DNA of 64,000 nt from Pseudoalteromonas sp. CO133X (GTDB taxonomy: Bacteria; Pseudomonadota; Gammaproteobacteria; Enterobacterales; Alteromonadaceae). The translations under genes and the position numbers were made by a program. Under the pieces are notes generated by a model. It worked only from the letters and a program-made list of their open reading frames with translations, was not told the DNA's origin and did no database searches. The DNA is taken from contig SGPE01000029.1 in the NCBI GenBank assembly GCA_004208945.1, forward strand, positions 62,001 through 126,000. The letters run 5' to 3'. Shown here in pieces: positions 1 through 64,000 of the stretch (within the stretch, counting starts at the first letter, position 1; each line of letters starts with the position of its first letter).

Positions 1-63
1 ACCCACCACTATTATGATCATCATGGCCATCCAATGGCGAGCATCCAGGGGGCATGCCCTTAA
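1..63 (+). CDS. Possible 3' end of a gene entering from the left
   Basis: Frame 1 is open from the window edge to a TAA at 61-63 and would encode a His-rich tail (THHYYDHHGHPM...). A hairpin with a T run follows 28 bases later, as expected for the end of a rightward gene convergent with pldA. Only 20 codons are visible, so no family can be assigned. The open frame could be chance. Confidence 0.3.
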   Translation, partial: THHYYDHHGHPMASIQGACP

Positions 64-90
64 CTTATAGTTAACTAAGCTAAAATGTAA

Positions 91-123
91 AAGCACTAAA
101 CGTAGAATTGTTTAGTGCTTTTT
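91..123. terminator. Intrinsic terminator, probably bidirectional
   Basis: AAGCACTAAAC (91-101) pairs with GTTTAGTGCTT (110-120) around an 8-base loop. T residues follow on the plus strand, and the A-rich left flank gives a T run on the minus strand. It sits between the presumed upstream rightward gene and the leftward pldA. Confidence 0.75.
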
Positions 124-170
124 GCTTCTCACTTAAAATCAACTAAATTAATACAACCTAAAAATGAAAC

Positions 171-1208
171 TTAAAGTAAGTCAGTTAACAGAATACCCAC
201 ACCAAAGCGTTCAATATCAGCGTTGTAATCAATCAAACTCTCACCATAACCATTAAAGTACTGTGCGTAACCTCGTAACCTGCCCCAAAGAGGGAAAGAC
301 CAATCTAATTGGATTGCACCACGGTTATCTGAATTTAAGTTATTACGAGTCATAAAGCTGAATTCATGTTCGTTATAACGATAAGCGCCAGAAAACTCAA
401 AGTACCCCATGTATTTATAGATATCAGGGTTGTCATCACCACTGGCTTCTAGCTCATCTTCTTTTTCATCTTCTGGGATGCGGTACCAAGGTTTAAAGCT
501 AAACACAAAACCATCTTTTTCCCATAAAAAGTCTGCATAAATGCGATTCCATGAACGAGAATTCGGTTGGCTTCGGCCATTTGATTGATGTGATGCACCA
601 ATCGCAATTGCCATTTCATCTCCCCATAAGACATTTTCTTCATCAAGGTAGTTTATCCAGAATACCTCTGGCTCATAGTTGGTTTCACGAAATGGTGAAG
701 AGATATCTTTGTTGTAAAACTGCCAAAACGACTGCATCGTAAACGCAAAGTACACACCTTGATCTTTATCTGAGAAGCCTTCAAAGATAGGTACCTTAAT
801 TGACAGCTGATATTTTACTTCGAGGTTGTCGAGTGGCTCACCATTTGTTTCTTCTGCTAGATCTTTTAAACCGTCAAAAGGGCGAGTATTTGGATGCGAT
901 ACGTAAGACAGTGGCAGGATATAGTTACGTTTATGTGGCGTGATTACATTGCGGTTTTTTTTACTTACTTCTTCGCGTGCTTTTCGTTTATCAAGTGCTG
1001 TAAGTTTTTTACTTTCATCTAAATCAGAGCATTTTTTTCGAAGCTCTTCGAGCGTTTGTTTACCGTCACCACCAATCGCTTCATTTAAAATACATTGTTT
1101 TACTAATTCGAGCGCGTCATCTTGTTCATTGGTTTTTGTTTCTTCTGTCTGCGCCATAACAGGTACAGAAAATAAACTAGCGACAGCTAGCCACGTGCGC
1201 CATCCCAT
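171..1208 (-). CDS. pldA: Outer membrane phospholipase A (OMPLA)
   Basis: Calcium-dependent phospholipase A1/A2 embedded in the outer membrane, which hydrolyses phospholipids that reach the outer leaflet. The family signature is intact: SHQSNGRS and SRSWNR supply the catalytic His207, Ser209 and Asn221, with the same 2- and 12-residue spacing as the E. coli triad. The C-terminus (GYGESLIDYN...) is also typical of OMPLA and ends in a terminal beta strand. I chose the ATG at 1208 because it gives a signal peptide (MGWRTWLAVASLFSVPVMA) and has AAGGAA upstream; the open frame extends 37 codons further with a poor start. A charged stretch of about 100 residues between the signal peptide and the barrel is longer than in E. 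coli. Confidence 0.93.
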   Translation of the reverse strand: MGWRTWLAVASLFSVPVMAQTEETKTNEQDDALELVKQCILNEAIGGDGKQTLEELRKKCSDLDESKKLTALDKRKAREEVSKKNRNVITPHKRNYILPLSYVSHPNTRPFDGLKDLAEETNGEPLDNLEVKYQLSIKVPIFEGFSDKDQGVYFAFTMQSFWQFYNKDISSPFRETNYEPEVFWINYLDEENVLWGDEMAIAIGASHQSNGRSQPNSRSWNRIYADFLWEKDGFVFSFKPWYRIPEDEKEDELEASGDDNPDIYKYMGYFEFSGAYRYNEHEFSFMTRNNLNSDNRGAIQLDWSFPLWGRLRGYAQYFNGYGESLIDYNADIERFGVGILLTDLL

Positions 1209-1384
1209 TGCGATTTCCTTATTGAATAGAGGTGAAGTTAAGATAAGTATAACGATTTTTACATAAGTAACCGTGAACTTGTACTGAATTGTTAAATTTT
1301 TAGGTAAATAGAGCCCCAAGCGAAACTTGGGACTCTGCTGTTACGGCCTAAGCCGTGACTCTCACGCAATGAGAAGGGGTGAGC

Positions 1385-2503
1385 TTATAGCTCAAATACG
1401 TTGGTAAAAAACTTATATAATTCGGTGCCTTGATTCACGCTTGCTGAAGCAAAATGTAAAATGGCTATTGCATCTTTATCAAAACTGAGTGTTTGTAATG
1501 GTTGTTCTGATAGGTAGCGCTCCATTCTTAAAATATGGGCTATAGGTTCACCTGCTTTAATATGGCCACCCAGTGGCGCTAGGTACTCCACCATGCCGCC
1601 CATGGGAGCGTAGTAAGCAATATAATCTTTAAGCATACAGGCATAACGTGTCATCGCTTTGGGTTGATACGCTGCATCAACTAATACCTTTTTGTGGTTG
1701 AGGTAACTTAAAATGCTATTTGCATCTTCAAGAGCTGCACTTAAATCGATTTTTTCTTGGCTACCTAGCTCAACGGTGAATGCCTCGACTTGGACAGCGA
1801 ATTCACGGCCTTGTTTGCCAAGCTCTTCAGATAACGACCACCATGGACAGAAACTCGCTTCATCCATCGCGCCATCAAAATCATTCGGGATCAATAACAC
1901 ATGCTCTATGTTGAAATAGCGCGCGCTGTCTTTGGCGTATTCAGGGCAATATAAGTGCTGACTTGAGATAGGCCCAGTGTGAAGGTCTAAAACAATATCA
2001 GCCTGATGGGCAAGCTTTTGTAAGTTAAGGGCAATACGCTTACCCGTTGTTAGGCTGTAATCAGGGCCTGTTAGTTGGCTGTCGATATCAGCAACCAGTG
2101 CTTCTTTAAACGCCGCTTTAAGGATCGCATCATCACTGTCTTTGTGCTGTTCAGCAATTTGTGATGGTAAGGCTTTGTTAAAGCGGTACATGCGGTTCCA
2201 GTTGGTGCCCGTAATTGGATCGAAGCGACCTAGCGTAAACTCGCCTGACTTTTGGTTACAACCAATTGGGTTGGCATAAGGCACTAGGGTAATATCGCCA
2301 CGCAGCTTGAGTGATTTTAGCTGCTCTAGCAATTGATAAATTACTGCATTACCTTGCACCTCAGCACCGTGCATATTGGCTTGTATATATACGTTTGGGC
2401 CTGTGCCATCGCCTTTTAAGCGATACACAGGAATTGTCAGTGGTAGGCCGTTGGCAATCTCGCCAACCACAATATTCTCTTGGCTAATGAATTCTTTACT
2501 CAT
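1385..2503 (-). CDS. M14-family succinylglutamate desuccinylase/aspartoacylase-like hydrolase
   Basis: Zinc-dependent amidohydrolase of the AstE/ASPA branch of the M14 carboxypeptidase clan, 372 aa. Visible zinc ligands are His45 and Glu48 (HGAE) and His175 (LDLHTGP); Glu245 (FTVELGS) is the likely catalytic base. The C-terminal part (PMGGMVEYLAPLGGHIKAGE) resembles a small biotinyl/lipoyl-like beta domain seen in some family members. It is the last gene of a tight operon, 5 bases after the LysA-like gene, under a lysine riboswitch. Family members remove N-acyl groups (succinyl, acetyl) from amino acids. The context suggests it removes the succinyl group from N-succinyl-LL-diaminopimelate in place of DapE. 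That role is inference; the family assignment is firm. Confidence 0.85.
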   Translation of the reverse strand: MSKEFISQENIVVGEIANGLPLTIPVYRLKGDGTGPNVYIQANMHGAEVQGNAVIYQLLEQLKSLKLRGDITLVPYANPIGCNQKSGEFTLGRFDPITGTNWNRMYRFNKALPSQIAEQHKDSDDAILKAAFKEALVADIDSQLTGPDYSLTTGKRIALNLQKLAHQADIVLDLHTGPISSQHLYCPEYAKDSARYFNIEHVLLIPNDFDGAMDEASFCPWWSLSEELGKQGREFAVQVEAFTVELGSQEKIDLSAALEDANSILSYLNHKKVLVDAAYQPKAMTRYACMLKDYIAYYAPMGGMVEYLAPLGGHIKAGEPIAHILRMERYLSEQPLQTLSFDKDAIAILHFASASVNQGTELYKFFTNVFEL

Positions 2504-2508
2504 GGCGA

Positions 2509-3714
2509 TTACCTCAAATAATAGCTGGCATCTTCAGCGCTACGAATGCACTCAATATTGCCTTGTTCAAGGATGTATTCAGCCGCTAATTCGTGGCATA
2601 AAAAGTACGGCATACTTTCGGTAAAGCCATATGCCCCACATTGGCTGAATACCAACCAGTCTTGTTCATTTAAATCGCTTGCTAATTGGTGTTCACCCAA
2701 GCAATCAAGGGCGGTGCAAAGCGGGCCGTATAAAGTCATTGCCTTAGGTTCAGCCGTTGATTCGCGTAGTAACGCCGCAGGGAAATCTTGGCTTGTTACA
2801 GCAGGGCGAAGTAAATGGTTAATACCGCCTGATAAAATCACCTGCTGTTGATTGTAATTCTCTTTGCGCTCAACAACCGGTGTTGCGTAATGGCCACATT
2901 CGCCAACCGCATAGCGGCCAAGTTCCATCCAAAGCTCTTTGACACCAGCATCTGCTTTAATGCTCGCCAGTGTCTCGATAAGTGCAGACCAATCAAGTCG
3001 GTTAGCATCTTGGGTATAAGGAATGCCTAAACCACCCCCTAAATCGAGAATATGAAGGTTAATATTTAATGAGCTTGCTAGCTGTTGTAATGGCGCAATC
3101 ATCGCGCGCCATAGCTCGGCGAGTTTGTCAGTGCTCAGCATATTGCCCCATTGGAAAATATGCAGACCCTCAAAGCTAAGAGCTGGGTAATCACTTGCAG
3201 TGAGTGCTTGCCACTCATCACAGCCTAAACCAAAAGGAGTAAGGCTATCGCCGCCAAGTGGATTCTTTTCGCTGTCTGGCCAACGAAGTTGTACACGCAA
3301 TAGAATTTGCAGCTGACAATTTGCTTTTGTTGCTTGCTCATTTAACCAGCGAACTTGGTTAATGCTCTCGGCCACAAAAGTACGTACGCCGCGAGCAATA
3401 AAATGTGAAATTTGTTTAGGGCTTTTTGCAGGCCCTGTGTTGAGCACGCGCTCGCTATCGATGCCTTGAGCAAGTACTTGCTCAAGTTCACCTTTACTTG
3501 CAACATCAAAGTTAAACCCTGCGCTGTCTAAACATTGAATAATGCGTGACAGTGGGTTGGCCTTAACGGCATACCAAAGTTTCACATCGGTTTGCGCAGT
3601 TAGTTGCTTTAAATGTGTAGTTAATTTATCTAAATCATAGATAAAAAATGGCGTATCAAGATGCGTTGAAACGTGTTCAACCGCTTGCTTGATGGGCGTG
3701 CTCAAAAAGCTCAT
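2509..3714 (-). CDS. lysA: PLP-dependent decarboxylase of the diaminopimelate decarboxylase (LysA) family, diverged
   Basis: Fold-type III PLP decarboxylase, 401 aa. Lys51 in WYAVKANP is the Schiff-base lysine. GLHIF, LDLGGGLGIPY (phosphate-binding glycine loop), the catalytic Cys333 in YGPLCTALD and Tyr362 in GAYGF are all present. Two family signatures differ from canonical LysA: EPGR is ELGR (264-267), and the GPICESGD-type Cys loop reads GPLCTALD. The enzyme may therefore be a divergent meso-DAP decarboxylase or act on a related diamino acid. Its position between dapD and the M14 hydrolase under a lysine riboswitch favours the last step of lysine synthesis. Its start overlaps the dapD stop by one base. 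Confidence 0.8.
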   Translation of the reverse strand: MSFLSTPIKQAVEHVSTHLDTPFFIYDLDKLTTHLKQLTAQTDVKLWYAVKANPLSRIIQCLDSAGFNFDVASKGELEQVLAQGIDSERVLNTGPAKSPKQISHFIARGVRTFVAESINQVRWLNEQATKANCQLQILLRVQLRWPDSEKNPLGGDSLTPFGLGCDEWQALTASDYPALSFEGLHIFQWGNMLSTDKLAELWRAMIAPLQQLASSLNINLHILDLGGGLGIPYTQDANRLDWSALIETLASIKADAGVKELWMELGRYAVGECGHYATPVVERKENYNQQQVILSGGINHLLRPAVTSQDFPAALLRESTAEPKAMTLYGPLCTALDCLGEHQLASDLNEQDWLVFSQCGAYGFTESMPYFLCHELAAEYILEQGNIECIRSAEDASYYLR

Positions 3715-4454
3715 TAACGTAAAACCTCTTCTAACAGTAATGATGCATCGCTTTGTTCGTCACGGTATTTTACGATCAGTGCACAAGACATGCTTAGGCC
3801 TTGCTCGCGAGCCCATGCATTTGAAGCTGGGCGAGAACCTGGGATTACAATCGCGTTTTCTGGGATTGCTTCACCTTTATCTAGTTGGCGCTCATTCACA
3901 CAATCGTAAACAGGAATGGTTGCAGATAAGCGCACACCCGGCGCAAGCACAGCCCCTTTTTTCACAACCACACCTTCAACAATAACGCAGCCTGCGCCGA
4001 TGAATGCATCATCTTCAATCACCACAGGACTGGCACCAATTGGCTCAAGTACACCACCTAATTGTACTGCTGCACTTAGGTGAACATTTTTACCCACTTG
4101 TGCACATGACCCTACTAATGCGTGGCTGTCGACCATCGTACCTTCGTCGATGAATGCACCAATATTTACATACGCTGGTGGCATAATAATCGTGCCTTTG
4201 GCAACGTGTGCGCCCCGACGAACACTGCTACCGCCTGGTACCATACGCACGCCTGCATCTGCTGCAAAGCCTTGTGGTGCCAAGTTGTGCTTATCAACAA
4301 AACCACCTGGGAACTCAGTATTTGTGCCATTTTTGAAAGCTTCTAAAATGCCTTGTTTAACTTCTACATTGGCGTGCCAGTTGCCGTTCTCGTCTTGTGT
4401 TGCTGCGCGAACTGCGCCTGATTCTAAGTTGTTTAATAATTCTAACCAGCTCAT
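3714..4454 (-). CDS. dapD: 2,3,4,5-tetrahydropyridine-2,6-dicarboxylate N-succinyltransferase
   Basis: Succinylates tetrahydrodipicolinate in the succinylase branch of DAP/lysine synthesis; a left-handed beta-helix trimer in the family. Diagnostic stretches are MPPAYVNIGAFIDEGTMVD, VGSCAQVGKNVHLS and GGVLEPIGASPVVIEDD, with a C-terminal extension ending in EEVLR. From the ATG at 4454 (MSWLEL) the protein is 246 aa, about 28 shorter than E. coli DapD, mostly at the N-terminus. The open frame reaches 4478 inside dapA, but the inner ATG fits the family start better. A short DapD like this may be a second paralogue; the canonical copy could lie elsewhere in the genome. Confidence 0.9.
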   Translation of the reverse strand: MSWLELLNNLESGAVRAATQDENGNWHANVEVKQGILEAFKNGTNTEFPGGFVDKHNLAPQGFAADAGVRMVPGGSSVRRGAHVAKGTIIMPPAYVNIGAFIDEGTMVDSHALVGSCAQVGKNVHLSAAVQLGGVLEPIGASPVVIEDDAFIGAGCVIVEGVVVKKGAVLAPGVRLSATIPVYDCVNERQLDKGEAIPENAIVIPGSRPASNAWAREQGLSMSCALIVKYRDEQSDASLLLEEVLR

Positions 4455-4468
4455 GATAAAACCTGTTT

Positions 4469-5353
4469 TTAGTTCCAAGATAAAATTGTGTTGTTTGCGT
4501 GGGTGATGCTGTCTGTTTGCTCAAGCTCTAAATGCGTAAGCGGCGGACGTAAATGCGGGGTATTTATTTTACCTTGCAGGTGCATCAGTACTTTTACGGG
4601 GATTGGATTTGCTACAGCGAATAAACTTTGGATTGCTTGCGACCAATCGGTGAATAGATTTGGGTATTGACCACTTAAACTGCGTTTAACAAACTCATGG
4701 GTTTGACTCGGCCAAGCATTCGCGGCAACCGACACTAAACCTTTTGCACCAGCTTGAGCAAAATATGGCATAAGTGCATCATCGCCACTGAAAATAGCCA
4801 GAGTTGGTGATGCCGTTCTAAAACCTTCAAATTTACTAATGTCGCCACTGGCTTCTTTTAAAGCCCAAAGGTTTTTGTGCTCAGCAAGGTTTTTGATCAC
4901 CTGCGGTGCAATCTCAACTGCACTTCTTCCTGGTACGTTATACAACATACAAGGGTGATGACTTGCGTTAAGTAGGCTTTCAAACCAATGTGTTTGGCCA
5001 ACAACCCCTGGCTTTGCATACAGAGGTGAGCCCAATAGATAGCCATGAATAGGTAGTTGATTGCAGTATTCAACCCAAGCAATTTGTTGCTTAAGGTTCA
5101 TACCGCCCACAGCAACCATGAGTGGTACTCTCGGTGCTAATTGGCAAACATGCTCAACAATGGCTTGTTGCTCTTTAAGTGAAAGCGCCAGTCCTTCACC
5201 GGTACTGCCAAGCAATAAAATGCCGTTATTTGCATCTTGCTGCTCAGCGACCAGTTGTTCAAGGGCCGTGTAATCGACCTCGCCAGATTCAGAAAATGGC
5301 GTGACAAGCGCTGTCCATAATGGATAGTCGTTTAAATCAAAATTGTTGATCAT
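4469..5353 (-). CDS. dapA: 4-hydroxy-tetrahydrodipicolinate synthase (DapA)
   Basis: Condenses pyruvate with aspartate semialdehyde, the committed step to DAP and lysine. It has the class I aldolase barrel motifs: GSTGEG (49-54), Tyr138 in YNVPGR and the Schiff-base Lys166 in ALKEASG. At 294 aa it has normal family length. It is the first gene of the four-gene operon and begins about 140 bases after the lysine riboswitch aptamer. DapA-family lyases also include N-acetylneuraminate and other lyases, but the Tyr/Arg triad and the riboswitch support DHDPS. Confidence 0.92.
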   Translation of the reverse strand: MINNFDLNDYPLWTALVTPFSESGEVDYTALEQLVAEQQDANNGILLLGSTGEGLALSLKEQQAIVEHVCQLAPRVPLMVAVGGMNLKQQIAWVEYCNQLPIHGYLLGSPLYAKPGVVGQTHWFESLLNASHHPCMLYNVPGRSAVEIAPQVIKNLAEHKNLWALKEASGDISKFEGFRTASPTLAIFSGDDALMPYFAQAGAKGLVSVAANAWPSQTHEFVKRSLSGQYPNLFTDWSQAIQSLFAVANPIPVKVLMHLQGKINTPHLRPPLTHLELEQTDSITHANNTILSWN

Positions 5354-5456
5354 CTCTCACGAACTTATAAGGTATTCGAAGAGTTTATGCGGGAACATTT
5401 GAATGGAGCCGCATGTCGTCGTTCGAACAAGGTATAATTCGAAGAGCGAATGGGCT

Positions 5457-5487
5457 TAAAATAATAAAGACGCGACGGCCTTATTAT
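5457..5487 (-). terminator. Probable expression-platform terminator of the lysine riboswitch
   Basis: On the minus strand, ATAATAAGGCCG and CGTCTTTATTAT form an imperfect hairpin ending in a TTTT run, a few bases after the aptamer. It is placed where a ligand-controlled terminator would be. The alternative antiterminator pairing was not worked out. The 513 bases between dapA and the glycosylase gene hold this platform, the aptamer and the divergent promoters. Confidence 0.55.
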
Positions 5488-5492
5488 ACTAA

Positions 5493-5686
5493 GACCAGAA
5501 GCTCTCCACCAAACTAATCAATAGCAATTTGCTATTGTTGGTGACAGTCGCTGGGATTCAGCCCAGTCGCCCGAAATAAGCACCTCACAAACGGTGTTAC
5601 TTCTCGGCGTTAATTCCCCTCACGTATGATCAACAGAGTCTGTGCTCTTCCCATACGCTACCTGAATAACGCACCTCTTCCAGCCC
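5493..5686 (-). promoter_or_regulatory. Lysine riboswitch (L box) aptamer
   Basis: Read on the minus strand, the element starts GCTGGAAGAGGTGCG, continues with CGCCGAGAAGTAACACC and GGGCTGAATCCCAG, then CTGTCACC, and closes with GGTGGAGAGCTTCTGG. These are the conserved junction blocks of the lysine riboswitch and match the E. coli lysC leader in order and spacing. The ends pair as P1 (CUGGAAG with CUUCUGG, with wobble pairs). The aptamer is about 194 nt and lies directly upstream of dapA, so lysine should repress the whole dapA-dapD-lysA-like-M14 operon. Confidence 0.95.
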
Positions 5687-5867
5687 TTTATGCTCGCTTT
5701 AAAGGTTAAAGCCAACATAGTTAAATAGGGTATATTCGGCGATTAAAGCATTTTAGCCATCTAGGTGTCAAGGCGAAGGATTTGTTTTTTAGTGACCGAT
5801 TTTGCAACATGGTTACGTATAAGCGTGTTTTTACGTACACTTAGCGTTAACCAAATAAATTGGAAAA

Positions 5868-6566
5868 ATGATGGAAAAATTTAACGATATTTATCGACGA
5901 GCCGTATCTCGAAAGGGCAGCGAGGAAATGCTGCATGCACTGTTATCAAACCCGCTCGATGATACTGATATTGCCAAAATGCATGACGATTTATGGTTAG
6001 AAGAGTTCACGCGTAAAGTTTTTCAAAGTGGCTTCTATTGGTCTGTTATCAATAACAAGTGGGCAGGTTTTCGCGACGTGTTTTGGGATTTCAGTGTAGA
6101 GAAACTGCTGATGATGCCGCCAGATATGCTTGAGCAAAAAGCCAGTGACGAGCGAATTGTTCGTAATTTTAAAAAAGTACAAACGATCCCAGAAAACGCA
6201 TACATGATCCACGAAGTTGCCGAAAAACATGGCAGCTTTAGCCAGTTTATTGCGGATTGGCCAACTGACAATATTATTGGCTTGTGGGCCTATCTTAAAA
6301 AACATGGTGCGCGTTTAGGGGGAAATACAGGCCCTTACGCTTTGCGAGCGCTTGGTAAAGATACCTTTTTACTTTCTCGCGATGTAGAAACCTACTTGCG
6401 TGCCCACGAGTTGATAGAGGGCGGCTTACAAACTAAAAAATCGTTACAAGCAGCACAAGATTTTTTCAATGAATTACAACAGCAAAGTGGCTATAGCCTG
6501 CAAGCACTTAGTCAGCTTGTGGCCTATGGGGTAGGTGATAACCGCGTAGGTGTAGCCACACGTTAA
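5868..6566 (+). CDS. DNA-3-methyladenine glycosylase I-like protein
   Basis: Helix-hairpin-helix superfamily DNA glycosylase resembling Tag, 232 aa. Family-like blocks are FQSGFYWSVINNKWAGFRDVFWDF (Tag has QAGLSW...FR..F), a central AHELI-type helix and SRDVETYLRA near the position of the catalytic region. The N-terminal Tag zinc ligands are not evident, so it belongs to the shorter Tag-like branch, and base specificity cannot be read off. It starts at one of two adjacent ATG codons (5868 or 5871). It ends 8 bases before selO, probably co-transcribed. Confidence 0.75.
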   Translation: MMEKFNDIYRRAVSRKGSEEMLHALLSNPLDDTDIAKMHDDLWLEEFTRKVFQSGFYWSVINNKWAGFRDVFWDFSVEKLLMMPPDMLEQKASDERIVRNFKKVQTIPENAYMIHEVAEKHGSFSQFIADWPTDNIIGLWAYLKKHGARLGGNTGPYALRALGKDTFLLSRDVETYLRAHELIEGGLQTKKSLQAAQDFFNELQQQSGYSLQALSQLVAYGVGDNRVGVATR

Positions 6567-6574
6567 GGACAGTT

Positions 6575-7987
6575 ATGAAACTGCAAACTCGATACACAGA
6601 TATTAGTGAACTGCTCGCTATTGAAGATATGCCGAGCGCCGTAGCTGAGCCGCAATTACTGCTGTTTAATGACAAGCTCGCTGATAATTTTGCGATTAAT
6701 CACGACAGCGAATTCTTAGCTAAATTGCTATCTGGTTCAGCGATAGATAACGCCGTGGCACCGGTTGCACTTGGTTACTCAGGTCATCAGTTTGGTCATT
6801 TTTCACCGCGTCTTGGTGATGGCAGGGCGCATTTGCTTGGCGCTATTACAGATAAAGATGGCACATTGTGGGATGTGCAATTAAAAGGCGCAGGAGCAAC
6901 AGTGTTCTCGCGCGGTGGTGATGGTCGCTGTGCCATTGGCCCTGCAGTGCGTGAGTATATTATGAGTGAGGCGCTTGATGCGCTAGGTATCGCGACTACG
7001 CGCTGTTTAGCTGTGGTGACTACTGGTGAAACGGTATATCGAAATCCTCCTCGACCTGGTGCGGTCGTCACGCGTTTAGCTAAAAGCCATATCCGTGTTG
7101 GTTCATTTCAATACTTAGCAACACAGGGTGATATAGAAGGGTTAGAAAAGCTTGTCGATTACGCTATCTGTTATCATTTTCCTGAAATTAATAGCACTGG
7201 AGAACAGCGCTATATCGACTTTTTAACAGCTGTACAAGACAAGCAAATTGAGTTGATAGTAAGTTGGATGCGTGTCGGTTTTATACACGGTGTTATGAAT
7301 ACTGATAACACCTTGATAAGTGGTGAAACCATTGATTATGGTCCTTGCGCTATGATGAACAACTTTGATTTTGATACTGTGTTTAGCTCAATTGATCACC
7401 AAGGGCGCTATGCATTTGGCAATCAGCCGACGATTGCTAATTGGAATTGTGCACGCCTAGCTGAAAGTCTATTACTTTTATTTAAAGACGAAAAACAAGC
7501 GCTTACAGACCTTTCAACGGTTATAAATAGCTTTTCAACTCGGTTCAATGACGCCTTTAATTTTATGTGGCAAAAAAAGCTGGGCTTAGAAAGCCTGGAA
7601 GAAGATGACCATATACTTGTTTCTGAATTGTTGACGTTAATGAAGCAACATAAATTGGATTATACCAACACATTTAATCTTTTGACTGAGTCATTACAGT
7701 CTCCGGTAACCATACCTGCCAATATAAAAGAATGGTATAAAAAATGGTTTTTAAGAACATCTACTCAAAGTTATAAAACGATGCGTGCTGTTAATCCTGC
7801 AGTCATTCCACGCAACCATAATATCGAAATGATTATAGGTGAATATGAGAACTCTGGAAAAAGCGCTTCACTGGAAGCATTTTTGAAAGTGATATCAAAT
7901 CCTTATATTTATAAAGCTGAAAATACACATTGGTATGAGCCTCCTAAGGAAGGTGATGCGAATTATCAAACTTTTTGTGGAACTTAA
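6575..7987 (+). CDS. selO: SelO/YdiU-family protein adenylyltransferase
   Basis: Pseudokinase-fold enzyme that transfers AMP from ATP to Ser/Thr/Tyr of target proteins in the oxidative stress response (known for the E. coli and human members). The full signature is present: GYSGHQFGHFSPRLGDGRA, QLKGAGATVFSRGGDGR, FIHGVMNTDNTLISGETIDYGP with the metal-binding Asn/Asp, and VFSSIDHQGRYAFGNQP. At 470 aa it is full length. Base composition becomes visibly more AT-rich in the last third, but the frame is intact. Probably one operon with the glycosylase gene. Confidence 0.93.
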   Translation: MKLQTRYTDISELLAIEDMPSAVAEPQLLLFNDKLADNFAINHDSEFLAKLLSGSAIDNAVAPVALGYSGHQFGHFSPRLGDGRAHLLGAITDKDGTLWDVQLKGAGATVFSRGGDGRCAIGPAVREYIMSEALDALGIATTRCLAVVTTGETVYRNPPRPGAVVTRLAKSHIRVGSFQYLATQGDIEGLEKLVDYAICYHFPEINSTGEQRYIDFLTAVQDKQIELIVSWMRVGFIHGVMNTDNTLISGETIDYGPCAMMNNFDFDTVFSSIDHQGRYAFGNQPTIANWNCARLAESLLLLFKDEKQALTDLSTVINSFSTRFNDAFNFMWQKKLGLESLEEDDHILVSELLTLMKQHKLDYTNTFNLLTESLQSPVTIPANIKEWYKKWFLRTSTQSYKTMRAVNPAVIPRNHNIEMIIGEYENSGKSASLEAFLKVISNPYIYKAENTHWYEPPKEGDANYQTFCGT

Positions 7988-8367
7988 AAAATTCCAGAAA
8001 AGGCTGATTGTTAGCTACTGTGCCTAAGTGTAATATTTAACACCTATGCTAAGAAATATGACTGAACACTTTTTATATATAAGTTAACGCACCTAGTTAT
8101 TAAGTCTATTTTTTAGTTAATTTATAGTCGTTGTTAATTAACAATAATAACGAGTTGTTAATTTGAATGACGATTTAACTATAGTATTAGGTAAGTTTTA
8201 TATTATCACCTATAGTTTCTAATGACCTGAATCAAACTATGATTTGAGTTAGTAGTATAACCTGTTACCTATTAAGTATAGGTTAACAAATCGAAGAGTA
8301 TTCTGCTTATAAAATGGGCTGGGATGACTTAGCTGAAAATTTTAATTGTGAAAATGGGAAGGAAACA
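7988..8367. other. AT-rich intergenic region before the OmpA-like gene
   Basis: 380 bases with no convincing gene. It contains a 14-bp perfect palindrome TTGTTAATTAACAA (8131-8144) and a second TGTTA 24 bases downstream (8156-8160), which resembles the direct-repeat arrangement of ArcA sites; in sequence this AT-rich the match is weak. A promoter for the porin must lie here, but I cannot place it with confidence. Confidence 0.35.
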
Positions 8368-9417
8368 ATGAAATTAAAATCACTTACTATGGCGATTGCA
8401 TTAGCTGCAACTAGTGCATCAACATTTGCTGCAGAGAAAGAAGGTTTTTATATCGGTGTATTCGGTGACTACTACGATGCATCTTGGATTGCAACAGATT
8501 ACTCACCTAACGTGAGAACTGGTTATGCAACAGGTTTCGGTGCTGAGATTGGTTACCGATTCTCAGATTACTGGAGCGCTCGTTTAGAGTACGCTGATGG
8601 AAATATTGATACTGAACACCTAATCACGGGTGATAAGTACGACATGGACATGGATAGATACGGCATCGACATGCTGCACCATTTTTCTGGTGGTCCATTC
8701 TACGGTGTGTTAGGTCTTAAAGAAATTGATGTGTACGAGAAAAGCACATTTGCAAATATTGGTCTAGGTTACCAACACTTTGTAACTGAGGGTCTATCAG
8801 TTAACTTTGAAACATCTTACTACAGAGGTTTAGAGTTCAGTGAGTCAGACTTAAATGCTAAGTTTGGTGTAAGCTACTTATTCGGTCAATCAAGCGAGCC
8901 AGCGGCACCTGTTGAGCCAGCTCCAGTTGTTGTTCAAGAGCCAACAGATTCAGATTCTGATAACGATGGTGTAATTGATGCTGATGACCAATGTGCAAAC
9001 ACGCCGATGACAGACGCTGTAGATGCAACGGGTTGTACTTTGTATGAAGAGAAGCCAGTAACAATTAGCTTACTAGTTAGCTTTGCTCATGACTCAGCGG
9101 CTGTTCCACAACGCTACTTTGATGACATTGCTGAAGTTGCTACCTTCATGAAGGAAAATACAGACGCAACGGTTGTTTTAGAAGGCCATGCTTCAGCAGT
9201 AGGTGATGCTGAGTACAACATGACTCTATCTAAAAAGCGTGCTGATGATGTTGCTGATGAATTAATCAAAGACGGCATCTCTGAAGATCGTATTTCAACA
9301 AAAGGCTATGGTGAAGAGCGTTTGAAGAATGAAGCCAACACTTTAGAAGCTCACGCTGAAAACCGTCGTGTTGAAGCACAATTAACATCAACTCAACGTG
9401 TAAAAGTTATGCGTTAA
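8368..9417 (+). CDS. OmpA-family outer membrane protein with N-terminal barrel
   Basis: Structural porin linking the outer membrane to peptidoglycan, 349 aa. Order of parts: signal peptide (MKLKSLTMAIALAATSASTFA), an eight-strand-type beta-barrel (GFYIGVFGDYY...FGVSYLFG, to about residue 180), a Pro/Ala-rich linker, a thrombospondin type 3-like calcium motif (DSDSDNDGVIDADDQC), and an OmpA C-terminal domain with VVLEGHAS and NMTLSKKRADDV for peptidoglycan binding. The ATG at 8368 was chosen because it follows GGAAGGAAAC and opens the signal peptide; an upstream in-frame ATG at 8314 does not. Monocistronic, ended by a strong terminator. Confidence 0.92.
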   Translation: MKLKSLTMAIALAATSASTFAAEKEGFYIGVFGDYYDASWIATDYSPNVRTGYATGFGAEIGYRFSDYWSARLEYADGNIDTEHLITGDKYDMDMDRYGIDMLHHFSGGPFYGVLGLKEIDVYEKSTFANIGLGYQHFVTEGLSVNFETSYYRGLEFSESDLNAKFGVSYLFGQSSEPAAPVEPAPVVVQEPTDSDSDNDGVIDADDQCANTPMTDAVDATGCTLYEEKPVTISLLVSFAHDSAAVPQRYFDDIAEVATFMKENTDATVVLEGHASAVGDAEYNMTLSKKRADDVADELIKDGISEDRISTKGYGEERLKNEANTLEAHAENRRVEAQLTSTQRVKVMR

Positions 9418-9438
9418 TAGTGAGTTGTAAGTTTTGAG

Positions 9439-9467
9439 AAACCCAGCCATATGGCTGGGTTTTTTTA
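9439..9467 (+). terminator. Intrinsic terminator of the OmpA-like gene
   Basis: Stem AAACCCAGCC / GGCTGGGTTT with a 2-4 base loop, followed by a run of T (9460-9466). Confidence 0.9.
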
Positions 9468-9476
9468 TGCCTAAAA

Positions 9477-9491
9477 TAAGAATGATTCTTA
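9477..9491. promoter_or_regulatory. Fur-box-like palindrome upstream of acnB
   Basis: TAAGAATGATTCTTA is a perfect 7-1-7 palindrome similar to half of the classical Fur consensus (GATAATGATAATCATTATC type). It lies 209 bases before the acnB start. AcnB is an iron-sulfur enzyme, so iron control would make sense. No promoter can be pinned beside it, so this is a candidate only. Confidence 0.35.
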
Positions 9492-9699
9492 CTTAATAAA
9501 TATTCATCTGAATAGCTTTTTTTTTAACTACTATTCATGTTATTTATAGTGAATATAAAGTGCCTAACCGCAGCATGGATTTTCATCTATACTTAAAAGC
9601 TTTATAATCAATCGTCAGAATACTATAAGTACTGGGTTATATATTTGGTATTTAGTTTAATACTACCGAGTACTTTCACGTCACCAAGAGGGCAATATT

Positions 9700-12297
9700 G
9701 TGCTACAAGAATATCGTAAACACGTAGAAGAACGTGCCGCGTTAGGTATCGTACCAGCGCCATTAGATGCTCAGCAAACGGCTGATCTTATTGAACTAAT
9801 TAAAAATCCACCAGCAGGCGAAGAAGAGTTTATTCTTGATCTTCTTGTTAACCGCGTACCACCAGGTGTTGATGATGCAGCTTACATCAAAGCAGGCTTC
9901 TTAGCTGCAGTTGCAAAAGGTGAAGCAAGCTCTCCACTGGTATCAAAAGAAAAAGCTGCTGAGCTACTTGGTACTATGTTAGGTGGTTACAACATCGCTC
10001 CTATGATTGATCTTTTAGATGACGCAGCGTTAGCACCAATCGTTGTTAAAGGTTTATCAAACACATTATTAATGTTCGATGCTTTCTACGATGTAGAAGA
10101 AAAAGCGAAAGCAGGTAACGAATTTGCTAAGCAAGTAATCGAGTCTTGGGCAAATGCAGAGTGGTTTGTAAACAAGCCTGCAGTTGCTGAAAAAATCTCA
10201 GTTACGGTATTCAAAGTAACTGGCGAAACAAATACAGATGACCTTTCTCCTGCACCAGATGCATGGTCTCGTCCTGATATTCCATTACACGCTTTAGCAA
10301 TGCTAAAAAATGAGCGCGAAGGTATCAACCCTGAAAAACCAGGTGAAGTTGGTCCAATCTCACAACTAGAAGAGCTTAAAACGAAAGGTTTACCTCTTGC
10401 TTACGTTGGTGATGTAGTTGGTACGGGTTCTTCTCGTAAATCTGCAACTAACTCTGTACTTTGGTTCATGGGTGATGATATTCCTCACGTGCCAAACAAA
10501 CGCGTTGGTGGTGTATGTTTAGGCGGTAAAATCGCGCCTATCTTCTTCAACACAATGGAAGACTCAGGTGCATTGCCAATCGAACTTCCTGTTGACGAGC
10601 TAAACATGGGCGACCAAATTGATATCTTCCCATACGAAGGTGTTGTTAAGCGTCACGGTACTGATGAAGTAATTTCTACTTTCTCTTTAAAATCAGACGT
10701 AATTCTTGATGAAGTGCGTGCTGGTGGTCGTATTCCACTAATCATCGGTCGTGGTTTAACGGATAAAGCGCGTGCATCACTAGGTATGGAAGCTGAAGAT
10801 ATCTTCCGCAAACCTGCTCTTGTAACTGATTCTGGTAAAGGCTTCACATTAGCTCAGAAGATGGTTGGTAAAGCATGTAACATGCCTGGCGTACGTCCTG
10901 GTCAATACTGTGAGCCGAAAATGACCACTGTTGGTTCGCAAGATACAACAGGTCCTATGACGCGTGACGAACTTAAAGATCTTGCTTGTTTAGGTTTCTC
11001 TGCAGACTTAACAATGCAGTCTTTCTGTCATACATCAGCTTATCCTAAACCAATCGACGTAAACACTCACCACACACTTCCTGATTTCATCATGAACCGT
11101 GGCGGTGTATCACTACGTCCAGGTGACGGTGTAATCCACTCATGGTTAAACCGTATGTTATTACCAGATACAGTAGGTACTGGTGGTGATTCGCATACTC
11201 GTTTCCCTCTAGGTATTTCATTCCCAGCGGGTTCAGGTGCGGTAGCATTCGCAGCAGCAACAGGTGTAATGCCTCTTGATATGCCTGAGTCAATCTTAGT
11301 TCGTTTCAAAGGCGAAATGCAGCCAGGTATCACACTACGTGACCTAGTTCATGCTATCCCTTACTTTGGTATCAAAGAAGGTCTTCTAACAGTTGAGAAG
11401 AAAGGCAAAATCAACGAATTCTCTGGTCGCGTACTAGAAATCGAAGGTGTTGAGCACCTAACTGTTGAGCAAGCTTTCGAGCTTTCTGATGCATCAGCTG
11501 AACGTTCAGCGGCAGGTTGTACAGTTAAACTTTCTAAAGAGTCTATTGCTGAATACCTAGAGTCAAACATTGTAATGCTTAAGTGGATGATCTCTGAAGG
11601 TTACGGCGATGTTCGTACTATTGAGCGTCGTATCACCGCAATGCAAGAGTGGTTAGCGAATCCAGAGCTTATGGAAGCGGATGCTGACGCAGAGTACAAA
11701 CATGTAATCGAAATCGACCTTGCAGACATCAAAGAGCCTATTCTTTGTGCTCCAAATGACCCTGATGATGCACGCCTTCTTTCAGACGTTACTGGCGAGA
11801 AAATCGATGAAGTATTTATCGGTTCTTGTATGACTAACATCGGTCACTTCCGTGCTGCAGGTAAACTACTAGATGGTTTCAGTGGTCGTATCCCAACTCA
11901 ACTTTGGGTTGCACCACCAACGAAGATGGATAAAGACCAACTTACTGACGAAGGTTACTACGGTATCTTTGGTCGTGTAGGTGCTCGTATCGAAACTCCA
12001 GGGTGTTCACTATGTATGGGTAACCAAGCGCGTGTTGCTGATAAAGCAACGGTTGTGTCTACCTCTACGCGTAACTTCCCTAACCGTCTAGGTACTGGCG
12101 CAAACGTATTCTTAGCATCAGCAGAGCTTGCTGCAGTAGCAGCAATCTTAGGTAAACTTCCTACACCTGCTGAGTACCAAGAGTACGCAGCTAAGATCAA
12201 TGCAACGGCAGCTGATACTTACCGTTACTTAAACTTCCACCGTATGCCTCAGTATACGAAAAAGGCAGATGAAGTAATCATTCAGCAAGCTGTTTAA
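9700..12297 (+). CDS. acnB: Bifunctional aconitate hydratase 2 / 2-methylisocitrate dehydratase
   Basis: TCA-cycle aconitase B, 865 aa, isomerising citrate and isocitrate with a 4Fe-4S cluster. The N-terminal helical domain ([16 protein letters not shown]) is typical of AcnB. The cluster cysteines are visible in [14 protein letters not shown] and in [35 protein letters not shown] and [13 protein letters not shown] are AcnB signatures. Translation starts at a GTG preceded by AAGAGGGC. Codon use is strongly biased (highly expressed type). Single-gene unit closed by a terminator. Confidence 0.97.
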
Positions 12298-12322
12298 TAA
12301 GTAAATAGCGTATTTTTACTTT

Positions 12323-12350
12323 AAAGCCCGCATTTTTGCGGGCTTTTTAT
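12323..12350 (+). terminator. Intrinsic terminator of acnB
   Basis: AAAGCCCGCA (12323-12332) pairs with TGCGGGCTTT (12337-12346), followed by T residues. Confidence 0.9.
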
Positions 12351-12496
12351 ATTTTAGATTAAATTTTCATTATTTTGACTTTATCGATCTTAAAATTGAT
12401 CAATAACTGCATTGAGTTTACATAATAACGCAATATTTTCCCTTCAATTGCATTAAAATCCTCGCCAATATTCTCAACATTTAAGGCGAGATCTTT

Positions 12497-13129
12497 ATGA
12501 CTACATTAAACAACCAGAACCTCTTACAACTTCGCTTTGTAAGCCAAGCACATATTGACGCAGTAAAGCCTTCTTTTGCTAACCTTCCTGCTAATCCATA
12601 CGCAGATGGTGAATTTCGTAAGCGTCGTTATTCAGTAATTAAAGTTGTTGATGGCGAACTAAAACTACAAGCAACAAAAGCATTCGTACAAGACGACTCA
12701 ATCAATACCTTTCAAGGTAATGTTGAACGTACTTATGAGAACTTAGAAGATAGCTTATTAGCTACTGATGGCATGAAGCAAATCGTTAATCAGTTCCGCG
12801 ATATGACCGGTATTAGCGATGACCGCGATATTGAAATTCACCAATTCAGAATGCTTGCGATCGACAGCGACACACCTGCTGCGCCAGAAGGTGTTCATCA
12901 AGATGGTTTTGATCACGTGTGTGTATGTGGTGTATCGCACGAAAACTTAGAAGGCGGTGAGCTACTTGTTTATGAACACCAGCAAGCAGAGCCATGTTTC
13001 AAAATGGAAATTAAAGACGGTATGTTCGCACTGATTAATGATCGTGAAGTATGGCACAACGCTACACCAATGAATAAATTAGACGCAAGCAAAGAAGGTT
13101 ACCTTGATTGCTTCGTACTCACTGCGTAA
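12497..13129 (+). CDS. 2-oxoglutarate/Fe(II) dioxygenase of the PF10014 (amino-acid hydroxylase-like) family
   Basis: A 210-aa cupin-fold oxygenase. The iron site is visible as His-Gln-Asp in EGVHQDGFDHV and a distal His in REVWHNATPM; GGELLVYEH sits between them as in PF10014 proteins. Characterised members (the IDO family, L-isoleucine 4-hydroxylase) hydroxylate free aliphatic amino acids. The substrate here is unknown. It has AAGGCGAG before the ATG and is followed 10 bases later by a PLP enzyme, so the two are very likely translated from one mRNA and may act in sequence on one amino acid. Confidence 0.85.
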   Translation: MTTLNNQNLLQLRFVSQAHIDAVKPSFANLPANPYADGEFRKRRYSVIKVVDGELKLQATKAFVQDDSINTFQGNVERTYENLEDSLLATDGMKQIVNQFRDMTGISDDRDIEIHQFRMLAIDSDTPAAPEGVHQDGFDHVCVCGVSHENLEGGELLVYEHQQAEPCFKMEIKDGMFALINDREVWHNATPMNKLDASKEGYLDCFVLTA

Positions 13130-13138
13130 GGGTATAGT

Positions 13139-14377
13139 ATGAACTTAACGCAATTACGTCGCCAATTTCCTGCACTTATGCAACAAGTCGCAGGTCAGTC
13201 GCCGATTTTCCTTGATGGCCCTGGTGGCTCGCAAGTGCCGCAGTCAGTTTTAAGTGCCATGACTGCTTATTTGGGGTACTACAACTCAAACTTAGGCGGT
13301 GCATTTTTCTCAAGTGATAAAACTGTTGAGCTAATGGCAAACGCTCGCCAAGCCGCAGCCGATTTATTAAATGCGCCAGCTAAAGAGCAAATCGTGTTTG
13401 GTGCAAACATGACAAGCTTAACGTTTAGCTTTAGCCGTGCGATTTCGCGTGATTGGACTGAAAATGATGAAATTATTGTCACGAATGCTGATCACTTTTC
13501 AAACGTTTCATCGTGGCAGCAAGCTGCTGAAGATAAAGGTGTAACAGTAAAAACGGCGCTTATCAACGAAGCTGATTGCAGCTTAGATATGGCACACTTT
13601 GAAAGCCTTTTATCAAGCAAAACAAAGCTTGTTGCAGTGACATATGCATCAAACACCACTGGTTCAATTAATGACATTAAACGCATCGTTGAGCTTGCTC
13701 ATGCCGTTGGTGCGCTCGTTTATGTTGATGCAGTTCATTATGCACCTCATGAGCTTGTCGATGTACAAGCACTTGATTGCGACTTCTTAGCGTGCTCTGC
13801 ATACAAGTTTTTTGGTCCTCACCTTGGTATTGTCTATGGCAAACGTGAGCACCTTGAAGGTTTCACACCATACAAAGTTGAACCTGCAAAAGATGTTGCG
13901 CCAGGTCGCTGGGAAACCGGTACACAAAGCTTTGAAGCCCTGGCTGGCCTTATTGCTGCGGTTGATTACATTGCTGCAATTAGTGAGCTTGATGATAGTC
14001 ATTCACGCCGAGAAAAGCTCGCTGCTGCATTTGCTACCACTAAACAACACGAAATGTCACTCAGTAAGCATTTCTTAACTCGCTTAGCAGATTATCCACG
14101 TATTAAGTTATTTGGTATTAATGATTTGGCGCGTTTAGAAGAGCGTACACCGACTTTTGCTTTAACGTTTGAAGGTATCGAGCCGCGTATCGTGTCTGAA
14201 TTTTTAGGCAAACAGCATATCTGTGTGTGGGATGGTAATTTCTATGCACAAGGTTTATGTAAGCAGCTAGGTGTATTAGATACCGGCGGTGTAGTACGTA
14301 TTGGTTGTATGCATTACAACACTATTGAAGAACTCGATCAGGTTTTCGATTTATTTGATCAGTTATTAAAGATGTAA
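13139..14377 (+). CDS. Cysteine desulfurase-like class V aminotransferase (TIGR01976-type)
   Basis: Fold-type I PLP enzyme, 412 aa, of the cysteine desulfurase-like group that is distinct from IscS and SufS. The PLP lysine is in CSAYKFFGPHLG; the aspartate in VYVDAVHYAPH contacts the pyridine nitrogen; FLDGPGGSQVP and WETGTQSFEAL are group signatures. I do not see a typical IscS catalytic cysteine loop, so desulfurase activity is doubtful and another lyase or transaminase reaction is possible. Coupled to the upstream dioxygenase gene. Confidence 0.85.
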   Translation: MNLTQLRRQFPALMQQVAGQSPIFLDGPGGSQVPQSVLSAMTAYLGYYNSNLGGAFFSSDKTVELMANARQAAADLLNAPAKEQIVFGANMTSLTFSFSRAISRDWTENDEIIVTNADHFSNVSSWQQAAEDKGVTVKTALINEADCSLDMAHFESLLSSKTKLVAVTYASNTTGSINDIKRIVELAHAVGALVYVDAVHYAPHELVDVQALDCDFLACSAYKFFGPHLGIVYGKREHLEGFTPYKVEPAKDVAPGRWETGTQSFEALAGLIAAVDYIAAISELDDSHSRREKLAAAFATTKQHEMSLSKHFLTRLADYPRIKLFGINDLARLEERTPTFALTFEGIEPRIVSEFLGKQHICVWDGNFYAQGLCKQLGVLDTGGVVRIGCMHYNTIEELDQVFDLFDQLLKM

Positions 14378-14389
14378 ACACGTTACTAG

Positions 14390-14421
14390 TTAGCTATCAG
14401 AATGTCGTTTCTGATAGCTAA
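14390..14421. terminator. Bidirectional terminator-like hairpin between convergent genes
   Basis: TTAGCTATCAGAA pairs perfectly with TTCTGATAGCTAA over 13 bp. It lies between the PLP enzyme gene and the leftward 2OG oxygenase gene. T runs are weak on both sides. Confidence 0.6.
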
Positions 14422-14431
14422 TATAACAAGT

Positions 14432-15136
14432 TTAGGACTGCGGCTGTCCATAAATTTGTTCTGCGCGGTTGAATAAAATCCACGACGTTAAAATATACTT
14501 ATCATTTGAAATGGGCTTGTTGCCACGGTGAGTATGCGTGAAGTAACCTGGCGCTATTACCATAGAGCCTTGTTTTGGCGATATTTTACGTTGTTGATAG
14601 TAAAACTCTGTTTCTCCACCTTCTTCGACATCATTTAAGTAAAACATAAATAACAACACACGATGCAAGGCTTCGTTATGGCCAATTTGTGGGTATACCT
14701 CACTATGCCAATACGGGTAGCCACCTTTATTAATGTCGTACTTTTGTGCCTGAATAGGACCCATTCTAAAAATTTGCTGGACTAATAATGGCAGTTGAGG
14801 TTTACCGACTTCTTCATAGTTATCTTGTGTTAAATCAACTGGTTTTCCTGTTTTGGGATGATACACTTTCAACCCAAAGGCACCAATCATCATGAATATG
14901 TGCTCTTCAATGTATTTAAAGACGTAACCAGCAGTAACTTGCTGAATGTGTTTTAATTGTTCAGCATATTCTGGATGATTACTCAGATATAAGTCATGAC
15001 TATCTTTCTTTGCTAAATCGATGCCGCCAGAGGTCATGCCCTGCTTTAAATGCGCGCTTTGTTCAAATAGCGTGATAAAGTTGTCGCAAAATTCTTTACT
15101 AAGGGCGTTTTCGTATACACGAATAAAGTCCGTCAT
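14432..15136 (-). CDS. 2OG-Fe(II) oxygenase, prolyl 4-hydroxylase-like
   Basis: A 234-aa double-stranded beta-helix oxygenase. WHSEVYPQ supplies a His-x-Glu iron pair in place of the commoner His-x-Asp, FTHTHRG supplies the distal His, and YLNDVEEGGETEF with GSMVIAPG is the P4Hc core. Substrate unknown; a protein or a small molecule is possible. It is divergent from the thioesterase gene (36 bases apart), so the two may share a control region. Confidence 0.78.
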   Translation of the reverse strand: MTDFIRVYENALSKEFCDNFITLFEQSAHLKQGMTSGGIDLAKKDSHDLYLSNHPEYAEQLKHIQQVTAGYVFKYIEEHIFMMIGAFGLKVYHPKTGKPVDLTQDNYEEVGKPQLPLLVQQIFRMGPIQAQKYDINKGGYPYWHSEVYPQIGHNEALHRVLLFMFYLNDVEEGGETEFYYQQRKISPKQGSMVIAPGYFTHTHRGNKPISNDKYILTSWILFNRAEQIYGQPQS

Positions 15137-15172
15137 GAGCTACCTTTTATTTATATTTTTTATAGGGTTACT

Positions 15173-15571
15173 ATGTTTACAGAAAAAATCTCGCCTCGTT
15201 TTAGCGAAACGGATGTTCTAGGGCACATCAACAATACCGTACTCCCCGTATGGTTTGAAGCAGCGCGTGTCCCTATTTTTAAATTTTTTACACCTGATTT
15301 AAACCCTCACGACTGGAAATTGATTATTGCTAAGGTTGAAGTCAGTTTCGTCGGCGAGCTTTTTTACGGCCATGAGGTTGAAATAAAAACAAGCGTGGAG
15401 CATATCGGTTCAAGTTCATTTGTAGTGAGGCAAGAAGCTTGGCAGCAGGGCACATGTTGTGCAGTCGGTAAAACAGTGTTGGTGCGCTATGATTTTAATA
15501 ATAAATGCTCAAAAAAGCTTGATGAAGATGAAAAAACGGCACTTGCAGCACATTTATTCGCTTCAGAATAG
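15173..15571 (+). CDS. Acyl-CoA thioesterase, 4HBT hotdog fold
   Basis: A 132-aa hotdog-fold thioesterase. The N-terminus PRFSETDVLGHINNTVLPVWFEAAR is the 4-hydroxybenzoyl-CoA thioesterase signature, with Asp in the ETD-x-x-GH active site. Family members hydrolyse short or medium acyl-CoAs. It precedes pabA by about 80 bases and may be co-transcribed with it; no function link is evident. Confidence 0.82.
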   Translation: MFTEKISPRFSETDVLGHINNTVLPVWFEAARVPIFKFFTPDLNPHDWKLIIAKVEVSFVGELFYGHEVEIKTSVEHIGSSSFVVRQEAWQQGTCCAVGKTVLVRYDFNNKCSKKLDEDEKTALAAHLFASE

Positions 15572-15652
15572 GGCATTTATGCCGACATTCTTTAGTGCTT
15601 GAGGTAATATACGCGCTCATTATTTTGAGTCCGTATTTCTGGGTTACATGCA

Positions 15653-16231
15653 ATGCTGTTAATGATTGATAATTATGATTCGTTTACCTATAACTTAGTG
15701 CAGTATTTTCAGCGCTTAGATCAAGATGTATTGGTAAAACGAAATGATGAAATCAGTATTGCTGAAATCAAGCAGCTCAAGCCTGAGCATATTGTGCTTT
15801 CACCTGGGCCTTGCTCTCCCAACGAAGCTGGTATTTCACTTGAGGTTGTTGAACAATTAAAAGGCCAGTTGCCAATTTTGGGAATTTGTCTTGGTCATCA
15901 ATCTATTGCACAAGCTCTTGGAGCAAAGATCATTCGGGCCAAGCAGGTGATGCATGGTAAAACATCCGTTATTCAGCATACCAATCAAGGTGTTTTTACT
16001 GGGCTTGAAAACCCGCTTCGCGTGTGTCGTTACCACTCTTTGGTTGTTGATAAGCAAACATTACCCAATGAATTGACGGTTACCGCATGGACTGAAGTAA
16101 ACCATGATTTAGACGAGATTATGGGCTTAATGCATCGTAACTTAGCGCTCGAAGGGGTTCAGTTTCACCCCGAGGCAATTTTGACAGAGCAGGGACTTGA
16201 ACTACTTGCTAACTTTTTAACTCGCTTCTAA
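15653..16231 (+). CDS. pabA: Aminodeoxychorismate/anthranilate synthase glutaminase component
   Basis: Class I glutamine amidotransferase, 192 aa, supplying ammonia for p-aminobenzoate (folate) or anthranilate synthesis. Catalytic Cys is in [14 protein letters not shown] and the His-Glu pair in [24 protein letters not shown] is the PabA/TrpG start. The neighbourhood pabA followed by an acetylornithine-type aminotransferase is typical of vibrios and alteromonads and favours pabA over trpG, which sits in trp operons. Confidence 0.9.
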
Positions 16232-16256
16232 TCTTAAGTTTATTGAATTAACAATT

Positions 16257-17441
16257 ATGAACGAAAAAACGCCTGTGCAAATAACTGAAAAAGATCGCCA
16301 ACAAAGGATTGCAATGATGCTCGACGAGCGTGCGCATGACTTATTGCTTGGTCATAGTTTTGCACAACGTCAAATTGGTTATATTCATACACTTGAAATT
16401 GACTATGGTGAAAAAATCGAGCAACGCACTTTATTAGAGGTGGAAGTTGCCGCTCATAAGAAGCGACAGAAATCCAGCACGGCCCATCATAAATACCGCG
16501 CACAAGCGAGTAAGCAATTACACCAAGTTATCGAAACGGCAATGAACAAGCAGCTTGAGGATATTGATTCTGTTATCCATGAAACAATTGGTATACAGGA
16601 TGCTGTTCCAGCAATTATTGATATCCTCGCTGTAAAATCGGCTTCTGTAGGGCGAATTGAGCCTTTGGTACAAGACTTATCTTGGTTAGGGCGAGAGTTG
16701 GTCGCGCTTGTTAATTTGCCTTTTTATCGTAAGCAACGCAGTAAAAATACATCAGTTAAGGTCGATAACCCGTTATTAGCACTACGTTATATCGGGCTGG
16801 ATAATTTAAAGTTTGTTGTGCCTACGTTTGCTGTACGTCATTGGATGCCTCATAGCACTGAACCATTTCCATTGTTAAAGCGTCGCTTACGTGATAATTC
16901 GATGGCGTGTGCGATTGCAGCGCAAGAGATAGCAAAGTTGAATGACGTTAATGAAGAACAGGCATTTACTCTTGGCATGCTAATGGATGTAGGCAAGATT
17001 GCCTTGGTAAGATTGTACTTGCGTACATTCGAACGTGTATGGCAACGTAAAGTGACTATGGCACGTGAAGAGCAGAATAAGGATCTTCATACCGCCCTGC
17101 TTGAACTTAAACCGGATCCATTATTTTTAAGTTCTTTATTGAGTAAGTTATCAATGACGATTACTGCTAAAGTGATTGAACAAATGGCTTTTCGTTATTT
17201 GCCTTTCAAAGCGGTCATGGAGCAACTTATCTCGCCACATCCGATTAGCGATGAAAGCTTACCTTTAACTCGTGTTATTTTAAAAGCACGATGTTATGCA
17301 CAATTTTTGAGCTTGAACGAACATCAGTTAGTTGAAAAAGACGAAATTCAGTCTTGGTTTACGTATTTTGGTTTTACTCAAACAGAGCTAAAACATCTGG
17401 CTAAGTGCAATTTTGAGAATTTCAATATCAAAATAAATTAA
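16257..17441 (+). CDS. HDOD-domain protein
   Basis: A 394-aa cytoplasmic protein. After a charged, partly helical N-terminal segment of about 100 residues comes an HDOD domain (VPAIIDILAVKSASVGRIEPLVQDL through CAIAAQEIAKLNDVNEEQAFTLGMLMDVGKIAL). HDOD proteins are HD-like domains without phosphohydrolase activity and usually act in signalling or regulation. It starts 25 bases after pabA, so it is probably co-transcribed. The partner is unknown. Confidence 0.78.
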   Translation: MNEKTPVQITEKDRQQRIAMMLDERAHDLLLGHSFAQRQIGYIHTLEIDYGEKIEQRTLLEVEVAAHKKRQKSSTAHHKYRAQASKQLHQVIETAMNKQLEDIDSVIHETIGIQDAVPAIIDILAVKSASVGRIEPLVQDLSWLGRELVALVNLPFYRKQRSKNTSVKVDNPLLALRYIGLDNLKFVVPTFAVRHWMPHSTEPFPLLKRRLRDNSMACAIAAQEIAKLNDVNEEQAFTLGMLMDVGKIALVRLYLRTFERVWQRKVTMAREEQNKDLHTALLELKPDPLFLSSLLSKLSMTITAKVIEQMAFRYLPFKAVMEQLISPHPISDESLPLTRVILKARCYAQFLSLNEHQLVEKDEIQSWFTYFGFTQTELKHLAKCNFENFNIKIN

Positions 17442-19017
<1,576 letters not shown>

Positions 19018-19099
19018 TTATCCAACTGTCATTTCAGGGCAAGTATTTGCTTGCCCACATTTCTTATTTACCGTTATTTATAAGGGAGCAAGCGGACTC

Positions 19100-21603
<2,504 letters not shown>

Positions 21604-21619
21604 TCGGTACTTATAGTTA

Positions 21620-21646
21620 AAAAAGCAGCCTAGGCTGCTTTTTTTG
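21620..21646 (+). terminator. Intrinsic terminator of the ast cluster
   Basis: AAAAAGCAGCC (21620-21630) and GGCTGCTTTTT (21633-21643), followed by further T. Confidence 0.9.
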
Positions 21647-21731
21647 TATTAGCTTTATAGCAAAGGTAGCAATTAAAAGCGCTTTCTGCTTAAATCAATA
21701 GAGTTATAAATTTTATTAGGTGTACAGTGGT

Positions 21732-22079
21732 ATGGTTTTAGATAGGCAAGGATACGATGATCTCGTCATGTATCTCACTCAAAATTTAGCGCTATTTGAG
21801 AAGCCTGGTCAAATAAAACCAGGAGCTCCTACCGTTTTAGAGTTAATTGAAGATGTTATTGCTGAGAATGTAATGCTCCTTTGTGAACAACATACAGAGC
21901 TAAACACAGAACAGCGAAGCCAAATAGTCCGTGAAGTTGACGGTATCGTGTATGACTTACAAGAAGTACTCAGTAGTGTAACTAATCAGCCAGTCACTGT
22001 TGAGCAGCATGCGTTTATCGATGAGTTTGCTGGCCTTGTGAAAAACTTGTTCGACAATGCCGTTATAGAGAGCGTATAA
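21732..22079 (+). CDS. DUF3802-like protein
   Basis: A 115-aa mostly helical acidic cytoplasmic protein beginning MVLDRQGYDDLVMYLTQNLALFE. It resembles the DUF3802 family, which I recall from vibrios, shewanellas and alteromonads; no function is known. I start it at the ATG at 21732 because TTAGGTG lies 9-12 bases upstream; the open frame could also start at a GTG at 21720. It follows the ast terminator, so it is probably transcribed on its own. Confidence 0.7.
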   Translation: MVLDRQGYDDLVMYLTQNLALFEKPGQIKPGAPTVLELIEDVIAENVMLLCEQHTELNTEQRSQIVREVDGIVYDLQEVLSSVTNQPVTVEQHAFIDEFAGLVKNLFDNAVIESV

Positions 22080-22166
22080 CCTTTCAAAACCTAATATCGT
22101 TTTTCGATTGCATATCAGTGTGACTTGCTTACAATCAAGCAAAAATAATTGTAAGAGAGCAAACAT

Positions 22167-22580
22167 ATGCAAGCGAATGTAAAATGGGTAGAAGGTGACA
22201 CTTTTATTGGCCTTTCAAACTCAGGCCACAATGTAGTATTTGATGCGGGTAGTGATAGTGCTGCACCAAGCCCAATGGAAATGGTGCTGATGTCAGCGGG
22301 CTGTTGCTCATCTGTTGATGTAGTAAGCATTCTTAAAAAAGCCAAACAGTCGTTTAGTGATGTACAAGTAAAGTTAACTGCTGAGCGTGCTGAGTCAGCT
22401 CCTCGCGTGTTTACTAAGATTAATCTACACTTTGTGGTTACTGGCGATAATGTCTCTGAAAAACACCTCGCCCGTGCTGTTCAACTGTCTGCTGAAAAGT
22501 ATTGTTCGGTAGCCTTAATGCTTGATAAAACAGTAGAAATCACTCACAGCCATGAAGTTGTGCAAGAACAGGTAAAATAA
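22167..22580 (+). CDS. OsmC family protein (YhfA-like)
   Basis: A 137-aa OsmC/Ohr-fold protein; members are often thiol peroxidases using two cysteines. Visible are SPMEMVLMSAGCCSSVDVVSILKKAK with the first Cys (and a neighbouring Cys) and EKYCSVALMLDKTVEI with the second. The match in length and order is to YhfA of E. coli, whose physiological substrate is unknown. Precedes speD by about 90 bases. Confidence 0.88.
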   Translation: MQANVKWVEGDTFIGLSNSGHNVVFDAGSDSAAPSPMEMVLMSAGCCSSVDVVSILKKAKQSFSDVQVKLTAERAESAPRVFTKINLHFVVTGDNVSEKHLARAVQLSAEKYCSVALMLDKTVEITHSHEVVQEQVK

Positions 22581-22668
22581 CGCTTTTTCCGAGCAGAAAA
22601 TTCGTATAAAATCCGCGAACTTTTATTTCTGCTGGTGCAGGTTTCACTCGTTTTAAGGTTGGTTTAGC

Positions 22669-23481
22669 ATGAATAAACCCTTCGATAAAATTAAGCTTCA
22701 TGGCTTTAATAACTTAACTAAGAGCTTAAGCTTTAGTATTTACGATATTTGTTACGCAAAGACGGAACAACAACGTAAAGAATACATTGAATATATCGAC
22801 GAACAGTACAGTGCTGATCGCCTTACCGATATTTTAGGTGAAGTTGTGGATATTATTGGTGCAAACATTTTGAATGTTTCTCGCCAAGATTATGATCCGC
22901 AAGGTGCCAGTGTAACTATTTTGATTTCTGAAGAGCCAATTGAGCAACAAACAACGTATGACGTTGATGAAGCCCCAGGTCCTCTTCCTGAAACGGTTGT
23001 AGCACACTTAGATAAGAGCCACATCTGTGTTCATACATACCCAGAAGCTCACCCTGATGACGGTATTTGTACGTTCCGTGCCGATATCGAAGTATCAACC
23101 TGTGGCATTATTTCGCCATTAAAAGCGTTAAACTTCTTAATCCACAGCCTAGAGTCTGATGTTGTAACAATTGACTACCGTGTACGTGGTTTTACCCGTG
23201 ACGTAGATGGCGTTAAGCATTATATCGACCACGCGATTAACTCAATTCAGAACTACATGACTGAAGATACAAAAGAAGCGTACCAAATGATGGACGTAAA
23301 CGTGTATCAAGAGAACTTGTTCCACACTAAGATGATGTTAAAAGAAACTGACTTGAATACTTATTTATTCGGGGTTTCTACAGCCGATCTTTCTGAAGAA
23401 GAAGAAGAAGTTATCTATTCTAAATTAACCCGTGAGATGCAAGAAATCTTCTACGGTCGTAATTTACCTGATACAGAGTAA
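22669..23481 (+). CDS. speD: S-adenosylmethionine decarboxylase proenzyme
   Basis: Makes decarboxylated SAM, the aminopropyl donor for spermidine. It is the long E. coli-type SpeD (270 aa). Self-cleavage is expected between Lys116 and Ser117 in [14 protein letters not shown], which gives the pyruvoyl group at the new N-terminus of the alpha chain. [20 protein letters not shown] and [10 protein letters not shown] are also diagnostic. Ended by a strong terminator. Confidence 0.96.
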
Positions 23482-23500
23482 GTTACAGGAAGAATTAAAA

Positions 23501-23537
23501 AACGGCGTATAAGTTAGCTTATACGCCGTTTTTTTAT
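23501..23537 (+). terminator. Intrinsic terminator of speD
   Basis: AACGGCGTATAAG (23501-23513) pairs with CTTATACGCCGTT (23518-23530), then a T run. Confidence 0.92.
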
Positions 23538-23613
23538 GCTTCTAATAGAGCACTGAATTGACTGCGCTTTTAAGGACTTATATGCTGATAAAAAGCCTCT
23601 GTTAAGGACAACT

Positions 23614-25122
23614 ATGACAGTTAATCTCTCTCATTCTGTATTTCTTGCAGAGCAAGTCCGCAAAAATGAAGGGCTTGCTGCTACAACAAGCGCAGTAACT
23701 CTTTATGAATTGATGGAACGCGCAGGAAAGGCCGTTTTTGACCATACGTGTGCTTACTTTCCTAATGCTAGCAGGTACGTGGTATTAGTCGGTGTGGGTA
23801 ATAACGCCGGTGATGGCTATGTGGTTGCCCGATTAGCAAAACAAGCGGGTAAGCAGGTGACAGTGATCGCCGCCTTGCCTGACAAGCCATTAAAAGGCGA
23901 TGCACTCACTGCTCAACAAGCGTGGTTTGATGCTGGTGGTACAATTACGAAGAGTTTAAGCGCATTCGATCAAGCCGATGTCATCGTTGATGGTTTACTT
24001 GGTACGGGTATTCAAAACGAAGTTCGCACGTCGTTTAGTCAACTTATTCAATTAGCAAATAGTAGCCGTGCCCCAATAATTGCGATAGACCTACCCTCGG
24101 GTATTCATGCTGATACTGGCTCAGTGTTAGGTGTCGCGATTAACGCCTTTGTTACTGTTACCTTTGTTGGGATTAAGCAAGGCCTTGTTACGGGGCAAGG
24201 AAGAGCACAAGCAGGCGTATGTGAATTTACCGACCTAGGTATTGGTGAGGCCTTTTTAAAGCTTACAGAGCCAACGGCAGCGCTTATTAGCTATCAAAAT
24301 TCCGATGCACTGCCTGCCAGAGAGAACAATAGTCATAAAACAAGTCATGGCAAATTACTATGTGTCGGTGGTAATACGGGTACTGCAGGAGCAATTCGTT
24401 TAACAGCAGAAGCAGCTCTGCGTACCGGTGCGGGTATGGTTAAAGTGTTCACGCATTCAGAATCTGTGCTTAGTGTGAGTATTGGCAGGCCAGAGCTGAT
24501 GGTGAGTGCAGCAAACTTAACCGCTGCACTTGAGTGGGCAAGTTGTATAGCAATAGGCCCAGGACTTGGTTTGGATACTTGGTCAGAAGAGGTCTTTGAA
24601 ACGGTTATGCAGTATTGTTTTACGCATAACAAACCTTTGGTAATCGATGCAGATGCACTGACATTGTTGGCTCAGCACGCCTCTTCATTTCCAATTGTCA
24701 ATTCGGTGATCACTCCACACCCTGGTGAAGCTGCCCGCTTACTTAACTGTAAAGCAAGTGATGTTGAAGCAAATCGCTTTGCTGCGGTAAGTGAGCTTGC
24801 ACATAGCTACACAACAACCTGTGTTCTAAAAGGTGCAGGAACCTTAATGGCTAACAAAAACCAAGTATGGGTGTGTACCGATGGTAACCCAGCACTTGCT
24901 GTTGGTGGCAGTGGTGATGTTCTGACTGGCATTATTGCAGGGCTGCTTGCACAAGGGATTAATACAACGCAAGCGGCCACTTTAGGTGTTACCTTACACG
25001 CAAAAGCGGGTGATATTTTAGCAAAGGCTGAAGGAGAGCGTGGAATGTTACCCAGTGACTTATTTAGCGTTGTAAGGCAGTTGATTAAGGAATTGGCGAG
25101 CAATGACAAGTGTAGCAGGTGA
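23614..25122 (+). CDS. nnr: Bifunctional NAD(P)H-hydrate epimerase / ADP-dependent NAD(P)H-hydrate dehydratase
   Basis: Repairs damaged NAD(P)HX. The N-terminal half (to about residue 215) is the YjeF_N epimerase with GVGNNAGDGYVVAR and DGLLGTG; the C-terminal half is the ribokinase-like dehydratase with VGGNTGTAGAIRL, VIDADALTLL, TPHPGEAARLL and GGSGDVLTGIIAGLLAQG. 502 aa, normal for the fused enzyme. In many gammaproteobacteria nnr is next to tsaE; here 12 kb separates them. The 3' end faces the response regulator gene. Confidence 0.95.
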   Translation: MTVNLSHSVFLAEQVRKNEGLAATTSAVTLYELMERAGKAVFDHTCAYFPNASRYVVLVGVGNNAGDGYVVARLAKQAGKQVTVIAALPDKPLKGDALTAQQAWFDAGGTITKSLSAFDQADVIVDGLLGTGIQNEVRTSFSQLIQLANSSRAPIIAIDLPSGIHADTGSVLGVAINAFVTVTFVGIKQGLVTGQGRAQAGVCEFTDLGIGEAFLKLTEPTAALISYQNSDALPARENNSHKTSHGKLLCVGGNTGTAGAIRLTAEAALRTGAGMVKVFTHSESVLSVSIGRPELMVSAANLTAALEWASCIAIGPGLGLDTWSEEVFETVMQYCFTHNKPLVIDADALTLLAQHASSFPIVNSVITPHPGEAARLLNCKASDVEANRFAAVSELAHSYTTTCVLKGAGTLMANKNQVWVCTDGNPALAVGGSGDVLTGIIAGLLAQGINTTQAATLGVTLHAKAGDILAKAEGERGMLPSDLFSVVRQLIKELASNDKCSR

Positions 25123-25140
25123 GCCAAAAAAGTTTTCGGC

Positions 25141-25590
25141 TCAGTCTAACACAATCCTAGCTTGAACAAGCCAATATTGAGTTAACATTTTCATTGATTC
25201 AACTAAATCAAAATAACTAGATGGTTTGGTCATGAAAGCATTCGTACCTAAGCTGTAACATTGCTTAATATCAATTTCTGAGTCAGAGGTTGTAAAAATA
25301 ATAATCGGAATATGACGATAACGCTCTGATTTTTTTAGCTCAACTAATGCTTCCTTTCCGCCCTTTCTTGGCATGTTTAAATCTAATAAAATAAGACTTG
25401 GTAAAATTTTATTTTTATCAAGTGACTCAAGTAATTGCATGCCGTCATCGACAAATTGAATTTTATTTTCGTCGACATTGTTTTCAACAAGGGCATCACG
25501 GATGAGCTCTTGATCATCAAGATCATCATCAGCAACTAAAATATAGCTCACAGAGCGTAATTTTTTAGTAAATAATTTGTCGTTAAACAT
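25141..25590 (-). CDS. Single-domain response regulator (CheY-like, phytochrome-associated type)
   Basis: 149 aa, receiver domain only. The acidic pocket is Asp21-Asp23 with the phosphoacceptor Asp70 in LILLDLNMPRKGG, Thr100/101 and Lys122 in FMTKPSS. The RKGGKEALVELK and YSLGTNAFMTKP stretches are typical of Rcp1-like regulators encoded with bacteriophytochromes. It has no output domain, so it must act through a partner protein. It is the probable phosphate acceptor of the BphP kinase encoded 1 kb away on the same strand. Confidence 0.9.
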   Translation of the reverse strand: MFNDKLFTKKLRSVSYILVADDDLDDQELIRDALVENNVDENKIQFVDDGMQLLESLDKNKILPSLILLDLNMPRKGGKEALVELKKSERYRHIPIIIFTTSDSEIDIKQCYSLGTNAFMTKPSSYFDLVESMKMLTQYWLVQARIVLD

Positions 25591-25683
25591 TGGAAACCCC
25601 TGAATTTATAGAATGTGGCTTATCTGTGTTATGTAGCTACTTTTTCATAAAAAACAACAAATTAAATAATTAGTTACTCGAGT

Positions 25684-25724
25684 AGTATATACTTTAGCTA
25701 AGCAAGTGTTATATTAACTTGCTT
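25684..25724. promoter_or_regulatory. Operator-like repeats between the response regulator and the HTH/S24 regulator
   Basis: The palindrome AGTATATACT (25684-25693, within AGTATATACTTTAG) is followed by an inverted repeat AAGCAAGT (25700-25707) / ACTTGCTT (25717-25724) with a 9-base spacer. The same 10-base palindrome in a near-identical context occurs upstream of the heme oxygenase gene at 29552. The TATACT core may also serve as a -10 box, so a role as a regulator site is inference. Confidence 0.45.
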
Positions 25725-25761
25725 ATACCTATAATACAAACATAAGTTTATTAATAACGCG

Positions 25762-26520
25762 ATGATATTAAATAACACTAGTACAAATAGAGTGACAGCT
25801 CTACGCGAAAAATTGAACCTTTCTCAACAAGAGTTTGCGGATAAAATAGGCATAACTCAAGGTGCTTTATCGCAATTAGAATCTGGCAAGTCGACCTTAT
25901 CTCTCAGTACGATTACTAAAATCAGCCAAGTGTTTAATGTTGACTGCAATTGGCTTATTTTGGGGATAGAGGGGTATGATGATTCGCATTTTCAGAGCTA
26001 TCAAAAAGTCTTAGAGACTTCATTCATTCCACTTGTAAAGGAAGAGGCTCATGCTGGTTATATAGATCAATGCAATGATGAAGGTTACATCAAAACCTTA
26101 GATGTCTATAAAATTCCAGGATTTGAAAATGGTAACTATCGACTCTTTGAAGTAGAAGGCGACAGCATGTTACCCACTATTCGCCCGAGAGAAACGGTTA
26201 TCACTGAGCAAGTTAAAGATATCACACAGTTAGAAAACGGTTCTGTTTGCGTTGTTGTCACTAAGGATGGCATTGTTGCTAAGCGCCTTTTCCGTCATGA
26301 CACAAATCCTGTCAGTTACTTATTTAAGAGTGATAACCCTGAATACAAAACATACTCTATTCAGGGAGATGATATTTTAGAGATCTGGCATGTTAAGGCA
26401 AAGATAAGCTCAATAACTGATCAGGAATCATATATTCAAAATCAGCGTTTTCAGTCCATTGAAAATGAAATTAGACAACTAAAAGAGCATATTAGTAGAG
26501 TTTTACCGCCACAAACGTAG
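25762..26520 (+). CDS. XRE-family HTH regulator with S24 (LexA/CI-like) C-terminal domain
   Basis: A 252-aa repressor-type protein. The N-terminal HTH is LNLSQQEFADKIGITQGALSQLESGK. The C-terminal S24 fold has Ser135 in VEGDSMLPT and Lys174 in GIVAKRLFR, a plausible Ser-Lys dyad, and Ala98-Gly99 (EEAHAGY) at the place of the LexA cleavage site. Autocleavage is therefore possible but not shown. The last 30 residues look like a coiled coil. It sits inside the phytochrome cluster, convergent with bphP and divergent from the response regulator, which suggests that it controls the light locus. Confidence 0.87.
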   Translation: MILNNTSTNRVTALREKLNLSQQEFADKIGITQGALSQLESGKSTLSLSTITKISQVFNVDCNWLILGIEGYDDSHFQSYQKVLETSFIPLVKEEAHAGYIDQCNDEGYIKTLDVYKIPGFENGNYRLFEVEGDSMLPTIRPRETVITEQVKDITQLENGSVCVVVTKDGIVAKRLFRHDTNPVSYLFKSDNPEYKTYSIQGDDILEIWHVKAKISSITDQESYIQNQRFQSIENEIRQLKEHISRVLPPQT

Positions 26521-26528
26521 CGGTAAAA
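26501..26528. terminator. Hairpin at the junction of convergent S24 regulator and bphP genes
   Basis: TTTTACCGC (26501-26509) and GCGGTAAAA (26520-26528) flank a 10-base loop and overlap the regulator stop codon. No long T run follows on either strand, so it is only a possible bidirectional terminator. Confidence 0.4.
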
Positions 26529-26530
26529 TA

Positions 26531-28873
26531 CTAAAGTTGAGTTAACTCTACTTCTCTTAGCGGCAAAGTAACGTAAAATTGCGCGCCTTCATTGATACTC
26601 GCTTGTGCTGTAATTGAGCCATAATGGCGTTCAACTATTTTCTTACAAATTGCTAAGCCTAGGCCTGTTCCTTCGTAGGCATGTTTAGAGTGAACCCGTT
26701 CAAAAAGGTTAAATATTCTGTCTTTAAACTCGCTATTGAAGCCGATTCCGTTATCAATGACAGCGATAACAATATGCTCGTCTGTTCGCTCAACTGACTT
26801 AATTTCTATAATGGGTGGTTGATTTGGATGGCTAAATTTAAGTGCATTGAGAATTAAGTTTTGAAACAAGCGCTGGATTTGTCGTTTGTCGCCATAAATC
26901 TCACCCACCTCTTCGATGTGAAACACCGCTGATTTGTCAGCTATAATTAGCTCAAGATCATCAAGAATATCATCAAAAATATCTTGTGCTAAAAAGCGAC
27001 GAAAATCTTCACCTTTTCGATTGATCCTAGAAAAGCTCAATACTCCTTTGATGAGTTTTTGCATTCTTTCAGCAGAGTCCATCATGCGTGAGATATACGA
27101 CGCGTTTCTTTCTCCAATCTGCTCTTTAGAATTTTGTAGGCGATCGCCGAACATTTGGATTTTACGTAACGGCTCCTGTAAATCATGAGATGCAACAAAA
27201 GCAAAACGTTCTAACTCTTTGTTAGACTCCTCCGCTTTTCGAAGTGCGATTTCAAGGTCAAGCTCGGCTTGTTGTCGGGTCAGTATTTCCGCTTTTAAAG
27301 CGACGGTTCGCTCATTCACTTTAGTTTCTAACACGTTGTTTAGCTTTTTAAGTCGCTCTGATTTTTCGATTACATGATTAATCAAATGATTGCGAAACTT
27401 TAACGCGCAAGAGATTTCGTTGGCTTTCCAAGGAGTGCACTTATTGCGAACATTTTCTTGCCATAAACGGAACGAGCTGCGAGGCATCAAGCGGTGACTA
27501 CCGTCATCAAGAAACTCAATTATTTTTTCGGGTTTCCCTCCCCAATTCTTTGTTTCAATGACCTCTTTACGAAACCACATAATAAATAGGTTTTCATTCG
27601 TAGAGATGGGCATAGCAAGTACGCCACTTGCTACATTAGCAAACTTATTAAAGTCAGCATGCTCATTAGATAAATGATGATTATGATAAAGTAACTCATC
27701 TTCTAGATGGTGTTCTTTTATCCATTCAAACAAATCATTAATATCATCGTTTGCGGGCACATCACCAAAACTTTCAATATCTTTTTCTAGTCGCCATGCA
27801 ACGCCATCTGCGTTTAGCATGCTAAGCAGAGCAGGGGCCTGTTTGCGTAAACCATCAATAAAAAAGACCTCTTCAGACATATGCTCTGCTATTTCTGCAC
27901 TGATTGAAGTGGCATTGGCCTCTTGGATTGCTTCAACTGACTGTGTTTTCAGTGAGATAATATAAGAAAGCATCAAGCCCATATATTGCGCAACTTGTCG
28001 TGCTTCAAATGGAACAACATGACTTGAATAATGGTGGCAAGCAATCAGTCCCCATAATTTACCGGCAATAATAATACTGATGGACATTGATGCCTTAACC
28101 CCCATGTTGCGCAAGTATTGGCAATGGATAGGGGATACACTTCTTATTATACACGTGCTTAAATCTATCGGTTTATCTTGCGGGTAGATAGGGGATACCT
28201 CAGCATCTACATCGGCAAGTAACCTAATAGGATTACGCAAATATAAAGCGCGCGCTTGCTTAGGAATATCTGACTCGGGAAAATGTTGGTGTAAAAATGA
28301 GTTTAGCTCATCTTTTTTGGCTTCTGCCACGACCTGACCATTATATTCATGGTCAAACTGATAGAGCATCACGCGATCAAAGCCGGTTAAGTTGCGAACC
28401 TCTTTTACCGCCGTGTCGTATGATGAGCTTAGCTCTTTTGAATCCGCAATCAAATGAAGTGATTGTTTCATCAAATAATTCATAGGGTCGAAACTTGAGT
28501 GCTCTTTCTTTTTATTAAACTCAAGCTCAATAAGTAGGTATTCATCGTTACGAGAAATAGCGCCTTTAATCGAGGTATCGGGCGATATTCCTTTTATCTC
28601 AATATTAAGAGGATTAATTGCATGAAAGTCTTTTTCAGCTTTATTTTTCTCGATAATGTCGGCTGTATTTGCTGCAAACACATCACTGATATGTGAGCCC
28701 AGTAAGCGCTCTTTTTGTGTGTTTAAAAGTGCTAAAATGTTTTCGCTGAAATAGCATACTTTGAGTGTTTGAGGGTCAACAACAAGCAAGTAGCCATGCG
28801 GTTGAATAGAGCCTGGAATATGAATGGGTTCTTTATGGCAATTATCTAATGAGACTTCAAACTTATTGCTCAA
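26531..28873 (-). CDS. bphP: Bacteriophytochrome histidine kinase
   Basis: Red/far-red photoreceptor kinase, 780 aa. Order: short N-terminal extension with the biliverdin-binding Cys12, PAS (EPIHIPGSIQPHG), GAF with DIP (202-204), His250 and His280, PHY with the PRSSF tongue motif (464-468), a coiled-coil linker (about 500-555), HisKA with phospho-acceptor His563 (FVASHDLQEP), and HATPase_c (DNGIGF, GTGLGLAICKK). All chromophore and kinase residues I can check are present. It overlaps the upstream heme oxygenase gene by 4 bases (translational coupling), so chromophore supply and receptor are made together. Confidence 0.96.
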   Translation of the reverse strand: MSNKFEVSLDNCHKEPIHIPGSIQPHGYLLVVDPQTLKVCYFSENILALLNTQKERLLGSHISDVFAANTADIIEKNKAEKDFHAINPLNIEIKGISPDTSIKGAISRNDEYLLIELEFNKKKEHSSFDPMNYLMKQSLHLIADSKELSSSYDTAVKEVRNLTGFDRVMLYQFDHEYNGQVVAEAKKDELNSFLHQHFPESDIPKQARALYLRNPIRLLADVDAEVSPIYPQDKPIDLSTCIIRSVSPIHCQYLRNMGVKASMSISIIIAGKLWGLIACHHYSSHVVPFEARQVAQYMGLMLSYIISLKTQSVEAIQEANATSISAEIAEHMSEEVFFIDGLRKQAPALLSMLNADGVAWRLEKDIESFGDVPANDDINDLFEWIKEHHLEDELLYHNHHLSNEHADFNKFANVASGVLAMPISTNENLFIMWFRKEVIETKNWGGKPEKIIEFLDDGSHRLMPRSSFRLWQENVRNKCTPWKANEISCALKFRNHLINHVIEKSERLKKLNNVLETKVNERTVALKAEILTRQQAELDLEIALRKAEESNKELERFAFVASHDLQEPLRKIQMFGDRLQNSKEQIGERNASYISRMMDSAERMQKLIKGVLSFSRINRKGEDFRRFLAQDIFDDILDDLELIIADKSAVFHIEEVGEIYGDKRQIQRLFQNLILNALKFSHPNQPPIIEIKSVERTDEHIVIAVIDNGIGFNSEFKDRIFNLFERVHSKHAYEGTGLGLAICKKIVERHYGSITAQASINEGAQFYVTLPLREVELTQL

Positions 28874-29505
28874 TTTATATCTCCAAGTGATTGAGAGATT
28901 ACGCTAAATGCGGTGTTCGCTCCCAATAAAATATCATCAGCCGAATTTGGATTATGGTTATGATACTGTTTTAGTGCTTGTATATATTGAGCCCACTTTT
29001 CACCCCTAAGATCGCCATAACTATAAAAAAAGCGGATCCCTTCAAGCTCATTTATCCAACTGTGCTTTTTAAGCGCTTTAAATATGTGACCTCCACCCAT
29101 AGTGGCACCCTCCATTACATACATCATTCCAAATGCTTGTGATACGTTATGGATATTATTTAGATCAACGTGCTTGTTTGAATTAGCAGGTGGGGCTTTT
29201 TGGGATGCCTGTAAATAAGCAATATCTTGCTTTAACCATTCAAGCTTACTGCGGCCAACAAGCAGTTGCTGGGTGGCACCATAAGCTGATACAGAGTGCT
29301 CCATTATTGAATAGCTATTACGCATCGCGATTAAAATGTTTAAATACGATTGCTGCGTCATATTTTTATCGAACAATACCGCACCGAGTTGTTTTTCTAC
29401 GCGAGAGTGAAGCGGGTCGGTACTCTTTTTTATAAAAGTATGAATATTACTTTGACTGCTATCCTTAGTATTTATATCGGTGGCGTGTAATACAGCTGAA
29501 TCCAT
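28870..29505 (-). CDS. bphO: Heme oxygenase, biliverdin-producing (BphO type)
   Basis: 211-aa all-helical heme oxygenase that opens heme to biliverdin, the phytochrome chromophore. The proximal heme ligand is probably His33 in TDPLHSRVEKQLG; the distal helix is FGMMYVMEGATMGGGHIF. First gene of the bphO-bphP unit, coupled to bphP by an overlapping stop/start. A possible promoter on the minus strand reads TTTACA-N16-TATACT, overlapping the palindrome at 29552. Confidence 0.93.
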   Translation of the reverse strand: MDSAVLHATDINTKDSSQSNIHTFIKKSTDPLHSRVEKQLGAVLFDKNMTQQSYLNILIAMRNSYSIMEHSVSAYGATQQLLVGRSKLEWLKQDIAYLQASQKAPPANSNKHVDLNNIHNVSQAFGMMYVMEGATMGGGHIFKALKKHSWINELEGIRFFYSYGDLRGEKWAQYIQALKQYHNHNPNSADDILLGANTAFSVISQSLGDIN

Positions 29506-29551
29506 TATTATCCTGAAGGCTTTTTTAGTGCATGTGTGACGTACTTTGACC

Positions 29552-29573
29552 AGTATATACTTAGGTACAAGTA
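29552..29573. promoter_or_regulatory. Palindromic motif shared with the 25.7 kb regulator region, over the bphO promoter
   Basis: AGTATATACTTAGG (29552-29565) repeats the motif seen at 25684 (AGTATATACTTTAG), and TACTT...AAGTA forms a second small dyad (29558-29573). It lies 47 bases before the bphO start and covers a possible TATACT -10 box, a position suited to repression. Confidence 0.42.
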
Positions 29574-29685
29574 TGTAAAATAGAAATTTAAGACTTTAGT
29601 AGGTGAGTGATAACTAAACTGTGTTTTTTAAATAACTTATTCCGCTAGTAAGTAACTATTTACTTTTAAACGATAAATCAAAAGC

Positions 29686-29712
29686 AAAAACCCAGCCGAA
29701 GCTGGGTTTTTA
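29686..29712 (-). terminator. Intrinsic terminator of groEL
   Basis: AAAAACCCAGC and GCTGGGTTTTT flank a 4-base CGAA/TTCG loop just past the groEL stop; the T run is on the minus strand. Confidence 0.9.
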
Positions 29713-29740
29713 AAGCAAAGAGCTTAGGAAGGGATGTTTA

Positions 29741-31438
<1,698 letters not shown>

Positions 31439-31726
31439 TTAGCCTACAATGCCTAGAATGTTGTCTTCACGCATGATCAGGTACTCTTGACCTTCGATCT
31501 TTTCAGTTTTTTCAACGTATGAGCCGAATAGCACTGTGTCACCAGCTTTTACTTCTAGAGCTCTTACTTCACCGTTGTCTAAAATACGGCCATTACCAAC
31601 AGCGATTACTTCTCCGCGCGTTGATTTTTCAGCTGCAGAGCCAGTTAATACAATACCGCCAGCAGACTTAGTTTCTTCTTCTAGACGCTTAACGATGACG
31701 CGATCATGTAAAGGGCGAATGTTCAT
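31439..31726 (-). CDS. groS: Co-chaperonin GroES
   Basis: 95-aa lid of the chaperonin. [18 protein letters not shown] and the mobile-loop region [17 protein letters not shown] are diagnostic. First gene of the groSL operon, with a heat-shock promoter upstream. Confidence 0.99.
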
Positions 31727-31820
31727 TTATTTAGTTCTCCTAACAGTTTCTGAACAGTACAGAAAAAATCGTGTGTTTTGCATGGGAGGTTGAGCTACCC
31801 GATGCATTTCATTGCCTTCA

Positions 31821-31849
31821 ATAATGGGGGTGGCTTAAAAAAATCCAAG
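31821..31849 (-). promoter_or_regulatory. Sigma-32 (heat-shock) type promoter of groSL
   Basis: On the minus strand CTTGGA (31849-31844) and CCCCATTAT (31829-31821) are separated by 14 bases, matching the sigma-32 consensus CTTGAA-N13-15-CCCCATnT. It ends about 95 bases before groS. Confidence 0.75.
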
Positions 31850-31867
31850 TATAAAAATTAAAAAATT

Positions 31868-32344
31868 TTAATCTTTTCTTTCATACTCACCATCAATCGT
31901 TGTTGGTTGGTGAGTGGGCTCTTCATGTTGTGGGGTTTTGCTATGGTATTGAAAGTGAGCAGAGCTGTGATTTGCTTGTGAACTCATACGCACCGTTGCT
32001 TGACTAGCAAGGCTTGCAGCAAGCTTGTTACGAATCGCAGGTGTTAGCAATAAAAAGCCAAAAACATCAGTCATAATGCCTGGTGTAACGAGTAAAACAC
32101 CGGCAATAATCACACATAACCCTGTAAATAACTCTTTTGCTGGCATTTGCCCTTGTGCCATCTGTAATTGCACGCTTTGAATGGCACCTATACCTTGTTG
32201 CTTCACTAATTTCGCGCCAACTATGGCGGTCACAATTACAAGTGCTATGGTGGCAAAGCCGCCGATCACTTCACTCACTTGGATGAGTAAAGCAATCTCC
32301 ACGATGGGCACTAAAATAAATAATAAAAACAAAAATCTAAACAT
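31868..32344 (-). CDS. fxsA: FxsA family membrane protein
   Basis: Small inner-membrane protein, 158 aa, whose overproduction in E. coli relieves exclusion of phage T7 by F. MFRFLFLLFILVPIVEIALLIQV is the first membrane segment; GAIVGAKLVKQQG-like and GVLLVTPGIMTDVFGFLLLTP segments follow, then a polar, His-rich tail. I start at 32344, the ATG giving the family N-terminus, not 21 bases upstream. The order fxsA-groS-groL is conserved with E. coli. Confidence 0.9.
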   Translation of the reverse strand: MFRFLFLLFILVPIVEIALLIQVSEVIGGFATIALVIVTAIVGAKLVKQQGIGAIQSVQLQMAQGQMPAKELFTGLCVIIAGVLLVTPGIMTDVFGFLLLTPAIRNKLAASLASQATVRMSSQANHSSAHFQYHSKTPQHEEPTHQPTTIDGEYERKD

Positions 32345-32503
32345 AACACTCTCTAAAAATGCCACTCTTACGAGTCAATGAAATATAAATAAGGGTGAAC
32401 AGGTCTTTTTTCAAGGTGGAACCATGGATCACTGTCGCCGCTACACATTGTATCCGCTATCGGCTACTATGGTGCGACTCAAGTAATCAAATAAAGGTTC
32501 CTT

Positions 32504-32824
32504 ATGACAACGCATTTTCGACTTATTTTTACGACCTGCGCAAATGAAGCAGAGGCTCGTCAGTTAGCACAACATTTAGTGAAAGAGAAACTAGCTGCGT
32601 GTGTGAACATTTTGCCAACTGTTGAGTCCATTTACATGTGGGAAGGTGAGGTAACGAGTGAAACAGAAAGCAAGTTACTTATTAAAACTAAGTCAGAAAA
32701 AATGAATGAGGTGATCCAAACTATCAAAAAGTTGCATAGTTATGAGATACCTGAAATTCAGGTCGTTGATGTTGCTACAGGCAATTTAGCCTATTTTAAT
32801 TGGATGGATGAGGTACTCAGTTAA
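32504..32824 (+). CDS. cutA: Divalent-cation tolerance protein CutA
   Basis: 106-aa trimeric ferredoxin-like protein implicated in copper tolerance. ACVNILPTVESIYMWEGEV and SKLLIKTK are the family signatures. Its stop overlaps the dsbD start (TAATG), so the two are translationally coupled, as in many enterobacteria. Confidence 0.95.
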   Translation: MTTHFRLIFTTCANEAEARQLAQHLVKEKLAACVNILPTVESIYMWEGEVTSETESKLLIKTKSEKMNEVIQTIKKLHSYEIPEIQVVDVATGNLAYFNWMDEVLS

Positions 32825-34653
32825 TGCGATCGTTCTTTTTATTACTCTGTGCGCTATGGCTAATGCCAGCCAGTGCAAGTAATAGCAACTTACTTGGAAA
32901 CTTATTACAGCACCCTGCTGAGCAAACCTTTTTACCCGTTGATCAAGCATTTGTTTTTGACTTTGATCAGCAAGGCAAAACGTTATTTATTGGTTGGGAT
33001 ATTGCGCCAGATTACTATTTGTATAAAAAGAAAATTGAAATTATCGCAAAAGGCGCTGACATTGAAACGCCTGATCTGGGTGAGGGAGTCATCATCGAAG
33101 ATGAGTTTTTTGGTAAGACTGAGGTATTTTTTAATTCTCTCAGTATTATCAATAAAGTCAGTAATGTTACTGAGGGAGCGGTTGTAAAAGTACGTTTTCA
33201 GGGCTGCGCTGAAGCGGGGCTCTGTTATCCGCCAGAAGTGCGTACTATCCCTTTATCTGTGATTGCTGGTGAGCAAGTTTCTGACAATGCGTCAACGGGT
33301 AACGCCTTGGCTGCATTAGGTGTAAATGCTGAGTCAGCTACTGTAAACCAAACGACTATTGATGAGAGCGCCAAGCCAGCTCAAGAGCAATCTTATACTG
33401 ATAAATTGGCATCACAAGGACTACTTACCAATCTAGTTATTTTCTTTTTAGTGGGTATTGGCCTTGCGTTTACACCTTGTGTATTTCCGATGTTCCCTAT
33501 TTTGTCTAGCTTGATCGCGGGTCAACAAAACCTATCAACCAAAAAGGCGTTTTCGTTGTCGTTTGTTTATGTGCAAGGCATGGCCGTCACATACGCTGCA
33601 TTAGGGTTAGTGGTTGCGTCACTGGGTGGCCAAGTGCAAGGGTATTTACAGCATCCGACAGTGCTTATTAGTTTTAGTATTTTATTTGTGCTTTTAGCAA
33701 TGTCGATGTTTGGTTGGTACGAAATTAAGCTGCCAAGTGGCATGATGAATAAGCTCACTCAGGTAAGCAACCAGCAAAAAGGCGGTAACTATGTGGGCGT
33801 CTTTATGATGGGAGTTTTATCTGGCTTGATAGCCTCACCGTGTACAACAGCACCGCTATCGGCAGCGCTTTTATATGTAGCGCAAAGCGGTGACTATCTA
33901 GTGGGTGGTTTAACCTTGTATGTGCTGAGTTTAGGCATGGGCATACCCTTGTTATTGTTAGGTACATCAGGCGGTAAGCTATTACCCAAAGCGGGTGGTT
34001 GGATGGAGCAAGTAAAAACCCTGTTTGGTTTTATCATGCTCGTTGTGCCGCTTATTCTGCTAGAGCGTATTGTCGATATTGACATTATTTGGTTAATGGC
34101 TGGATTGTTAGCACTTGCAACAGCGCTTTATTTACACCATTGGCAAAGTGGGCAATCACAAGGCAAGTTAAAAACTGCATTATGGTTTGCTGCAACTTTA
34201 TTAGTTGTTACTGGTGCGAGTTTAACAAAAAATTATTTTTGGCCCAGCCAAACTTCTGTAGTTGGAGCATCAGCGCAAACACATGGCTTTAAACAAGTTG
34301 CTAATTTAACTGAATTGAAAGAAGAGATTGTTCAGGCAAGTAGCGAAGGGCGTTTAGTGATGGTCGACTTATATGCCGACTGGTGTGTCGCGTGTAAAGA
34401 GTTTGAACATTACACTTTTCCAGATACAGCTGTACAAAGCGAGTTTGCACATTTTGAACTGATCCAAGTTGATTTAACTGAAAGTGACGCTAAAACCATC
34501 GAGCTGATGGAAGAGTACACCGTATTTGGTTTACCGAGTATTTTATTCTTCGACACACAAGGTAATGAGTTAGTTGAGCAACGCGTTACAGGTTTTTTAA
34601 ATGCCAAAGATTTTGCTGAGCATTTAGCAAAAGTACGAAAAACAGCAAAATAA
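32824..34653 (+). CDS. dsbD: Thiol:disulfide interchange protein DsbD
   Basis: Inner-membrane electron conduit carrying thiol reducing power from cytoplasmic thioredoxin to periplasmic DsbC/DsbE-type proteins, 609 aa. Signal peptide, then the periplasmic alpha domain with the Cys pair in GCAEAGLCYPPE, eight-helix membrane domain with FTPCVFPMFPIL and ASPCTTAPLSAAL, and C-terminal thioredoxin-like gamma domain with DWCVACKEFE. All six functional cysteines are present. Confidence 0.97.
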   Translation: MRSFFLLLCALWLMPASASNSNLLGNLLQHPAEQTFLPVDQAFVFDFDQQGKTLFIGWDIAPDYYLYKKKIEIIAKGADIETPDLGEGVIIEDEFFGKTEVFFNSLSIINKVSNVTEGAVVKVRFQGCAEAGLCYPPEVRTIPLSVIAGEQVSDNASTGNALAALGVNAESATVNQTTIDESAKPAQEQSYTDKLASQGLLTNLVIFFLVGIGLAFTPCVFPMFPILSSLIAGQQNLSTKKAFSLSFVYVQGMAVTYAALGLVVASLGGQVQGYLQHPTVLISFSILFVLLAMSMFGWYEIKLPSGMMNKLTQVSNQQKGGNYVGVFMMGVLSGLIASPCTTAPLSAALLYVAQSGDYLVGGLTLYVLSLGMGIPLLLLGTSGGKLLPKAGGWMEQVKTLFGFIMLVVPLILLERIVDIDIIWLMAGLLALATALYLHHWQSGQSQGKLKTALWFAATLLVVTGASLTKNYFWPSQTSVVGASAQTHGFKQVANLTELKEEIVQASSEGRLVMVDLYADWCVACKEFEHYTFPDTAVQSEFAHFELIQVDLTESDAKTIELMEEYTVFGLPSILFFDTQGNELVEQRVTGFLNAKDFAEHLAKVRKTAK

Positions 34654-34676
34654 GCGTAACTTTGCAGCGAAATCTT

Positions 34677-34704
34677 AAAACGCTACTCACTCGAGTGGCG
34701 TTTT
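34677..34704 (+). terminator. Intrinsic terminator of dsbD
   Basis: AAAACGCTACTC and GAGTGGCGTTTT form the stem around ACTC; T-rich sequence follows. Confidence 0.8.
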
Positions 34705-34728
34705 CGTTTTTTATACCACTTTCAATTT

Positions 34729-34760
34729 GCAAATCTAATACATTAGGTTTGCTTTTTTTG
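34729..34760 (+). terminator. Second terminator-like hairpin after dsbD
   Basis: GCAAATCTAA (34729-34738) pairs with TTAGGTTTGC (34743-34752, one G-U) and is followed by seven T. It could be a backup terminator or the end of a short transcript starting between the two hairpins. Confidence 0.7.
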
Positions 34761-35003
34761 AGGATAACTAGTTTTGTTTAGACTCAAAGCGTTTTCCTAA
34801 TGAAGTTGTGTGCCTTGCTATACCTGCTCTTCACTTATTTGGATAGTGATTAGACCAGTATTTTGCTGCTATTTACGTCGAAATATCTATAATAGGTGGT
34901 TAACGTGAGAAATAGTTGCTATTTTTCATTTGAGCCCTTAAGTTAAGGAAGGGTTTAGAGTGAATATAGTTAAACTAGTTACTTAAAGGATATATCGCGT
35001 ATT
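34761..35003. other. Intergenic region before aroQ
   Basis: AT-rich, no gene seen. It must carry the aroQ-accBC promoter. AACTAGTT-type words occur at both ends (about 34767 and 34974), but I attach no function to them. Confidence 0.35.
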
Positions 35004-35456
35004 ATGGCTGCAAAATTAAAGCTTTTAGTTATAAATGGGCCTAATTTAAACATGCTTGGCAAGCGAGAGCCTGAAAAGTACGGCACACAGTCTCTTGGCG
35101 AGATTATGGCTGAACTTAGCAAGGTTGCTGTTAGTCACAATGTTGATTTGGCACATTTTCAAAGCAATAGTGAAGCCGCGCTCATTGAGCGTATTCACCA
35201 AGCTTGGCAAGCGGTTGATGCAATTATTATCAATCCTGCAGCCTATACGCATACCAGCGTCGCATTGCGAGATGCATTATTGAGTATAGACGTTCCCTTT
35301 TACGAGGTGCATTTAAGTAATGTTCATGCTCGAGAAGCATTTCGTCATCATTCGTATTTTTCGGATGTAGCACAAGGCGTTGTAATCGGATTAGGTGCAA
35401 TGGGTTATAAAGTAGCGTTGGAAGCTGCTGTTAACCGATTGCAAAACACACAATAA
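35004..35456 (+). CDS. aroQ: 3-dehydroquinate dehydratase, type II
   Basis: Third step of the shikimate pathway, 150-aa dodecameric flavodoxin-like enzyme. [17 protein letters not shown] carries the active-site Tyr/Arg loop; [16 protein letters not shown] and [16 protein letters not shown] hold the substrate residues. The order aroQ-accB-accC is widely conserved. Confidence 0.97.
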
Positions 35457-35487
35457 TTTTTAAATAAACTAACAGGCGGGTCGTTCA

Positions 35488-35952
35488 ATGGATATTCGCA
35501 AGATCAAAAAACTTATCGAATTAGTAGAAGAATCTGGTATTGCTGAATTAGAAATCACTGAAGGTGAAGAGTCAGTACGCATCAATCGTAACAATATGTC
35601 TGCAGCACCTGCAATGCAGTATGCACCACAACAGTTTGCAGCACCTGCGCCAGCAGCGGCACCAGCTCCAGTAGCAGAGGCACCAGCAGCAGAAGCGGCT
35701 GCTCCAGCTGCACCGACTGGCCACCAAGTTAAATCACCTATGGTAGGTTCATTCTACTCAGCAGCTTCTCCTGAAGCAGCACCTTATGTAGAGGTAGGTT
35801 CTAAAGTAAATGTTGGCGATACGTTATGTATCGTTGAAGCAATGAAGATGATGAACCAAATCGAATCTGATAAAGCAGGCACAGTAAAAGCTATTTTAGT
35901 TGAAAATGGCGAGCCGGTAGAATTCGATCAACCTTTATTCATCATTGAATAA
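35488..35952 (+). CDS. accB: Biotin carboxyl carrier protein of acetyl-CoA carboxylase
   Basis: 154 aa. N-terminal [18 protein letters not shown] segment, an Ala/Pro linker (about residues 40-80) and a biotinyl domain with the biotinylated lysine in [11 protein letters not shown]. Carries carboxybiotin between AccC and AccAD. 31 bases after aroQ. Confidence 0.97.
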
Positions 35953-35975
35953 TAGTGCAACAAAAGGCCAACTCT

Positions 35976-37316
35976 ATGTTAGATAAAGTAGTCATTGCAA
36001 ACCGAGGTGAAATTGCACTTCGCGTATTGCGCGCCTGCAAAGAGCTTGGGATCAAAACTGTTGCTGTGCATTCAACGGCAGACCGTGATCTTAAGCACGT
36101 GTTACTGGCAGACGAAACAATTTGTATTGGTAAACCAGCAGCTACTGAAAGTTACTTAGATATTCCGCGCATTATTGCAGCGGCAGAAGTAACAGATGCG
36201 GTTGCGATTCACCCAGGTTACGGTTTCTTATCTGAAAATGCAGACTTTGCTGATCAAGTTGAGCAAAGCGGCTTTGTATTTATCGGTCCTAAAGGCGACA
36301 CGATTCGTTTAATGGGTGATAAAGTTTCTGCAATTGAAGCAATGCGTAAAGCCGGTGTACCTTGTGTACCAGGCTCTGATGGCCCATTAACGGCTGACAG
36401 CGAACGTAATATCCAAATCGCTAAGCGTATTGGTTACCCTGTAATCATTAAAGCAGCAGGCGGCGGCGGTGGTCGTGGTATGCGTGTTGTACGTAATGAG
36501 AAAGAGCTAATTGATTCAATCGCACTTACACAGCAAGAAGCGAAACAGTTCTTCGGTAATGGTATGGTTTACATGGAGAAATTCCTTGAAAACCCACGTC
36601 ATATCGAAGTACAAGTACTTGCCGATGGTCAAGGTAATGCGGTTCATTTAGGTGAGCGTGATTGTTCAATGCAGCGTCGTCACCAAAAAGTAGTTGAAGA
36701 AGCGCCAGCACCAGGTATCACGGCTGAAATGCGTAAATTCATCGGCGACCGCTGTACTCGTGCATGTATCGAAATTGGTTATCGCGGTGCAGGTACGTTC
36801 GAATTCTTATACGAAAACGGCGAGTTCTATTTCATCGAAATGAATACCCGTATTCAGGTTGAGCACCCAGTAACAGAAATGGTCACTGGCGTTGACTTAA
36901 TCAAAGAACAGCTAAAAATTGCAGCTGGTCAACCATTATCATTCACACAAGAAGATGTGGTTATTCGTGGTCATGCAATTGAGTGTCGTATAAATGCGGA
37001 AGACCCTGAAACGTTTATTCCATCACCAGGTAAAATCACGCGATTCCACCCTGCTGGCGGATTAGGTATTCGTTGGGACAGCCACATTTACGCAGATTAC
37101 ACAGTACCACCTCATTACGATTCAATGATTGGTAAGCTTATCTGTTATGGTGAAAACCGTGATGTAGCAATTGCCCGTTCACGTAATGCACTGAACGAAT
37201 TAGTGATTGATGGTATTAAGACGAATACACCACTGCACAAGAAAATTTTGTCAGATGAAAACTTCCAAAATGGTGGAACCAATATCCACTATTTAGAGAA
37301 AAAATTAGGTCTGTAA
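35976..37316 (+). CDS. accC: Biotin carboxylase subunit of acetyl-CoA carboxylase
   Basis: ATP-grasp enzyme, 446 aa. [35 protein letters not shown], the glycine loop [11 protein letters not shown] and [18 protein letters not shown] are all present. The ATG at 35976 matches the family start and follows AAAAGG; the frame is open 7 codons further upstream. Last gene of the aroQ-accBC unit. Confidence 0.98.
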
Positions 37317-37332
37317 ATCGTTTTAAATTGAA

Positions 37333-37360
37333 AAAGCCGGCACTTTGCCGGCTTTTTTGT
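37333..37360 (+). terminator. Intrinsic terminator of accBC
   Basis: AAAGCCGGCA / TGCCGGCTTT stem, CTT loop, then T run. Confidence 0.9.
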
Positions 37361-37452
37361 GTCTGATTGAAGGTATGCTGGATTCTCGCCTTAAAAAAAT
37401 ATTCTGGTATGATTAATAAAGTAATGTGTTTCAAGTATTTCATGAGGTAATA

Positions 37453-37923
37453 ATGACCAACAGCGTTGGCTTTCCATTGGCAGATGAAGCTGCCACAGTA
37501 AATATGGGCAAGCAACTTGCAATATTAATGGAGCAAGGGGCTGTGATTTATTTACATGGAGACTTAGGTGCCGGTAAAACCACCTTAACGCGTGGTATTG
37601 TGCAAGGTTTTGGTCATCAAGGTAAGGTTAAGAGTCCCACTTATACACTGGTTGAGCCGTACCAATTAGCTAAAGCTGATATTTATCACTTTGATTTATA
37701 TCGCTTGGGCGACCCTGAAGAGCTTGAGTATATGGGGATCCGTGACTATTTTTCTCCACACGCTATTTGCGTAGTAGAGTGGCCTGAAAAAGGGGGAGAG
37801 TTTATACCCACGCCAGATCTTGATGTTACATTACGCTATGAAGGTGAGGCACGTGCTATTTTAATAAATAGTTTAACTGAGCGTGGCCATTCGATTGTAG
37901 AGAAATTGAAGAGCACGCAATAA
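37453..37923 (+). CDS. tsaE: tRNA N6-threonylcarbamoyladenosine biosynthesis ATPase TsaE
   Basis: 156-aa P-loop protein that powers the TsaBD complex making t6A37. Walker A is GDLGAGKTTLTRG; SPTYTLVEPY and FDLYRLGDPEELEYMGIRDYF follow. The ATG at 37453 is preceded by GAGGTAATA, which selects it over the upstream in-frame ATG at 37426. First gene of the tsaE-amiB-mutL-miaA-hfq-hflXKC series. Confidence 0.95.
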   Translation: MTNSVGFPLADEAATVNMGKQLAILMEQGAVIYLHGDLGAGKTTLTRGIVQGFGHQGKVKSPTYTLVEPYQLAKADIYHFDLYRLGDPEELEYMGIRDYFSPHAICVVEWPEKGGEFIPTPDLDVTLRYEGEARAILINSLTERGHSIVEKLKSTQ

Positions 37924-37956
37924 TAAACAGATAAAAATAAAGGTGTATTAGCAAAA

Positions 37957-39300
37957 ATGGGTCGTTGTACATTTAAACTATTAACTATCTTAATGTTTTT
38001 GGTTGTAAGCCAAGTTGCGCTTGCACAAAATACAATTAATAGCGTACGTGTGTGGCCTTCCCCAGACAACACTCGGGTGGTGTTTGACTTAGATGATAAG
38101 CCTGACTTTAGCTATTTTATGCTGAAAAACCCAAGCCGTTTAGTCATTGACTTGAAAGACACTGACAAACTTAAAACGTTGCCAAGTATTCCTAAAGAAC
38201 ATCAAATTGTATCTAAATTACGTTACTCAAAACCTAAAGATGCAAAAAGCGTTCGTTTTGTATTTGAACTAGCCGGTGCAGCGAAGCCTGTTGTGTTTGC
38301 TTTATTACCAACAGGTCCTTATAAGCATCGTTTAGTTGTTGACTTACATGATAAAAGCTATCAATCGGCGCCCGCCGCGACAAACAGCACACCAGTTAAG
38401 AAAAGAGCAATAAACCAAGAGCGTGATATTGTGATTGCGATTGACGCGGGACACGGTGGTGAAGACCCAGGCTCAATAGGTCCATCTGGTACCTATGAAA
38501 AAGATATTACATTACAAATTGCTAAGCGACTCGAGCGTATGATTGACGCTGAACGAGGCATGATCTCGCGTATGGTACGCCGAGGCGATTATTTTGTGAA
38601 TTTAAATACCCGTACTAGTCGAGCTCGCGAGAAAAAAGCAGATTTCTTTGTGTCAATTCATGCTGATGCGTTTACCAGTCCTCAGCCTAGTGGTGCATCA
38701 GTGTGGGTGCTATCACTGCGTCGTGCCAATTCAGAGATTGGTAAGTGGCTAGAGGATAAAGAAAAACATTCAGAGTTGCTCGGTGGCGCAGCCGGTGTGT
38801 TGAAAGACACAGCAAGCGAAAAGTATTTAGCCCAAGCACTGCTTGATATGTCAATGGACCACTCAATGAAAACAGGCTTTAGCGTTGCAGAAGAAGTGAT
38901 GAATGAGCTAAAAAAAGTGGCTAAAATGCATAAGAAACGTCCTCAAGCAGCAAGCTTTGCTGTTCTTAAATCGCCAGATATCCCTTCTATTTTGGTAGAA
39001 ACGGGGTTCATTTCTAACCCTAGAGAAGAGCGTTTATTAAAATCAGCTAATTACCAAGAGCGTCTAGCAGAAGCAATCTTTAAGTCTCTAAAAAGTTATT
39101 ATCTACAAAATCCACCCGACGACTCATTATTTGCGAAGTTAAAGGCGCAATACCCTACCAAGCATAAAGTAAGGCCAGGTGAGTCATTAAGTATGTTAGC
39201 GAATCGTTATGGCACATCCGTTAATAAACTCAAAACGGTTAATAATTTAAAATCAAACACCTTGTTCATTGGTCAAGAGCTTGATATTCCGCAAAGTTAA
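37957..39300 (+). CDS. amiB: N-acetylmuramoyl-L-alanine amidase AmiB
   Basis: Periplasmic cell-separation amidase, 447 aa. Signal peptide (to ALAQ), AMIN domain (about 25-125), Amidase_3 zinc domain with [19 protein letters not shown] and [12 protein letters not shown], and a C-terminal LysM ([17 protein letters not shown]). Full length for AmiB/AmiC. Confidence 0.96.
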
Positions 39301-39323
39301 TCAATTTTTGTGTTAGGAAGATT

Positions 39324-41162
39324 ATGAGTATTGAAATATTACCTGCACGATTGGCTAACCAAATTGCAGCAGGGGAAGTGGTGGAACGGCCCGCCTCGGT
39401 TGTCAAAGAGCTTGTAGAAAATAGTTTAGATGCAGGTGGCACACGAATTCAGATTGATATTGAACGAGGCGGCCATAAGCTCATACGCATTCGCGATAAT
39501 GGTAGCGGCATCAGTAAAGACGAGTTAACTTTAGCTCTCTCACGCCATGCAACCAGCAAATTAAAGTCACTCGATGACCTTGAAAATATTTGCTCACTGG
39601 GTTTTCGAGGGGAAGCTTTGGCCTCAATAAGCTCGGTATCGCGATTAACGCTAAGTTCAAAACCAAAAGATCAAGAAGCAGCGTGGCAAGCCTTTGCTGA
39701 AGGGCGTGATATGGCTGTGCAAATAAAGCCAACAGCTCACCCAGATGGCACCACTATTGAAGTTAAAGATTTATTTTTTAACACCCCCGCACGACGCAAA
39801 TTTCTGCGCACAGAAAAAACAGAGTTTTCACATATTGATGAGCTTATAAAGCGGATTGCATTGAGCCGGTTTGATGTCTCAATTACGTTAACGCATAACG
39901 GCAAAGTTGTGCGTCAATACCGTGCAAAGCCTAGCCCAGAACAAGCAATTAGCCGTGTTGCACAAGTTGCCGGTAAAGTCTTTAGTGAACAAGGTTTGCA
40001 TATTCAATCTGGTGAAGCAGGGTTAATGCTAAGAGGGTGGGTACTGCCTGTTGGTTCAAGCAATACGACTCAGTATACCTATGTGAATAACCGCATGATG
40101 CGCGACAAACTTATTTTGCATGCAATTCGCCAAGCATTTGAAGAAGTTGCAGGTTCTGAGGAATTACCTGGCTTTGTTATCTACATTGATATTGACCCAC
40201 GTCAGGTCGATGTAAACGTGCATCCAGCCAAGCATGAAGTACGTTTTCATCAAGGCCGTTTAGTGCATGACTTTATTTTGCAGGCAATAAAACAAGTTGT
40301 GGTGCCGCTGCAGCATGAAGCTGGTTTTACTGAGCACAATGACACGGCTTTTCAGCAGGCCCCGTTTGCAGAGTCGAGTCAGAGCAGCACGCAGTTAAGC
40401 TATACTGCATCAGTGCCTACAGAGCACTATGATTATCCTAAATCAGATTTACAGCCAACACGCTCAGCGAGTTACTCTGGCACAACAGGGCGTTCCAAAG
40501 GGGGTGTTAGTCGCGACAGCCAAGGGCGTAGTAAAACATCACATCAAGATGTCAATGCATTTTATCAAGGGATCAGTGAGCAACATGCTGCGCATTTTGA
40601 TCAAGTACGGCCTGAGCCAAGCATTGCCACACCGGTTGTGGAGCAGACAAAACTTGCTAAGCTCATTCACGTGCACGAAGGTGAATGCGTATTTAGTGAA
40701 GATAACCAACTATTTGCTGCGCATTTTAAGCATGCTTTAGCACTCGACTGGCAAGCGTACGTAGAGCAAGCAGGTAGCCTTGAGGGCAAAGCTTTGTTGT
40801 TACCTGTGCGAGTAAACACAAGTGCTGATGATATTAGTGCTTTAAATGCTCAGCAGTCGTGGTTTACCCTGCTAGGTTTTGATTTAGTGATTGAAAAGCA
40901 ATTTGTGATGGTTAAAAAGCTTCCGCCGTGTGTCTATTTACTTGATGTTAGCAATGCTATTGAGCGGCTCATCATTGCTTGCAAAACTTCGCCAAGTTCC
41001 CTCGATGCATGGCTAAATTGGTTAGCTCAGCAGATTCCGACACGTTATTACACAAGCCAAGCCTTTATGGAGCAAGTTGCTCGGTTAGAAAATAATCCAC
41101 AAACTATGCAACGTTTACGTCAAAAAGCGGTTAAAATAGAACTATCTCAGTTTTTAAACTAA
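39324..41162 (+). CDS. mutL: DNA mismatch repair protein MutL
   Basis: 612-aa GHKL ATPase coupling MutS recognition to strand incision. N-terminal motifs [29 protein letters not shown] and NTPARRKFL are intact. A poorly conserved linker (about 340-430) leads to the dimerisation domain. The endonuclease DQHAxHERI motif is absent, as in E. coli MutL, implying a MutH/Dam-directed system. Confidence 0.97.
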
Positions 41163-41177
41163 GCAAGGTATTTAGGC

Positions 41178-42095
41178 TTGAATAACTTACCCGTGATTTT
41201 TTTAATGGGACCAACCGCTGCAGGGAAAACAGACTTAGCAATTTCGCTGTGTGAGCATTTAAACACAGAAATAATCAGTGTAGATTCAGCGCTGGTGTAC
41301 AAAGATATGGATATCGGTACAGCCAAGCCAGATGCTGATGAATTAGTACGAGCGCCTCATCATCTAATTGATATTATTGATCCTGCGGAAAGTTATTCAG
41401 TTGCTGATTTTCGTCGCGATGCGATTGAAAAGATTGATCTATTTCACAAGCAAGGTAAAGTACCTGTATTAGTTGGCGGTACAATGATGTACTTTAAGTC
41501 ATTGATTGATGGTTTGTCGCCACTACCAGAGGCATCACCCGAAGTGCGGGCTGAACTCGAAAAGGAAGCAAAGCAGTTTGGTTGGCCACATTTGCACGCA
41601 GAGCTCGTTAAAATCGATCCTGAGGCTGCGAATAAAATGAGTGAAAATGATTCACAACGTATTAATCGTGCGCTCGAAGTTTTTCGTATAACTGGCAAAA
41701 CAATGACAGAGCTACAAAAACAAAAGCAGCCAGCGCTTCCTTATACTTTTCATCAATTTGCTATCGCGCCTGCCGATCGCAGCGTTTTACACCAGCGAAT
41801 TGAGAAAAGGTTTAAAATAATGCTTGAACAGGGGTTTGAAAATGAAGTTTCATCCCTATATAAACGTAAGGATTTACACCCAGATCTACCTTCGATTCGT
41901 TGCGTAGGTTATAGACAAATGTGGGATTACATTGCAGGCGAAATTGACTATGATGAAATGGTCTTTCGTGGTGTTGCTGCCACGCGCCAGCTTGCCAAGA
42001 GGCAGTTAACTTGGCTAAGAGGTTGGCCTGATGTTACATGGTTGGCCACGGGTGATGAAGAAAACTTGCAACGTGTAGTAAGTTCGCTAAGCTAG
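41178..42095 (+). CDS. miaA: tRNA dimethylallyltransferase
   Basis: Adds the isopentenyl group to A37 of tRNAs reading UNN codons, 305 aa. P-loop [13 protein letters not shown] and [16 protein letters not shown] are diagnostic. The start is a TTG (41178) after TTTAGG; no suitable ATG exists near the conserved N-terminus. 16 bases after mutL. Confidence 0.96.
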
Positions 42096-42175
42096 TAGTA
42101 GTTGAAAAATTTTTAGCTTTGTTAAATTAGTTCAGCTACTTAATTATAATAACACCTAGAACGAAGGAAAATAAC

Positions 42176-42439
42176 ATGGCAAAAGGCCAGTCGTTACAAG
42201 ACCCATTTTTGAATGCGTTACGTCGTGAGCGCATTCCAGTATCAATCTTTTTGGTTAATGGCATTAAGTTACAGGGTAAAATCCAGTCATTTGACCAATT
42301 TGTTATTTTACTTGAAAACACCGTGAATCAAATGGTGTATAAACACGCTATTTCTACCGTAGTTCCAGCGCGTACTGTTAACTTCCAAGGTGCACAAGGA
42401 AGCGATGATTCAGAAGAGCAAGAGCCTGGAAATTTTTAA
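42176..42439 (+). CDS. hfq: RNA chaperone Hfq
   Basis: 87-aa Sm-like hexamer that pairs small RNAs with mRNAs. [29 protein letters not shown] and [10 protein letters not shown] are the Sm motifs. The C-terminal tail is short and acidic compared with E. coli Hfq. RBS AAGGAA. Confidence 0.98.
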
Positions 42440-42456
42440 ATTTAGGAGCGTAATGC

Positions 42457-43746
42457 TTGTTTGACCGTTATGAAGCCGGCGAACAGGCAGTTTTAGTTCA
42501 TATCGACTTACCTAAAGAAGGGGATCGTGAAGATCTTCATGAATTAGAGTTGTTGGTATCTTCTGCTGGTGTTAGTAGTTTGGCGATTGTGCAAGGCAGT
42601 CGTCAAGCACCACATCCGAAACTTTTCGTCGGTACCGGAAAAGCAGAAGAGATCGCTGAAACTGTCAAAATCCACAATGCAGATGTCATCATTTTCAACC
42701 ATCAACTAAGCCCGTCACAGGAACGTAACTTAGAGAGCGTTTGTCAGTGTCGTGTACTTGATCGTACGAGTTTGATCCTTGATATTTTTGCCCAGCGAGC
42801 GCGTACTCATGAAGGTAAACTTCAAGTTGAGTTGGCTCAGCTACGTCACATTTCAACACGCTTGATCCGTGGTTGGACTCACCTTGAGCGCCAAAAAGGT
42901 GGGATAGGTTTACGTGGTCCTGGTGAGACACAGCTTGAAACCGATAGGCGACTTTTACGTGCAAGGATTAAGAATATTCGTGCACGTTTAGATAAGGTTG
43001 CTGTGCAACGTGAACAGGGGCGACGAGCGCGTACCCGTAATGAAATACCCACAGTCTCGTTAGTTGGTTACACTAACGCAGGCAAATCGACCCTGTTTAA
43101 TAGAATAACAGATTCAGATGTGTATGCAGCTGACCAATTATTTGCAACACTTGATCCAACATTGCGTAAGTTAGATATTGGCGATGTAGGTCCGGTAATC
43201 CTCGCGGATACAGTTGGATTTATTCGTCACTTACCACATGATTTAGTGGCAGCTTTTAAAGCAACATTAACTGAAACCCGTGAAGCTGATTTACAGCTAC
43301 ATGTTATTGATGTAGCAGACCCGCGCCGTAAAGAGAATATTGAGCAAGTTCAGTCAGTTTTAAAAGAAATTGAAGCAGATGAAGTGCCGCAATTATTAGT
43401 GTATAACAAAATTGATGCGCTAGATGACGTTGCGCCACGTATAGATAGAAACGATGAAGGCCAGCCGATTAGAGTGTGGTTATCTGCTCGAACGGGTGTG
43501 GGTTGTGAGTTATTGTCAGAGGCAATTAATGAGCTGCTAGCAAAGAAAATGCTGGCAGAGTCACTTAAATTACCTCCGCAGCATGGTCGTATTCGAGCTG
43601 CACTATTTAACCTAAATGCCGTTCATGAAGAGTGCTTTGATGAACATGGTAACTGGTTGCTTTCGGTTCGTTTACCGATGGCTGAGTGGAATCGTTTGAA
43701 AAAAGAAATGGGACAGGATCTCGATTCTTTTATAGTTACGGACTAA
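42457..43746 (+). CDS. hflX: Ribosome-associated GTPase HflX
   Basis: GTPase that splits stalled 70S ribosomes, 429 aa. N-terminal HflX domain (LFVGTGKAEEI, VIFNHQLSPSQERNLE), then the G domain with GYTNAGKSTLFN, DTVGFIRHLPHDLV and YNKID. The start is TTG (42457) after TTAGGAGCG; the ATG at 42453 is out of frame and closes after three codons. Confidence 0.96.
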   Translation: MFDRYEAGEQAVLVHIDLPKEGDREDLHELELLVSSAGVSSLAIVQGSRQAPHPKLFVGTGKAEEIAETVKIHNADVIIFNHQLSPSQERNLESVCQCRVLDRTSLILDIFAQRARTHEGKLQVELAQLRHISTRLIRGWTHLERQKGGIGLRGPGETQLETDRRLLRARIKNIRARLDKVAVQREQGRRARTRNEIPTVSLVGYTNAGKSTLFNRITDSDVYAADQLFATLDPTLRKLDIGDVGPVILADTVGFIRHLPHDLVAAFKATLTETREADLQLHVIDVADPRRKENIEQVQSVLKEIEADEVPQLLVYNKIDALDDVAPRIDRNDEGQPIRVWLSARTGVGCELLSEAINELLAKKMLAESLKLPPQHGRIRAALFNLNAVHEECFDEHGNWLLSVRLPMAEWNRLKKEMGQDLDSFIVTD

Positions 43747-43837
43747 AAATCGTCAGCATTTGTTAATTTTAGTATGAGAAATGCTGTAGATTTGATAGAT
43801 TTAACCCAATTCATTTAGATAACAATGGAGTATAGCT

Positions 43838-45004
43838 ATGGCCTGGAATGAACCGGGTAATAATGGCAATGATAAAGATCCGTGGAATAACAAAGGCGGA
43901 AAAGATCAAGGCCCACCTGATTTAGACGAGGTACTGCGTAAATTCGGCAACAAGTTTGGCGGTTTATTTGGTGGTAACAAGCCAGGTAAAAACGGCGGCG
44001 GACTTGGTGGCGCAGGCATTTCTTTCATATTAATTATTGCCATCATCGTTTGGGCATTAAGTGGTATTTATACAGTTAAAGAAGCTGAGCGCGGTATTGT
44101 TTTACAATTTGGTCAGTTTAGTCGCATTGCAGAGCCAGGCTTACGTTGGAAAATGACGTTCATCGAACGTGTCATTCCGGTTGATATTGAGGCGGTACGC
44201 TCTTTATCTGCGAAAGGCTTTATGCTGACAGAAGATGAAAACGTCGTAAATGTAGAGTTTGAAGTGCAGTATCGTGTTATCGATCCTCACCTATATAAGT
44301 TCAGTGTAACGGATGCTGATCACAGCCTACAACAAGCGCTCGATAGCGCACTTCGTTATGTTATTGGTCATGTGAAAATGGACCAAGTATTAACAACAGG
44401 TCGTGAGGTCGTTCGTCAACAAACGTGGGATGAGCTAAACAAAATTATCGAGCCGTATAACCTCGGTATTATTGTCAGCGACGTGAACTTTAAAGACTCA
44501 CGCCCACCAGGTGAGGTAAAAGATGCTTTTGATGATGCCATTGCAGCACAAGAAGATGAAGAACGTTTCATCCGTGAAGCAGAAGCTTATGCCCGTGAAA
44601 TAGAGCCGCGTGCCCGTGGTCAAGTAACACGTATGACGCAAGAAGCTGAAGCATATCGCGAGCGCATTACACTAGAAGCGCAAGGTGAGGTAGCACGCTT
44701 TGAAAAGCTATTACCAGAATACCAAGCAGCTAAAGAAGTAACGCGTAAACGCTTGTACATCGATGCAATGGAAGAAGTACTTGGTAATAGCTCTAAAGTA
44801 CTTGTTGATGTGAAAAACGGTAATAACATGATGTATTTACCTCTTGATAAAATTATGGAAAAGCAAGGCACCGCGACCCGTGTTGCACTGCCAAGTTCAA
44901 GTGATATCAAAGATTTGCGCAACAAGTTGAATACATCACGCAACAGTACGGTTAACTCGAGTAATGACCGTTTTGCAACTGATCGCTTTAATGAGGGGAG
45001 ATAA
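43838..45004 (+). CDS. hflK: FtsH modulator HflK
   Basis: SPFH/prohibitin-fold membrane protein that caps FtsH protease with HflC, 388 aa. Gly/Asn/Lys-rich cytoplasmic N-terminus, one membrane segment (about 63-82, ISFILIIAIIVWALSGIY), SPFH domain and a long coiled coil (about 240-310). 5 bases before hflC. Confidence 0.96.
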   Translation: MAWNEPGNNGNDKDPWNNKGGKDQGPPDLDEVLRKFGNKFGGLFGGNKPGKNGGGLGGAGISFILIIAIIVWALSGIYTVKEAERGIVLQFGQFSRIAEPGLRWKMTFIERVIPVDIEAVRSLSAKGFMLTEDENVVNVEFEVQYRVIDPHLYKFSVTDADHSLQQALDSALRYVIGHVKMDQVLTTGREVVRQQTWDELNKIIEPYNLGIIVSDVNFKDSRPPGEVKDAFDDAIAAQEDEERFIREAEAYAREIEPRARGQVTRMTQEAEAYRERITLEAQGEVARFEKLLPEYQAAKEVTRKRLYIDAMEEVLGNSSKVLVDVKNGNNMMYLPLDKIMEKQGTATRVALPSSSDIKDLRNKLNTSRNSTVNSSNDRFATDRFNEGR

Positions 45005-45009
45005 GCAAA

Positions 45010-45888
45010 ATGAAAAATTTTAGTTTAGTAATACTTGCCCTTGCGGTTGTTATGTCTTTTTCATCTATTTTTGTCGTACAAGAAGGTGAAAAGGCGATTG
45101 TATTGTTGTTCAGTAAAGTGCAGAAAGACAGTAATGACACAGCAGTAGTTTACGGCCCAGGCTTGAACTTTAAAGTGCCATTTTTCAGTCAAGTACGCCG
45201 TTTAGATGCACGTATCCAAACATTAGATGGTGCACCTGATCGTTTTGTAACAAGCGAGAAAAAAGACTTAATTGTTGATTCATACGTGAAATGGCGTATC
45301 AACGACTTTAGTGCATTTTACCTACGTGCTCGTGGTGATAAGCAGTATGCTGAAACGCTATTAAAGCAAAAGGTAAACAATGGTTTACGTACTAACTTTG
45401 GTTCTCGTACCATTAAAGAAATTGTTTCAGGTGAGCGTAGTGAGCTTATGGAAGAAGCGTTAGTACAAGCTTCTGAAAGTGCGCAAGAGTTAGGTATTGA
45501 AGTACTTGATGTGCGTGTTAAGCAAATTAACTTACCACAAGAAGTCAGTAGTTCAATCTTCCAACGTATGCGTGCAGAGCGTACTGCTGTGGCGAAAGAG
45601 CACCGCTCTGAAGGTCAAGAAAAGGCAGAAACAATTCGTGCTGAGGTTGATCGTCGCGTAACAGTTATGCTTGCAGATGCAGAGCGTAATGCGCGTACTG
45701 TACGTGGTCAAGGTGATGCAGAAGCGGCGGGTATCTATGCCAATGCTTATAACAAAGATGCTGAGTTCTTTGGTTTTGTGCGTAGTCTCGAAGCTTACAA
45801 GAAGACCTTTAAAGATAAGCAAGATGTTATGGTTATCTCTCCAGATAGTGATTTCTTTAATTACATGAAAGGCGCAAATGCCCAGTAA
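45010..45888 (+). CDS. hflC: FtsH modulator HflC
   Basis: 292-aa SPFH partner of HflK. N-terminal membrane anchor (MKNFSLVILALAVVMSFSSIFVV), FVTSEKKDLIVDSYVKWRI and QRMRAERTAVAKEHRSEG are typical. Last gene of the operon, followed by a strong terminator. Confidence 0.96.
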   Translation: MKNFSLVILALAVVMSFSSIFVVQEGEKAIVLLFSKVQKDSNDTAVVYGPGLNFKVPFFSQVRRLDARIQTLDGAPDRFVTSEKKDLIVDSYVKWRINDFSAFYLRARGDKQYAETLLKQKVNNGLRTNFGSRTIKEIVSGERSELMEEALVQASESAQELGIEVLDVRVKQINLPQEVSSSIFQRMRAERTAVAKEHRSEGQEKAETIRAEVDRRVTVMLADAERNARTVRGQGDAEAAGIYANAYNKDAEFFGFVRSLEAYKKTFKDKQDVMVISPDSDFFNYMKGANAQ

Positions 45889-45906
45889 TTAAACATCTGA
45901 TGATGA

Positions 45907-45937
45907 AAGCCCTGCACTTTTGCAGGGCTTTTTTATT
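45907..45937 (+). terminator. Intrinsic terminator of hflKC
   Basis: AAGCCCTGCA (45907-45916) and TGCAGGGCTT (45921-45930), then T run. Confidence 0.92.
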
Positions 45938-46092
45938 TCAGTTCTAAACTAATTTCTACGGGTTATAGATTTATAAGCCCCTGTTCTGGCTGTGGTTGTT
46001 TTAGTGAGTATGATGATAAAAAGCCGACCGCAGAAAAAATAAGCTAAACGGGGTGATCTTTCACCTCGTTTTCTGGTAAAATCTCGTCCTAA

Positions 46093-47427
<1,335 letters not shown>

Positions 47428-47442
47428 TCATCATAGATACTA

Positions 47443-47467
47443 AAAAGCTGCTTCGGCAGCTTTTTTT
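47443..47467 (+). terminator. Intrinsic terminator of purA
   Basis: AAAAGCTGC - TTCG - GCAGCTTTT tetraloop hairpin followed by T. Confidence 0.93.
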
Positions 47468-47491
47468 GTGCCTAAAATTCACTTGGTAATA

Positions 47492-47700
47492 ATACCAATC
47501 CGCAATAATACTTAATCATTTTGAGGGATTAAACCTGTCGCTATCTGCGTTAAAAATTTCTGATTTACGACTGCATGGATGCAGAAGGTAGAGCAATGCA
47601 GGAGCAATTGCCGAGCACAACTAAATAACGAAATTTTTGCTTTGCTATCAACGAGGTTTTATTGCCTCAAAATAGATCACTTAATTAAGCGAATTGGTAT
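47492..47700. repeat. MITE-like element with terminal inverted repeats
   Basis: A roughly 209-bp non-coding insert between the purA terminator and motX. The left end (ATACCAATCCGC...TTAATCATTTTGAGG) and the reverse complement of the right end (ATACCAATTCGC...AGTGATCTATTTTGAGG) match over about 35 bases with small gaps. The interior has no gene and contains further partial complementarity (TTAAAAATTTC / GAAATTTTTG). This is the form of a non-autonomous miniature element; similar ends are familiar from alteromonads. Target duplication is not clear. Confidence 0.75.
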
Positions 47701-47748
47701 AATATTTGTATGTTATTTGCTAAGACTGACTTTATTTAAGTGATTTTG

Positions 47749-48357
47749 ATGCGTGTTTTATTGCCTTTAACATTACTCTTTTCAAGCCTAAGTATGGCTG
47801 AAGAGCCTATTTCTGCGGTACCTCTGTATACAGAGAGCGAGCTAATAGGGCTTATTAATAAAAATACACATTTAGCACGTGTGAAGGCAGATGATTGCCA
47901 GTTAGTACAAGATATTGAAGCGCGAGCCAATAAAATGGCGCTACCATCGTATCAGTTCCTGTATGGCGATATGCTGGCCTATGCCGTTTGTGTTGATCGT
48001 AACGTAGAGCTGGGTGTGTATTATATGCGTCAAGCTGCTGAGCAAGGGTTGGCAGCCGCGTTAGAACAACTTGGCCGCTATTATGATGTTGGGCGGTTGG
48101 TTCAGCAAGATAAAGCCATGGCCGTGACCTATTTGCGTGAAGCATCTGCACAAGGCAACTTAAAAGCACAAATGCGCTTAGTTAAGCTATTTAACCAAGG
48201 ATATGGTAGTCCAAGAGACTATGAGGATGCTTATCGTTGGTTGTTTCACTCTATGGTTGCAGATAAAGCGCAGCATAAAAAAGTTGAGCAATTATTAGCA
48301 AAACTTGCGCAAAAAATGCCTGATAGTGTGGTTCGGCGCGCACGTTTACCTATGTAA
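47749..48357 (+). CDS. motX: Sodium-driven polar flagellar motor protein MotX
   Basis: Periplasmic T-ring component of the Na+ flagellar motor (with MotY in vibrios), 202 aa. Signal peptide MRVLLPLTLLFSSLSMA, then Sel1-like repeats (GVYYMRQAAEQGLAAALEQLGRYY, AVTYLREASAQGNLKAQMRLVKLF, DYEDAYRWLFHSM). Location directly after purA, as in Vibrio, supports MotX over a generic Sel1 protein. The ATG at 47749 was preferred to a GTG at 47740. A perfect TATAAT at 47698-47703, formed at the MITE end, may be part of its promoter. Confidence 0.8.
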   Translation: MRVLLPLTLLFSSLSMAEEPISAVPLYTESELIGLINKNTHLARVKADDCQLVQDIEARANKMALPSYQFLYGDMLAYAVCVDRNVELGVYYMRQAAEQGLAAALEQLGRYYDVGRLVQQDKAMAVTYLREASAQGNLKAQMRLVKLFNQGYGSPRDYEDAYRWLFHSMVADKAQHKKVEQLLAKLAQKMPDSVVRRARLPM

Positions 48358-48376
48358 TTTAAACTGCTAAAAATAA

Positions 48377-48400
48377 GGCCAGCATATGCTGGCCTATTAT
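48377..48400. terminator. Palindromic hairpin between convergent motX and antiporter genes
   Basis: GGCCAGCATATGCTGGCC (48377-48394) is a perfect 18-bp palindrome followed by TATTATTATTT. It probably ends transcription from both sides. Confidence 0.65.
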
Positions 48401-50259
48401 TATTTATCTTCTTTTTTATCTTTATTTTTGCTCTGGCTAGGGTCTTTAAGAACCGATAACTTGGGTGGTTGTAAAGCAACGATGCGCTCACCTACTTGTG
48501 GTGTTTTCTCCATATTTGTAGTAAACGGTCTAATACGAATAGGAGAGTCGTCATCATCATCTTTTTCACCGTTTAAAATAAATAACGGAATAGCTTCACT
48601 ATTAACTTCTTTATATTGCTCCCAGCTAAACTCATCTGAAATGCGTGTGGCACTCACTTTACCGCCTTTGGCAATTAGACTGCTTAAACGTGCATATGCG
48701 CCGTTGTCACCAAATAGAATCTGGCGAGACAAAAATGTTGCGCTATCTTTGTTTGCTTTAGCGTGGTTAGTTGAAGAGCGAAGAGAAAATACATCCTTTT
48801 CATCTAGCAAATGCGAGAAATACTGCACACCCAATGCATTATGGTGACGGTTTGGTGAAAGTGCTAAAACACTACGAATGGTTGTTAAGGGTAAATAACG
48901 TTCGGCATGTTCAGACTGTGGATTACCATAGTAACAGGGCAGGCCATCCATACGCGCCATTTTACAGTTCTCCCATGCTGGATCAGAAAGATGCACAGGA
49001 ATATTCTGTTCTTTCAGTCCACATGCTATGGCACGTGCAACATGGTTTGCACCAATAATTAAAATAGTATTTGGTGCAGGTTGACGCACTTTTAATAGTT
49101 TAGCCAGTGGTGTAGCTGTCAGGCTCTGCAGTACTACAGTGACGATGATTACCGTGAAAATCAGCGGCACGATTTTCTCTGCGTCCGCGATACCTGCTTC
49201 AACCATGCTCAGTGCAAACACTGAACCCACAGCGGCTGCGACGATACCTCTTGGTGCTATCCATGAAAGTACAAGGCGAGACTTTAATGGCAGGTCTGAG
49301 CCAATAGTTGAAATAGCGATACATGCAGGGCGCGCGATAAATAGCACGATAGCTAAGAAAATAAACACATCACTGTGTAACATCATTAAGTCTGAAAGCT
49401 GTAAACGTGCGGCAAGTAATATAAATAACGATGAGATTAAGATCATCGATAAGTCTTCTTTAAACTCAAGCACGGAGTCTATTTCTAAGTCATCTTGATT
49501 GGCTAGCCAAATGCCAAACACAGTTACAGCCAATAATCCCGATTCATGGCTGAGGTGATTTGATACGGTAAAGCTAATCAATACCAATGCCAAAATACCA
49601 AATTTATGTAACTCAAAAGGTAACCATTCACGGCGAATCAGTAAGGTTGTTAACCAACCTGCGACTACACCAATCGTTAAGCCAACCCCTAAGGTTTTAA
49701 ACAAAGCAATAATTGTATGGCTTAATACTTCCCCTTGCCCAACAAGCATAACAGCTTCAAAGACAAGGACTGCGAATAAGGCTCCTATGGGGTCAATGAC
49801 AATGCCTTCCCACCTGAGGATGCGGTCGATATCTTGGTTAGGGCGCATTGAATTAAGTAAAGGTGCGATAACTGTGGGTCCTGTAACAACAAGCACAGCC
49901 CCTAGTACTGCGGCAACTCGCCAATTAAGTTCTAAGATCCAATATGCGCTTAAACTAATAATAATACAGGTGGTTATCATGCCGATGGAGCAGAGATTTC
50001 GGACAACTTTTCCTATGCCTTTAAGTTCTTTAAAGTGCAATGTCAGCGAGCCTTCAAAGAGAATGACTGCAACACTCAACGAGACCACGGGGAACAACAA
50101 GTCACCCAGAAGGGCGTCGGGTTCAAGAACGCCACTGAAAGGTCCGAGTAATAAACCCGTTAGAAGTAAAAATAAAATAGCCGGTACACGAAACGCCCAC
50201 GCTACCCACTGTGCTATTACAGAACACAAGGCGATCCCTGCTATATAAATTGCTGACAT
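48400..50259 (-). CDS. CPA1-type Na+/H+ (or K+/H+) antiporter with C-terminal nucleotide-binding domain
   Basis: 619-aa inner-membrane cation:proton exchanger. About 12 membrane helices (to about residue 385) include VVTGPTVIAPLL and WEGIVIDPIGALFAVLVFE, holding the conserved Asp of the ion site, and SWIAPRGIVAAAVGSVFAL. A RCK/TrkA-N-like domain follows (NTILIIGANHVARAIACGL), then a charged tail. Ion selectivity cannot be read from the sequence. Confidence 0.88.
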   Translation of the reverse strand: MSAIYIAGIALCSVIAQWVAWAFRVPAILFLLLTGLLLGPFSGVLEPDALLGDLLFPVVSLSVAVILFEGSLTLHFKELKGIGKVVRNLCSIGMITTCIIISLSAYWILELNWRVAAVLGAVLVVTGPTVIAPLLNSMRPNQDIDRILRWEGIVIDPIGALFAVLVFEAVMLVGQGEVLSHTIIALFKTLGVGLTIGVVAGWLTTLLIRREWLPFELHKFGILALVLISFTVSNHLSHESGLLAVTVFGIWLANQDDLEIDSVLEFKEDLSMILISSLFILLAARLQLSDLMMLHSDVFIFLAIVLFIARPACIAISTIGSDLPLKSRLVLSWIAPRGIVAAAVGSVFALSMVEAGIADAEKIVPLIFTVIIVTVVLQSLTATPLAKLLKVRQPAPNTILIIGANHVARAIACGLKEQNIPVHLSDPAWENCKMARMDGLPCYYGNPQSEHAERYLPLTTIRSVLALSPNRHHNALGVQYFSHLLDEKDVFSLRSSTNHAKANKDSATFLSRQILFGDNGAYARLSSLIAKGGKVSATRISDEFSWEQYKEVNSEAIPLFILNGEKDDDDDSPIRIRPFTTNMEKTPQVGERIVALQPPKLSVLKDPSQSKNKDKKEDK

Positions 50260-50810
50260 AGAATGAATTATCCTTTTAGCTTAAGCACCAACATCATAGA
50301 TAATTGCTATTGATGACGATAAATTGTCGCTGACTTACAAATAAAATTGCTTACCTATTAAAGCTTACTCACCGCCATAGACACAAGAAAACTTATTACT
50401 CTAACTACGATTTTAGTCGTTATTAATACTTTTTGGGCTGTTATTGAAAACAAAACTGCCATAAGGTGATGAAAAATTATTAATAATAAAATGTATGCAT
50501 TTAACTATTTGTTAAGTATGAACTATTTTCTATATTTATGGTAAGTATAAAATTAGTGATTAATATTTGCCCTTGATCTTTCACCTCTTTATACCGTATT
50601 ATATTTCGTGTTCAAACAATTTGATATCTAAATGATTAACTTTACTTTTCATTAGTAATTAGAGTGTAGGCTCTAAGAAATCAGTTGTTTGCTTTATATA
50701 TCGTGTTTTATACACTTTGTTTTCTAATTAAATAGAAATGAGCTGACGATTATTCAGTGCGTATTTATTACGAGTTGAATACAATAAAAGTTCATTATCT
50801 TATCAATGTT
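50260..50810. other. Long AT-rich intergenic region
   Basis: No gene of credible length is seen on either strand. Short open frames such as an 8-codon one at 50518 have no RBS. It must contain the antiporter promoter on the minus strand. Confidence 0.4.
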
Positions 50811-51142
50811 TAGCTCCCATCGTGGCGGCTAAATCTCGGTCATACAATCTACACCCTATCTGTCGGTGTACCAGATTGTATAGGCTCTATGTATGTTGTT
50901 ATTAATAAAAGCCGCACACAGCTTTTTACAGCGATACATAAACAACACTTATCTTTTTTTATCAACTTATGGTTTATAACCGTTTGGTCTACTGACTGAA
51001 TAAAAGTTGTGCTATATCTAAACGCAGTCCATGCGCGGACTAGTTGCGTGTGCAGATAAGTGTCTGTGACAAAGTGAGAATACTCAGCACGTTTAGTTTT
51101 TCTAAACGTGAGTCTTTTAATCAGCGGCTTTGATGACGCTGA
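50811..51142 (+). promoter_or_regulatory. Candidate structured leader of proBA
   Basis: Five hairpins line up in 330 bases before proB: TAGC...GCTA (50811-50831); a nested stem ATACAATCT/AGATTGTAT with inner ACACC/GGTGT (50842-50881); ACGCA-GTCC/GGAC-TGCGT (51022-51049); CACGTTTAG/CTAAACGTG with CTTTT shortly after (51088-51118), terminator-like; and TCAGCG/CGCTGA (51121-51142). A short AAAAGC/GCTTTT hairpin lies between (50907-50927). No known riboswitch consensus is recognised. Either a cis-regulatory leader or a small RNA ending at 50927 followed by a proB attenuator. Confidence 0.45.
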
Positions 51143-51173
51143 ACAGATAGTAAAATGGAAAAGTTGAACAGTT

Positions 51174-52280
51174 ATGCAAAAGTTTAAATGGCGACGTATT
51201 GTACTTAAAGTTGGTAGCGCATTGATCGCACCGGAACAAGATGGGTGTCGTTCACGTTATTTATTGACCATTGCGCAGTTCATCGTTCGCTGTCGAGCAC
51301 GAGGTATCGAAGTGATTTTAGTATCATCTGGTTCGGTGGCAGCAGGTTCGCACTTATTTCCTGAGCAAGAAACTCGCTCGGTAACGATGAAAAAGGCAAT
51401 GGCAGCTGCCGGTCAAACAGAAATGATGGCTATGTGGGATCGTTTTTTCGACTTCCCTTCTGCGCAAATATTATTAACACACGGTGATTTACGAGATCGT
51501 GAGCGTTATACCAGCATTCGTGAAACGGTGTTCACTTTACTCGAACACGGTGTGCTGCCTATCATTAATGAAAATGATACGGTCACTACGGATGATTTAA
51601 AAGTAGGTGATAATGATAATTTATCAGCGATGGTTGCAGCAGCAGCAGACGCAGATGCTCTGATGATTTTTTCAGATGTTGATGGTCTTTATGACAAAAA
51701 CCCGAACTTGCATGATGATGCTCTATTATTACCTGAAATAGAAAGTATCGATGAGTCAATCTATGCAATGGCAGGATGTGCAACCAGTGCAGTTGGTACA
51801 GGCGGTATGAAAACCAAGATTGAAGCGGCAGAGAAGGCGACATCGCACGGAATTACAACCTTTATTTTAAATGGTTTCAAAGAAGAAACCTTTAATCGCC
51901 TGCTTGAAGGTGACAACCCTGGCACTATTTTTATGCCTTATGAAAAACCAATGCAAGAAGCGGTGCATTGGATGACACACACTGCGAATGAGCAGGGCGA
52001 AGTTGTCGTTGAAGGCTCGTTTGATGAGTCTGACAGTCATGAGGATGGGTGTATTCGCAGTGATGAAATTGTTGCGGTGCACGGAGAATTTGGCGTAGGC
52101 GATACTATTTTAGTTCGTAGTGACGATGGTACACGTCTAGCAAAAGCAACAGCGAATTACAGTAGCTGTTTATTGAATTTTATTGCTGACAACGAGCAAA
52201 GTGAATTTAGCGAAAAAATGCAAGATTCAATCGGCCCCGTTGTTTCAGAGAAAGATATCGCATTATTGGAGAAGTCATGA
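51174..52280 (+). CDS. proB: Glutamate 5-kinase
   Basis: First step of proline synthesis, 368 aa. Amino-acid kinase domain with VLKVGSALI, ILVSSGSVAAG, INENDTVTTDDLKVGDNDNLSA and GTGGMKTKIEAAEKA, followed by a C-terminal PUA domain. Its stop overlaps the proA start (ATGA). In the family proline inhibits the enzyme; here a structured leader may add control. Confidence 0.96.
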   Translation: MQKFKWRRIVLKVGSALIAPEQDGCRSRYLLTIAQFIVRCRARGIEVILVSSGSVAAGSHLFPEQETRSVTMKKAMAAAGQTEMMAMWDRFFDFPSAQILLTHGDLRDRERYTSIRETVFTLLEHGVLPIINENDTVTTDDLKVGDNDNLSAMVAAAADADALMIFSDVDGLYDKNPNLHDDALLLPEIESIDESIYAMAGCATSAVGTGGMKTKIEAAEKATSHGITTFILNGFKEETFNRLLEGDNPGTIFMPYEKPMQEAVHWMTHTANEQGEVVVEGSFDESDSHEDGCIRSDEIVAVHGEFGVGDTILVRSDDGTRLAKATANYSSCLLNFIADNEQSEFSEKMQDSIGPVVSEKDIALLEKS

Positions 52281-53524
52281 GTTTAATTACGGATATTTCG
52301 AGTCAAGCTGCAAAAGCTGCAACCCAGTTAGCTTTGCTTGATACAGCCACTAAAAATCAAGTTTTAACTGAGATGGCACAGGCGTTACGCGAAAGCAAAG
52401 CTTTTATCATCAAAGAGAACGAAAGCGATTTAGCGGCAGCACGTGATAACAACCTTGTAGCATCAATGATTGACCGTTTAACGCTTAACGACGAGCGTAT
52501 TGAAGCAATGGCTGAAGGCATCGAAGTAATTGTTAGCCTTGATGATCCTGTGGGTCAATTACGTGAAATTTCAGAGCGTCCAAATGGTATTAAGATTAGC
52601 AAGATGCGCGTACCACTTGGTGTTGTATGTATGATTTATGAAGCACGTCCAAATGTGACGGCTGATGCAGGTGCCCTATGCTTTAAATCTGGTAATGGTG
52701 TTATTTTACGTGGTGGTAAAGAAGCACTACGTAGCTCGCAAGCCATTGCGAGTGTGATGCATAAAGTACTTGAAAAGCATGGCTTGCCTGCTGCATTGAT
52801 TTCAGTGATCCCAGACCCTGATCGTGGCTTATTAATGGAACTTATGCAGCAGCGTGACACAATTGATTTAATCATCCCACGAGGTGGCGAAGGTCTAATT
52901 AACTTTGTAACTGAAAACAGTACCATTCCTGTTATTCAACACTTCAAAGGTGTGTGTCACCTTTATGTTGATAAAGAGGCTGATCTGAATGTAGCCATTA
53001 ACTTGCTGTTAAATGGTAAAACTCAGCGTACTGGTGTGTGTAACGCATTAGAAGGCCTAGTTGTACATCAAGATATTGCTGATGAGTTTTTAAACCTGTG
53101 TGCTGTTGTGCTTCGTCAAGAAGGCGTGAAAGTAAATGCAGATGCAAAAGCGGCTGAATATTTTGACAACGCGACAGTGCTTGCTGATGATGAGTTTGGC
53201 GAAGAGTACTTAGACTTAGAAATCGCCATTAAGGTTGTGCCAGATTTTGCTGGAGCGATTGATCATATTGCTCAATTTGGTTCAAACCACACAGAAGTCA
53301 TTTGTACTAAGGACCAAGCAGCAGCAGAGTTATTCCAGCGCAGTGTTGATGCGTCTGTTGTGATGGTTAATGCGTCATCGCGTTTTTCTGATGGTTCACA
53401 GTTAGGCTTAGGTGCTGAGATTGGTATTGCGACCACTAAGCTACATGCTTACGGTCCTATGGGGCTAGAGTCGCTTACAACTGAAAAATACTTAGTGAAT
53501 GGCGAAGGTCAAATTCGTGAATAA
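52277..53524 (+). CDS. proA: Glutamate-5-semialdehyde dehydrogenase (gamma-glutamyl phosphate reductase)
   Basis: Second step of proline synthesis, 415 aa. The catalytic Cys is in GKTQRTGVCNALEGL; VPLGVVCMIYEARPNVT and the C-terminal HAYGPMGLESLTTEKYLVNG are diagnostic. Translationally coupled to proB. Confidence 0.97.
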   Translation: MSLITDISSQAAKAATQLALLDTATKNQVLTEMAQALRESKAFIIKENESDLAAARDNNLVASMIDRLTLNDERIEAMAEGIEVIVSLDDPVGQLREISERPNGIKISKMRVPLGVVCMIYEARPNVTADAGALCFKSGNGVILRGGKEALRSSQAIASVMHKVLEKHGLPAALISVIPDPDRGLLMELMQQRDTIDLIIPRGGEGLINFVTENSTIPVIQHFKGVCHLYVDKEADLNVAINLLLNGKTQRTGVCNALEGLVVHQDIADEFLNLCAVVLRQEGVKVNADAKAAEYFDNATVLADDEFGEEYLDLEIAIKVVPDFAGAIDHIAQFGSNHTEVICTKDQAAAELFQRSVDASVVMVNASSRFSDGSQLGLGAEIGIATTKLHAYGPMGLESLTTEKYLVNGEGQIRE

Positions 53525-53546
53525 TCGCTAAAAAGTAACTACTTCC

Positions 53547-53575
53547 AAAAAGCCGGGCTTTGCTCGGTTTTTTTA
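53547..53575 (+). terminator. Intrinsic terminator of proBA
   Basis: AAAAGCCGGGC and GCTCGGTTTTT pair with two wobble positions, then a T run. Confidence 0.85.
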
Positions 53576-53670
53576 TGTCTGATATAAAACTAAGACAATA
53601 ATAAGACTGACTAAATAGATGATGCTTTTAGTTGGTAACTCGGCAGATTGCCTAAAGAAGAGTAGGAAAG

Positions 53671-53746
53671 TGGTGGAGCTAAGCAGGATCGAACTGCTGA
53701 CCTCCTGCGTGCAAGGCAGGCGCTCTCCCAGCTGAGCTATAGCCCC
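53671..53746 (-). tRNA. tRNA-Ala (anticodon UGC)
   Basis: 76 nt on the minus strand beginning GGGGCTATAGCTCAGCTGG and ending GCTTAGCTCCACCA with encoded CCA. Anticodon stem CCTGC/GCAGG around TGC at 53713-53711; T loop GTTCGATCC. All four arms fold. It stands alone, outside any rRNA operon. Confidence 0.97.
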
Positions 53747-53912
53747 ACATTCCTAAAATACAGGATGCTTAAGTCTTGCGTCTCAAGCGGGGTGAACTTT
53801 AATTATTTTTGTTTATTTGGTCAAGTGTTTTTTAAAAAATCATCGAATTTTTACCTAAGTCTTTTATTTTTGATAGACTAATGAGCATATACTGTTCAAG
53901 GCTTATCCAATA

Positions 53913-54299
53913 ATGAAAAAAATAGCATGGCTTTTGGTTATTCTACTAACGGCTTGCGCCAGTCAAGACGACGCGCCTCCTTTCGAAATTAATAACAAAC
54001 AGTTTTACGGCAAAAATGATGAACAAGGTAGCAAAATTTTTGCATACGTCGTGTCGGTGAAAGCACAAGGCAGGAAGCCACTAAACCTTGATAAGCCATT
54101 AACGCGAAGACAGTTTAAAGATTTTGCCGAGCAAGAGTATTTTGAAGAATCGAGCAGCTTAAAACTGATGCTTGAAGATCAAGCCGTTGAATTATTAAAC
54201 CAAGAACTTAAGGCGCGAGAGTATTGCAACGATGAGCATATTATTGATGATGTGCTTTGGCGTGACTTAAGTGTACAACTACGAGGACGTTGTTTGTAA
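53913..54299 (+). CDS. Small predicted lipoprotein
   Basis: 128 aa with an N-terminal signal MKKIAWLLVILLTAC, whose LTAC is a lipobox (lipidation at Cys15). The mature part is charged and mostly helical with two further cysteines near the C-terminus. I recognise no family. It ends at the base before the next gene starts, so the two are coupled. Confidence 0.7.
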   Translation: MKKIAWLLVILLTACASQDDAPPFEINNKQFYGKNDEQGSKIFAYVVSVKAQGRKPLNLDKPLTRRQFKDFAEQEYFEESSSLKLMLEDQAVELLNQELKAREYCNDEHIIDDVLWRDLSVQLRGRCL

Positions 54300-54800
54300 A
54301 TGTATGCAGATAAAACCAAGCTTGCCGCTGCATTAGCTCAGTTAGATATTAACTATGATGTGATTGAGCACCCACCATTACATGGCAGTTTAGATGCTGA
54401 CAAATTCATGGTTAATAGACCTGGCACGCGATTAAAGAATTTATTTTTGCGTGATAATGAAGGAAAACGCCATTTTTTAGTGATCACAGCGCATGACAAA
54501 CAATTAGATTTAAAAGCAATAGCACAAATGCAGGGGCTTTCTCGTTTGGGTTTTGCATCCGATGAGCGATTAGCGCGTTACTTAAAAGTGCCGCCTGGTT
54601 GTGTGTCCATGTTGGCACTGTTAAACGATAAACAAAATAATGTCACACTGTGGCTCGATCAAGAAGTGTGGTTTAACGAACTATTTCATTGCCATCCGTT
54701 TGAAAATACCGCGACATGGCTAATGAAAAAAGATGATTTAGAATTATTTTTCGAAAGCACTGGGCATCAAGCCCGTATTGTTTTCTTACCAGCTAAATAA
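54300..54800 (+). CDS. YbaK/ProX-type aminoacyl-tRNA deacylase (ProXp-ala/PrdX-like)
   Basis: 166-aa trans-editing domain protein. GTRLKNLFLRDNEGKRHFLVI (52-72 region, with the catalytic-type Lys) and HPFENTATWLMKKDDLELFFES match PrdX-like ProXp-ala proteins, which clear Ala wrongly charged on tRNA-Pro. Specificity within the INS superfamily cannot be fixed from the sequence. Its last 34 bases overlap the convergent MFS gene. Confidence 0.82.
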   Translation: MYADKTKLAAALAQLDINYDVIEHPPLHGSLDADKFMVNRPGTRLKNLFLRDNEGKRHFLVITAHDKQLDLKAIAQMQGLSRLGFASDERLARYLKVPPGCVSMLALLNDKQNNVTLWLDQEVWFNELFHCHPFENTATWLMKKDDLELFFESTGHQARIVFLPAK

Positions 54801-55903
54801 ACTAAGCTGAGGCCGACTAAACATACCAACAGCAATACCGCCATAAATGCAACTTGGCCGTGATGTTGGTATACCAGCCCCGGCAGCAAAGAGCCTAAAG
54901 CACCGCCGCTGTAATAAAAAGAGACATATCCACCATTCGTTACACTGGCAGGTGCCCTGCTGATTTTATTTACTAAAGGCGCAGCACTTGAGTGGATCAC
55001 AAACATTGCGCCACAAAAGCCAGTAAAAGCAATCACAAAAAGTAATAACTGTTGGCTCATCAATAGCACCATCGTCAGGCTATAAAATACAAATACCCAA
55101 GTTAGTAAGCGCCAAGGTGTTGATGATTTACGTAATAGCCAAGGTGTCGCTATAGATGCTAGTGCACCAAGCAAATAACCGCTATAAACAAGGCCAATAT
55201 CTCGAGTATTCGTGATAGCGAAACTGTCTTGCAGGATAAATGGTAGGTAGTTTAGTAATGCTGCAAAGCAAAAAAACATACAAAACACCGCCCCGTAGAG
55301 CTTTAATACCAGCGGATCTTTTAATTGTTTTAGATACAATAGCGGCGATTTAGCTGCATGAATGCTCGCACCTTTGCTTGCTTTGGGAATGGCGATTGCA
55401 AATATGATTAATCCTAACGCAATCACATAATAAAAACTTTGCCAGCTTAAAAAGTCAGTAAATAAAGCGGCAAGCATACGACCAAAGTAACCACCGACAA
55501 TCGTGCTGCCAATATAGAGCGTCATATTATGCTGTAGCTCATCGGCCTGATAAGTTACACCAATGTAGCTTGTCATGGCGGTGAGTGCTGCAGGTAGAGT
55601 AATCCCTTGAATAAAGCGTACCAATAGCAATAGCTCAAAGCTTGGTGCGTAGGTGAACGCAACGCAGCTTACAGCTAACACAAACATGGCAATCTTTAAA
55701 ATTGTTAAGGGGTTTCGTTTAGCTAAAAACAAGCCATACACTAAAGGCGCAATGGCTAACGGTAGCATAGTCGCAGTCATTAAACTGCCAGCAGTGGCAG
55801 GTGATACAGAAAAATGGCTGGCAAATAATCCGAGTAAGGGTTGTGGGGCGTATAAAACAAAGAAAATAAATACAGAGCAAAGTAACAAATGTCGCAGCTG
55901 CAT
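54767..55903 (-). CDS. MFS transporter
   Basis: 378-aa major facilitator with 12 predicted membrane segments. PLVYGLFLAKRNPLTILK is the loop 2-3 MFS motif region and GYFGRMLAALFTDFLSW follows helix 5. It resembles YnfM/AraJ-type carriers. Substrate unknown. Confidence 0.82.
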   Translation of the reverse strand: MQLRHLLLCSVFIFFVLYAPQPLLGLFASHFSVSPATAGSLMTATMLPLAIAPLVYGLFLAKRNPLTILKIAMFVLAVSCVAFTYAPSFELLLLVRFIQGITLPAALTAMTSYIGVTYQADELQHNMTLYIGSTIVGGYFGRMLAALFTDFLSWQSFYYVIALGLIIFAIAIPKASKGASIHAAKSPLLYLKQLKDPLVLKLYGAVFCMFFCFAALLNYLPFILQDSFAITNTRDIGLVYSGYLLGALASIATPWLLRKSSTPWRLLTWVFVFYSLTMVLLMSQQLLLFVIAFTGFCGAMFVIHSSAAPLVNKISRAPASVTNGGYVSFYYSGGALGSLLPGLVYQHHGQVAFMAVLLLVCLVGLSLVYLAGKKTIRA

Positions 55904-56136
55904 TTTTAGCTCCCTAAAGATAAAGCATAAGCTTATCGGGTATGGTTTTTTTTACAAGTTAAAAGGCGATTAAGATAATAAATATTGCGTTAAATCAAGG
56001 TGTCATGATTTCATCGCGTGTTAATCTCAAGGCGTTAAAGTAGATATCATGGAATCAAGTTGACTCAATACTGTTATTTGTTTGCATAGCTGATTAAAAT
56101 AGCCTTAATTAGGCATTTTATTATTGGAATTTCGTT

Positions 56137-56676
56137 ATGGGTTCATTACAAGATCAATTACTTAAGGCGGGGCTTACTACTTCGCATAAAGCTAAGGTAG
56201 CTAAAACTGAAAAGCGCAAACAGCAAAAGAAAAAAAAGAAAGGCGCCACCAGTAACCCCAGCGATTTACAAAAGCACATTGAGCAAACTAAACTCGAACA
56301 GCAAAAAAAAGCAGATGAGTTAAATAAAGCGCGTTTAGAAGAGCAGAAGCAGCGTGAACAAGTTGCACGCGTTAAGCAAATTTTAGAGCACCACAACCAA
56401 GATGAGATCCGTGGTGATCGCACTTTCAATTTTACGTACCAAAACAAAGTGAAAGAGTTGGACGTGAATGAAAAAACACAAAAAGCCCTTGCGGGTGGTC
56501 GCCTCGCGATTTGTGTTTTAGAAGGACAGTTTTTTGTACTGGAAGATGAACCAGCACGAAAAGTCGCTGAAGTCAGCGAAGAATATATAGTGTTCCATGT
56601 TGAACCTGAAGATAAGCAAAAGGATGAAGATGATCCTTATGCTGATTTCGAAGTACCTGATGATTTAATCTGGTAA
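56137..56676 (+). CDS. DUF2058 family protein (YaiL-like)
   Basis: 179 aa. A Lys-rich N-terminus (MGSLQDQLLKAGLTTSHKAK...KRKQQKKKKKG) leads to a long helix or coiled coil (about 45-90), then a small domain (IRGDRTFNFTYQNKVKELDV). Members are called nucleoprotein/polynucleotide-associated; the biochemical role is unknown. Confidence 0.82.
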   Translation: MGSLQDQLLKAGLTTSHKAKVAKTEKRKQQKKKKKGATSNPSDLQKHIEQTKLEQQKKADELNKARLEEQKQREQVARVKQILEHHNQDEIRGDRTFNFTYQNKVKELDVNEKTQKALAGGRLAICVLEGQFFVLEDEPARKVAEVSEEYIVFHVEPEDKQKDEDDPYADFEVPDDLIW

Positions 56677-56801
56677 ATACAGTTACTGTATAGGGTGTTT
56701 AAGTTGCGGTAACAATAATGTGTTTTTTCGGGTGCAATATTCCTAAATCATGGTCTACACTAAAGAAAATGTTTTCTAACCCGTCACAAAGAGAAGATAC
56801 A

Positions 56802-57125
56802 ATGAGCAAGATTACTAAAATACTATGTGGGGCTGGCATTGCAATGGCAGCTAGCTTTTCGTTTAACTCAATGGCAGCTGATGGTGCCACACTTTACACA
56901 GCAAAACTTTGTCAAACTTGCCATGGCGCAGAAGGTAAAGCACCAATTATGGCGCAATACCCTAAATTAAATGGCCAAAATAAAGAATATTTACTTGCAC
57001 AAATGAAAGACATTAAGTCTGGTGCGCGTAGTAATGGTATGGCTGCAGCAATGAAAGCAATGGTTGCAAATGTATCTGAAGAAGAAATGTCAGCAATCGC
57101 AGACTACTTATCGCAAGTAAAATAA
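56802..57125 (+). CDS. Small periplasmic c-type cytochrome (c553/c4-like)
   Basis: 107 aa with signal peptide (to NSMA) and one heme site CQTCH; the sixth ligand is probably a Met in SNGMAAAMKAM. It starts at the ATG at 56802 after GAGAAG, not at the upstream in-frame ATG at 56718, which lacks a signal sequence. Likely a diffusible electron carrier. Confidence 0.9.
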   Translation: MSKITKILCGAGIAMAASFSFNSMAADGATLYTAKLCQTCHGAEGKAPIMAQYPKLNGQNKEYLLAQMKDIKSGARSNGMAAAMKAMVANVSEEEMSAIADYLSQVK

Positions 57126-57143
57126 TCTTCGTTTGTTATTTTT

Positions 57144-57176
57144 AAAGGCCACATCAATTGATGTGGCCTTTTTGTA
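57144..57176 (+). terminator. Intrinsic terminator of the cytochrome gene
   Basis: AAAGGCCACATCAA pairs with TTGATGTGGCCTTT directly, then T. Confidence 0.9.
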
Positions 57177-57255
57177 TCAGCTATTGATTATCATTAAATA
57201 GTTATTTAGACTTCTATACATCTATTTGTGCAGTGTCACATATACAAGGTTTTCC

Positions 57256-58023
57256 ATGTTTGACTTACCAAAACTCGATTTAAAAAATAAAGTATCTGAA
57301 CAAGAATGGCAGTTACGTGTCGATTTAGCGGCATGTTACCGCTTGGTGGAACACTTTCGTTGGGGTGATCTAATTTATACTCACCTTTCGGCACGTTTAC
57401 CAGGTACAGATCATTACTTAGTCAATGCCTTTGGTTTAAGTTTTGATGAAGTGACAGCATCCAACCTAGTTAAGGTTGATTTAGCCGGTAATATTCTTGA
57501 TGACACGCCGTTTAAGATTAACCCTGCAGGTTTCACAATTCATAGTGCTATTCACGAAGTACGTGATGATGCTCACTGCGTTATTCATCTACACACAAAA
57601 GAAACCATTGCTGTGGCAACCCAAGAGAAAGGTCTGTTGCCACTAAGCCAGTATTCAATGTTTTCATTACCTTCATTGTCTTATCATGGCTACGAAGGCT
57701 TAGCGGTAAACAGTGACGAGAAAAAGCGTTTGCAAGATGATTTAGGCACCACCAATCACATGCTATTGGTTAACCACGGCGGCTTAACTGTTGGCCCAAC
57801 AGTCGGTGATGCGTTTATGCGCTTTTATGATTTGCAGCGTGCTTGTGAAATTCAATTGGCGATTCAAGCCAGTGGTCAAACGGCAATCCCTGTACCACAA
57901 CCTATTATCGATAATATTTATAATCAAGCGAATGTCGTGCACAGCGGCAGCACCGGTGGACAGCTAGCTTGGCCGTCAATGCTACGTAAAGCTTATCGTC
58001 TTGATCCTAGTTTTGCTCAGTAA
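57256..58023 (+). CDS. Class II aldolase/adducin family protein
   Basis: 255-aa zinc aldolase-fold protein. Zinc ligands are visible in VIHLHTKET (His-x-His) and NHGGLTVGPTVGDAF; NPAGFTIHSAIHEVR precedes them. Could be a fuculose-type aldolase or a decarboxylase/epimerase-like member; the substrate is unknown. The ATG at 57256 follows CAAGG. Followed 9 bases later by an enolase-superfamily gene, so the pair probably works in one sugar-acid pathway. Confidence 0.85.
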   Translation: MFDLPKLDLKNKVSEQEWQLRVDLAACYRLVEHFRWGDLIYTHLSARLPGTDHYLVNAFGLSFDEVTASNLVKVDLAGNILDDTPFKINPAGFTIHSAIHEVRDDAHCVIHLHTKETIAVATQEKGLLPLSQYSMFSLPSLSYHGYEGLAVNSDEKKRLQDDLGTTNHMLLVNHGGLTVGPTVGDAFMRFYDLQRACEIQLAIQASGQTAIPVPQPIIDNIYNQANVVHSGSTGGQLAWPSMLRKAYRLDPSFAQ

Positions 58024-58032
58024 GGAGTAACC

Positions 58033-59208
58033 ATGAAAGTTAATCGCGTCGAAGTGTTCGATATTCATTGTCCAGACAGACCTGCTTGGACACCTGTTTT
58101 TGTGCGTATTCACACCGATGAAGGTATTAGCGGTGTGGGTGAAGCGGGTCTGGCTTATGATTTAGGTCATAGCGCAGCTGCGGCAATGATTAAAGAAATG
58201 GCTGATGCCTTTTTAATTGGTCATGATCCATTTCAAACAGAAAAACTATGGTCACGAATGCTACGCGAAAGCTTTTGGGGTTTAGGTGGCGGGCCTGTTG
58301 TGTATGCAGCAATGAGTGCCATTGATACCGCACTTTGGGATATTAAGGGTAAAGCGCTAGGTTTACCTGTTTACCAGTTACTAGGTGGTAAAGTTAACGA
58401 TAAGCTTCGTACTTATGCATCGCAACTACAATTTGACTGGGATAGTGAATTCAAAGCACTTGTTCACCCACAGGAATACGCAGAAGCAGCACTAAAAGCC
58501 ATGGCTGAAGGGTATGATGCGGTAAAAGTTGACCCAATCCAGTACGATAAAAACGGCAATACTTATTACGATCGCACTAACATTATTTCTCGCGCAGAAA
58601 TGAAGCTATATCGCGCGCGTATGCAAGCCATTCGTGAAGCGGTAGGTGATGAAGTTGACATTATTTTTGAATGTCACAGCTTACCTGGCGCAACATCAGC
58701 AATTCAAATTGGTGAAATTGCTGAAGAGTTCGATTGTATGTATTACGAAGAGCCAGTGAACTACTTAAATCATTCATTACATGCAAAAGTTGCTGATAAA
58801 GTAGCGGTGCCAATTGCAGGTGGTGAACGTTTGTATAACCGCTGGGGTGTGCGCCCTTACTTAGAAGATCAAAGTATTGATGTATTACAGCCAGACTTGG
58901 GCCTGTGTGGTGGTTTTACTGAAACTAAAAAAGTGTGTGATTATGCAGATATCTTCGATGTGCGCATTCAAGCTCACGTGTGTGGCGGCCCAGTAGCAAC
59001 AGCTGCTTCGTTACACCTAGAAACCGCTATTCCTAACTTTTTAATTCACGAACATCACACCTATGCGATTAAAAAGTGGAACCGTGAGCTATGTATTCAA
59101 GATCCACAACCTAAAAATGGCTTCTTCCAAGTATCAGAAGAGCCAGGGATCGGTATTGAGCTAAATGATGAAGTTGTTATGCGCTCACAGCGTGTTGAGA
59201 TAAAGTAA
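58033..59208 (+). CDS. Enolase superfamily (mandelate racemase/muconate lactonizing) dehydratase-like enzyme
   Basis: 391 aa. Capping domain, then a barrel with the metal ligands in IIFECHSLPG (Glu with a nearby His), MYYEEPVNY (Glu) and AGGERLYNR (Glu), and the His base in IQAHVCGGPVATAA. The layout resembles galactonate dehydratase-type acid-sugar dehydratases, but with Glu-Cys-His where DgoD has Asp-Phe-His. RBS AAGGAG. Substrate not identifiable. Confidence 0.87.
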   Translation: MKVNRVEVFDIHCPDRPAWTPVFVRIHTDEGISGVGEAGLAYDLGHSAAAAMIKEMADAFLIGHDPFQTEKLWSRMLRESFWGLGGGPVVYAAMSAIDTALWDIKGKALGLPVYQLLGGKVNDKLRTYASQLQFDWDSEFKALVHPQEYAEAALKAMAEGYDAVKVDPIQYDKNGNTYYDRTNIISRAEMKLYRARMQAIREAVGDEVDIIFECHSLPGATSAIQIGEIAEEFDCMYYEEPVNYLNHSLHAKVADKVAVPIAGGERLYNRWGVRPYLEDQSIDVLQPDLGLCGGFTETKKVCDYADIFDVRIQAHVCGGPVATAASLHLETAIPNFLIHEHHTYAIKKWNRELCIQDPQPKNGFFQVSEEPGIGIELNDEVVMRSQRVEIK

Positions 59209-59216
59209 AAGCGTTT

Positions 59217-59247
59217 AGGTAATGCCCCGTTAAGTGGGGTATTACCT
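59217..59247. terminator. Bidirectional hairpin between convergent enolase and RhiA-like genes
   Basis: AGGTAATGCCCC and GGGGTATTACCT form a 12-bp stem (one G-U) with a 7-base loop; it overlaps the end of the leftward gene. T runs are weak. Confidence 0.6.
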
Positions 59248-59937
59248 GATAACTTCGAGGCGATTGTTAATGTTTAAGATGGCTTCACATTCGGTCGTAT
59301 CATTAAATGAAACGAGTACAGCTCTCTCTAGCCATGATTCGGGTTCAATAATTTCTCCCCATTTGACAGAACCAAAAGATAGATAAAACTTAAAAGGTGG
59401 CACAGGCCACATAAACGCTAAATTAGGTTGGGCATCAACTAAGAATAACCCTGAGCCCGAAAGCCCTATTCCAATACCTGCGGCTATTTGAGGTGATGTA
59501 GTTTTTGAGTTAGGTACTTTAGAATCACAGGTGATCGTTATTTGACCATTGTTGCTTTTTTCAAGTGTGCTAAAACAGTAACTTAACTGCTTTTTGTTGT
59601 ATTGTAATGTCGTACATTCTTTTTCAGGCGGGTTAATGTCAAGGCATTGAGATGCAGCGGCGTTTATTTTAATGTTTCGACTTAATGATGAGAAACTAGG
59701 TTCCCTAACATCGCAAACAACACCTGGTTGTAAATGGCTTCCAGGTTGTGACCAAATAACATTGAAGATATCGCTCCATGAAAATCTTACCATTGTATTT
59801 GGTTCTGCATATTTGACCATCCATGCCAGTGTATAGAACGAACTATTCTGAGCTTGTTCTTCAGGCAACGTCATAAAGACACAAAAACTCGTTGCATTGC
59901 TGGAGTTATTTTTAACTTTTAAAGTATAGTTAGTCAT
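59242..59937 (-). CDS. RhiA-like protein, second paralogue
   Basis: 231 aa, homologous along its length to the protein at 61054-61689: both share YxLxVKN-S-N-x-TxF, FTLAW/FYTLAWxxKYA, IWSxPGxxLxPGVxC, VPNSxTTxxxAAGIGIxxSGxGxFLVxxQPN and a C-terminal GEI motif. The pattern is that of the RhiA proteins of rhizobia, whose function is unknown. This copy has an extra Cys-containing insert (about 95-125). No signal peptide. Last gene of a leftward cluster of four. Confidence 0.7.
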   Translation of the reverse strand: MTNYTLKVKNNSSNATSFCVFMTLPEEQAQNSSFYTLAWMVKYAEPNTMVRFSWSDIFNVIWSQPGSHLQPGVVCDVREPSFSSLSRNIKINAAASQCLDINPPEKECTTLQYNKKQLSYCFSTLEKSNNGQITITCDSKVPNSKTTSPQIAAGIGIGLSGSGLFLVDAQPNLAFMWPVPPFKFYLSFGSVKWGEIIEPESWLERAVLVSFNDTTECEAILNINNRLEVIR

Positions 59938-59964
59938 TGCTCTGGCACACCTTCCTAAAAGATA

Positions 59965-60201
59965 TCAAGCCCACTTAATTGTAAATAATTCTGCAATATT
60001 GATTGGACGTGTTTCAAGGTCACCCTCTGTCGTGATCTGAGTTTGAGTGCTCGCTGTAGGATTAACACCATAGGCAGGGGCTCCTTTTTCAGGATTAAGC
60101 ATATTTACAGGCTTAAAAGTAATGGTATGTTGATGCTCTTTAAATATGTCGGGCTCTGTTGTACCCACTAGATCCCCCGTATTATTCGAATCACCTGACA
60201 T
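59965..60201 (-). CDS. Small protein of unknown function in the RhiA-like operon
   Basis: 78 aa, acidic and Thr/Pro-rich, no membrane segment or signal. Its start overlaps the end of the upstream gene by 34 bases, and its direction and spacing fit an operon, which supports it being real. No family recognised; the RBS is weak. Confidence 0.5.
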   Translation of the reverse strand: MSGDSNNTGDLVGTTEPDIFKEHQHTITFKPVNMLNPEKGAPAYGVNPTASTQTQITTEGDLETRPINIAELFTIKWA

Positions 60202-60998
60202 TTTACGTTGTTTGGCATTTTTATCTCTACCTGCTGAGTTATCCCAAGCACGGCTGAAATATCCTCTAAATCAGGTAATAAAGAGAACTCTCCTTGCTTG
60301 CCAAAGCGATAGTTTATGACCGAGTTTAGCCGTGTTTGATCACTGTTCAATGCAATTGGTATAGCACATAAAGGTAGTTCTTCCGCTGGTGCTTGTTCTG
60401 TTGCTACGTATTGTTTTCGCTCACCAATGACACCTGTAACAATGCAAGGCAGGCTAGCTAAAGCTATATAGCCCTTGTTTGCGAATATTTTTTTTACAGA
60501 AATAACGACAGACGGGGAAGAACAAGAAAGTTCAACAAAAACAGTTTTCGCATCCATTGCAATATCTAATTCGGTAGATATATTGAGCTCTTGACTGTTT
60601 TGGACTGTATATGTTCTTTGGACATATGTAATACCGTCTGACAAGCAAAAATGAAGCTCGCCTTTTCCTTTAACATTTAACTGTGCCAGACAGCTAATGT
60701 GTTCAGAACATAGGGTTTCTTTCCATCTTGGAAACTCGTGAATATTTTGTCGAAAGCGCATTGTGGCGTTTTCTTCTGTACTGGTAACGATTCGACAGCC
60801 GTTATTTTCTGAGCTAATTTGTGAACCACTGCCTGGATCACTGTATACCCAGCCATCGGGGTGGTTATACTTAATAGGTTGGGTATTTGTTTGATTACTA
60901 AAATAACGAAAATCGTGGTTATACACTAAATTTCTTTGTTGCATTGCAAATAATAAACTATCTATATCATAAGTATGTTGATTATCTAGAACAGCCAT
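60168..60998 (-). CDS. Unknown protein, possibly a jelly-roll (carbohydrate-binding-like) domain
   Basis: 276 aa. I start at the ATG at 60998 because GGAGGG stands 8 bases upstream; the frame is open to 61046. The first 200 residues are rich in beta-type segments (NLVYNHDFRYFS..., HPDGWVYSDPGSGSQIS..., MRFRQNI) in the style of jelly-roll or tail-fibre binding modules. No catalytic motif is seen. No signal peptide, like its RhiA-type neighbours. Confidence 0.55.
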   Translation of the reverse strand: MAVLDNQHTYDIDSLLFAMQQRNLVYNHDFRYFSNQTNTQPIKYNHPDGWVYSDPGSGSQISSENNGCRIVTSTEENATMRFRQNIHEFPRWKETLCSEHISCLAQLNVKGKGELHFCLSDGITYVQRTYTVQNSQELNISTELDIAMDAKTVFVELSCSSPSVVISVKKIFANKGYIALASLPCIVTGVIGERKQYVATEQAPAEELPLCAIPIALNSDQTRLNSVINYRFGKQGEFSLLPDLEDISAVLGITQQVEIKMPNNVKCQVIRIIRGI

Positions 60999-61053
60999 AT
61001 CTGATTCCCTCCAATTAATGTGTGCGCCATCAAGCAGCGCACACAAATTAGCG

Positions 61054-61689
61054 TTAATTTAGTACTAAAACATTTTGGCTATTTAAGGTTGCGCTCTGCG
61101 TTAAAATTCCTTGATATGGAATTTCGAGGGCTCTGCCGCTGTTCATGATTGTTTGCGTATCTAAAATTTCGCCAGTTTTGAAGTTACCAGCAATAAGGTA
61201 ATATTTAGGCTTGGGTGTCCATGTTAAATTCATATTTGGTTGCGTACTGACTAAAAAAGTACCCGCACCACTCATAGCAATACCGATCCCCGCAGCAGCT
61301 GATGGCGTGGTGTTTGAATTAGGTACTGTCTCGTCACAATTTGTAAAAATACTACCACTATTGCCTTTTACAGGAGAGCTCATGTTAAAGGCATCATTAA
61401 CATTGTCGTAGCCTAAACTGACTGTATTCGCACCATCTAAATCAACTCGTTTTGATTGTGATGTTTTACAGATAACGCCAGGGCGAAGCTCTTGACCTGG
61501 TCTTGACCAAATTGCACTGTAGTCAATTTCCCAAGCAAATTCGGCAGTTGTTCCTTGATATGCGTACTTGCTAAACCAAGCTAATGTGAATACATTACCG
61601 CCAACATCTAATGATGGCTTTTCTTGGAAAATTGCAAATCGTGTTGGGTTAGTTGAGTCGTTTTTAACTGATAATTTATAAATAGACAT
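61054..61689 (-). CDS. RhiA-like protein, first gene of the cluster
   Basis: 211 aa, starting MSIYKLSVKNDSTNPTRFAIFQ after a good AAAGGAAACGAGG leader. IWSRPGQELRPGVIC, TPSAAAGIGIAMSGAGTFLV and QPNMNLTWTPKPKYYLIAGNFKTGEILD closely follow the RhiA pattern as I remember it from rhizobial proteins. RhiA is abundant, quorum-controlled and of unknown function. Begins about 215 bases from the divergent six-cysteine secreted protein. Confidence 0.75.
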   Translation of the reverse strand: MSIYKLSVKNDSTNPTRFAIFQEKPSLDVGGNVFTLAWFSKYAYQGTTAEFAWEIDYSAIWSRPGQELRPGVICKTSQSKRVDLDGANTVSLGYDNVNDAFNMSSPVKGNSGSIFTNCDETVPNSNTTPSAAAGIGIAMSGAGTFLVSTQPNMNLTWTPKPKYYLIAGNFKTGEILDTQTIMNSGRALEIPYQGILTQSATLNSQNVLVLN

Positions 61690-61793
61690 CCTCGTTTCCT
61701 TTTAGTTGTGTTACATCGTGTAAGTAGGTGTGTACTTGGTATGCCAACCAAGTCAGCAAAAGGTAGGTCTTCTATTTAGAGATTGTTATTACG

Positions 61794-61820
61794 AAGTATT
61801 ACCAGCACTGTGTAATACTT
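61794..61820. promoter_or_regulatory. Operator-like dyad in the divergent control region
   Basis: AAGTATTAC (61794-61802) and GTAATACTT (61812-61820) are perfect 9-base inverted repeats with a 9-base spacer, between the RhiA-like operon and the secreted-protein gene. A second dyad ACTTGGT/ACCAAGT lies at 61734-61753. The FHA-HTH protein encoded at 62.7-63.7 kb is an obvious candidate binder, by inference. Confidence 0.5.
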
Positions 61821-61903
61821 TGTTATGGATTATTTCTCCCTAGTATCTAGATTGAGAAAGGAAGAGTGACTTCCTATCAATTTAGATTACAAAGGAGACA
61901 GTA

Positions 61904-62296
61904 ATGAAATTAATTAATTCGGTTATCTATTGCAGCTTTGTCAGCTGCCTATTTATTTCTGCGACTCAGGCGGCTGCAGACCCAAAATGTGATGTAACAG
62001 CACAATCTTTTGCTCATATTCAATTAAGGCATTGCACTGCAGGTGTACAAGCCAGTCAATTTTTACCTCAGTATTGTGCAACAATTAAAGATGCACAAAA
62101 ATTTTGCGAACAAGTGCAAAATGCAACTAATAAATCACGAACGGTACAGCCTGATGGTCGTATTAGGTATGATGCTAACTTGGGGATAGTCGTTGGTACT
62201 CAGCAAGAGAAGTGCGCTCGCTTGATAATTAGACCAGATGGACAGGTCGTGACTCAGTTCCCCGAACTAAATGGTGCACCAGGAAACTGTTCTTAA
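61904..62296 (+). CDS. Small secreted six-cysteine protein, candidate BECR-fold RNase toxin
   Basis: 130 aa with a clear signal peptide (MKLINSVIYCSFVSCLFISATQA). The mature part has six cysteines, suited to disulfides outside the cytoplasm. FAHIQLRH (H-I-x-x-R-H) near its start, GRIRYDANLGIVVGT in the middle and DGQVVTQFP near the end follow the residue order of barnase/EndoU-like (BECR) RNase toxins. This is recognition by pattern, not alignment. RBS AAAGGAGAC. A 110-aa acidic protein follows 23 bases later. Alternatively it may be an inhibitor or structural protein. Confidence 0.6.
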   Translation: MKLINSVIYCSFVSCLFISATQAAADPKCDVTAQSFAHIQLRHCTAGVQASQFLPQYCATIKDAQKFCEQVQNATNKSRTVQPDGRIRYDANLGIVVGTQQEKCARLIIRPDGQVVTQFPELNGAPGNCS

Positions 62297-62319
62297 TGTT
62301 AATTTTGGAATAGATAATT

Positions 62320-62652
62320 ATGAGAAAGGTCGTTCTATCATCTACAACATTAAATCTCGATGAGCCTGAATTTCAATGTTCTTTGACAGATGAACTTTGG
62401 CATGATGGTTATGAGTATGTAATGATGTTAGATGATGCTCCTATACTACAGCGATTTTGGAAGCATCAATATGGCCTAGAGGCTGAAAATCCGATACAAG
62501 TAAGTATGCTTAATCAGCTTACAGAAGAGCTTGATAAGTGTATTGCTTGTTATCCTATGAATAAGTCGCTTGTGGCATTTAGCCTTGAATTTAAATCATT
62601 GATAAATAAAGCTGTAAGTTACAATTGTTCGCTACAAATAATAGCTCAGTAA
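62320..62652 (+). CDS. Small acidic cytoplasmic protein, candidate immunity partner
   Basis: 110 aa, about 15 acidic against 7 basic residues, no signal peptide or membrane segment; predicted mixed helix (LWHDGYEYVMMLDDAPILQRFWKHQ). No family recognised. It lies 23 bases after the secreted protein gene on the same strand. The layout (secreted small protein then acidic cytoplasmic protein) is that of a toxin-immunity pair; this is inference. Confidence 0.55.
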   Translation: MRKVVLSSTTLNLDEPEFQCSLTDELWHDGYEYVMMLDDAPILQRFWKHQYGLEAENPIQVSMLNQLTEELDKCIACYPMNKSLVAFSLEFKSLINKAVSYNCSLQIIAQ

Positions 62653-62662
62653 TCGACCAATG

Positions 62663-62700
62663 AATGGCTGTAGCTCAGCTCGTTGCCACAGCCATTTCTT
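62663..62700. terminator. Bidirectional terminator-like hairpin
   Basis: AATGGCTGT (62663-62671) and ACAGCCATT (62688-62696) flank a 16-base loop, with some T after it on the plus strand. It separates the convergent small-protein and FHA genes. Confidence 0.6.
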
Positions 62701-63661
62701 AATTTTTAGGCTCTGTTGATTCACAATTCGGCCCCTTTACAATTGTAAAACACTTCCCTGCAAAACGAACTTTACCTCGTTTACGTTCAATCAAAACATC
62801 AGCAGAGAGTGTATTATTGAAAGATTCCATAAATTGTTTTCGCGCACGGTGGATCTGAATATTGACATGGCATTCATTAATACCAAGATCGCGTGCTAAT
62901 TTCTTAACTGGTACCCAGCCCTGTACATCTTTCTCAAATTTATTTTCAATATCGGCCAGTTTATTGCGAGCCAGCAGCACGGTGAGATAGTGATGAGAGC
63001 GAACATCTAGGTCAAGTAATGTGTTGTGTTGTCTTATTTTGAGTTCAGTTTGCTCTTCATCTAGGCTCAAGTTGAATATAAATTGAAGGTCATTAATAGG
63101 TGTTGGGCTTAAATTCAGAGTATTTTCTTGTGATGTCATTTCAGCTTGAAAAAACTGCCACAGCTGCTCTCCTATTGTTATTTGATGACCATCTTCTAAA
63201 GTAACTAATTGGTGAGTTTCAGTATTTTCATAGCACCAAGAGAGCCTATCAGGATCGTAAAAAATAACGGCTGTTGGGTGTTGGCTATCAGGTAAAAAAT
63301 GATAACGTTCGAGCAAAATACAATGTGTGTTTGTGCCATTGATAGGTAGTAAAAGATCTCTGGGCGGATCGATAGAAGTTAATTGGTAATCTAAGTTATT
63401 TATTTCTGAAAAGCTTAGACGATCATTTAAGGCTAATGGGGAGTTGATTTGTTTATCAAGCCGTTTCCCGTTTAGCCAAATACCATTTTTGCTTAGATCA
63501 CGAATATACCAGTGTGGCTCGACCCATTCTATTACAGCATGAATACGTGTCACTTCTGGGTAGTTTAATAGTGTGTCAACAGAGTGGGCTAGCCGACCAA
63601 AGCGATGAAAGTCGCGCAGATAAAAGCTCACATCTGAGTTTAAACTAGCCAGTATAGCCAT
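62699..63661 (-). CDS. FHA-domain protein with C-terminal HTH-like region
   Basis: 320 aa. N-terminal FHA domain (about 20-100): FGRLAHSVDTL, VTRIHAVIEW, YIRDLSKNGIWLNGKRL keep the phosphothreonine-binding Arg, Ser/Thr, His and Asn pattern. The C-terminal 110 residues (VPVKKLARDLGINECHVNIQIHRARKQF) look like a winged-helix DNA-binding unit. Divergent from a Ser/Thr kinase gene 120 bases away, so it is probably the kinase's phospho-dependent transcription factor. Confidence 0.8.
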   Translation of the reverse strand: MAILASLNSDVSFYLRDFHRFGRLAHSVDTLLNYPEVTRIHAVIEWVEPHWYIRDLSKNGIWLNGKRLDKQINSPLALNDRLSFSEINNLDYQLTSIDPPRDLLLPINGTNTHCILLERYHFLPDSQHPTAVIFYDPDRLSWCYENTETHQLVTLEDGHQITIGEQLWQFFQAEMTSQENTLNLSPTPINDLQFIFNLSLDEEQTELKIRQHNTLLDLDVRSHHYLTVLLARNKLADIENKFEKDVQGWVPVKKLARDLGINECHVNIQIHRARKQFMESFNNTLSADVLIERKRGKVRFAGKCFTIVKGPNCESTEPKN

Positions 63662-63781
63662 ATAGCTCTCTTTTAGTCCTTGAATAGAAATATAACTCTA
63701 TCATAGTGTGTACATTAATTTTGCATTTAATTAACATTGAATACTAAACTAATTATTTATATGTGATGGATCGAGTAGTTT

Positions 63782-64000
63782 GTGTTAGAGGATTACTATA
63801 AAAATATACAAGTATTGGCGCAAGGAGGGATGAGTACGATATACCTTGCAACGGATCGAGAGCTGAATAGGCAAGTCGTACTCAAAGTCATGAAATTAGC
63901 TGAAGACAATACTGAGCGAGCCATCAGTGAAGCAAAATTAATAGCGAGTTTTAATCACCCAAATATAGTGCAGCTTTATAAAATCATTCATCGAGACCAA
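63782..64000 (+). CDS. Ser/Thr protein kinase, N-terminal part (runs off the window)
   Basis: 73 codons visible. The glycine-rich loop reads LAQGGMSTIYLATD, the ATP-anchoring lysine is Lys35 in VVLKVMK, the alpha-C Glu50 in ISEAKLI, and FNHPNIVQLYKII follows. These are Hanks-type (eukaryotic-like) kinase subdomains I-III. The start is a GTG at 63782; an in-frame stop at 63776 rules out anything upstream. Divergent from the FHA gene. The C-terminal domains cannot be seen. Confidence 0.88.
   Translation, partial: MLEDYYKNIQVLAQGGMSTIYLATDRELNRQVVLKVMKLAEDNTERAISEAKLIASFNHPNIVQLYKIIHRDQ

What the first reader, a model, noticed from the sequence alone, without database searches (positions are those of the whole stretch)
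1385..5686. Lysine-riboswitch operon with an AstE/aspartoacylase-like enzyme where DapE would be expected
The operon dapA-dapD-LysA-like-M14 hydrolase is tightly packed and sits behind an unmistakable lysine riboswitch. The succinylase route needs N-succinyl-LL-DAP desuccinylase, normally DapE (M20 family). Here the only hydrolase in the operon is an M14-clan N-acyl amino acid deacylase with intact zinc and catalytic residues. It may be a non-homologous replacement for DapE. The aminotransferase step could come from AstC at 17.8 kb.
Basis: partly seen in the sequence, partly recalled or inferred. Interest (0 to 1): 0.75.

Follow-up and report, generated by a model that had tools for sequence, protein, structure and literature searches.

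The report
Riboswitch operon for alternative lysine synthesis
A marine bacterium carries, next to the usual lysine pathway, a second lysine-controlled gene set with an unusual decarboxylase and an unrelated deacylase, which may make lysine by a shortcut that skips one or two standard steps.

Summary
In detail: a lysine riboswitch (94 bits) drives dapA2-dapD2-lysA2-M14, tightly packed. The premise 'DapE is missing' is wrong: the genome also has canonical dapE, dapD, lysA-dapF, a second dapA, argE and astE. The operon is an extra, conserved set: dapD2-lysA2-M14 lie together in 78 of 80 fetched loci (Pseudoalteromonas, Thalassotalea, Colwellia, Litorilituus, one Bacteriovoracaceae MAG), 77 of them behind a lysine riboswitch. 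In Bacteriovoracales, where 0 of 129 genomes show proteobacterial DapE, M14 occurs in 54, with lysA2 beside it in 44. LysA2 is not ordinary LysA: 107 of 107 have Thr where LysA's Glu holds the far amino group, yet keep both far-carboxylate arginines. My bold reading (0.45): LysA2 decarboxylates N-succinyl-LL-DAP and M14 frees lysine last, bypassing DapE and DapF. The rival (0.37), M14 as a DapE-like desuccinylase, gained from a late check: 4 Bacteriovoracales operons have dapD2-M14 without lysA2, and Shewanella-like genomes have riboswitch-lysC-M14. No activity has been measured.

The parts
5491..5687 (-). Lysine riboswitch aptamer (RF00168)
   Evidence: 94.4 bits, E 1.1e-23, full model 1-182
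5354..5490 (-). Leader between aptamer and dapA2; strongly folded, its last helix pairs the GUGAGAG just before the dapA2 ATG; translational control is a guess
   Evidence: fold of 5354-5500: -40.8 kcal/mol, z -4.62, 0 of 200 shuffles as stable; terminator-like sites in 1200-5900: 2 found, 5.4 expected, one of them inside the aptamer
4469..5353 (-). dapA2, 4-hydroxy-tetrahydrodipicolinate synthase
   Evidence: TIGR00674 270.1 bits, cut-off 206.15; 28% identical over 270 aa to the second DapA of the genome
3714..4454 (-). dapD2, short tetrahydrodipicolinate N-succinyltransferase paralogue (246 aa)
   Evidence: NF008808 293.9, cut-off 204; TIGR00965 182.7, below 375.4; 44% identical to the genome's canonical DapD, sharing D109, S127 and E160 (catalytic roles recalled)
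2509..3714 (-). lysA2, PLP decarboxylase of the LysA/BtrK kind; proposed N-succinyl-LL-diaminopimelate decarboxylase
   Evidence: TIGR01048 201.5, below 297.9; best PDB relative BtrK, 134 bits; 30% identical to own canonical LysA; T334, F187, R267 and R303 in 107 of 107
1385..2503 (-). M14-type zinc deacylase (AstE/AspA fold); proposed desuccinylase of N2-succinyl-L-lysine and/or N-succinyl-LL-DAP
   Evidence: PF24827 98.1 bits; PDB 3fmc 449 and 3lwu 442 bits, then 8ein/8eip 93/91
17812..19017 (+). AstC/ArgD-type aminotransferase; candidate for the unlinked N-succinyl-DAP aminotransferase step
   Evidence: NF003468 736.9 bits, cut-off 522

Best explanation
A lysine-repressible second branch of lysine synthesis that stays acylated to the end. 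DapA2 and the cell's DapB make tetrahydrodipicolinate; DapD2 succinylates it; an ArgD/AstC/DapC-type aminotransferase gives N-succinyl-LL-DAP (standard chemistry, assigned by homology). LysA2 decarboxylates the free amino-acid end while the other amine is still succinylated, giving N2-succinyl-L-lysine (inferred). M14 hydrolyses the succinyl amide and frees L-lysine (inferred); in the few operons without lysA2 it would have to take N-succinyl-LL-DAP itself, so I assume that it reads the succinyl half and tolerates both. DapE, DapF and free DAP are bypassed, so the riboswitch can shut lysine output without touching the canonical route that supplies cell-wall DAP. Shown: gene set, riboswitch, conservation, active-site substitutions, presence of the canonical route. 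Inferred: substrates of LysA2 and M14, the succinyl (rather than acetyl) cap, the aminotransferase.
For: (1) LysA2: 107 of 107 have Thr at the position of LysA's Glu but keep both arginines. In T. maritima LysA, Arg249 and Arg285 hold the far carboxylate and Glu315 the far amine; E315T falls from 675 to 26 mU/mg on DAP (PMC8277567 passages). That fits a substrate whose far amine is capped. (2) LysA2 is its own clade (100/99; joins to outgroups unsure); its closest solved relatives are BtrK, then 6knh (recalled as SbnH-like), both with CT in place of CE. BtrK, FigC and SbnH decarboxylate conjugated L-amino acids (PMC7857480 passages). [quoted passage not shown] beta-Asp-Lys is N2-succinyl-lysine plus one amino group. 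(4) The genome has a full canonical set besides. (5) No DapF match lies in any of the 54 Bacteriovoracales M14 stretches (20, 34); 5 carriers have an aminotransferase directly after M14. (6) Of 44 carriers with lysA2 beside M14, 5 of 14 without canonical LysA also lack a DapF hit, against 2 of 29 with it (p 0.028; one contig-edge case, G058, left out). This supports a DapF bypass, not M14's substrate.
Against: Four Bacteriovoracales operons run lysC-dapB-dapA-dapD2-M14 (in L195 only dapA-dapD2-M14 is on the contig) with no lysA2 (L195, L200, L208, L215); three of these genomes have only a canonical LysA, one has no LysA-type match at 1e-30, so M14 there cannot be serving LysA2. They fall in two separate places among lysA2-linked M14s. 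Shewanella-like genomes have lysC-M14 without dapD2/lysA2 next door (4 of 20 regions, plus L179 by coordinates), with a lysine riboswitch in 2 of 2 tested. A clade of eight lysA2 operons is in genomes without M14 at 1e-20; in the four whose next gene I scanned it was a papain-type protease, an HD protein, a PilZ protein or nothing known. Most M14 carriers still have DapF (45 of 54) and a LysA over cut-off (36 of 54). E315T of T. maritima LysA mainly gained activity on 2-aminopimelate, so Thr shows loss of amine recognition, not a cap. MAGs may be incomplete. 8ein/8eip were not shown by a call to be the dipeptide hydrolases (paper not held). Stereochemistry (LysA acts on a D-centre; this needs an L-centre) is untested.
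Confidence: 0.45

Rival explanations
1. M14 is a zinc desuccinylase of N-succinyl-LL-DAP everywhere: a non-homologous DapE, a stand-in in Bacteriovoracales and an extra, lysine-controlled one in Gammaproteobacteria. LysA2 then acts on free DAP, meso or perhaps LL.
For: dapD2-M14 without lysA2 in 4 Bacteriovoracales operons; riboswitch-lysC-M14 in Shewanella-like genomes; 0 of 129 Bacteriovoracales with TIGR01246 DapE at 1e-40 and 0 of 129 with TIGR03542 DapL at 1e-60; DapF in 45 of 54 carriers. One M14 function covers all contexts seen.
Against: 75 of 129 genomes of the order have neither M14 nor DapE at these thresholds, so some other desuccinylase must exist there; LysA2's Glu-to-Thr change, made in T. 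maritima LysA, costs about 96% of its DAP activity; DapE is present in 23 of 24 tested genomes with the block, so a second one needs explaining; nearest relatives probably prefer Lys/Arg. In 3 of the 4 lysA2-less operons a Gly conserved in 55 of 58 linked M14s is Gln (found post hoc), which could mean a shifted specificity.
Confidence: 0.37
2. The operon makes a special metabolite from the lysine pathway, as the LysA-like TabA and DapD-like TabB do in tabtoxin synthesis.
For: TabA/TabB/TabD are the same kinds of protein and tabA could not complement an E. coli lysA mutant (PMC3927611 passages).
Against: Lysine riboswitch in 77 of 78 loci; linkage to lysC-dapB-dapA in Bacteriovoracales; the window's neighbours are a phospholipase, a glycosylase-like protein and SelO; 15 Bacteriovoracales with lysA2-M14 have no LysA over cut-off.
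Confidence: 0.06
3. M14 is a scavenging enzyme that frees lysine from beta-Asp-Lys or other N2-acyl-lysines, riding in lysine-controlled operons for supply rather than synthesis.
For: Closeness to 8ein/8eip and the described beta-Asp-Lys/Arg specificity of that kind of enzyme; would explain lysC-M14.
Against: Does not explain linkage to dapD2 (78 of 80 loci; 47 of 54 Bacteriovoracales carriers). Cyanophycin genes were not searched for.
Confidence: 0.07

Closest known systems
Succinylase branch of DAP/lysine synthesis (DapD-DapC-DapE-DapF-LysA)
   Same: DapA and DapD kinds of enzyme, probably succinylated intermediates, a LysA-fold decarboxylase, lysine riboswitch
   Different: The deacylase is M14-type, not M20 DapE; LysA2 lacks the Glu that binds the free far amine; proposed order is decarboxylation before deacylation, no DapF step
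BtrK / FigC / SbnH decarboxylases
   Same: LysA-like fold; CT in place of CE in BtrK and 6knh; substrates with the far end conjugated
   Different: LysA2 keeps LysA's arginine R303 for a far carboxylate; proposed substrate is N-succinyl-LL-DAP
Cyanophycin dipeptide hydrolases (probably PDB 8ein/8eip)
   Same: AstE/AspA-type domain; shared GRFD..TGTN.NR.Y and DEA...PW motifs
   Different: Only about 93 bits; M14 lies in lysine-gene operons; proposed substrate lacks the amino group of the aspartyl half
Riboswitch operon dapA-dapD-lysA-hypothetical1-hypothetical2 of P. haloplanktis and lysC-dapB-dapA-dapD-lysA of Bacteriovorax marinus (PMC5584792, Table 1)
   Same: Very probably the same operons
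   Different: There the M14 gene is 'hypothetical' or not listed; no special role proposed in the passages read
AstE, succinylglutamate desuccinylase
   Same: Broad catalytic superfamily
   Different: Own genome has a true AstE on another contig (368 bits, cut-off 306); BLASTP between it and M14 is not significant (E 0.16)

Membership tests
Lysine riboswitch RF00168 | covariance-model match over gathering score, full length | tested here: met
   94.4 vs 30, positions 1-182 of 182
DapA | TIGR00674 over cut-off | tested here: met
   270.1 vs 206.15
DapD (canonical TIGR00965) | model over cut-off | tested here: not met
   182.7 vs 375.4; the wider NF008808 is met, 293.9 vs 204
LysA, diaminopimelate decarboxylase | TIGR01048 over cut-off | tested here: not met
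   201.5 vs 297.9; own canonical LysA 543.8
LysA, diaminopimelate decarboxylase | Glu that binds the far amino group (Glu315 of T. maritima LysA) | tested here: not met
   Thr in 107 of 107; Glu in both canonical LysA rows
LysA, diaminopimelate decarboxylase | two Arg that bind the far carboxylate | tested here: met
   R267 and R303 in 107 of 107
BtrK/FigC/SbnH conjugate decarboxylases | activity on a conjugated L-amino acid | not testable with these tools
   sequence nearness and CT motif only
DapE (M20) | match to an M20/DapE family model | tested here: not met
   no M20 family among the matches of M14 at 1e-3; a DapE-like activity is a separate question, untested
AstE TIGR03242 | model match | tested here: not met
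   no match at 1e-3
DoeB TIGR02994 | model over cut-off | tested here: not met
   36.7 vs 402.7
Cyanophycin dipeptide hydrolase | hydrolysis of beta-Asp-Arg/Lys; specificity residues | not tested
   paper not held

The most novel reading that the evidence does not exclude
An undescribed route to lysine through N-succinyl-LL-DAP and N2-succinyl-L-lysine that bypasses DapE, DapF and free DAP, present in marine Gammaproteobacteria beside the canonical route and, in some Bacteriovoracales, perhaps the only route to lysine; it separates lysine control from cell-wall supply.
Probability: 0.42. Interest if true: 0.85.

Novelty: new variant of a known kind. Interest (0 to 1): 0.6.

Why it matters
Lysine synthesis is textbook biochemistry and DapE/DapF are antibacterial targets (recalled). 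A branch that reaches lysine without free DAP would show how cells uncouple an amino acid from the peptidoglycan precursor it is normally made from. Even the rival reading would give a non-homologous DapE for an order in which no proteobacterial DapE was found. Either way 'lysA' labels on this clade are misleading, an orphan pair of solved structures (3fmc, 3lwu) gets a likely pathway, and genes printed as hypothetical get a function. Three proteins and two synthetic substrates suffice to decide.

Tried and rejected
Rejected: 'dapE is missing from the organism'. Rejected: M14 is AstE of the arginine pathway; the genome has a separate AstE. Not usable by itself as a test of M14 = DapE: absence of DapE in Bacteriovoracales, since the 75 genomes without M14 lack it too. 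Weak: DapF/LysA co-loss. First count over all 54 carriers: 6 of 18 without canonical LysA lack DapF, against 3 of 36 (p 0.047); in the 75 genomes without M14 the figures are 1 of 17 and 9 of 58. Three of the 18 (G066, G083, G094) had no LysA-type match at 1e-30 and one (G058) has a contig-edge LysA piece besides its lysA2, hence the recount. Odds changed on re-checking: searches showed M14 operons without lysA2, and the capped route went from 0.55 to 0.45, its rival from 0.25 to 0.37. Paper searches: (succinyl-lysine routes) found 0 papers; one search listed 1 paper, not opened; one search listed 5, of which I read passages of two (PMC7311316, which reports DapE gaps in other bacteria; PMC10206079). 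Protein searches show only the best 120 of 1865 and of 1218 hits, where named nearly all Pseudoalteromonas, Thalassotalea, Thalassomonas or Colwellia. Dropped rows: L155 and L157 were left out of the LysA2 count as another family (27-28% identity); L094 and L096 hold no full-length block.
Full report
What is there. The window lies in a 4.44 Mb genome whose nearest named relatives are Pseudoalteromonas arabiensis, P. shioyasakiensis and kin (M14 96-97% identical). On the minus strand a lysine riboswitch (5491-5687, 94.4 bits) precedes dapA2 (4469-5353), dapD2 (3714-4454), lysA2 (2509-3714) and an M14-type deacylase (1385-2503). The stretch from the aptamer's end to the start codon is strongly folded (z -4.62), and the terminator scan gave fewer sites than shuffles, so control at translation is my guess.

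The premise fails. The same genome has a canonical DapE (558 bits) and a second DapE-like protein (371, cut-off 362), a canonical DapD (484), a canonical LysA (544) with dapF next to it (read; as a BLAST query it matches two stretches that PF01678 had found), a second DapA (222, cut-off 206), an ArgE (597, cut-off 460) and a true AstE (368, cut-off 306). dapB was not searched. The operon is therefore a second set.

Conservation. A scan with the M14 protein kept the best 80 of 82 loci in GTDB species genomes, mostly close relatives of the window. dapD2, lysA2 and M14 all lie together in 78 of 80, 64 with dapA2 as well; L094 and L096 lack part of the block. A riboswitch text pattern (no chance level computed) was found upstream in 66 of the 78; 5 of these were also tested with Rfam and matched. 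Rfam found it in 11 of the 12 that the pattern missed (2, 9); L087 had none. So 77 of 78, 61 of them by pattern only. The constant core is riboswitch, dapD2, lysA2, M14; dapA2 is optional.

Bacteriovoracales. One locus (L098) is a Bacteriovoracaceae MAG with lysC-dapB-dapA-dapD-lysA-M14 and asd alongside. Of 129 genomes of its order M14 occurs in 54 at 1e-20. I have now looked at the surroundings of all 54: L098, 20 regions picked by me and the other 33. lysA2 lies upstream of M14 in 44 (dapD2 also visible in 43; in G051 the contig ends). In 4 (G064, G065, G066, G102) dapD2 is followed by M14 with no lysA2. In 3 (G083, G084, G145) no lysine gene was recognised near M14, and in 3 (G094, G136, G137) the contig ends just upstream. 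In the first 20, M14 directly follows lysA2 in 16 and lies 2.7-4.3 kb off in 4. Five carriers have an aminotransferase directly after M14 (L133, L134, L136, L138, L193), PF00155, no named family over cut-off in the two scanned. Nine of nine order regions tested have the lysine riboswitch, including one without M14. None of 129 has TIGR01246 DapE at 1e-40 or TIGR03542 DapL at 1e-60; the DapE-like protein of L098's genome is an ArgE. Eight lysA2 operons that form one clade are in genomes without M14 at 1e-20.

Other M14 carriers. In the window's own order 65 of 394 genomes have M14 at 1e-50. Of 20 regions picked and fetched: 4 have dapD2-lysA2-M14 (one, L190, has the same M14 protein as L063); 4 have lysC-M14 only, and a fifth, L179, by coordinates; 11 have M14 with no lysine gene recognised beside it. 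Rfam found the riboswitch in 3 of 11 regions tested: L173 and L175 (lysC-M14) and L180 (full set). The lysC-M14 group is Shewanella-like: its M14 scores 687 bits to 3fmc, which I recall as a Shewanella structure.

LysA2. Best NCBIfam model TIGR03099 (209, below cut-off), LysA TIGR01048 below cut-off; best PDB relatives BtrK (134 bits), 6knh (115), LysA 2p3e (113), whereas the genome's canonical LysA scores 601 to a solved LysA. In an alignment of 107 LysA2 (window, 78 from the 80-locus set, 28 Bacteriovoracales; two other-family rows dropped) Lys51, Cys333, Arg267 and Arg303 are invariant, while LysA's Glu is Thr334 and the His that stacks on the cofactor is Phe187 in 107 of 107; both canonical rows have Glu and His. 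In T. maritima LysA, Arg249/Arg285 bind the far carboxylate, Glu315 the far amine, His179 stacks on PLP; E315T falls from 675 to 26 mU/mg on DAP and becomes mainly a 2-aminopimelate decarboxylase (PMC8277567, passages). BtrK and 6knh also carry CT. PMC7857480 (passages) places FigC, SbnH and BtrK, which act on conjugated amino acids, with LysA in one clade. My tree puts LysA2 in one clade, 100/99, with unsure outgroup joins.

M14. Candidate catalytic residues are intact. The closest solved proteins after 3fmc and 3lwu are 8ein and 8eip. [quoted passage not shown] that 8ein/8eip are these enzymes is my inference. Beta-Asp-Lys differs from N2-succinyl-L-lysine by one amino group.

Weighing. The capped-to-the-end route explains the Thr, the retained arginines, the kinship of M14 and the coexistence with a canonical route. 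It also fits the five Bacteriovoracales with lysA2-M14 but neither a LysA over cut-off nor a DapF hit: 5 of 14 against 2 of 29 with canonical LysA (p 0.028), although incomplete MAGs weaken this and an LL-DAP decarboxylase would fit as well. Against it stand the 4 dapD2-M14 operons without lysA2, lysC-M14 in Shewanella-like genomes, and lysA2 without M14. A DapE-like M14 explains all M14 contexts with one function but leaves LysA2's changed pocket, and the redundancy with DapE in Gammaproteobacteria, unexplained. In 3 of the 4 lysA2-less operons a Gly conserved in 55 of 58 linked M14s is Gln, a post hoc hint of shifted specificity. I keep the capped route slightly ahead.

What is in print. PMC5584792 (passages) lists a Pseudoalteromonas riboswitch operon dapA-dapD-lysA-hypothetical-hypothetical and a Bacteriovorax marinus operon lysC-dapB-dapA-dapD-lysA. 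Searches for a succinyl-lysine route returned no paper; the library lacks most subscription journals.

Noticed in passing
L195, L200, L208, L215: Bacteriovoracales operons with dapD2 followed by M14 and no lysA2; two separate lineages in a quick M14 tree.
   Followed up: partly
L173-L176, L179: Shewanella-like genomes place M14 directly after an aspartokinase gene (lysine-sensitive type in L174; riboswitch found in L173 and L175), with no dapD2/lysA2 beside it; role unexplained.
   Followed up: partly
L133, L134, L136, L138, L193, just after M14: Class I/II aminotransferase (best NCBIfam model GntC, far below cut-off, in the two scanned), candidate for the N-acyl-DAP aminotransferase.
   Followed up: partly
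order of G001 (129 genomes): No TIGR01246 DapE at 1e-40 and no TIGR03542 DapL at 1e-60 in any, though 110 have DapF and 94 a LysA over cut-off; how these bacteria make DAP is unclear.
   Followed up: partly
L153, L154, L156, L161, L162, L169-L171: A clade keeps dapD2-lysA2 operons while its genomes gave no M14 at 1e-20; the deacylase, if any, is unknown.
   Followed up: partly
L003 (G000 C48:197651-198760): Second DapE-like protein in the own genome, just over the DapE cut-off (371 vs 362 bits); second copies over or near cut-off in several relatives.
   Followed up: no
L012 (G000 C11:756666-757778): Third LysA-like protein with GPTCDSID, the Asp that ornithine-type decarboxylases have at this place.
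   Followed up: no
window 5868-6566: Divergent 3-methyladenine glycosylase-like protein (PF03352 55 bits, TIGR00624 35 vs cut-off 233) next to a SelO gene.
   Followed up: no
L083 14110-16167: Group II intron matches in a Colwellia locus.
   Followed up: no
L064 7130-8229 and L089 5927-6674: M14 (L064) and dapD2 (L089) each match in two pieces, so the gene is split in that assembly.
   Followed up: no
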